From the NCBI GenBank assembly GCA_934597345.1, contig CAKTRJ010000031.1:1-29893 (forward strand): a stretch of DNA of 29,893 nucleotides, given 5' to 3'. Shown piece by piece: positions 1 to 29,893 of the stretch. The position numbers were made by a program, and so were the translations under genes. The stretch comes from an uncultured Oscillospiraceae bacterium. GTDB taxonomy: Bacteria > Bacillota > Clostridia > Oscillospirales > Oscillospiraceae. Every line of letters starts with the position of its first letter. The stretch's first letter is position 1. The notes under the pieces are model-generated. The model searched no databases. It saw nothing but the letters and a program-made list of their open reading frames with translations, and was not told where the DNA came from.

Positions 1-74
1 TGACCGCCATCTCGGTGAGCAGCAGCTCGCTTTCAGATGGCGGCCTTTTATTCGCGGCTACGTTTGACGGTTAC
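1..74 (+). repeat. Left terminal inverted repeat (74 bp)
   Basis: The first 74 bases are the exact reverse complement of the last 74 (29820-29893), and the match stops at base 75. The repeat contains a terminator-like hairpin and the start of a short reading frame (MAAFYSRLRLTVT). The genes in between are ordinary chromosomal genes, so this is more likely one copy of a dispersed repeat at which assembly broke than the end of a linear element. Confidence 0.85.
2..52 (+). terminator. Terminator-like hairpin in the terminal repeat
   Basis: GACCGCCATCT pairs with AGATGGCGGCC (one A-C mismatch) around an inner GAGC-AGCA-GCTC hairpin, followed by TTTTATT. This fits an intrinsic terminator for a transcript entering from the left, outside the window. 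The same structure lies in the right-hand copy on the minus strand. Confidence 0.55.
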
Positions 75-123
75 TTTTCTTCCAGCATAAGCATCCATAT
101 GCAGCGCCTGCATGCAAACTATG

Positions 124-181
124 CCAACATCAACATCAACATCAACACCAACTACAACATCATCTTCAACTACAACATCAT
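124..181. repeat. Low-complexity AAC/ATC triplet tract with a 15-bp direct repeat
   Basis: The tract is made of CAACAT-type units, and CAACTACAACATCAT occurs twice (149-163 and 167-181). A GC-rich hairpin with a TTCG loop follows at 182-214. Open frames run through it on both strands, but neither has a ribosome binding site, so I do not call a gene. The 250 bases at the left edge hold nothing else I can support. Confidence 0.6.
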
Positions 182-218
182 GGCCGCAGCAGCCCTTCGG
201 GCTGCCAGCGGCCATAGA

Positions 219-243
219 GAAAAAACAACTTTTTATTTGTTGT
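219..243 (-). terminator. Weak terminator after the 108-residue membrane protein
   Basis: Read on the minus strand just after the stop at 252, a 5-bp stem (ACAAC / GTTGT) is followed by a run of six T. The stem is short, so this is a weak call. Confidence 0.35.
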
Positions 244-251
244 GGAATACG

Positions 252-578
252 TTACGCGGCCTTTTTCTTCATCAGGAGACTGACCAGCAGTCCCGCGCCG
301 AGACCCAGAATGACCGCCAGCAGAATCATCTCTACCACCATGCCGAAGAAGGCGATGCCCAGAGCGCTGCGCTCCAAAGCAATGATGGCGATGTCCGCCA
401 CAAGCTCACACAGCGCCAGCAGCCCGCCCACCACGGCGATGGGCACCCACGGACGCTTCTGGCTCCGGAAGATCACCGCCTGCAGCGCAAATGCCATCAC
501 CAGCGCGGCGGGGATCATAAGTGTCATGCCGAACTCCCAGAAGGAGAACAGGGCGCGGATAGAATGAAACAGTAGCAT
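252..578 (-). CDS. Small hydrophobic membrane protein, 108 aa, unknown
   Basis: The predicted protein has about three hydrophobic segments (roughly residues 15-35, 44-68 and 75-102) and ends in the basic tail MKKKAA, so it should sit in the cytoplasmic membrane. I do not recognise a family. The start at 578 is supported by AAGGAGG nine bases upstream. It lies 11 bases after the VTT-family gene and is probably the last gene of the same minus-strand operon, with a weak terminator behind it. Function unknown. Confidence 0.75.
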   Translation of the reverse strand: MLLFHSIRALFSFWEFGMTLMIPAALVMAFALQAVIFRSQKRPWVPIAVVGGLLALCELVADIAIIALERSALGIAFFGMVVEMILLAVILGLGAGLLVSLLMKKKAA

Positions 579-589
579 GTGGAACCTCC

Positions 590-1276
590 TTATTGCGTTT
601 CGTCGTCGGGTGCGGAGCCCGTATCAGGCTGGGAAACGGCCATCCGCCGCTTGCAGTACAGCAGGGCATAGCCCAGCATCACCACATTCACCGCCGCGAA
701 GGCCCAGAAAACAGGGGAGTGGAAGTCCAGCCGGTTTCCCAGAATGGTGAAGCAGATGGTGCCCGGATAGATGGCCAGCCACGAGCTGACCAGATACGTT
801 CCGTACCCGGTGCGCAGCATGCCGAACAGTACGCCCAGCACCTCCATGCTGAGACCCAGCGAGTGGATAACGAAGCAGGCGGCAAAGCCCATCTCCTGAG
901 AGGGGTCGAAAAACCGCTTGATCCGGGGATGGCGATCCAGCAGGCCGTTCAGATCGGAGGGGTCTGTGTGGCGGCCGATCATATAGGAGTCCGACAGGCT
1001 CACCGCCAGCCCCACCGCGTTGATGATCAGCGCCGCGGGCAGGGGAAACACCAGCGCCACCGACACCACCAGCACATGGTACACCACCGCCACGGAGATG
1101 CCCTTCAGGGCGTACAGGCCCAGCGCCACCAGCACGGCCAGCGCCGGTTTGTCCGCCACCAGCTGGGGTAGCGTTCCCAGGTCGATCACGCCGCACAGGG
1201 TCAACACGCCCAGTACGACGGCCAGCGAGGCCATGGCCAGTACCGGCGCATAGCCCTTCCATTTTGATTTCTTCAT
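590..1276 (-). CDS. TVP38/TMEM64 (VTT domain) membrane protein
   Basis: This 228-residue protein has several membrane segments. The central stretch, about residues 110-190 with SMEVLGVLFGMLRTGYGTYL followed by WLAIYPGTICFTILGNRL, looks like the SNARE-associated/VTT domain of the TVP38/TMEM64 (DedA-related) group. Members are thought to act in lipid movement or membrane homeostasis, but no substrate can be read from the sequence. The start at 1276 (MKKSKWKGY) has AAGGAG upstream. It follows sdaAA by 42 bases on the same strand and may be co-transcribed, although a link with serine catabolism is not obvious. The family call is moderately sure. Confidence 0.72.
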   Translation of the reverse strand: MKKSKWKGYAPVLAMASLAVVLGVLTLCGVIDLGTLPQLVADKPALAVLVALGLYALKGISVAVVYHVLVVSVALVFPLPAALIINAVGLAVSLSDSYMIGRHTDPSDLNGLLDRHPRIKRFFDPSQEMGFAACFVIHSLGLSMEVLGVLFGMLRTGYGTYLVSSWLAIYPGTICFTILGNRLDFHSPVFWAFAAVNVVMLGYALLYCKRRMAVSQPDTGSAPDDETQ

Positions 1277-1318
1277 GAACAGGGAAACTCCTTGAGATGA
1301 AATAAGGTGCTGCGCTGC

Positions 1319-2200
1319 TTACTGGGGCTTGTGCATCCGCTTTTTCACGGCCCGGCCCGTGGGCGTGGCGGCCAGACCGCCCAGCGCCGTCTCACGGAAC
1401 TCCACCGGCATGCGGCGGCCCACCTCGCCCATGGCGTCGATGACCTCGTCCACGGGGATGCGGCTCTCCACACCGGCCAGCGCCATATCCGCCACGCTGA
1501 CGGCATTCACCGCGCCGATGACGTTGCGCTTCACGCAGGGGACCTCCACCAGACCCGCCACCGGGTCGCACACCAGACCCATCAGGTTTTTCAATGCCAT
1601 GGCCACCGCGTGGCCGATCTGTGCGCCGGTGCCGCCCCGCAGGGCCACCAGCGCGCCCGCCGCCATGGCGGAGGCGGTGCCGATCTCCGCCTGACAGCCG
1701 CCGGAGGCACCGGCGATGCAGGCCCGGTAGGCGATCACCGCGCCGATGCCGCTGGCCACATACAAGGCCTCCAAAATCTGGTGCTGGCTCAGCTCCTCAT
1801 ACTTGCACAGGGGCAGCAGCACCGCCGGAAGTACGCCGCAGGCGCCCGCCGTAGGGGCCGCCACGATGCGCCGCATGCAGGCGTTGGATTCCGCCATGCT
1901 CAGCGCCTCGGCAATGACCTCACTGACGTAGCCGCCGGATATGGCCTCGCCCCGGATGCAGTACTGCCGCATCTTCATGCCGTCGCCACCCACCAGACCG
2001 CTGACGGAGCGCTTCTGCCCCGTGTAGCTGTCCGCCGCGTCCACCATGGCCTGCCATGTGGTCAGCATCTTGGCCATGGACTGGTTGCGGGTCACCTGCC
2101 GGGTCTCCATGTCGTCCTCTAATACGATCTCCCAGAAGGGCTTTTCCTTCTGGGCCATCAGGTCAAAGATCTCCTTCATCGAATCCAGAGACATCGTCAT
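1319..2200 (-). CDS. sdaAA: L-serine ammonia-lyase, iron-sulfur-dependent, alpha subunit
   Basis: This is the catalytic subunit of the two-part L-serine dehydratase, which converts L-serine to pyruvate and ammonia with a [4Fe-4S] cluster. At 293 residues it is full length for the family. Typical segments are SGLVGGDGMKM, IVAAPTAGACGVLPA, CIAGASGGCQAEIGTASAMA and GLVCDPVAGLVEVPC. The cysteines in the last two are candidates for cluster ligands. The start at 2200 has AAGGAGGA close upstream, and another Met two codons later is possible. The gene overlaps the 3' end of sdaAB by 38 bases, so translation of the two subunits is probably coupled. Serine breakdown feeds pyruvate to fermentation in many gut Clostridia. 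Confidence 0.96.
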   Translation of the reverse strand: MTMSLDSMKEIFDLMAQKEKPFWEIVLEDDMETRQVTRNQSMAKMLTTWQAMVDAADSYTGQKRSVSGLVGGDGMKMRQYCIRGEAISGGYVSEVIAEALSMAESNACMRRIVAAPTAGACGVLPAVLLPLCKYEELSQHQILEALYVASGIGAVIAYRACIAGASGGCQAEIGTASAMAAGALVALRGGTGAQIGHAVAMALKNLMGLVCDPVAGLVEVPCVKRNVIGAVNAVSVADMALAGVESRIPVDEVIDAMGEVGRRMPVEFRETALGGLAATPTGRAVKKRMHKPQ

Positions 2201-2861
2201 TCTCCTCCTTATCGTAGTAGATGATGGACAGAACGCCCGGCAGCTGGCCGATGAAATCCACCTGCTCCGGCTTGATATGCTGGTCGATCTCGATGATCAT
2301 CAGGGATTCGCCGCCCCGCTTGTGCCGCCACATGCTCATATTGGCGATGTTGATGCGGAACTGGCTGAGAATGGTGGTCACCGCCGCCTCGGAGGAATAG
2401 TAGTCCAGATTGCGGATCACCAGCGTGTTGTACTCGCCGGTGAAGCTGACCTTGATGCCGTCCAGCTTATCCACCATGATGCGGCCGCCGCCCAGACTGC
2501 TGGCCTGCATCTCCAGATGCTTGCCGCCCTCGCCCCAGGCTTCGATGACCGCTGTGTTAGGGTGGGCGTCCCGCAGGTCGATGGTGTCGATGGTGTAGGT
2601 CAGGCCCTCCTTCTTCGCCTCTTCGAAGGCGGAGGGGATGCGGAGGTCGTCCGGCTTCATGCCCAGCAGTCCCGCCACCAGTGCCCGGTCGGTGCCGTGG
2701 CCCAATCCCGTGTCGGCAAAGGAGCCGTACAGGTGGATGGCGGCCTTGGTGGGCTTGCTGCCCAGCAGGGTGCGGGCCATGCTGCCGATGCGGGCCGCGC
2801 CCGCCGTATGTGAGCTGGAGGGGCCGACCATCACCGGCCCGAGAATATCAAAAATATCCAT
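2163..2861 (-). CDS. sdaAB: L-serine ammonia-lyase, iron-sulfur-dependent, beta subunit
   Basis: This 232-residue partner of SdaAA starts with DIFDILGPVMVGPSSSHTAG, the family signature in which the SSSHT segment contributes to the substrate site. The C-terminal third (about residues 155-220, YNTLVIRNLDYY onward) looks like an ACT domain, which often binds an amino acid as allosteric ligand. I start it at 2861 rather than at upstream in-frame codons because the signature begins there and GGGAGGAG precedes it. On the minus strand a TACAAT at 2893-2898, with a poor -35, may be its promoter. It is the first gene of the sdaAB-sdaAA unit. Confidence 0.95.
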   Translation of the reverse strand: MDIFDILGPVMVGPSSSHTAGAARIGSMARTLLGSKPTKAAIHLYGSFADTGLGHGTDRALVAGLLGMKPDDLRIPSAFEEAKKEGLTYTIDTIDLRDAHPNTAVIEAWGEGGKHLEMQASSLGGGRIMVDKLDGIKVSFTGEYNTLVIRNLDYYSSEAAVTTILSQFRINIANMSMWRHKRGGESLMIIEIDQHIKPEQVDFIGQLPGVLSIIYYDKEENDDVSGFDEGDL

Positions 2862-2953
2862 AGTGCTCCTCCCGTGATTTTTCTCTTTCCTGATTGTACC
2901 ATAGTCAGGCGCAAAAGGGAAGTAAAGAAATCGCGGGAGGGTCACAGCCTTTA

Positions 2954-3730
2954 TCAGGTCAGCAGCTTGAACAGCATCACCACCGCGCCCAGAACCACCA
3001 GCACCACGCCTGTGGCCCGGTTCAGCGTTTTTCGTGTGGCCTTGTTGGCGAACACGGCGGCGATACGGGCCCACACCAGCGTGAACACCACGCACAGCCA
3101 GAACACCGTCCAGTCCGGCGCGCCGCCGATGGCAAAGTGGGAGATGGCGCCGGTCAGGGCCGTGAAGGTCATGATGAACACGCTGGTGCCCACGGCGGTT
3201 TTCAGCTCATAGCCCAGCACGGAGGTCAGGATCAGCAGCATCATCATGCCGCCGCCCGCGCCCACAAAACCGCAGATGAAGCCGATCAGCATGCCGCACA
3301 CCACCGACTGGACGGCCCGCTTTCTGGCGGACACCGCCATCATGGTCTCCTTGGTGGTCATGACGGGCCGCAGGATGAACTTGACGCCCAGCAGGAACGT
3401 CATGAACACGGAAAAGCCGCCCATGGTGGTGGAGGGCACCAGACTGGCGATATAGCTGCCCACCACCGTAAAGGCCAGCACGCTGGCCATCATGATCAGG
3501 CCGTTGCGCACGTCCAGATTCTTGTTCCGGCCGTAGGTATAGGCGGAGACGGCGCTGGCCAGCACGTCGGAGGACAGGGCGATGCCCACCGCCATATAGG
3601 GATCCATGTCCAGAAACGTGATCAGCATGGGGCTGATGACAGCGGCGGCGCTCATCCCGGCAAAGCCGGTGCCAAGCCCCGCGCCCATACCGGCAAAAAA
3701 GGTCACAAGAACCGTAAATAAGATCGTCAT
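2954..3730 (-). CDS. TauE/SafE family membrane transporter
   Basis: This 258-residue protein has about eight hydrophobic segments and matches the TauE/SafE (COG0730) pattern: an N-terminal GMGAGLGTGFAGMSAAAVISP, a second half beginning SVVCGMLIGFICGFVGAGGG, and LSSDVLAS between them. The two halves repeat the glycine-rich motif typical of the family. Members export sulfite, sulfoacetate or other small anions; the substrate here cannot be told. I start it at 3730 (MTILFTV), where GAAAGAAGG precedes the ATG. The longer frame up to 3817 would run through the promoter at 3762-3790. It stands alone between the serine dehydratase genes and the divergent regulatory cassette. Confidence 0.88.
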   Translation of the reverse strand: MTILFTVLVTFFAGMGAGLGTGFAGMSAAAVISPMLITFLDMDPYMAVGIALSSDVLASAVSAYTYGRNKNLDVRNGLIMMASVLAFTVVGSYIASLVPSTTMGGFSVFMTFLLGVKFILRPVMTTKETMMAVSARKRAVQSVVCGMLIGFICGFVGAGGGMMMLLILTSVLGYELKTAVGTSVFIMTFTALTGAISHFAIGGAPDWTVFWLCVVFTLVWARIAAVFANKATRKTLNRATGVVLVVLGAVVMLFKLLT

Positions 3731-3761
3731 ATGAAAATACCTTCTTTCTGCGATGCCTTCA

Positions 3762-3790
3762 TTCATAGCAGAAACCCAACACGCTGTCAA
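3762..3790 (-). promoter_or_regulatory. Sigma-A-type promoter for the TauE/SafE gene
   Basis: On the minus strand TTGACA (3785-3790) is followed after exactly 17 bases by TATGAA (3762-3767), placing a transcript start about 25 bases upstream of the ATG at 3730. Confidence 0.7.
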
Positions 3791-3810
3791 GAGTGAGTTT
3801 GATATCATGC

Positions 3811-3839
3811 TTGACAAGCAAACTTGGCAATGCTACAAT
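3811..3839 (+). promoter_or_regulatory. Sigma-A-type promoter of the Xre-regulator cassette
   Basis: TTGACA (3811-3816), a 17-base spacer and TACAAT (3834-3839) form a near-consensus promoter for the three genes from 3872 to 4719. It lies back to back with the TauE/SafE promoter, only 20 bases apart, so a bound regulator could affect both. Confidence 0.85.
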
Positions 3840-3860
3840 AATGACAAGAAAACTTGGCGA
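3813..3860. repeat. Two direct 18-bp operator-like repeats flanking the -10 box
   Basis: GACAAGCAAACTTGGCAA (3813-3830) and GACAAGAAAACTTGGCGA (3843-3860) differ at two positions and are spaced 30 bases apart. Each contains the small inverted repeat CAAG-N4-CTTG. One copy covers the -35 box and spacer, the other sits over the start of the transcript and the ribosome binding site. This is the geometry of a repressor binding two faces of its own promoter. The Xre-type protein at 4198 is the obvious candidate. Confidence 0.7.
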
Positions 3861-3871
3861 GGAGTGTTCTT

Positions 3872-4201
3872 ATGAAGAAGGAAGAAATCCTGAACGCCAG
3901 CAGAAATGAAAACAAAAATAGAGATCTCGTCGAACTGGAAGTCATATATCAAGCCGGCATTTACGCCTCAAGAGTCGGTGCGTTTGTGTGCTGCATCATT
4001 TCTGTGCTGTATTCTGTGCTTATGCATACTTTGCCTTACAGTCCGTGGGTCATATATTTCAGCATTATTACGACGCAATGGTCGGTTCGCTTCATTAAGC
4101 TAAGACATAAGAGCGATTTGGTATTAGCGGTACTGTTTTTAAGTCTCGGTGTTCTGTCGTTTGTCGGATTTGTTTATCGCCTTTTAGAGGTGAGAGCATG
4201 A
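3872..4201 (+). CDS. Small two-helix membrane protein (DUF6442-like)
   Basis: A 109-residue protein with a charged N-terminus (KKEEILNASRNENKNRDLVE) followed by three hydrophobic stretches at about residues 37-58, 60-75 and 86-105. The N-terminal pattern resembles proteins grouped as DUF6442, usually found beside small Xre regulators; I hold this family name with moderate confidence. ATG at 3872 follows GCGAGGAG and is preferred over the upstream TTG at 3854, which lies inside the second operator repeat. The stop overlaps the start of the regulator gene (ATGA), so the two are translationally coupled. Confidence 0.82.
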   Translation: MKKEEILNASRNENKNRDLVELEVIYQAGIYASRVGAFVCCIISVLYSVLMHTLPYSPWVIYFSIITTQWSVRFIKLRHKSDLVLAVLFLSLGVLSFVGFVYRLLEVRA

Positions 4202-4404
4202 ATGAACAGCTTAAGCTAAAAAACCACTTGAAAGAGGCGCGTATTGAAGCCAATCTCTCGCAGGCGCAGCTGGCGGAAATGGTGGGCGTATCGCGGAATA
4301 CCATCAGCTCCATTGAAACGGGGCAGTTCAATCCGACCGCGAAACTGGCGTTGATCCTCTGCACCGCGCTGGATAAAAAGTTTGAAGAATTATTCTTTTT
4401 TTAG
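4198..4404 (+). CDS. Xre/Cro-type helix-turn-helix regulator, 68 aa
   Basis: The whole protein is one HTH_3 domain: helix 2 at about residues 20-27 (SQAQLAEM), the turn at GVS, and the recognition helix RNTISSIETGQ, followed by FNPTAKLALILCTALDKKFEELF. This is the common short form that pairs with small membrane proteins in Firmicutes. It overlaps the upstream gene by four bases and is followed nine bases later by a further membrane-protein gene. The paired CAAG-N4-CTTG sites at 3813-3860 are plausible targets, which would make the cassette self-regulated. That link is inferred from position only. Confidence 0.93.
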   Translation: MNEQLKLKNHLKEARIEANLSQAQLAEMVGVSRNTISSIETGQFNPTAKLALILCTALDKKFEELFFF

Positions 4405-4413
4405 GAGGCCGTT

Positions 4414-4719
4414 ATGGAACACTTACTGCTGCTGCTGGTTTTGGGTATCTTTCTGTCGGTTCTTGGCATCGTGAATATCCGGGGAAACATCAGCACCATC
4501 CATTCCTATAACCGCAGGAAGGTGAAAGAGGAGGATGTTCCCAAATACGGAAGAGCTGTCGGCACGGGGACGCTGATCATTGGTGCGGCCCTTGCTTTGG
4601 CGTATTTCATCACACTCTGGAACGAGGAAATGGTCGATCTCATCGTTCTTCCGGCGCTGGTCGTTGGTCTGGCGTTCATTCTGTACGGTCAGATCAAATA
4701 TAACCACGGCATTTTCTGA
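4414..4719 (+). CDS. Small membrane protein, 101 aa, unknown
   Basis: Three hydrophobic segments are visible: residues 3-20, 47-65 and 72-92. Between the first two is a polar loop, IHSYNRRKVKEEDVPKYGRA, probably cytoplasmic. It starts with an ATG behind TTAGGAGG, nine bases after the regulator gene, so it belongs to the same transcript. I have seen similar proteins next to small Xre regulators but cannot give a function. A short palindrome (4735-4746) lies behind it without a T-run. Confidence 0.8.
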   Translation: MEHLLLLLVLGIFLSVLGIVNIRGNISTIHSYNRRKVKEEDVPKYGRAVGTGTLIIGAALALAYFITLWNEEMVDLIVLPALVVGLAFILYGQIKYNHGIF

Positions 4720-4756
4720 CCGTGAAGGCCGCACCCGGCATGCCGGTGAAAAACAG

Positions 4757-4785
4757 TTGACATCCAGCGCGGGATATAGTATACT
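4757..4785 (+). promoter_or_regulatory. Sigma-A-type promoter of valS
   Basis: TTGACA (4757-4762), 17 bases, then TATACT (4780-4785). The transcript should start near 4792, directly at the beginning of the T-box leader. Confidence 0.88.
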
Positions 4786-4791
4786 GTCTGC

Positions 4792-5052
4792 AATATTGAA
4801 CAGCGATGATGGGAAGCAGTAGGCGGTCAACGGATGCCGAGAGAGGGCGCGGTCGGTGTAAGCGCCCGTGAAGTCCCGCCAAAGTCGTCCCTGAGCTTTC
4901 GGCTGAACGTGAAGTAGGCCGCAACGGCTGCCCTCCGTTAGCGGGGCGCGGTGTGACAGCATCGCATGAGTGCGGGAAATATCCCGAATACAGGTGGTAC
5001 CACGGACAATCGTTCGCCCTGTTTTGCTATGGCAAAACGGAGCGATTTTTTT
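4792..5052 (+). promoter_or_regulatory. T-box riboswitch, valine (GUC) specifier, controlling valS
   Basis: The diagnostic T-box AGGTGGTACCACGG is at 4992-5005, followed by a terminator (AATCG...CTGTTTTG / CAAAACGG...CGATT, then a long T-run, 5008-5052). Stem I is readable: kink-turn GATGA (4805-4809) opposite TGAG (4892-4895), GGGA/TCCC, the AGTA S-turn strand (4818-4821), and GGCGG/CCGCC. The specifier loop on the 3' side reads AAA-GTC-G, giving the valine codon GUC at 4884-4886 followed by the usual purine. Uncharged tRNA-Val would stabilise the antiterminator and switch on valS. Type and specifier agree with the downstream gene. Confidence 0.95.
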
Positions 5053-5090
5053 GTTGCCCTTTTTGCCAAATACGGAAAGGAGAACCCCCT

Positions 5091-7724
5091 ATGCATAAGG
5101 AATTACCGAAAGTGTACGATCCCCGCGAGGTGGAGTCCAGCATCTATCAGATGTGGATGGACAACGACTGCTTCCGCGCCGATCCCAACCCCGACAAGAA
5201 GCCTTTCTCCATCGTTATGCCGCCCCCCAACGTCACCGGCCAGCTCCACATGGGCCACGCCATGGACTGCACGCTGCAGGACATCCTGATCCGCTACAAG
5301 CGCATGCAGGGCTACGAAGCCCTGTGGCTGCCCGGCAGCGACCACGCCGGTATCGCCACCCAGATCAAGGTGGAGGAGGAGCTGCGGAAGAACGAGGGCC
5401 TCACCCGCCACGACCTGGGCCGCGAGAAGTTCCTGGAGCGCGTCTGGGCCTGGAAGGAGAAGTACGGCAGCCGCATCGTGGAGCAGCAGAAGAAGATGGG
5501 CGCCTCCTGCGACTGGAGCCGCGACCGCTTCACCATGGACGAGGGCTGCTCCCGCGCCGTCCGCGAGACCTTCTGTGAGCTGTATGAAAAGGGCCTGATC
5601 TACAAGGGCAGCCGCATCATCAACTGGTGCCCTCACTGCCTGACCGCCCTGTCCGACGCTGAGGTGGAATACACCGAGAAGCCCGGCCATCTGTGGTACG
5701 TCCGCTATCCTCTGGCCGACGGCACCGGCGATATCATCATCGCCACCACCCGTCCCGAGACCATGATGGGCGATACCGGTGTGGCCGTGAACCCGGAGGA
5801 CGAGAAGTTCAAGCACCTGATCGGCAAGAAGTGCATCCTGCCCATCATGAACCGCGAGATTCCCATCGTGGGCGACGAATACTGCGAGATCGGCTTCGGC
5901 ACCGGCGCGGTGAAAATGACCCCCGCCCACGACCCCAACGACTTCGAGGTGGGCCTGCGCCACAATCTGGAGGTCATCCGCTGTATCGCTGACGACGGCA
6001 CCATCAATGAGAACGGCGGCCGCTATCAGGGCATGGACCGCTACGAGTGCCGCAAGGCCATCGTGGCCGACCTGGAGGCCGAGGGCTATCTGGTCAAGAC
6101 TGAGCCTTACAGCCACAACGTGGGTACCTGCTACCGCTGCCACAACGACGTGGAGCCGCTGATCAGCGCCCAGTGGTTCGTGAAGATGGCGCCCCTGGCC
6201 AAGGAGGCCATCCGCGTGGTGGAGGACGGCACCGTCAAGTTCGTGCCGGAGCGCTTCACCAAGACCTATATCAACTGGATGGAGAACGTCCATGACTGGT
6301 GCATCTCCCGCCAGCTGTGGTGGGGCCACCAGATCCCCGCCTGGTACTGCAACGAGTGCGGCCACATCAACGTCAGCCGTCAGGATCCCACCAAGTGCGA
6401 GAAGTGCGGCTGCACCCATCTGACCCGGGAGGAGGACGTGCTGGACACCTGGTTCAGCTCCGCCCTGTGGCCCTTCTCCACCCTGGGCTGGCCCGACCTG
6501 AACGCTCCCGACCTGAACTACTGGTATCCCACCTCCGTGCTGGTCACCGGCTATGATATCATCTTCTTCTGGGTGGCCCGCATGATCTTCTCCGGCATGG
6601 AGCAGATGAAGAAGGAGCCCTTCAAGACCGTGCTGATCCACGGCCTGGTGCGTGATGACAAGGGGCGCAAGATGTCCAAGTCTCTGGGCAACGGCATCGA
6701 CCCGCTGGAGATGGCGGAGAAGTACGGCGCCGACGCCCTGCGCTTCAACCTGATCACCGGCAACAGCCCCGGCAACGACATGCGCTTCTTCGTGGAGAAG
6801 TGCGAGGCCATGCGCAACTTCGCCAACAAGATCTGGAACGCCAGCCGCTTCGTCATGATGAATCTCACCATCGACAAGGTGCAGCTTCCCGAGAAGCTGG
6901 AGCTGGAGGACAAGTGGGTGCTCAGCAAGCTGAATACCCTGATCCGCGAGGTCACCGAGAATATGGATGCCTTTGAGCTGGGCGTGGCCTCCGCCAAGAT
7001 CTACGACTTCATCTGGGACACCTACTGCGACTGGTATATCGAGCTGACCAAGACCCGCCTGAACGGCGAGGACGCCGAGGCCAAGCTGGCCGCCGAGAAC
7101 GTGCTGTGCTATGTGCTGCTGCGTATCCTGGAGCTGCTGCATCCCTTCATGCCGTTCCTGACGGAGGAGATCTGGCAGGCCCTGCCTCATGAGGGCGACT
7201 TCCTGATCCGCGCCCCGTGGCCCACCTATCAGGAGAGCCTGCACTTCCCCCAGGCGGAGTCCGACATGGAGTGCGTCAAGGACGCCATCACCGCCGTCCG
7301 CGCCCGCCGCAGCGAGATGAACGTGCCGCCCTCCAAGAAGGCCCAGATGATCCTGGTGACCAAGCGGCCCGAGACCTACGCCGTGGGCAAGCACTTCATC
7401 ACCCGCATGGCCTACGCCAGCGAGGTCACCGTCACCGATCAGGTGCCCGCTGACCTGAAGGGCATGGTCACTGTGGTGACCCACGACGCCAACATCTACC
7501 TGCCGCTGGCCGAGCTGGTGGACATCGCCGCCGAGCTGGAGCGCATTGCCAAGGAGAAGACCAAGGCTGAGGACAACCTGAAGCGCATCGAGGCCAAGCT
7601 GGCCAATGAGTCCTTCACCTCCCGCGCCCCGGAGAACGTGGTGAACGCCGAGCGGGAAAAGGCGGAGAAGGCCCGCGCCCTTATCGCCAAGCTGGAGGAG
7701 TCCGCCGCCGCCATGAAGCTGTAA
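5091..7724 (+). CDS. valS: Valine--tRNA ligase
   Basis: An 877-residue class I aminoacyl-tRNA synthetase that charges tRNA-Val. Visible landmarks are the HIGH-type motif in PPPNVTGQLHMGH (residues 44-56), the editing domain with ATTRPETMMGDTGVAVNP, a cysteine-rich insertion (CNECGH...CEKCGC) that may bind zinc, KMSKS at about 527-531, the anticodon-binding domain, and a C-terminal coiled-coil arm (about 805-875, rich in Lys, Glu and Ala) typical of ValRS. The frame is open further upstream, but the real start is the ATG at 5091 behind GGAAAGGAG. Earlier codons lie inside the T-box terminator. Codon use is strongly biased to C and G third positions, as in highly expressed genes. Confidence 0.98.
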   Translation: MHKELPKVYDPREVESSIYQMWMDNDCFRADPNPDKKPFSIVMPPPNVTGQLHMGHAMDCTLQDILIRYKRMQGYEALWLPGSDHAGIATQIKVEEELRKNEGLTRHDLGREKFLERVWAWKEKYGSRIVEQQKKMGASCDWSRDRFTMDEGCSRAVRETFCELYEKGLIYKGSRIINWCPHCLTALSDAEVEYTEKPGHLWYVRYPLADGTGDIIIATTRPETMMGDTGVAVNPEDEKFKHLIGKKCILPIMNREIPIVGDEYCEIGFGTGAVKMTPAHDPNDFEVGLRHNLEVIRCIADDGTINENGGRYQGMDRYECRKAIVADLEAEGYLVKTEPYSHNVGTCYRCHNDVEPLISAQWFVKMAPLAKEAIRVVEDGTVKFVPERFTKTYINWMENVHDWCISRQLWWGHQIPAWYCNECGHINVSRQDPTKCEKCGCTHLTREEDVLDTWFSSALWPFSTLGWPDLNAPDLNYWYPTSVLVTGYDIIFFWVARMIFSGMEQMKKEPFKTVLIHGLVRDDKGRKMSKSLGNGIDPLEMAEKYGADALRFNLITGNSPGNDMRFFVEKCEAMRNFANKIWNASRFVMMNLTIDKVQLPEKLELEDKWVLSKLNTLIREVTENMDAFELGVASAKIYDFIWDTYCDWYIELTKTRLNGEDAEAKLAAENVLCYVLLRILELLHPFMPFLTEEIWQALPHEGDFLIRAPWPTYQESLHFPQAESDMECVKDAITAVRARRSEMNVPPSKKAQMILVTKRPETYAVGKHFITRMAYASEVTVTDQVPADLKGMVTVVTHDANIYLPLAELVDIAAELERIAKEKTKAEDNLKRIEAKLANESFTSRAPENVVNAEREKAEKARALIAKLEESAAAMKL

Positions 7725-7812
7725 ATTGCCGGACGGACAGCGATCTGCGGAAAATCTTCGATTTCACTGTGATGTCGGCGGATTTCGTGTAAAAACGCAA
7801 GCATATTTTCGT

Positions 7813-7853
7813 ATAATCACCGTAGAGAGCGATCTCTGCGGTGATTATTTTTT
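7813..7853 (+). terminator. Intrinsic terminator after valS
   Basis: A 16-bp stem with one G-T pair (7813-7828 with 7833-7848, loop GCGA) is followed by a run of six T. It lies about 90 bases behind the valS stop. Confidence 0.88.
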
Positions 7854-8086
7854 ATGCAAAAGCATAGCAAAATAAGAAATGTGCTATTTCCTCGCCCCTG
7901 CGGGGCGACCGGAAATGATGCACAAAAGCTTCGTGCACCGGCATTTGTGCTTTTTCGTGGTGCAGCACGCATGCATGAAGCTTTTTGCGTAAAAGAGGAC
8001 ATGCCCGCGGCATGCCCATCGGAAACATACAAAAGTGACCCTGTAAGAGAGGTACAACAAAGGAAGTGCACAAAGGAAACCACAAT
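7854..8086 (+). other. Structured leader region before spoIIAA, no gene
   Basis: This stretch has no supported gene. It holds a small GC-rich hairpin (TCGCCCC / GGGGCGA, 7892-7908) and a longer imperfect one in which AAAAGCTTCGTGCA (from 7926) can pair with TGCATGAAGCTTTT (near 7973-7986). The promoter for the spoIIA operon should be here and would be read by Spo0A-activated sigma-H in related bacteria, but I find no convincing sigma-H boxes or Spo0A site. Confidence 0.4.
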
Positions 8087-8101
8087 AAAGGAGCGTCGAA
8101 A

Positions 8102-8407
8102 ATGGAAGTAATGGCAACTTGTCAGGACAGAGTGCTGGAGCTGTACCTGAAGGGAGAATTGGATCATCACGGAGCCAGGGGCCTGCTGACCCGGTTGGAG
8201 CGGGAGATCGAGGCGGTGCTGCCGGCGGAGCTGGTGCTGGATTTCAGCGGCATCACCTTCATGGACAGTGCCGGGATCGCCGTGGCCCTGCGGGGCTGGC
8301 AGCGGATGCGGGAGCTGGGCGGCCGGGTGACGCTGCGCCATGTGGCGCCCCAGCCGAAAAAGGTGCTGGAGGCTGCCGGCATCGGCCGCATGATGACCAT
8401 TCAATAG
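8102..8407 (+). CDS. spoIIAA: Anti-sigma F factor antagonist SpoIIAA
   Basis: A 101-residue STAS-domain protein that frees sigma-F by binding SpoIIAB at the start of forespore gene expression. The GELDHH motif (residues 18-23) and FMDSAGIAVAL (53-63) are typical. Ser56, after the Asp, matches the serine phosphorylated by SpoIIAB in Bacillus; the following residue is Ala where Bacillus has a second Ser. ATG at 8102 has AAAGGAG eight bases upstream and is preferred over the longer frame from 8066. It is the first of the three-gene spoIIA operon. Confidence 0.96.
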   Translation: MEVMATCQDRVLELYLKGELDHHGARGLLTRLEREIEAVLPAELVLDFSGITFMDSAGIAVALRGWQRMRELGGRVTLRHVAPQPKKVLEAAGIGRMMTIQ

Positions 8408-8470
8408 CGGATGCCGCGGCGATGCCGCAGGCAGCACAGGGGACATATACAACATGAGAGGAGCGTACAT

Positions 8471-8911
8471 ATGCAGCGCATCGAAAACTATGTAACACTG
8501 GAATTTCTCAGCCGCAGCAGCAACGAGAGCTTTGCCCGCGTGGCGGCGGCGGGCTTTGCGGCGCAGCTGGATCCCACGCTGGACGAGCTGGGGGATATCA
8601 AGACCGCCGTCAGCGAGGCGGTCACCAACGCCATCGTCCACGGCTATCCGGATCAACTGGGTAAGATCGTGGTAAAGCTGAAGCTGCTGGAAAACAACAC
8701 CCTGGAGATCACCGTCCGGGACTGGGGCAAGGGCATCGAGGATATCCAGCAGGCGCGTCAGCCTCTGTTCACCACCGGCGGCGAGGAGCGCAGCGGTATG
8801 GGCTTTACCATCATGGAGAGTTTCATGGATCGCCTGACCGTCAAATCCACGCCGGGCCGCGGCACCACCGTGACCATGCGCCGCAGGATCTCCGCCCGCA
8901 TCAAGCGATGA
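8471..8911 (+). CDS. spoIIAB: Anti-sigma F factor / serine kinase SpoIIAB
   Basis: A 146-residue GHKL-type ATPase that binds and inhibits sigma-F and phosphorylates SpoIIAA. The N box is EAVTNAIVHGY (residues 49-59), the G1 box DWGKGI (84-89), and the G2 region RSGMGFTIME (107-116). The ATG at 8471 has GAGAGGAG upstream; a longer in-frame reading from 8411 would run into the intergenic spacer. The stop overlaps the sigF start (ATGA), so the inhibitor and its sigma factor are made in coupled amounts. Confidence 0.97.
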   Translation: MQRIENYVTLEFLSRSSNESFARVAAAGFAAQLDPTLDELGDIKTAVSEAVTNAIVHGYPDQLGKIVVKLKLLENNTLEITVRDWGKGIEDIQQARQPLFTTGGEERSGMGFTIMESFMDRLTVKSTPGRGTTVTMRRRISARIKR

Positions 8912-9612
8912 GCGAGATGTTTGCCCTGCTGGAGCGGGCGCAGAGCGGCGACGACGAGGCCTGCCAGCAGGTGCTGACGGAAAACAGCGGCCTGATCTGG
9001 TCCATCGTCAAGCGCTACTACGGCTGCGGCGTGGAGACGGACGACCTGTATCAGCTGGGGTGCATCGGCTTCATCAAGGCAGTGAAGGGGTTTGATCTGA
9101 ACTACGGTACGCAGTTCTCTACCTACGCCGTGCCGAAGATCTCTGGTGAGATCCGACGCTTTCTCCGGGATGACGGCGCCATCAAGGTGGGCCGCACCAT
9201 CCGGGAAAAGAGCCAGACCCTGTGGTCGGCCCGGGAGCGGCTGCGGCATCAGCTGGGCCGGGAGGCCCGGCTGTCCGAGTTGTCGGAGGCCACCGGCATG
9301 CCGGTGGAGGAGATCGCCAGCATCGACCTGGCCACCGTAGCGCCGGAGTCACTTCAGCAAGAGACGGCGGAGGGGCTGACGCTGGAATCCACACTGGGCA
9401 CCGACGCGGAGGAGGAGCGCCTTGTGGAGCGCATCGCCCTGCGGGAAGCCATCGACACCCTGCCGGAGAAGGAGCGTATGACGATCCTGCTGCGGTTTTT
9501 CAAGGGGCTGACACAGGAGCAGACGGCCCGGATCGTGGGTGTGTCGCAGGTGCAGATATCCCGGCTGGAGCATCGGGGGCTGGAAAAGCTCCGGAAGTTG
9601 CTGGCGGATTGA
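8908..9612 (+). CDS. sigF: RNA polymerase sigma-F factor (forespore)
   Basis: A 234-residue sigma-70 family protein. Region 2 contains DDLYQLGCIGFIKAVKGFD and TQFSTYAVPKISGEIRRFLR (about 45-88), region 3 follows, and region 4 ends with TQEQTARIVGVSQVQISRLE (the -35-binding helix-turn-helix, about 203-222). Position after spoIIAA-spoIIAB identifies it as the first forespore-specific sigma factor. Its last 113 bases overlap the 3' end of the minus-strand gene at 9500-10387. There is no clear terminator between the two converging genes. Confidence 0.97.
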   Translation: MSEMFALLERAQSGDDEACQQVLTENSGLIWSIVKRYYGCGVETDDLYQLGCIGFIKAVKGFDLNYGTQFSTYAVPKISGEIRRFLRDDGAIKVGRTIREKSQTLWSARERLRHQLGREARLSELSEATGMPVEEIASIDLATVAPESLQQETAEGLTLESTLGTDAEEERLVERIALREAIDTLPEKERMTILLRFFKGLTQEQTARIVGVSQVQISRLEHRGLEKLRKLLAD

Positions 9613-10387
9613 CGCCCTGCTGCCGGGCCTCGTAGTCATCCGGCAGGAATTCCGTCATGGTACCGCGATAGCGCTTGGGCATGAAGGTGTTCTGGCACCG
9701 GGGATTATAGCGCTCCTTGATGGCGATGGTCTCATAGAATCGCTTCCACAATCGGCGGAACGCCACCTCCTCATCGCCGGGCAGCGCCAGCTGTAAGCTG
9801 TCCATAGGCAGGATGCGGGAGTGATTCTTCGCGTAGACCAGCAGCTCTTTATGGGTGCGGTCATAGATGAAGAAGGCCTCGTTGGCGTAGCGGTCACAGA
9901 AGTGCCGCCGCAGCAGGGGAAGAACGCGGTTTTTCGGCTCAATCTCCGCGCCCAGTACGCCGCTGTAATCCGAAAAGCGCACGAAGCCCCGCAGCTTTTC
10001 CAGCTCGCCGCCCATGTGCCGCAGCGCCTTGGCCACGGGATAGTACACCGGATCGGCGGTGTTGCGGAGAAAAGCGGGCCCCTCGTCGTAAAGCTTTCTG
10101 ATCAGCGCGTAGAGATGGCTCTCCTTCTCCGGAAGGCAGGTGAGGAAGCCGCGCCGCACCACGTCGGCCGCCGCTTTCGAGCGCCGCAGGATACTTTGAT
10201 AGACCCTCTGGGCGTGTTCTCGCTCCGTCACCACATAGCGCACCTCATACAGCGACCAACATTCCTCATCGCCGGAAAAGGCGATGGGGAATTCTTTATT
10301 TACATAGCTTTCAAACACGCAGCACAGAAACCCGTCAAACGTGCCGTCGTACTGAAAGACCACATCGCGCCATGCCATTTCCATCAC
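9500..10387 (-). CDS. Probable DNA metabolism protein (TIGR03915/DUF4130), radical SAM partner
   Basis: This protein starts with VVFQYDGTFDGFLCCVFESY, the opening of the TIGR03915/DUF4130 family, and contains FVRFSDYSGVLGAEIEPKNRVLPLL and ends its conserved part with RYRGTMTEFLPDDY. Family members almost always sit beside the radical SAM protein found here and are thought, from that pairing, to act on DNA. The biochemical role is not known. Its ATG overlaps the stop of the radical SAM gene. The last 40 or so residues are Pro/Ala/Ser-rich and lie antisense to the end of sigF, which looks like run-on past a lost stop rather than a domain. Confidence 0.88.
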   Translation of the reverse strand: MMEMAWRDVVFQYDGTFDGFLCCVFESYVNKEFPIAFSGDEECWSLYEVRYVVTEREHAQRVYQSILRRSKAAADVVRRGFLTCLPEKESHLYALIRKLYDEGPAFLRNTADPVYYPVAKALRHMGGELEKLRGFVRFSDYSGVLGAEIEPKNRVLPLLRRHFCDRYANEAFFIYDRTHKELLVYAKNHSRILPMDSLQLALPGDEEVAFRRLWKRFYETIAIKERYNPRCQNTFMPKRYRGTMTEFLPDDYEARQQGVNPPATSGAFPAPDAPAGISAPATHPRSGPSAPVSAP

Positions 10388-11652
10388 CCCACCGCGTCGA
10401 ACAGGGATAGCTGCTGCATCTCGCCGGAGGGCAGCAGGCCACGCTCAAGAGCTTCCAGCTGCTGCACGATGGTGGCGGGGGAGAACCGCAGGCCCGGCGC
10501 GGCGCGGCCGTCACACAGGAGGAAATACTGCGCCCGCTTGACCACCACGCCCAGCTTTTTCAGATCCTCGAACCGCAGATGGGCGGTGCGCCGGGCGGAA
10601 ACGATCCGCCTGGCGCTGGTGGGGCCGATGCCCGGCACCCGCAGCAGCGTTTCATAGTCGGCCCTCATGATCTCCACGGGGAACTGCTCCAGATGGGCCA
10701 CCGCCCAGCTGCACTTGGGGTCAAGCTGCGGATTGAAGTCCGGATGGGCCTCGTCCAGCAGCTCGCTGGCCTGAAAGCCGTAGAACCGCAGCAGCCAGTC
10801 CGCCTGATAGAGCCGGTGCTCCCGCAGCAGAGGCGGCTTGGTGTCCAGCGCGGGGAGAAGGCTGTTCTCCACCACCGGCACATAGGCGGAATAAAACACC
10901 CGCTTTAAGCGGTACTTCTGATAAAGTGCCTCCGTCAGATGCAGGATATGCCGGTCGGTGTCCCTGGTGGCACCCACGATCAGCTGGGTGCTCTGGCCCG
11001 CTGGGGCAAAGGAGGGCGCGTGCTTGTACTTCACCAGCTCCTGCTTGCTTTCAAACACCTTATCCCGAATGAGACTCATGGGCCGCAGGATGGCCTCACG
11101 GGTCTTGTCCGGGGCCAGCGTCTGCAAGCCCTGCTGAGAGGGCAGCTCGATGTTGACGCTCATGCGGTCCGCCAGCAGGCCCAGCTGCTGTACCAGCTCC
11201 GGCGACGTGCCGGGGATGGCCTTGGCGTGGATATAGCCGTTGAAGCCGTACTCCTGCCGCAGGATCCGCAGGGCGCGGATCATCTGTTCGGTGGTGTAGT
11301 CGGCATTGCGCAGCACGCCGGAGGAGAGGAACAACCCCTCGATATAGTTCCGCCGGTAAAAGCCGATGGTCAGCTCCGCCAGCTCGCGGGGCGTGAAGGC
11401 GGCGCGGCGCGTGTCGTTGGAGCGCCGGTTGACGCAGTACTTGCAGTCATAGACGCAGCTGTTGGTCATCAGCACCTTCAGCAGCGTGACGCAGCGCCCG
11501 TCGGCGGAAAAGCTGTGGCAGCAGCCGGCGATGGAGGAGGACGTGCTGCCGATCTTGCCGGGCTGGAACTTCCGCCTGACACCGCTGGAAGTACAGGCGG
11601 CGTCGTATTTGGCGGCGTCCGACAGGATCGTCAGCTTTTCCATAAGGTCCAT
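10384..11652 (-). CDS. Putative DNA modification/repair radical SAM protein (TIGR03916)
   Basis: A 422-residue radical SAM protein with CVYDCKYC (CxxxCxxC, Cys66, 70 and 73), which binds the [4Fe-4S] cluster that cleaves S-adenosylmethionine. An N-terminal segment has extra cysteines (CTSSG, AGCCHSFSADGRC). Near residues 330-350 is a helix-hairpin-helix, LLRVPGIGPTSARRIVSARR, a non-specific DNA-binding element. This architecture fits TIGR03916, named as a putative DNA modification/repair protein. It is coupled to the downstream partner gene and lies three bases behind a 40-residue peptide gene. The start at 11652 lacks its own strong ribosome binding site, so coupling to that peptide is likely. 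Confidence 0.92.
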   Translation of the reverse strand: MDLMEKLTILSDAAKYDAACTSSGVRRKFQPGKIGSTSSSIAGCCHSFSADGRCVTLLKVLMTNSCVYDCKYCVNRRSNDTRRAAFTPRELAELTIGFYRRNYIEGLFLSSGVLRNADYTTEQMIRALRILRQEYGFNGYIHAKAIPGTSPELVQQLGLLADRMSVNIELPSQQGLQTLAPDKTREAILRPMSLIRDKVFESKQELVKYKHAPSFAPAGQSTQLIVGATRDTDRHILHLTEALYQKYRLKRVFYSAYVPVVENSLLPALDTKPPLLREHRLYQADWLLRFYGFQASELLDEAHPDFNPQLDPKCSWAVAHLEQFPVEIMRADYETLLRVPGIGPTSARRIVSARRTAHLRFEDLKKLGVVVKRAQYFLLCDGRAAPGLRFSPATIVQQLEALERGLLPSGEMQQLSLFDAVG

Positions 11653-11655
11653 GGC

Positions 11656-11778
11656 TCAGGCCGCGTTGCGGCGGCGCTGGCTGCGGCGAGGCTGCTCCAG
11701 ATGGTCGATCAGGTGCATCAGGTTCACAGAAACGGACAGCGCGCCCAGGATCACGATCACATAACCGATAGTCGTCAT
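11656..11778 (-). CDS. 40-residue membrane peptide leading the radical SAM operon
   Basis: A short gene directly behind a perfect promoter, with the ribosome binding site CGGAGG eight bases before the ATG at 11778. The product has one hydrophobic segment (IGYVIVILGALSVSVNLMHL, residues 4-23), then an acidic/basic tail ending PRRSQRRRNAA, so it would be a single-pass membrane peptide with a cytoplasmic basic tail. The stop is three bases before the radical SAM start, so translation of the two is probably coupled. It may be a real small protein or a short frame that mainly brings ribosomes to the next gene. I do not know homologues. Confidence 0.65.
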   Translation of the reverse strand: MTTIGYVIVILGALSVSVNLMHLIDHLEQPRRSQRRRNAA

Positions 11779-11795
11779 AACAGTTACCTCCGTTA

Positions 11796-11864
11796 GAATT
11801 TTTGTTCGAGACACATTATATATCGAACAGTCGTTTTTGTCAAGAGATAATCGAACAAAAATTC
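11796..11864. promoter_or_regulatory. Three LexA-like CGAAC sites in the divergent control region
   Basis: GAATTTTTGTTCGA (11796-11809) and TCGAACAAAAATTC (11851-11864) are perfect inverted copies. CGAACAGTCGTTTT (11824-11837) lies between them. Each resembles the Firmicute SOS box CGAAC-N4-GTTCG with one half-site intact and the other degenerate. One site covers the +1 region of the minus-strand promoter, one fills its -10/-35 spacer, and one sits just upstream of its -35, on the pcrA side. LexA binding is inferred from this pattern only. Confidence 0.6.
11815..11843 (-). promoter_or_regulatory. Consensus promoter of the radical SAM operon
   Basis: On the minus strand TTGACA (11838-11843), exactly 17 bases, TATAAT (11815-11820): a perfect consensus promoter. 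A sequence this strong in front of a repair-type operon would be expected to be held down by a repressor, and the CGAAC sites around it fit that. Confidence 0.9.
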
Positions 11865-11882
11865 CAAAATTCGCAGAGAATA

Positions 11883-11911
11883 TTGACCTGCGCAGGATTT
11901 TGTATTACAAT
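11883..11911 (+). promoter_or_regulatory. Sigma-A-type promoter of pcrA
   Basis: TTGACC (11883-11888), 17 bases, TACAAT (11906-11911). The start of the transcript should be near 11918, about 30 bases before the pcrA ATG. Confidence 0.85.
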
Positions 11912-11948
11912 AGGAAAAAACACCACAAGGGATAGGGGAACGCGAGAT

Positions 11949-14393
11949 ATGACAGAACTAGAACAAAGGTTCATAAACGCCCGGCGGCAGGCCATCGCCC
12001 TAGATTACGCCAATCTGAACGGCATGCAGCAGCAGGGCGTGATGACCACCGAGGGGCCGCTTCTGCTGCTGGCCGGCGCGGGCAGCGGCAAGACCACGGT
12101 GCTGATCCACCGGGTGGCCAACCTGCTGCGCTATGGCCGCGGCAGCGATACTAACGAGATCTCCATCCCCATTTCCGAGGATGAGGTGGCCTTTCTGGAA
12201 TCGTATACCGCCCAGCCTATGCCGGAGCAGCGTCCGCTGATGCAGTATCTGTGCGCGGTGGAGCCTGCCCGCCCCTGGGAGGTGCTGGCTATCACCTTCA
12301 CCAACAAGGCCGCCAACGAGCTGAAGGAGCGTCTGGAGCACATGCTGGGGGAGGAGGCTCGCGACGTGTGGGCGTCCACCTTCCACTCCGCCTGCGTCCG
12401 CATCCTGCGGCGGGACATCGAGCAGATCGGCTACTCCCGCGACTTTACCATCTACGACACCGACGACAGCAAGCGGGTGGTGAAGGACTGTCTGAAGGAG
12501 CTGGAGCTGGACGAAAAGACCTTCCCCGTCCGGGAGATCGTGTCGGTCATCTCCCGGGCAAAGGACGAGATGATGCTGCCGGAGGACTTCCGCTCCTATT
12601 GGGAAAAGAACAACGATTGGCGGAAGATCAGGATCGCGAAAGTATATTCCCTTTACACGAAAAAGCTGCGGGACGCCAACGCCCTGGACTTTGACGATAT
12701 CATTCTGCTGACGGTGCAGCTGCTGCAGAGCCGCCCTGAGGTGCGGGAATACTATCAGCGGAAATTCCGCTATGTGCTGGTGGACGAGTATCAGGACACC
12801 AACCACCTGCAATACCTGCTGACCAGTCTGCTGGCAGGCGGCTACCGCAACATCTGCGTGGTGGGCGACGACGACCAGAGCATTTACCGCTTTCGGGGCG
12901 CCAATATTGAGAATATCCTCAGCTTCGAGAAGGAGTATCGCGGTGCGCGGGTGATCCGGCTGGAGCAGAACTACCGCTCCACCCAGAACATTCTGGACGC
13001 GGCCAACGCCGTGATCCGCCACAATCAGGGCCGTAAGGGCAAGACCCTGTGGACCCGCAACGGCGCGGGGGACAAGGTGCTCATCAAGACCAATTTCAAC
13101 GAGGGCGACGAGGCCAACTTTGTGGTGGGCCAGGTGATGATGAACTATAACCGCGGGCTGAACTGGCGGGATCACGCGGTGCTCTACCGCATGAACGCCC
13201 AGTCCAACGCGCTGGAATATGCCTTCAAGCGCAGCGGCGTACCCTATAAGATCATCGGTGGCATGAAGTTCTTCGACCGGGCCGAGATCAAGGACATGCT
13301 GGCGTATCTGTGCGTTATCAACAACCCTACCGACGATCTGCGGCTGCGGCGCATCGTCAATGTCCCCTCCCGCAAGATCGGCGCGGCCACCGTGGACAAG
13401 GCCCAGCTTCTGGCCACGGCACAGGGCGTGCCGCTGTATGAGATCTTCCGCCATGCCTCCGGCTATCCGGAGCTGAAATCGGCGGCTATAAAGCTGGAGG
13501 GCTTCACAGCACTGATGGAGGAAATGCGGGCCAAAGCGGGGGAGATGCCCCTGCCGGAGTTCTATGAATTCGTCTGCAACCGCAGCGGCTATACCGCCAT
13601 GCTGACGGAGAAGAACGACATGGAGAGCCGAGGCCGGTTGGAGAACGTGCAGGAATTGACCTCCAGCATCCACGCCTTTCTGGACAACCAGCCGGACGAT
13701 CCCAGCCTGTCGGGCTTCCTGGACGAGGTGGCGCTGTACACCGATCTGGACAGCACCGAGGAGAGCGACAACTGCGTGGTGATGATGACCATGCACAGCG
13801 CCAAGGGTCTGGAATTCCCGGAGGTGTTCGTGGTGGGCATGGAGGACGGCCTGTTCCCCGGCAACCGCGCCATGGGCGACGAGGAGGAGATGGAGGAGGA
13901 GCGGCGGCTGTGCTATGTGGCCATGACCCGCGCCCGGGAGCATCTCACCATGACCCACGCCAAGCAGCGCATGCTGTTCGGCCGCACCACCCCCGCCATG
14001 CCCTCCCGCTTTCTGGAGGAGATCCCGGAGGAGAACAGCCAGTGGATCGGCAAGCCGGAGCCCCGGCAGGAGCGCCATTGGAGCGACGATTATAATGATG
14101 ATGCCTCCTACGGCGGCTTTGGCGGCGGCTATACGGGCCGCGGCGCCGTAAGCTACGCCGAGCGTCCCGCGGTGAAAAAGCCCGCCTATGCGGCGGCCGC
14201 GGCGAAAAAGGAGAGCGCGCCCCTGATGGAGATCAAGGCGGGCGAGAGCGTGAAGCACACCGCATTCGGCCACGGTCTGGTGCTGTCGGTGCGGGCCATG
14301 GGCGGCGACGCGCTGATCGAGGTGGCCTTCGACACCGTGGGCACCAAAAAGCTGATGCTGAAGGCCGCCATGCGGCATCTGACCAAGGAATAA
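11949..14393 (+). CDS. pcrA: ATP-dependent DNA helicase PcrA/UvrD family
   Basis: An 814-residue superfamily 1A helicase that unwinds DNA with 3'-5' polarity in repair and in removing recombination proteins. Motif I is AGAGSGKT (residues 42-49), motif Ia ITFTNKAANELKERL, motif II VDEYQDTN, motif III GDDDQSIYRFRGA, motif IV region LEQNYRS, motif V TMHSAKGLEFPEVF and motif VI CYVAMTRARE. About 60 residues separate motifs I and Ia, longer than in Bacillus PcrA. A Gly/Tyr/Ala-rich linker leads to a small C-terminal domain (about 765-814). The ATG at 11949 is chosen over the longer frame because the promoter ends at 11911. Confidence 0.96.
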   Translation: MTELEQRFINARRQAIALDYANLNGMQQQGVMTTEGPLLLLAGAGSGKTTVLIHRVANLLRYGRGSDTNEISIPISEDEVAFLESYTAQPMPEQRPLMQYLCAVEPARPWEVLAITFTNKAANELKERLEHMLGEEARDVWASTFHSACVRILRRDIEQIGYSRDFTIYDTDDSKRVVKDCLKELELDEKTFPVREIVSVISRAKDEMMLPEDFRSYWEKNNDWRKIRIAKVYSLYTKKLRDANALDFDDIILLTVQLLQSRPEVREYYQRKFRYVLVDEYQDTNHLQYLLTSLLAGGYRNICVVGDDDQSIYRFRGANIENILSFEKEYRGARVIRLEQNYRSTQNILDAANAVIRHNQGRKGKTLWTRNGAGDKVLIKTNFNEGDEANFVVGQVMMNYNRGLNWRDHAVLYRMNAQSNALEYAFKRSGVPYKIIGGMKFFDRAEIKDMLAYLCVINNPTDDLRLRRIVNVPSRKIGAATVDKAQLLATAQGVPLYEIFRHASGYPELKSAAIKLEGFTALMEEMRAKAGEMPLPEFYEFVCNRSGYTAMLTEKNDMESRGRLENVQELTSSIHAFLDNQPDDPSLSGFLDEVALYTDLDSTEESDNCVVMMTMHSAKGLEFPEVFVVGMEDGLFPGNRAMGDEEEMEEERRLCYVAMTRAREHLTMTHAKQRMLFGRTTPAMPSRFLEEIPEENSQWIGKPEPRQERHWSDDYNDDASYGGFGGGYTGRGAVSYAERPAVKKPAYAAAAAKKESAPLMEIKAGESVKHTAFGHGLVLSVRAMGGDALIEVAFDTVGTKKLMLKAAMRHLTKE

Positions 14394-14402
14394 CGCCATG
14401 TA

Positions 14403-14445
14403 AACTTCAGGTTGCGGGATATTTGCCCGCCTGCAACCTGAAGTT
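14403..14445 (+). terminator. Stem-loop after pcrA without a T-run
   Basis: A perfect 13-bp stem (AACTTCAGGTTGC with GCAACCTGAAGTT) with a further GGG/CCC inside follows the pcrA stop by ten bases. There is no U-tract, so it may protect the mRNA 3' end rather than terminate. Confidence 0.55.
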
Positions 14446-14447
14446 GA

Positions 14448-14476
14448 TGGACATTCCGGCGGCGATGGGATAGAAT
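14448..14476 (+). promoter_or_regulatory. Likely promoter of the DUF2500 gene
   Basis: TGGACA (14448-14453), 17 bases, TAGAAT (14471-14476), directly behind the pcrA stem-loop and 45 bases before the next ATG. Confidence 0.6.
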
Positions 14477-14521
14477 AAGGTAAAGTGAAAGCATATCTGA
14501 CCCGGCGAAAGGAGAAACGCG

Positions 14522-14980
14522 ATGGGATTTGGAATAGGATTCAGCTTGTTCAATGTGATGTTTTACCTGATTTTCGGCACCGTGATCGTGCTGTTCATCG
14601 TCACGGCGGTGAAGGGCATCGGCACATGGCATAAAAACAACAATTCGCCCCGCCTGACGGTGGAGGCCACGGTGGTGTCCAAGCGGCAGAACACCGATGT
14701 GCACCATCACCCCAACGGCGGAGACGCCACCGGCGCCCACGGCATGCACACCACCACCTCCACCACATATTACGTCACGTTTCAGGTGGCCAGCGGCGAC
14801 CGGATGGAGCTGCATGTGGGCGGCCGGGAGTATGGCATGCTGGCGGAGGGCGATTTCGGCGAGCTGACGTTTCAGGGCACCCGCTATCTGGGCTTTGAGC
14901 GCCGGGGCAGCAAGGCGGCCTACGGCGACCCGTCCGACGGCGGCGAGAACCGGCGGGCCTCCTGGGACCCGGAGCGGTAA
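14522..14980 (+). CDS. DUF2500 family membrane-anchored protein
   Basis: A 152-residue protein with one N-terminal membrane segment (about residues 10-35), then a soluble domain with the DUF2500 features: WHKNNNSPRLTVEATVVSKR, a His-rich loop, TTSTTYYVTFQVASGDRMEL and GMLAEGDFGELTFQGTRYLGF. The domain is predicted to be beta-rich and may lie outside or inside the membrane; the function of the family is unknown. GAAAGGAG precedes the ATG. The gene has its own promoter and ends at a strong shared terminator, so it is probably a single-gene transcript. Confidence 0.85.
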   Translation: MGFGIGFSLFNVMFYLIFGTVIVLFIVTAVKGIGTWHKNNNSPRLTVEATVVSKRQNTDVHHHPNGGDATGAHGMHTTTSTTYYVTFQVASGDRMELHVGGREYGMLAEGDFGELTFQGTRYLGFERRGSKAAYGDPSDGGENRRASWDPER

Positions 14981-14992
14981 AAAAGAAAGCAT

Positions 14993-15035
14993 AAAGGCAG
15001 AGGGCTGCTCCCGCGGGAGCAGCCCTCTGCCTTTT
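14993..15035. terminator. Bidirectional terminator, perfect 42-bp palindrome
   Basis: Positions 14993-15034 form a perfect palindrome centred between 15013 and 15014, with AAA on one side and TTTT on the other. It serves the DUF2500 gene and the minus-strand ABC operon, which converge here. Confidence 0.93.
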
Positions 15036-15061
15036 GAGAAAGGTGAAAAATAAGCGTATTG

Positions 15062-15856
15062 TCAGGAAAGCAAGGCCCGGTCGCTGGAAAACTCGTCGCC
15101 ACTGACCTTGGCGAATTGCGCCAGCAGGTCGGTCACGGTGAGTTTTTTCTTCTCCTCGCCGGAGATATCCAAAATCACCCGGCCCTCGTGCAGCATAACG
15201 AGACGGCTGCCGTACTGGATGGCGTCCCGCATATTGTGGGTGATCATTAGCGTGGTCAGCTTTTCCCTGGTGACGATCCGGTCTGTCAGCTCCATGACCT
15301 TGGCGGCGGTCTTGGGGTCCAGGGCGGCGGTGTGCTCGTCCAGAAGCAGCAGCTTCGGACTTTTCAGCGTGGCCATCAGCAGCGTCAGCGCCTGACGCTG
15401 GCCGCCGGACAGGGTGCTGACCTCGGAGGAGAGGCGGGTCTCAAGTCCCAGCCCCAGATCGCGCAGCATGGTGCGGTAGGTCTCCCGCTCCGCCTTGGTG
15501 ATGCCCCAGCGAAGGCCCCGCTTCTGGCCGCGCCGTGCCGCCAGCGCCAGATTTTCCTCGATATGCATGGAGGGAGCCGTGCCCATCATGGGATCCTGAA
15601 ACACGCGGCCGATGTAGGCGGCCCGCTTGTATTCCGGCAGATCGGTCACATCAACGCCGTCCAGATATACCTCGCCGGAGTCCACGCTCAGCGTACCGGC
15701 GGTGGCGTTCAGCATAGTGGATTTACCCGCGCCGTTGCCGCCGATGACGGTGACGAACTCACCATCTTTCAGCGTCAGGCTCAGTCCGTCCAGCGCGGTT
15801 TTCGCGTTGACGGTGCCGGGATTGAAGGTCTTATGCAGGTCTTTCAGTTCAAGCAT
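15062..15856 (-). CDS. ABC transporter ATP-binding protein
   Basis: This 264-residue ATPase has Walker A GGNGAGKST (about 39-47), the Q-loop in RVFQDPMMG, the signature LSGGQRQA, and Walker B LLLLDEHTAALD, followed by the switch histidine in MITHNMRDA. It belongs to the COG1101 group that pairs with ABC_sub_bind lipoproteins and BPD_transp_2 permeases. Its start overlaps the permease stop by eight bases. The Phe/Tyr-rich leader upstream of the operon suggests uptake of aromatic amino acids, as in the TrpXYZ-type systems, but this is inferred from regulation rather than from the protein. Confidence 0.94.
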   Translation of the reverse strand: MLELKDLHKTFNPGTVNAKTALDGLSLTLKDGEFVTVIGGNGAGKSTMLNATAGTLSVDSGEVYLDGVDVTDLPEYKRAAYIGRVFQDPMMGTAPSMHIEENLALAARRGQKRGLRWGITKAERETYRTMLRDLGLGLETRLSSEVSTLSGGQRQALTLLMATLKSPKLLLLDEHTAALDPKTAAKVMELTDRIVTREKLTTLMITHNMRDAIQYGSRLVMLHEGRVILDISGEEKKKLTVTDLLAQFAKVSGDEFSSDRALLS

Positions 15857-16790
15857 GCTGCTCCACTCCTTCCTTTGCGGTGCGCTGGGGCTTGCGGCGG
15901 GCCTTTTTCAGATTCAGATAGGACAGCGTCAGGAACAGCGCCACGATCAGCGCCGTGATCAGCTTCAGGTCGTTGGTGTTCAGACCGATCTGAAGGACAA
16001 TCTGAAGGACAATGTAGTATACGATGGCACCCACAGAGACGGCCAGCAGCTTGGCGCCGATGTTGTGGAACACCTTGCCGAACATCACCTCACCGATGAT
16101 GACGGCAGCCAGACCGATGACGATAGCGCCGCGGCCCATGTTGATGTCACTGGAGCCCTGATACTGGGCCAGCAGCGCGCCGGACAGGGCCACCAGACTG
16201 TTGGAGAGCATCAGGCCCAGCACGATGTTGGCGTTGGTATTGATGCCCTGGGCCCGGGCCATGTGGGGATTCGCGCCGGTAGCGCGGACGGAGTTTCCCT
16301 TTTCCGTGCCGAAGAACCAGTACAGAGCGGCCACGATCACGGCGGTCAGCACGACCAGCAGCGGCAGCGGGTTGTCCAGCGACAGCGCGCGGACGTACCG
16401 CTGGCTCAGCAGCAGGTCATACTTATCCACGCTGACGGCCTGATTGCCCTTGCCGCCCATGATCCGCAGATTGATGGAGTACAGCGCCAGCTGGGTCAGG
16501 ATACCGGCCAGAATGGCGGGGATGCCGCACCGGGTGTGAAAGAGTCCGGTGGCCAGACCGGCCAGCATGCCGGATGCCAGTGCGCACAGCATGGCAAGCC
16601 ACGGGTCCACGCCCGCCCGGATCAGCATCACGCACACCGCGCCGCCGGTGGCCAGCGAGCCGTCCACCGTCAGGTCGGCCACGTCCAGAATACGGAAGGT
16701 GATGTAAACGCCGATGGCCATAATGCCCCAGGCCAGTCCCTGGGCGACCGCGCCGGGCAGCGCGTTCATCAGCGAGGAAAGGAAACTCAT
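15849..16790 (-). CDS. ABC transporter permease (BPD_transp_2, COG4120)
   Basis: A 313-residue membrane protein with about nine hydrophobic segments, of the branched-chain/ribose permease superfamily. It carries the pattern MAIGVYITFRILDVADLTVDGSL near the N-terminus and NSVRATGANPHMARAQGI, the cytoplasmic coupling region. AAAGGAG precedes the ATG. A 12-base tandem duplication (15988-16011) encodes VLQIVLQI in a late membrane helix. It is the second gene of the importer operon, 68 bases behind the lipoprotein gene, with a stem-loop in the gap. Confidence 0.93.
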   Translation of the reverse strand: MSFLSSLMNALPGAVAQGLAWGIMAIGVYITFRILDVADLTVDGSLATGGAVCVMLIRAGVDPWLAMLCALASGMLAGLATGLFHTRCGIPAILAGILTQLALYSINLRIMGGKGNQAVSVDKYDLLLSQRYVRALSLDNPLPLLVVLTAVIVAALYWFFGTEKGNSVRATGANPHMARAQGINTNANIVLGLMLSNSLVALSGALLAQYQGSSDINMGRGAIVIGLAAVIIGEVMFGKVFHNIGAKLLAVSVGAIVYYIVLQIVLQIGLNTNDLKLITALIVALFLTLSYLNLKKARRKPQRTAKEGVEQHA

Positions 16791-16818
16791 AGGTCATGCT
16801 CCTTTGATTTCAGAGTAG

Positions 16819-16843
16819 GGGAGGATGCGGCATGCATCCTCCC
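16819..16843 (-). other. Intercistronic stem-loop between lipoprotein and permease genes
   Basis: A 10-bp stem (GGGAGGATGC / GCATCCTCCC, loop of five) without a T-run lies between the two genes. Such hairpins commonly protect the 3' end of the more abundant lipoprotein message and lower expression of the permease. That role is inferred. Confidence 0.55.
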
Positions 16844-16858
16844 GTGGGAAGGCGGGGA

Positions 16859-17854
16859 TCAGTCCTCGATGGCGGTGTAGCCGTCCAGCGGGGTGATGCC
16901 CAGGGCTTCGCAGATGGTGGGGTTGTACTTGGGGGTCGCGGTGGTGTATTCGATGGGCATGGCGGAGATATCCGCCTCGCCGGTCAGGATCCTGGCGGCC
17001 ATCTGACCGGTGGTCTTGCCCAGATCGTAGTAGCTGATGGACAGGGTCGCCACGCCGCAGCCGGAGCAGATGCCCTCCTCGCCGCAGATGGCGGGCACAC
17101 CGGCGGGGATCAGCACGTTGGCGATGGCCTCGGTATTGGCGGCGGCGGTGTTGTCGGTGGGGATGTAGATCACGTCGGCGTAGTCGCAGGCGGCCTGGGT
17201 GACGGAAGCCACATCGTTGGTGTCGGTGAAGGCATATTCCGCAGTCTCGATACCGGCGTCAGCCAGGTGCTTGGCCACCTCCTCGATCTGATAGCGGGAG
17301 TTGGGTTCGGCGGAGCAGAACAGCAGAGCTACCTTATTGGCCTGAGGGAACCACTCAGTGATCATAGCGGCCTGCTTCTCCAGATCGGCCAGATCGGAAG
17401 TGCCGGAGATGTTGCCGCCCACGGTGCCGTTGAAGTCGTCCATGTCCAGCGCCACGCCGTAAGCGGTGATGGAGGTGCCCAGAACGGGGATATCGCTGGT
17501 GGCGGAGGCGGCGGCCGTCAGGGCGGCGGTGGCGTTGGCCATGATCAGGTCCACGCCGTCGGACACGAAGCCGTTGACGATGGTGGAGCAGTTGACGGAA
17601 TCGCCGGAGGCGTTCTTCTCAACGATCTTCACCTGGCCGGGCAGGGCCTCGTTCAGCGCGTCGATAAAGCCCTGGGTGGCGGCGTCCAGCGCGTCGTGCT
17701 GCACCAGCTGGCAGATGCCGACGGTGTACTTGGCATCGTCGCTGCCGGTGTTTTCTCCGGCGGGCTCGCCGCCCTAGCTGCCGCAGCCGGTCAGACACAG
17801 GCTCAGCGCCAGCGCAAGGGCGAGAATGAGAGATGTGATACGTTTGGCTTTCAT
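16859..17854 (-). CDS. ABC transporter substrate-binding lipoprotein, interrupted by an in-frame TAG
   Basis: The gene opens at 17854 behind AGGAGG with a lipoprotein signal peptide (MKAKRITSLILALALALS, then lipobox LTGC with Cys24). Codon 27 is TAG (17774-17776). The same frame then continues for 304 codons with a complete ABC_sub_bind (PF04392) protein: GICQLVQHDALDAATQGF, then ANATAALTAAASATSDIPVLG and ADVIYIPTDNTAA. Without suppression only a 26-residue peptide is made; restart at the GTG of 17704 would give a protein without export signal and without a ribosome binding site. Other genes here end normally at TAG (spoIIAA, the Xre gene), so the code is standard. It is probably a recent nonsense mutation or an assembly error. 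Confidence 0.85.
17774..17776 (-). other. In-frame amber codon three codons after the lipobox Cys
   Basis: Read on the minus strand the codons are GGC AGC TAG GGC GGC GAG, in the flexible linker after the lipid-bearing cysteine. A single change from CAG (Gln), AAG or GAG would restore the gene, and residues on both sides fit an ordinary linker. Confidence 0.9.
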
Positions 17855-17884
17855 GGTATGTTCCTCCTGAAAATGTGTTTTTGG

Positions 17885-17930
17885 TAAAAAAGACCCGCTG
17901 CACGGACTTGTGGTCCATACAGCGGGTTTG
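17885..17930 (-). terminator. Attenuator terminator in the ABC operon leader
   Basis: On the minus strand a 15-bp stem (17893-17907 with 17913-17927, two G-T pairs) is followed by TCTTTTTT. It lies between the leader peptide and the lipoprotein start, so it would stop most transcripts before the operon. An alternative hairpin just upstream (GTTTG, AACGC and GAGCG arms, 17926-17974) overlaps the base of its stem. Confidence 0.88.
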
Positions 17931-17956
17931 ATTTAACGCAATGGCTTGAGCGGCGC

Positions 17957-18076
17957 TCAGAGCGTTGGGCAAACAGAATTCCAGTTACGGGCATCACAAA
18001 TCGCTATTACTTTTTCGGTAAAAAAGTAATAGGTAAAAAATCGATATGCAACGGCGTAACGAATGTTCTGTACCAT
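17957..18076 (-). CDS. Leader peptide rich in Phe and Tyr (39 aa)
   Basis: ATG at 18076 follows AAAGGAG. Residues 7-19 read YAVAYRFFTYYFF: eight aromatic residues in thirteen, and a Trp follows at 32. The Tyr/Phe codons lie in one arm of a 12-bp hairpin (18004-18015 with 18021-18032). The leader ends shortly before an intrinsic terminator. This is the layout of ribosome-mediated attenuation: a ribosome stalled at these codons when charged tRNA-Phe or tRNA-Tyr is short would change the folding and let transcription run into the importer genes. The peptide itself is unlikely to have another role. Confidence 0.8.
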   Translation of the reverse strand: MVQNIRYAVAYRFFTYYFFTEKVIAICDARNWNSVCPTL

Positions 18077-18108
18077 TTTGCTTCGGCTCCTTTCAAAAGA
18101 TTGGCGAT

Positions 18109-18137
18109 ACTATAACACAGGTTTTTCAGATGGTCAA
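18109..18137 (-). promoter_or_regulatory. Promoter of the attenuator and ABC operon
   Basis: On the minus strand TTGACC (18132-18137), 17 bases, TATAGT (18109-18114). The transcript starts near 18102, about 25 bases before the leader peptide ATG. The bases from here to 18261 hold nothing else I can support. Confidence 0.82.
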
Positions 18138-18261
18138 CAGCACTTCTGACCGAAAAATACGGCGTCCCATCCGGTCAGGTTTCAGCACAATTTACAAAAA
18201 TTGACAGTTTTGAGCAATAAGCGAAGAAAAATTTCAAGAGACGCACCGGCCCGGCGGCACG

Positions 18262-18293
18262 AAAAAAGCTCTGTGGTTTCCCACAGAGCTTTT
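18262..18293 (-). terminator. Intrinsic terminator of rpmB
   Basis: A perfect 13-bp stem (AAAAGCTCTGTGG / CCACAGAGCTTTT, loop of four) with a T-run on the minus strand begins 14 bases behind the rpmB stop. Confidence 0.93.
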
Positions 18294-18306
18294 GCTCATG
18301 TTATGT

Positions 18307-18495
18307 TCAGATCGCGCGGGTAACTTTACCGGAACGCAGGCACCGGGTACAAACATACACATGGCGAGGCGTACCATTGATCAAAGCCTTCACGCGCTTG
18401 ACGTTGGGCTTCCAAGGACGATTGGAACGACGATGAGAGTGGGAAACCTTGATACCGAAGGTCACGCCCTTATCGCAGAACTCGCACTTAGCCAT
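18307..18495 (-). CDS. rpmB: 50S ribosomal protein L28 (zinc-ribbon form)
   Basis: A 62-residue ribosomal protein of the large subunit. It begins AKCEFCDKGVTFG, has the L28 core VSHSHRRSNRPWKPNVKRV, and ends with VCTRCLRSGKVTRAI. The two CxxC pairs mark the zinc-binding form. ATG at 18495 is preceded by AAGGAGG; longer in-frame codons lie in the leader. It is a single-gene unit with its own promoter and terminator. The mRNA would start with an 8-bp hairpin (18524-18531 with 18540-18547). Confidence 0.97.
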   Translation of the reverse strand: MAKCEFCDKGVTFGIKVSHSHRRSNRPWKPNVKRVKALINGTPRHVYVCTRCLRSGKVTRAI

Positions 18496-18551
18496 CCGTT
18501 GCACCTCCTTGCTGTCGTAACATACTGCTTGCCGTTTCACAAGCAGTAGTT

Positions 18552-18580
18552 ATCATACCAGAAGTTGAAACAAAATGCAA
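18552..18580 (-). promoter_or_regulatory. Promoter of rpmB
   Basis: On the minus strand TTGCAT (18575-18580), 17 bases, TATGAT (18552-18557). The transcript should start near 18545, right at the leader hairpin. Confidence 0.8.
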
Positions 18581-18623
18581 GCATTATTTGACAAAAAACT
18601 GAAAAAATTTTCAAGGGGGAAAG

Positions 18624-18652
18624 TTGCGAAACGGAGGCGGATACGGTATAAT
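18624..18652 (+). promoter_or_regulatory. Promoter of the hprK leader RNA
   Basis: TTGCGA (18624-18629), 17 bases, TATAAT (18647-18652), giving a transcript start near 18659, about 13 bases before the closing helix of the structured leader. Confidence 0.85.
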
Positions 18653-18658
18653 ATAATC

Positions 18659-18951
18659 TGTATTGTTATTAATACCATCGATTGACAAGGGCAGACACGG
18701 TTTTGACGGGCAGAAATGCGCCCATACTGTGTCAAGCCCCTTGACAATACGGTAAGTATTCTCTGCGGGCCTTTTCTTGTCTGGACACATTTCTGTTCCG
18801 GCAAAACTGCAAGGCACCTGACAGCGATGGATTTTCGAGTGATTTTTGGCTTTTGAGACGCAGGTGGGCTGGCGCCCACCAAGGCGAAAAGGGCAAAAAG
18901 TGCCGGAAAGACACGCTGTCAGGCGTGTTTGTCCTTGTTAATCGATGGTAT
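18659..18951 (+). ncRNA. Large structured RNA, 5' leader of hprK, class not recognised
   Basis: Bases 18672-18699 pair with 18924-18951 in an uninterrupted 28-bp helix (three G-U pairs, no mismatch). Inside are a hairpin with TTGAC/GTCAA and GGGC/GCCC (18703-18735), one with GCCC/GGGC and AATAC/GTATT (18736-18770), one with GGTGGGC/GCCCACC (18863-18880), and two crossing helices: TTCCGGCA with TGCCGGAA (18796-18803, 18901-18908) and CCTGACAGCG with CGCTGTCAGG (18817-18826, 18914-18923). The crossing pair predicts a pseudoknot. The last strand of the closing helix ends six bases before the hprK ribosome binding site. It has no match to the conserved cores I know for RNase P, tmRNA, SRP or T-box. 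It could be a riboswitch-like leader or an independent RNA. Confidence 0.7.
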
Positions 18952-18972
18952 AGAGTGTGAGGAGCAACGAGC

Positions 18973-19935
18973 ATGGAAAAAGTGAGACGTACCCCGGCCA
19001 GCGTGAAGAAGCTGACGGAATACTTTCATATGGAGATCCTCTGCAAGGGCCGCGACTATGACACCTGCGTCATCACCGTGTCGGACGTGTTCCGTCCGTC
19101 CCTGCAGCTGGTGGGGTTTTACGATTATTTCGACACCAAGCGCCTGCTGATCCTGGGGAAAAGCGAGATGCGCTTTCTCTCCCGCATGACCGCCGAGGAG
19201 CGGACGAGGGTCTTTAACCGCCTGATGAGCTACAGCTTCCCGGCCATGATCATCTCCCGCAATCTGGAGGTGTTCGACGAGCTGCTGGAGATGGCCCAGA
19301 AGCATGGCCGCACCCTGCTGCGCACCGGCAGTGATACGGTGGACGCCACCAGTCATATCATTGACTATCTCAATAACGCCCTGGCGCCCCAGATCACCCG
19401 CCACGGCGTGCTGATGAACATTTACGGTCAGGGTGTGCTGATCCTGGGCGACAGCGGCATCGGCAAGAGCGAGACCGCCATTGAGCTTCTCAAGCGCGGC
19501 CATCAGCTGGTGGCCGACGACGCGGTGGAGATCAAGCGCATTTCCGACACACTCCATGGCACGGCTCCGGAGCTGATCCGTCACTATATCGAGATCCGCG
19601 GCGTGGGCGTCATCGACGTGAAGCAGCTGTTCGGTATGGGCGCGGTACAGTTCGAGACGGAGATCGATCTGGTGATCCAGCTGGAGCAGTGGCAGGACGG
19701 CAAGTTCTATGACCGTCTGGGCCTGGGCGAGGAGCAGTATACGCTGCTGGACGTGTCGCTGCCCATCGTGACCATCCCGGTGCGGCCCGGCCGGAATCTG
19801 GCCGGTATCGTGGAGATCGCCACCATGAAGAACCGCCAGACCAAATACGGCTATAACGCGGGCCGCGACTTCGTGACCCAGTTCGACAGCAAGCTGGACG
19901 CTATGAGCCGACAGAACGGAAGCGACCTGTTATGA
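18973..19935 (+). CDS. hprK: HPr kinase/phosphorylase
   Basis: A 320-residue enzyme that phosphorylates and dephosphorylates Ser46 of HPr (and Crh where present), coupling sugar status to catabolite control. The P-loop is GDSGIGKS (159-166), HQLVADDAVEI follows with Asp182-183, and the family signature IEIRGVGVIDV is at 207-217. The N-terminal domain (1-130) is typical. GTGAGGAG precedes the ATG at 18973. It heads a long operon and has a roughly 310-base structured leader, so its expression is likely controlled after transcription starts. Its stop overlaps the next start (ATGA). The HPr gene is not in this window. Confidence 0.97.
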   Translation: MEKVRRTPASVKKLTEYFHMEILCKGRDYDTCVITVSDVFRPSLQLVGFYDYFDTKRLLILGKSEMRFLSRMTAEERTRVFNRLMSYSFPAMIISRNLEVFDELLEMAQKHGRTLLRTGSDTVDATSHIIDYLNNALAPQITRHGVLMNIYGQGVLILGDSGIGKSETAIELLKRGHQLVADDAVEIKRISDTLHGTAPELIRHYIEIRGVGVIDVKQLFGMGAVQFETEIDLVIQLEQWQDGKFYDRLGLGEEQYTLLDVSLPIVTIPVRPGRNLAGIVEIATMKNRQTKYGYNAGRDFVTQFDSKLDAMSRQNGSDLL

Positions 19936-20897
19936 AATACATCGGCATCGATATCGGCGGCACCAATCTGAAGGCCGGCATGGTGGACGGAGAGGGCCAG
20001 CTGCTGGCCACCCGGAAAATGAAGGTGGCGGGTATCGCCGACCCGGCGGCGCTGGCATGGACCATCCACGCGCTGGTGCTGGACCTGTGCCGGGACAATG
20101 GCTGCGATATAGGCGAAATATTCTCCGTGGGCGTAGGCTGCCCCGGCGCGGTGGAGATTCGGGGCGGCTCCATCCTGTATACCTGCAATCTTCCCCTGCG
20201 GAACGTGCCGCTGCGGCGGCTGTTCCACCAGCTCAGCGACCTGCCCCTTTACATAGAAAATGACGCCAACTGCGCGGCACTGGCGGAATACTATGTAGGC
20301 GGCGGCCGGGGCAGCAAGCGCTTCATCACCGTCACACTGGGCACCGGCGTGGGCGGCGGCATCATCCATAACGGCAAGATCTTCCACGGCTCCAACGGCA
20401 TGGCGGGCGAGGTGGGCCACATGTCCATCGAGATGGACGGCGAGGAGTGCCCCTGCGGCCGCCGCGGCTGCTGGGAGCGGTACGCCTCCGCCAGCGCCCT
20501 GAAGCGCCAGACCACCAGGGCATGGCAGGAGAACCCCGACAGCATCATGGCCCAGGTCATTGCCGAGAATGACGGCCATGTGTCCGGCCAGTCGGCCTTC
20601 ATCGCCGCCCGCCGGGGCTGTCAGGTGGGCCAGCGGGTCTGCGACCAGTACATCCGCTATCTGGCCGCCGGTATCGTGAACATCATCAATATCTTCCAGC
20701 CGGATACGCTGGCCATCGGCGGCGGCGTCAGCAACGAGTCGGACGAACAGCTGCTGCTGCCCCTGCGCCGTCAGGTGGCGGCCCACAGTCTGCCCTGCAA
20801 CTATGACAAAATGACGAAGATCGTCAAGGCGCAGCTGGGCAACGACGCCGGTGTCATCGGCGCGGCGCTGCTGGGGAAGAATAAGCGGATCATCTGA
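19932..20897 (+). CDS. ROK family sugar kinase (glucokinase-like)
   Basis: A 321-residue ROK protein with an N-terminal phosphate-binding motif GIDIGGTNLKAG, the sugar-site segment ENDANCAALAE (109-119), TLGTGVGGGII (135-145), the GEVGHM motif (Glu160, His163) and the zinc motif CPCGRRGCWE (Cys173, 175 and 180). There is no N-terminal DNA-binding domain, so it is a kinase rather than a repressor. Glucokinase is the likeliest activity; N-acetylmannosamine or fructose kinase cannot be excluded. It overlaps hprK by four bases, linking sugar phosphorylation and catabolite control in one transcript. Confidence 0.92.
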   Translation: MKYIGIDIGGTNLKAGMVDGEGQLLATRKMKVAGIADPAALAWTIHALVLDLCRDNGCDIGEIFSVGVGCPGAVEIRGGSILYTCNLPLRNVPLRRLFHQLSDLPLYIENDANCAALAEYYVGGGRGSKRFITVTLGTGVGGGIIHNGKIFHGSNGMAGEVGHMSIEMDGEECPCGRRGCWERYASASALKRQTTRAWQENPDSIMAQVIAENDGHVSGQSAFIAARRGCQVGQRVCDQYIRYLAAGIVNIINIFQPDTLAIGGGVSNESDEQLLLPLRRQVAAHSLPCNYDKMTKIVKAQLGNDAGVIGAALLGKNKRII

Positions 20898-20914
20898 AAG
20901 CAAGGAGGCGCTGT

Positions 20915-21829
20915 ATGCGTTGGTATGAAGAACTGGACGAAAAGCTGCGGGACTATCTGCCGGACCTTCCCGTGTCGGCGGAGGAGCCGCTGTCGAAATA
21001 CACCTCCTTCCGTATCGGCGGCCCGGCCCGGCGGATGGCCTTTCCCCGGAACGCCGAGCAGCTGGTGCTGCTGCTGAATTTCGCCGGTGAATGCGGTGCG
21101 CGGCCCTATGTGCTGGGCAATGGCACCAATGTGCTGTTTCCCGACGAGGGCGTGGATCGGCTGATCATCAACACCCGCGACATGGCGGACATCCGGCTGC
21201 TGGAGGGCGGCCGCGTCAGGGCCGGGGCGGGCGCGTCACTGGCCCGCACGGCGGTTTTCGCCTGCGGACAGGGACTGGCGGGGCTGGAATTTGCCCACGG
21301 CATCCCCGGCAGCGTGGGCGGCGGCGTATGTATGAACGCGGGCGCTTACGGCGGCGAGCTGGCCCAGGTCATTGAAAGCGTCACCGTGCTGTTTCCCGAC
21401 GAGGGCGTGAAAACCGTTCCCTGCGCCGGTATGGCTTTCGGCTACCGCCGCAGCCTGCTGACGGAGCATCCCGACGCAGTGGTGCTGTCCGCCATATTCG
21501 CCCTGCATCCGGACGACAGCGCCGCCATCCGCGGCCGCATGGACGACCTGATGGCCCGGCGCAGGGCCTCCCAGCCGCTGGAGTATCCCAGCGCGGGCAG
21601 CACCTTCAAGCGGCCGGAGGGCCACTTCGCGGGCCGCCTGATCGAGGAGGCGGGCTGCAAGGGTCTGACCGTCGGCGGTGCGCAGGTGTCGGAAAAGCAC
21701 GCGGGCTTTGTGATCAACGCGGGCGGCGCCGCCTGCGCCGACGTGCTGGCGCTGATGGCGGAGGTGCAGCGCCGGGTGAAGGAAAACTCCGGCGTGACGC
21801 TGGAGCCGGAAGTGCGCATCGTCAAATAA
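20915..21829 (+). CDS. murB: UDP-N-acetylenolpyruvoylglucosamine reductase
   Basis: A 304-residue FAD enzyme making UDP-N-acetylmuramic acid for peptidoglycan. FAD-binding segments are YTSFRIGGPA, VLGNGTNVLFPDEG and GIPGSVGGGVCMNAGAYGGE. The catalytic Ser is in SAGSTFKRP, and a glutamate near the C-terminus (LEPEVRIV) completes the site. The length and lack of an extra loop fit type II MurB of Gram-positives. AAGGAGG precedes the ATG. It sits in its usual place before rapZ-yvcK-whiA in Clostridia. Confidence 0.97.
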   Translation: MRWYEELDEKLRDYLPDLPVSAEEPLSKYTSFRIGGPARRMAFPRNAEQLVLLLNFAGECGARPYVLGNGTNVLFPDEGVDRLIINTRDMADIRLLEGGRVRAGAGASLARTAVFACGQGLAGLEFAHGIPGSVGGGVCMNAGAYGGELAQVIESVTVLFPDEGVKTVPCAGMAFGYRRSLLTEHPDAVVLSAIFALHPDDSAAIRGRMDDLMARRRASQPLEYPSAGSTFKRPEGHFAGRLIEEAGCKGLTVGGAQVSEKHAGFVINAGGAACADVLALMAEVQRRVKENSGVTLEPEVRIVK

Positions 21830-21844
21830 AACAGGGGAGAACCT

Positions 21845-22702
21845 ATGGAAATTCTGATCATTACCGGTATGAGCGGCAGCGGCAAAAGCCGGGCCGCCTC
21901 CATTCTGGAGGATATCGGCTACTATATCGTGGATAACCTTCCGGCGGAGATGATGGTGAAATTCGCTGACTTCTGCGCCGCGTCACGGGGCCATTATGAC
22001 CGGGTGGCGCTGGTGTACGACGTCCGGGCGGGCGAGCCCTTTGACCTGCTGATCGCCACGCTGGAGCGGCTGAAGCGGACGGATGTGGACTGCCGCCTGC
22101 TGTTTCTGGACGCGGACACCGCCTCCATCATCAACCGGTATAAGGAGACCCGCCGCGCCCATCCGCTGTCGGCGGAGGGCCGGAGCATCGAGCAGGCGGT
22201 GACGCTGGAACGGCAGATGCTTCAGCCGGTGCGGGATCACGCCGACTATGTGCTGGATACGTCCTCCTTCTCGGTGGGGAAGCTCCGCAGTGAGCTTCTG
22301 AATCTTTTCGGCCGGGAGAAGGACCGGCAGGGCCTGCATGTGGACGTGATGAGCTTCGGCTTCAAGCACGGCCTGCCTATGGAGTCCGACTTAGTGTTCG
22401 ACGTGCGGTTTCTCCCGAACCCCTACTACATACCGGAGCTGAAGCACGGCACCGGCCTGGACGCGGCGGTGCGGGACTATGTGTTCTCTTTCCCCCGGAC
22501 AGGAGAGTTCATGGAGCGGCTGGAAAAGCTGCTGCTGTATCTGCTGCCCCTTTATAATGAAGAGGGCAAGACGGTGCTGGTGATCGCCGTGGGCTGCACC
22601 GGCGGCCACCACCGCAGTGTGGCGGTGGCTCACCAGCTGGCGCAGGATCTGACGGCGGCGGGCTTTGCCGTGACGGAGAGCCACCGGGATATCTCCCGCT
22701 GA
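21845..22702 (+). CDS. rapZ: RapZ/YvcJ family nucleotide-binding protein
   Basis: A 285-residue P-loop protein: ITGMSGSGKSRAA (Walker A, 8-15), DNLPAEMM, VYDVRAGEPFDLL, and the C-terminal domain with FGFKHGLPMESDLVFDVRFLPNPYY and GCTGGHHRSVAVA. In enteric bacteria RapZ controls glmS mRNA through small RNAs. In Firmicutes (YvcJ) it hydrolyses GTP and binds nucleotides with a less clear role. It lies in the conserved rapZ-yvcK-whiA block. Confidence 0.96.
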   Translation: MEILIITGMSGSGKSRAASILEDIGYYIVDNLPAEMMVKFADFCAASRGHYDRVALVYDVRAGEPFDLLIATLERLKRTDVDCRLLFLDADTASIINRYKETRRAHPLSAEGRSIEQAVTLERQMLQPVRDHADYVLDTSSFSVGKLRSELLNLFGREKDRQGLHVDVMSFGFKHGLPMESDLVFDVRFLPNPYYIPELKHGTGLDAAVRDYVFSFPRTGEFMERLEKLLLYLLPLYNEEGKTVLVIAVGCTGGHHRSVAVAHQLAQDLTAAGFAVTESHRDISR

Positions 22703-22726
22703 TCATGGGAAGGAAGGGACGGTCTC

Positions 22727-23740
22727 ATGTCTCATTACTTATATCATATCCCGCCGGAGAAGGGCCCCAAGGTGGTGGGCATCGGCGGCGGCACGGGCCT
22801 GAGCACGCTGCTGCGTGGCCTGAAGCTCTATACCCGCAACATCACCGCCATCGTCACGGTGGCGGATGACGGCGGCAGCACCGGCATGCTGCGGCAGGAT
22901 CTGGGTATGGCCGCCCCCGGCGATATCCGCAACTGCCTGCAATCGCTGGCCAACTGCGAGCCGCTGATGGGCCAGCTGATGGCCTACCGGTTCGCGGACG
23001 GCTCGCTGGCGGGCCAGAGCCTTGGCAATCTGCTGCTGGCGGCGCTGAACGACATCATGCCCAGCTTCGACAAGGCGGTGGCCGGTCTCAGCAAGGTGCT
23101 GGCCATCACGGGCCGGGTGCTGCCGGTGACCAACGAGAACGTGCAGCTGGAGGCCACCTTTGAAAACGGGGCCACCGTGCTGGGCGAATCCCATATTTTC
23201 TACTGCAAGAAGGAGCAGGACTGCCGCATCCGCTCCGTCCGGCTGCTGCCGGAGCATCCCAGGGCGCTGGACGCGGCGGTGGAGGCCATTCTGGACGCGG
23301 ACATGATCGTGTTGGCGCCGGGCAGCCTCTATACCAGCATCATCCCCAACCTGCTGGTGGATGGTATTGCCGACGCCATCCGGGACAGTAAAGCGGTAAA
23401 GCTTTATGTCTGCAACGTCATGACCCAGGAGGGGGAGACGGAGGGCTATACCGTCTCCGACCATATTCAGGCCCTGTTCAGCCACAGCTATCCCCAGCTG
23501 TTCCGGCTGTGCCTGACCAATTCCATGCCCATCCCGGAGAGTATCGCCCGGCGGTACGCACAGGAGGGCGCGGAGCCGATTTATCACGATACGGAGAAGT
23601 GCCGCGCGCTGGGCGTGGAGCTGATCGAGCGGCCTGTGGCCAGTCTGGAAAACGGGCTGGTGCGGCACAATCCCGGCCATCTGGCCCATGAGCTGATGAC
23701 CATTTACGAGGAATATGTATCCTCGAAGAATCCCACATGA
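22727..23740 (+). CDS. yvcK: YvcK family protein, cell-wall/carbon regulator (CofD-like fold)
   Basis: A 337-residue protein that starts KVVGIGGGTGLSTLLRGL and continues with TVADDGGSTGMLR and GDIRNCL, the YvcK/CofD UDP-sugar-binding fold. In Bacillus it is needed for growth on gluconeogenic carbon and for normal cell shape, and it binds UDP-GlcNAc-type nucleotides. The short N-terminal extension (SHYLYHIPPEKGP) is normal. GGAAGG lies upstream. The order murB-rapZ-yvcK-whiA agrees with a role near cell-wall precursor supply. Confidence 0.95.
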   Translation: MSHYLYHIPPEKGPKVVGIGGGTGLSTLLRGLKLYTRNITAIVTVADDGGSTGMLRQDLGMAAPGDIRNCLQSLANCEPLMGQLMAYRFADGSLAGQSLGNLLLAALNDIMPSFDKAVAGLSKVLAITGRVLPVTNENVQLEATFENGATVLGESHIFYCKKEQDCRIRSVRLLPEHPRALDAAVEAILDADMIVLAPGSLYTSIIPNLLVDGIADAIRDSKAVKLYVCNVMTQEGETEGYTVSDHIQALFSHSYPQLFRLCLTNSMPIPESIARRYAQEGAEPIYHDTEKCRALGVELIERPVASLENGLVRHNPGHLAHELMTIYEEYVSSKNPT

Positions 23741-23753
23741 AGGAGGAGGCCCC

Positions 23754-24662
23754 ATGCAGTCGTTTTCCTACAAGGCCAAGGCGGAGCTGTGCCGCACGGC
23801 GGTGCAGCGGCTGTGCTGCGCCCGTGCCGAGTGCTACGGCGTGCTGCTGTACTGCAACACCTTCACCATGCAGGAGGTGCGAATCATCACGGAGAATCCG
23901 GAGTTTGCCGCGCGGCTGCCCCGCCTGTTCCACCGGGCCTTCAACGTGAAGTTTGACCGCCTGCCCACGGAGGAGACCCCAGGCAGTAAGCTGATCTTCC
24001 AGATCACCGATCCGGACAAGCTGCGCCGCGTCGTGGACACGCTGGGCTACGATCCTCGTCAGGCGCTGGTGCTGCATGTGAATTTCGCCATGCTGGAGGA
24101 GGACTGCTGCCGCGTGTCCTTCCTGCGGGGCGCGTTTCTGGCGGGCGGCAGCGTCACTGACCCGGAGAAGCGCTATCATCTGGAGCTGTCCACCTCCCAT
24201 GTGCAGGCCAGCCGCGAGGTGTCGGCCCTTCTGCAGGAGATGGGCTTCCTGCCCCGCAGCGTCATGCGCAGCGGCAGCGCCGTCATCTACTTCAAGCAGT
24301 CCGAGCATATTGAGGATCTGCTGACCACCTTGGGCGCGCCGGTGGCCGCCACCGAGATCATGACCGCCAAAGTGGATAAGGAGATCCGCAACGGGGCCAA
24401 CCGGGCCATGAACTGCGACATGGCCAACGTGAACAAGACGCTGGACGCGGTGGCCGCCCAGCAGGAGGCCATCGAAAAGCTGGAAAAGGCCGGACAGCTG
24501 GAAAGGCTGCCGGAGAAGATACAGGAGACGGCGCGGCTGCGGATGCAGAATCCGGAGCTGCCGCTGGCCCAATTGGCGGCGCTGTTCGATCCGCCCATCA
24601 GCAAATCCTGTTTGAATCACCGGATACGAAAGATCATGGAGGAGGCAAGAAAACTGTCATGA
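23754..24662 (+). CDS. whiA: DNA-binding protein WhiA
   Basis: A 302-residue protein with an N-terminal LAGLIDADG-like domain (SFLRGAFLAGGSVTDPEKRYHLEL, about 120-145) and a C-terminal helix-turn-helix (LPLAQLAALFDPPISKSCLNHRIRKI). In actinomycetes WhiA regulates sporulation and division genes; in Bacillus it influences division and chromosome segregation. The ATG at 23754 follows AAGGAGGAGG and starts MQSFSYKAK as in homologues; upstream in-frame codons are inside yvcK. Its stop overlaps the next gene. Confidence 0.96.
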   Translation: MQSFSYKAKAELCRTAVQRLCCARAECYGVLLYCNTFTMQEVRIITENPEFAARLPRLFHRAFNVKFDRLPTEETPGSKLIFQITDPDKLRRVVDTLGYDPRQALVLHVNFAMLEEDCCRVSFLRGAFLAGGSVTDPEKRYHLELSTSHVQASREVSALLQEMGFLPRSVMRSGSAVIYFKQSEHIEDLLTTLGAPVAATEIMTAKVDKEIRNGANRAMNCDMANVNKTLDAVAAQQEAIEKLEKAGQLERLPEKIQETARLRMQNPELPLAQLAALFDPPISKSCLNHRIRKIMEEARKLS

Positions 24663-25108
24663 CAAAGATGGAAAGATGCCGGAAGGCGAACGAGTATCAC
24701 GAGAAGAAGTTCAGCTGCGGACAGAGCGTGCTGGTGGCTTTTACGGACATTACGGGTCTGACCGAGGAGCAGAGCATCGCGCTGTCCAGCGGCTTCGGCA
24801 ACGGTATGCGCTGCGGCAGCATGTGCGGCGTGATCAGCGCGGCCGTGGTGGTGCTTGGCATGCGCTATCCCGCCACACTGGAGGACGGCGCGGAGGGCAA
24901 GAAGCGTTCCACCCGTCTGGTGCAGGAATTCCAGCGGCGCTTTGCCGAGCAGTTCAAAAACCTGAATTGCCGTGACCTGCTGGCGGACAAGGAACTGGTG
25001 GGCACGCCAGCCGCGCAGGAGCTGGGCGTGACCCAGCACTGCCGCCTGCTGGTGGTGTCCGGCACGGAGCTGCTCAGCGACATGCTGGACGAGCTGGAGG
25101 CACAGTAA
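24659..25108 (+). CDS. C_GCAxxG_C_C family protein
   Basis: A 149-residue cysteine-rich protein: CGQSVLVAFTDITGL, then GFGNGMRCGSMCGVISAAV, and a further Cys near FKNLNCRDLL. The spacing matches the C_GCAxxG_C_C family (PF09719), presumed redox or metal-binding, with no proven function. It overlaps whiA by four bases and dnaE by one, so all three are coupled. In Bacillus and many Clostridia an HPr-type gene stands behind whiA; here this protein takes that place. Confidence 0.88.
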   Translation: MTKMERCRKANEYHEKKFSCGQSVLVAFTDITGLTEEQSIALSSGFGNGMRCGSMCGVISAAVVVLGMRYPATLEDGAEGKKRSTRLVQEFQRRFAEQFKNLNCRDLLADKELVGTPAAQELGVTQHCRLLVVSGTELLSDMLDELEAQ

Positions 25109-28100
25109 TGGCGTTTGCCCACCTTCACGTCCATACGGAATACAGCCTCCTGGACGGCGCCTGCCGCATCCGTGACCTGCCAAAGCTGGTCAAAGAGATG
25201 GGGCAGACGGCTTGTGCCATCACGGATCACGGCGCCATGTACGGGGCCATCGACTTCTACCGGGCCTGCAAGGCGGAGGGCATCCATCCGGTCATCGGCT
25301 GCGAGGTGTATGTGGCCCGCCGCACCCGCTTCGACAAGCAGCACGAGTTTGACGCCGAGTCCCGGCATATGGTGCTGCTGTGCAAAAACGAGACAGGCTA
25401 CCGTAACCTGTCCTATATGGTGTCCCAGGCGTATATCGAGGGCTTCTATATCAAGCCCCGCATCGACCTTGACCTGCTGCGCGAGCACAGCGAGGGCCTG
25501 ATCGGGCTCAGTGCCTGCCTGGCCGGTGAGATCCCCCGCCGCATCATCAACGGCGACTATGAGGGAGCCAAGGCCTACGCGCTGGAGCTGCGCTCCATTC
25601 TGGGAGAGGACAACTTCTATCTGGAGCTGCAGGATCACGGTATTGCCGACCAGACCACGGTGAACCGCGCCCTGCTGCGGATGCACAATGAGACGGGCAT
25701 CCCGCTGGTGTGTACCAACGACGCTCACTATCTCCGGAAGGAGGACGCCGAGAGCCACGATGTGCTGCTGTGCATCCAGACCGGCAAGACCGTGGACGAC
25801 GAGAACCGCATGCGGTACGAGCCCCGGAACTTCTACCTCCGCTCCACGGAGGAGATGGAGGCGCTGTTCTCCGGCTATCCCGACGCGGTGGAGAATACCC
25901 AGCGCATCGCAGACCGCTGCCAGCTGGAATTCACCTTCGGCAAGTACCACCTGCCGGAATTCAAGCTGCCGCCGGGCTACGATTCACCCACCTATCTTCG
26001 CAAGCTGTGCGACGAGGGCTTTGTCCGCTGCTACGGCGACGAAAAGCCGGAGTACCGCAAGCAGCTGGAATATGAGCTGGCCATGATCGAGAAGATGGGC
26101 TTTACCGACTATTTCCTCATCGTGTCCGACTTCGTCAACTATGCCCGGAAGGCGGGCATACCCGTGGGCCCCGGCCGCGGCAGCGCCGCCGGCTCCATGG
26201 TGGCCTACTGTCTGCACATCACCGACATCGACCCCATGCAGTATCAGCTGTATTTCGAGCGTTTCCTGAACCCGGAGCGCGTGTCCATGCCGGATATCGA
26301 CATGGACTTCGGCGATACCCGCCGGGGCGAGGTGGTGGACTACGTCCGCCGCAAGTACGGCGATGACCATGTGGCCCAGATCGTCACCTTCGGCACCATG
26401 GCTGCCCGGGGCGCCATCCGGGATGTGGGCCGCGCCCTGAACATGACCTATGCCGAGGTGGACGCCGTGGCCAAGCTGGTGCCTTCCGGTCCCGGCGCGC
26501 TGCATATCACGCTGGACGATTCCCTGCGGCTCAGCAAGCAGCTGTCCGACCTCTACGAGGCCGACGAGCGGGTGAAGCGGCTCATCGACATGGCCAAGGC
26601 GCTGGAGGGCATGCCCCGCCACGCCTCCACCCATGCCGCCGGTGTGGTGATCACCCGCTTGCCGGTGTATGAATATGTGCCGCTGGCCCGGAATGACGAG
26701 TCCATCGTCTGCCAGTACAACATGATCACGCTGGAGGAGCTGGGCCTGCTGAAAATGGATTTCCTGGGCCTGCGGAACCTGACGGTGCTGGACGACGCGG
26801 TGAAGATGGTACACCGCCACACCCCGGACTTCGATCTGGAGAAGATCCCCATGGACGATCCGGAGGTGTTCCGGATGCTGACGGAGGGCCGCACCTCCGG
26901 CGTGTTCCAGATGGAATCCACCGGCATGACCGGCGTCTGCCTGGGTCTGAAGCCCCAGTCCATCGAGGATATCACCGCCATCATAGCCCTGTACCGCCCC
27001 GGCCCCATGGAATCCATCCCCCGGTTCATCGCCTGCAAGCACGATCCCAAGCTGGTGACCTATAAGCATCCGTCGCTGAAGCCCATCCTGTCGGGCACCT
27101 ACGGCTGTATCGTCTATCAGGAGCAGGTCATCAAGATATTCCAGGAGCTGGCGGGCTACTCGCTGGGTCAGGCGGACATGGTGCGCCGCGCCATGTCCAA
27201 GAAGAAGGCCAAGGACGTGGAACGGGAGCGGGAGGCGTTCCTCCACGGCGACGCCGCCCGTAACATCAAGGGCTGCGTGGCCAACGGCATTCCGGAGAAA
27301 ACGGCCCAGGCCATCTATGACGAGATCTATGACTTTGCCAACTACGCCTTCAACAAGGCCCACGCCGTCAGCTACGCGGTGGTGGCCTATCAGACGGCGT
27401 ACTTCAAGTGTCACTATACCCGCGAATATATGGCGGCGCTGCTGACCTCGGTGCTGGACAACTCCGACAAGGTGGCGGAGTATATCGCCGAGTGCCGGGA
27501 GTGCGGCATCGCCCTGCTGCCGCCGGACGTGAACCGCTCCTACGACGGCTTCACCGTGGAGGAGGGCGGCATCCGCTTCGGCCTTGTGGCCATCAAGAAC
27601 ATCGGCCGGGGTTTCATTCAGGCACTGGTGCGCGAGCGGGACAAGAGCGGCCCCTTCGCCTCCTTCCAGGACTTCTGCGAGCGGATGTTCGACTGCGGCG
27701 ATATGAACAAGCGTGCGGTGGAGAACCTGATCCGCGCGGGCGCCTTCGATACCATGGGGGCCTACCGTTCCCAGCTGATCCAGGTGTACGAGAAGGTGCT
27801 GGATGCCATCGCCAACAGCCGCAAAGTGAATGTGGAGGGCCAGCTGGACATGTTCGGCACGGGCGGCGGAAGCAATACCCAGGCCGCGTCCATCCACCTG
27901 CCCGACCTGCCGGAGTATACCGCCACCGAGCGGATGTTCATGGAGAAGGAGACCACGGGCCTGTACCTCAGCGGCCACCCCATGAACGACTACCGGGGCG
28001 CGGCCCGTGCCGCCGGTGCGGTGCCCATCCACGATATTCTGGAGGACTTCGCCGCCGAGGGCGGCCCCACCCGCTATGCCGACGGGCAGAACGTCACCAT

Positions 28101-28593
28101 CGCGGGCATCGTCACCTCCAACCGTACCCGCACCACCAAGAACAACACCCTCATGGCCTATGTGGTGGTGGAGGATGAGGTGTCCTCCATGGAGTTGCTG
28201 TGCTTCAGCCGCACCATTGAGCAGTGCGGCAGCTATATGGCCGTCAATACCCCGGTGGTGGTGAAGGGCCGTCTGTCGGTGCGGGACGAAAAGCCGCCCC
28301 AGATCATGTGCGACACCATCTATCCGCTGGATACCAAGGCCGTCCCCGCCGCGCCGGAGCCGCCCGGGGAGAAGAAAGCATGCACCATCTTCCTGCGCTT
28401 CCCCAGCATGGACAGCGTAGCCTTCCGCCATATCCGCCTGGTCATGACCATGTTCGAGGGGGAGACCCCCGTGAAGATCCGTCTGGCCGACACGGGAAAG
28501 CTGCTGGCGGGCAAATGCCTGAACCACCCGGCCCTGCTGGCAGAGTGCCGCCAGTGGCTGGGGAAGGAGAATGTGGTGGTGCGGGAGCGTTGA
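25108..28593 (+). CDS. dnaE: DNA polymerase III subunit alpha (DnaE)
   Basis: A 1161-residue C-family polymerase. The PHP domain opens with HLHVHTEYSLLDGACRI (5-21). The polymerase domain contains GRGSAAGSMVAYCL and the catalytic aspartates in PDIDMDFGD (396, 398 and 400). HASTHAAGVVIT and YQEQVIKI are typical thumb and fingers segments. A helix-hairpin-helix region and an OB fold (NVTIAGIVTSNRTRTTKNN, about 990-1010) form the C-terminal part. No proofreading exonuclease domain is present, so this is DnaE and not PolC. The ATG shares a base with the stop of the upstream gene, with GGAGG before it. Confidence 0.98.
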   Translation: MAFAHLHVHTEYSLLDGACRIRDLPKLVKEMGQTACAITDHGAMYGAIDFYRACKAEGIHPVIGCEVYVARRTRFDKQHEFDAESRHMVLLCKNETGYRNLSYMVSQAYIEGFYIKPRIDLDLLREHSEGLIGLSACLAGEIPRRIINGDYEGAKAYALELRSILGEDNFYLELQDHGIADQTTVNRALLRMHNETGIPLVCTNDAHYLRKEDAESHDVLLCIQTGKTVDDENRMRYEPRNFYLRSTEEMEALFSGYPDAVENTQRIADRCQLEFTFGKYHLPEFKLPPGYDSPTYLRKLCDEGFVRCYGDEKPEYRKQLEYELAMIEKMGFTDYFLIVSDFVNYARKAGIPVGPGRGSAAGSMVAYCLHITDIDPMQYQLYFERFLNPERVSMPDIDMDFGDTRRGEVVDYVRRKYGDDHVAQIVTFGTMAARGAIRDVGRALNMTYAEVDAVAKLVPSGPGALHITLDDSLRLSKQLSDLYEADERVKRLIDMAKALEGMPRHASTHAAGVVITRLPVYEYVPLARNDESIVCQYNMITLEELGLLKMDFLGLRNLTVLDDAVKMVHRHTPDFDLEKIPMDDPEVFRMLTEGRTSGVFQMESTGMTGVCLGLKPQSIEDITAIIALYRPGPMESIPRFIACKHDPKLVTYKHPSLKPILSGTYGCIVYQEQVIKIFQELAGYSLGQADMVRRAMSKKKAKDVEREREAFLHGDAARNIKGCVANGIPEKTAQAIYDEIYDFANYAFNKAHAVSYAVVAYQTAYFKCHYTREYMAALLTSVLDNSDKVAEYIAECRECGIALLPPDVNRSYDGFTVEEGGIRFGLVAIKNIGRGFIQALVRERDKSGPFASFQDFCERMFDCGDMNKRAVENLIRAGAFDTMGAYRSQLIQVYEKVLDAIANSRKVNVEGQLDMFGTGGGSNTQAASIHLPDLPEYTATERMFMEKETTGLYLSGHPMNDYRGAARAAGAVPIHDILEDFAAEGGPTRYADGQNVTIAGIVTSNRTRTTKNNTLMAYVVVEDEVSSMELLCFSRTIEQCGSYMAVNTPVVVKGRLSVRDEKPPQIMCDTIYPLDTKAVPAAPEPPGEKKACTIFLRFPSMDSVAFRHIRLVMTMFEGETPVKIRLADTGKLLAGKCLNHPALLAECRQWLGKENVVVRER

Positions 28594-28618
28594 CAAATTT
28601 CCGAAAATTCCGTATCAT
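28590..28618 (+). promoter_or_regulatory. Promoter of the DUF4364 gene, overlapping the dnaE stop
   Basis: TTGACA (28590-28595), 17 bases, TATCAT (28613-28618). The TGA stop of dnaE is inside the -35 box. The transcript would start near 28625, leaving a leader of about 18 bases. Confidence 0.78.
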
Positions 28619-28642
28619 AAACGAAGAAGGGAGCGTGATGAC

Positions 28643-29164
28643 ATGAGCGTCGGATTCATCCGCGACAAGCTGGAGATCAAGTTTCTGATCCTGTATGTGG
28701 CTGCCGGGGTGGCGGAGCCTATGCCGCTGAGCGATATCCAGGCTCTTACCATGATCGACGACGGCATCGACTATTTCGACTTCTCTCAGTGCCTCAGCGA
28801 ACTGGTCAAGACCGAGCATCTGCGCATCAACGCCGAGCAGAAGTACGCCATTACGCCCAAGGGACTGAAAAACAGCGAGATCTGCCAGTCCAGCCTGCCC
28901 TATTCCGTCCGCATGAAGGCTGACCGGCTCATCGCCGCCCACCGGCAGGAGCTGGTGCGCCGTGCGCAGGTGCACGCCCAGGTGGAGCGCCGGGAGAACG
29001 GCACCTACACCGTGGAGCTGAGTCTCAGCGACGATGTGGACAACGTGATGCGCCTGCAATTGATGGTGGCCACCCGGGAGATGGCCGACGATCTGGCCCA
29101 GCGCTTCAAAAAGAACCCGGAGCAGGTCTATTCCCAGCTGGTCACCGCCCTGTACGGGGGATGA
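28643..29164 (+). CDS. DUF4364 family protein, probable winged-helix regulator
   Basis: A 173-residue protein starting SVGFIRDKLEIKFLILYVAA, with an N-terminal winged-helix-like part (residues 8-90, ending YAITPKGLKNSEICQSSLPYSVR) and a C-terminal alpha/beta domain. It fits DUF4364, common in Clostridia and usually about this long. DNA binding is inferred from the predicted fold; targets are unknown. I start it at 28643 because homologues begin with this segment and a GAAGGGAG lies upstream. It has its own promoter and can also be read from the dnaE transcript. Confidence 0.85.
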   Translation: MSVGFIRDKLEIKFLILYVAAGVAEPMPLSDIQALTMIDDGIDYFDFSQCLSELVKTEHLRINAEQKYAITPKGLKNSEICQSSLPYSVRMKADRLIAAHRQELVRRAQVHAQVERRENGTYTVELSLSDDVDNVMRLQLMVATREMADDLAQRFKKNPEQVYSQLVTALYGG

Positions 29165-29183
29165 AGTGTCGGCTGCTGTTTTC

Positions 29184-29290
29184 GGGGCGTCGGGGACGCC
29201 GCCCCCTACGAACCGACCACTGATAGAATCCCGTAGGGCGGGGTGACCACACTCCGCCGTCCGATGGCGCAATACCCGCCCACACAACAC
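29184..29290. repeat. GC-rich intergenic repeat of the GTAGGGCGGGGTG type
   Basis: The gap between the DUF4364 and membrane-protein genes contains a hairpin (GGGGCGTC-GGG-GACGCCGCCCC type, near 29195-29212) and the block CGTAGGGCGGGGTGACCACA followed by CTCCGCCGTCCG. This has the look of short dispersed elements in Oscillospiraceae genomes. There is no coding potential. Only one copy is in the window, so the repeat status is inferred. Confidence 0.45.
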
Positions 29291-29309
29291 GACCAATAAG
29301 GAGGACACT

Positions 29310-29663
29310 ATGACGAAACGCAACATCATCCCCTTGCTGATCGCCGCGCTGGTGGCGCTGCTGCTTCCGTGGCTTGCGGTCACGCTTGTCAAGGGAGACG
29401 GCGGCATGGCCATCTGCTTCCTACTGTTTTTCGCGGTGAACCCCATCACGGCGATCCTGCTGGGCATCTTCTCCGGCGGAAATATCCGCGCGGCGTGGTT
29501 CTGCCCGCTGCTGTTTGCCGCACTGTTCCTGCTGGGTGCGTGGGTGATCTTTGACATGGCCGAAATAGCGTTTGCGCTTTACGCCGTGATCTACCTGCTG
29601 CTGGGCTACGCCGCCATGCTGGCAGCCTGGTGGATTGCCAGGAGAAAGTGTTCCATCCAATGA
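29310..29663 (+). CDS. Small membrane protein, 117 aa, unknown
   Basis: Four hydrophobic segments (about residues 6-26, 32-54, 62-82 and 86-108) and a short basic C-terminus (RRKCSIQ) indicate an integral membrane protein. Motifs such as KGDGGMAICFLLFFAVNPITAI and NIRAAWFCPLL look conserved in type, but I do not know a named family. AAGGAGG precedes the ATG at 29310. It ends 86 bases before a strong terminator and is flanked by repeat material on both sides. Confidence 0.8.
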   Translation: MTKRNIIPLLIAALVALLLPWLAVTLVKGDGGMAICFLLFFAVNPITAILLGIFSGGNIRAAWFCPLLFAALFLLGAWVIFDMAEIAFALYAVIYLLLGYAAMLAAWWIARRKCSIQ

Positions 29664-29749
29664 CAACCGCACCACCGACAGAACCCTGTGGGGTGGCCCA
29701 AAGCATTGCCCCAACTGCGGCTGCGAGCGGGAAGAACCATAACATACAG

Positions 29750-29781
29750 AAAAGCCCACCCCGTAGGGGTGGGCTTTTTTT
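29750..29781. terminator. Bidirectional intrinsic terminator
   Basis: A perfect 13-bp stem (AAAAGCCCACCCC with GGGGTGGGCTTTT, loop GTA) is flanked by A-rich and T-rich sides (T-run to 29781). It ends the transcript of the membrane protein and can also stop transcription entering from the right. Confidence 0.92.
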
Positions 29782-29819
29782 CAGGACGTTCTGACATGGC
29801 TGAGAATGTGGTATTGTTC

Positions 29820-29893
29820 GTAACCGTCAAACGTAGCCGCGAATAAAAGGCCGCCATCTGAAAGCGAGCTGCTGCTCACCGAGATGGCGGTCA
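29820..29893 (-). repeat. Right terminal inverted repeat (74 bp)
   Basis: The last 74 bases are the exact reverse complement of bases 1-74, and carry the same terminator-like hairpin read on the minus strand. The sequence inside differs directly beyond the match. Confidence 0.85.

Follow-up and report, generated by a model that had tools for sequence, protein, structure and literature searches.

The large structure upstream of hprK in an uncultured Oscillospiraceae bacterium is very probably a MITE-like mobile DNA element

The hprK gene of an uncultured Oscillospiraceae bacterium is preceded by a large, self-complementary region, which raises the question of whether this region is a regulatory RNA or something else. 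The window analysed here is the whole 29,893-nucleotide stretch of contig CAKTRJ010000031.1 (assembly GCA_934597345.1). A sequence-only reading of it had proposed a new riboswitch-like element acting on hprK, or a free-standing RNA sharing the hprK promoter. The structure is real and has no counterpart in Rfam, but it is not an hprK-specific leader RNA. Instead, it is very probably a mobile DNA element of about 277 bp, MITE-like, non-coding and non-autonomous, which entered at a TA lying between the promoter and the ribosome binding site (RBS) of hprK. What had been a tempting riboswitch candidate belongs to a repeat family that is widespread in Oscillospiraceae and in other Clostridia.

Most of what had been described for the fold of the window copy was borne out. 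The 28-nt arms at 18672-18699 and 18924-18951, 224 nt apart, form 25 Watson-Crick pairs out of 28 (89%), the other three being G-U. The region 18640-18980 folds at -151.2 kcal/mol compared with a mean of -98.5 kcal/mol for shuffled sequences (z -9.3), a value that none of 100 shuffles equals, and 18673-18950 folded as DNA gives a z of -9.7. Two helices had been predicted to form a pseudoknot, one of 8 bp (18796-18803/18901-18908) and one of 10 bp (18817-18826/18914-18923). Both are perfect complements that cross, but the minimum-energy fold and the alignment-based fold are fully nested. The pseudoknot was rejected, as the 8-bp helix is paired in just 43.0% of cells in the aligned copies; the 10-bp helix, paired in 89.4% of cells, is the nested base of the right arm. 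The absence of any known RNA class was confirmed: neither the window copy nor 12 other element loci have an Rfam match at gathering score, which rules out a known RNA family. The sole matches in a permissive search of the region, to DicF (E 1.1) and to asX2 (E 9.5), score far under the respective cut-offs.

The hprK loci most closely related to that of the window (L001 and L002) encode HprK proteins with 95% identity. Both align with the window across the rpmB-hprK intergenic region and the promoter, and then jump directly to the RBS. As both relatives keep promoter and RBS without the element, the element is an insertion between the two. The sigma-70-like promoter reported ahead of the closing helix is conserved in these relatives, and it is this conservation that supports it, since chance alone would provide 0.6 matches of this kind in the stretch. 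A survey of hprK upstream regions in relatives, proposed along with the riboswitch idea, gave no support for it. Among 80 hprK loci, of which one (L043) covers only about 90 nt upstream of its match, the element is present in no leader according to blastn of the leader and to R1, a covariance model built from eight copies including the window. The blastn matches precede the element, and the best one inside it spans 30 nt (L037, E 0.002). R1 has two matches at E<=1e-3, both outside the leader. One is a relative of about 160 bp in another clostridial MAG, roughly 0.5 kb upstream of hprK (L037:4357-4516), and the other is a 44-bp match about 0.45 kb upstream (L003). Likewise, in 32 genus-level genomes, 28 of them with an HprK match, none of the element matches listed lies at hprK. 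No conserved association with a gene class was found, hprK being the class tested, nor was a conserved orientation to neighbouring genes. At the window locus itself, the element should fold into a large hairpin within the hprK transcript, with a possible effect on hprK translation or RNase III processing. The positions of the features are collected in Table 1.

Table 1. Parts of the inserted element and neighbouring hprK features, numbered along the window.
Feature	Position	Strand	Basis or remark
hprK promoter TTGCGA-17-TATAAT, outside the element	18624..18652	+	Conserved in empty-site relatives
Whole inserted element with both TAs, 278 bp	18673..18950	+	Absent in L001/L002
Left TA, probable target-site duplication	18673..18674	.	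Mirrored TAs in 54/76 copies; L100 empty site
Left terminal inverted repeat, 27 nt, 5' strand of closing helix	18673..18699	+	
Left arm, long imperfect hairpin with conserved tip	18700..18807	+	
Small central hairpin at junction, family consensus TGCTTCGCA	18808..18816	+	3 pairs, 99.1% of cells paired
Right arm, long imperfect hairpin	18817..18923	+	Base is the 10-bp helix of the sequence-only reading
Right terminal inverted repeat, 27 nt	18924..18950	+	
Right TA, probable target-site duplication	18949..18950	.	Mirrored TAs in 54/76 copies; L100 empty site
hprK, HPr kinase/phosphatase, downstream of the insertion	18973..19935	+	TIGR00679, 351.4 bits

The element is dispersed through many genomes. 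A DNA search of the 32 genus-level genomes gave matches in six, with three full copies in G016, judged to be V. fastidiosa MM35 from identical match coordinates in NZ_AP023416, and four in G031. Of 300 family-level genomes, R1 matched 76 at E<=1e-3 and 47 at E<=1e-15; of 341 class-level genomes, it matched 21 at the stricter threshold. The match of R1 to the window (E 3.1e-93) is not independent, as the window contributed to the model. Because no more than six candidates per genome were scored at family level and five at class level, the copy numbers are minimum values. Chance hairpins may account for weak matches, and there are copies that match on both strands. In G104, a degenerate terminal-repeat pattern occurs 28 times forward and 20 times in reverse, compared with 0 in the control, although a few of these may be tRNA 3' ends. 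Several repeats lie at contig ends, as is seen with collapsed repeats. The lengths of the full copies differ by non-multiples of three and no shared reading frame is expected. In being short, non-coding and dispersed, the element agrees with bacterial MITEs, as it does in its terminal inverted repeats. In viral contigs, the pattern scan for the terminal repeat yielded no stretch; a core word was found in three, with no terminal repeat nearby, and was judged to be chance. A 92%-identical copy with an insert of about 55 bp in the right-arm tip (L095:2420-2751) is present on the unverified human-faecal 'phage' record MT837146, whose flanks match contig ends of genome G003, so this record may be bacterial. 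No description of the family was found in open-licence papers on MITEs or repeats of Oscillospiraceae, Faecalibacterium or Clostridia, or on structured RNAs.

All 76 selected full-length copies (273-281 bp) share one architecture, in which a 27-bp terminal inverted repeat closes a junction of two arms of about 108 nt and a small hairpin. This set comprises the window, six genus-level loci, 30 family-level loci, each the best copy of a different genome, and 39 stretches chosen by hand from the family-level matches, a fortieth (L245, 259 nt) being omitted; length variants were kept outside the alignment. Removal of copies at least 90% identical reduced the set to 49. Of these, 38 were aligned by structure, the 11 more divergent or both-strand copies being omitted, which favours a clean alignment. 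The covariation that the sequence-only reading had proposed to test proved to be strong. In the 38 copies, 88.6% of cells pair (68.8% when shuffled). Changes on both sides occur in 81 of 104 pairs, compared with a mean of 62.8 in shuffles and 42-51 in slid versions, and covariation scores 0.509, compared with 0.155 in shuffles and 0.09-0.12 in slid versions. None of 500 shuffles reaches any of the observed values. The consensus structure was drawn from eight copies including the window, which favours it over the slid versions. The terminal repeats are paired in 93.9% of cells, whereas the weakest helix, located in the left arm, reaches 53.0%, and most copies do not form certain inner pairs of the right arm. 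Positions at the junction and at the arm tips are invariant across copies. Size variants also exist: a 332-bp form whose right-arm tip carries an insertion, and forms of 222, about 160, 128 and 44-52 bp, the smallest containing little beyond the two terminal repeats.

The question then becomes on which level the pairing is maintained. Selection on RNA tolerates G-U more than A-C and leaves one strand folding better than the other. Both signs are evident in RNase P RNA from carrier genomes, which served as the control: G-U and A-C cells number 77 and 21 (bootstrap of the ratio 1.86-9.72), and 19 of 21 sequences are more stable on the sense strand (p 1e-4). The control comprises 21 of 26 matches, four longer copies and one fragment being dropped, and is less diverged (mean identity 0.73) than the element (0.57-0.62). 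For the element, the corresponding counts are 186/146 in 76 copies, 116/104 in 49 and 95/86 in 39, giving ratios of 1.1-1.3 with a bootstrap range of 0.73-1.76 over the three sets. The plus strand is more stable in 26 of 49 copies (p 0.77). Hence, wobble-tolerant covariation and strand-specific stability of the kind found in RNase P RNA are lacking family-wide; the arms are complementary with little preference for wobble pairs and no overall preference for a strand, with the exceptions given below. Orientation to genes whose 5' end faces the element is even, with 32 cases in sense and 32 in antisense, and tandem gaps divide 15:15. This count covers 59 of the 76 copies, leaving out 13 with short flanks and four inside a predicted ORF, and takes gene context from ORFs of at least 90 aa, so that short genes such as rpmB are missed. 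The low G-U preference, the absence of an overall strand bias and the even orientation together point to maintenance at the DNA level, which is the better reading for the family as a whole. The family thus carries a warning for covariation-based RNA discovery: despite 81 of 104 pairs with double-sided changes, the wobble, strand and orientation tests favour DNA.

The core of the element is steadier than its ends, with a mean pairwise identity of 0.61 in the core and 0.44 in the ends. Terminal repeats of very different sequence occur, such as TACCATCGRTTGACAAGGG..., (T)AAGGCNRNGGGAGTCGAACCC..., TAGCCTGATGGCACCAATTAG... and others, and at least two kinds are found within each of the genomes G326, G038, G089, G235 and G210. 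The contrast is most apparent in the pairs L181/L217 and L183/L223, which share a core identity of about 0.76 and an end identity of 0.21-0.27. Recent swapping of ends inside one genome was considered but not demonstrated: within a genome, cores with different ends are 0.56-0.76 identical, about as alike as cores from different genomes. The family is best explained as a set of MITE-like elements in which the core is conserved and the terminal repeats differ widely. Against this explanation, the core appears more conserved than plain ends-only mobility would need. By eye, the (T)AAGGCNRNGGGAGTCGAACCC... ends resemble a tRNA T-arm, and in one subtype (L184:1501-1779, L186:1501-1778, L188:1501-1778 and others) the 3' terminal repeat is like a T-arm plus acceptor end. 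A tRNA at such ends was rejected, since ARAGORN placed no tRNA overlapping the element in 27 loci. One copy (L187:1501-1776) is located inside a tRNA array, after tRNA-His (1393-1467) and 2 nt before tRNA-Gln (1779-1853).

Insertion, dispersal, terminal repeats and the short forms of scarcely more than two ends suggest that the element would be moved by a transposase acting in trans on TA-flanked inverted repeats. A TA stands at mirrored positions of both ends in 54 of 76 copies; 22 of the 76 are without it, and one of the 76 (L233) is without a left flank. Comparison of copy L100 with G031 reveals an empty site 2 bp longer than both filled-site flanks joined, which fits one TA. The site of copy L109 is empty but diverged in G016, with nine extra bases containing a TA. 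At hprK, the sites of L001 and L002 are 2 bp shorter than a strict TA duplication would require, which, like the copies without mirrored TAs, counts against the proposal. Two obvious partners were considered and rejected. Y1 transposases, whose co-occurrence is characteristic of REP/RAYT, are present in 31 of 76 carriers and 74 of 224 other genomes (p 0.27, assuming one common set of 300 genomes for both counts). DDE_3, the domain of IS630/Tc1-mariner-type transposases, is present in one of eight carrier genomes. No partner repeat was detected 0.3-4 kb away in 20 single-repeat regions, seven of which end at a contig edge, and no autonomous element sharing the terminal repeats was found in the few genomes, many of them drafts, and the several repeat types searched. 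The palindrome itself would be kept by DNA-level forces, either through recognition of an extruded hairpin or cruciform or through homogenisation of its arms by template switching.

The latter force can also be taken further. Replication template switching would homogenise the arms of a quasi-palindrome that is not selected at all, and the covariation would then be mutational. This reading deals with the cause of the lasting complementarity and can hold alongside the MITE-like explanation; it is possible, if somewhat unlikely. Covariation with few wobble cells is in line with it, and PMC8604942 describes how template switching homogenises inverted-repeat arms. The higher conservation of the core relative to the ends and the invariant junction and arm-tip positions argue against it, as part of the element at least seems constrained. 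A more specific proposal is tentative and has slightly less weight. The conserved unit may be, instead of the transposon ends, a four-way-junction DNA palindrome that some enzyme recognises on either strand as an extruded cruciform or a single-stranded hairpin, with the terminal repeats as exchangeable modules that were repeatedly replaced while helix length and TA ends were kept. Shape rather than end sequence would then be the conserved signal. Should the combination of a conserved core and exchangeable ends be borne out, it would make shape recognition in transposition testable.

A third reading keeps the dispersal but places selection on the RNA fold itself, possibly limited to the Vescimonas subclade or to the terminal helix. 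Of 70 unpaired core columns, 26 have a majority of at least 80%. In addition, 10 of 12 Vescimonas-type copies, among them that of the window, are more stable on the plus strand, although these copies are related rather than independent. The terminal helix has a mild G-U excess under equal scoring (102/74 in 76 copies, 65/43 in 49), rising to 165/76 when the scoring rewards G-U over A-C. The eight copies of alignment A2 give 53/14 over all pairs of an RNAalifold structure, which admits G-U only, and 18/13 when the count is restricted to pairs whose most frequent form is Watson-Crick. Within some subclade, the element may act as RNA. As an account of the element, a mobile structured RNA is doubtful in view of the family-wide wobble ratio, far from that of RNase P RNA, and the even strand and orientation counts. 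A riboswitch-like leader or free-standing RNA controlling hprK is very improbable, for although covariation is strong, the element lies downstream of the hprK promoter and the window copy is more stable on the plus strand (-141 vs -125 kcal/mol), the element is absent from the hprK leaders of relatives and sits at other loci in either orientation without an RNase P RNA-like wobble or strand signature.

Hairpins recognised as DNA also occur in IS200/IS605 and REP/RAYT elements. These differ from the MITE-like element described here in that it has TA-flanked inverted repeats and no Y1 association. Closer parallels are provided by Correia/NEMIS, ERIC and RUP repeats, which PMC2229807 describes as having TA ends, inverted repeats, target duplication and lengths of about 100-200 bp. 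They share dispersal, terminal inverted repeats and TA termini with the element, and give stable long stem-loop transcripts; Correia repeats also come in two sizes differing by an internal stretch (PMC2229807). The element differs from all three in its length of about 277 bp, in its two long arms and central hairpin on a 27-bp closing helix, and in terminal sequences that differ strongly among core-sharing copies. RUP is linked to IS630-Spn1 (PMC2229807), whereas no partner IS was found for the element. CIR repeats of Caulobacter and Brucella likewise have two long arms in the predicted structure, but these are joined by a linker, show no 5'-3' end pairing and carry GANTC (PMC2229807), while the element is closed by its 27-bp terminal repeat. 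The bcr1 repeat of the Bacillus cereus group is also dispersed and mobile-like with a conserved fold, and bcr mobility is tied to a TTTAT motif (PMC2267715, PMC6542083), whereas the element has TA and inverted repeats.

Elsewhere, the window contains an ordinary T-box leader at 4797-5024 (RF00230, 112.5 bits), preceding a class I aminoacyl-tRNA synthetase with a valyl-type C-terminal arm (ORF 4953-7724). Two overlapping ORFs at 15627-17887 (417 and 351 aa) match neither NCBIfam nor Pfam at E<=1e-3 and are possibly shadow ORFs of opposite-strand genes. HprK has one relative in viral contigs, with 46% identity. Downstream of the insertion, a gene run at 18973-28593 comprises hprK, a ROK-family kinase, murB, rapZ, yvcK, whiA, a C_GCAxxG_C_C protein and DNA polymerase III alpha.
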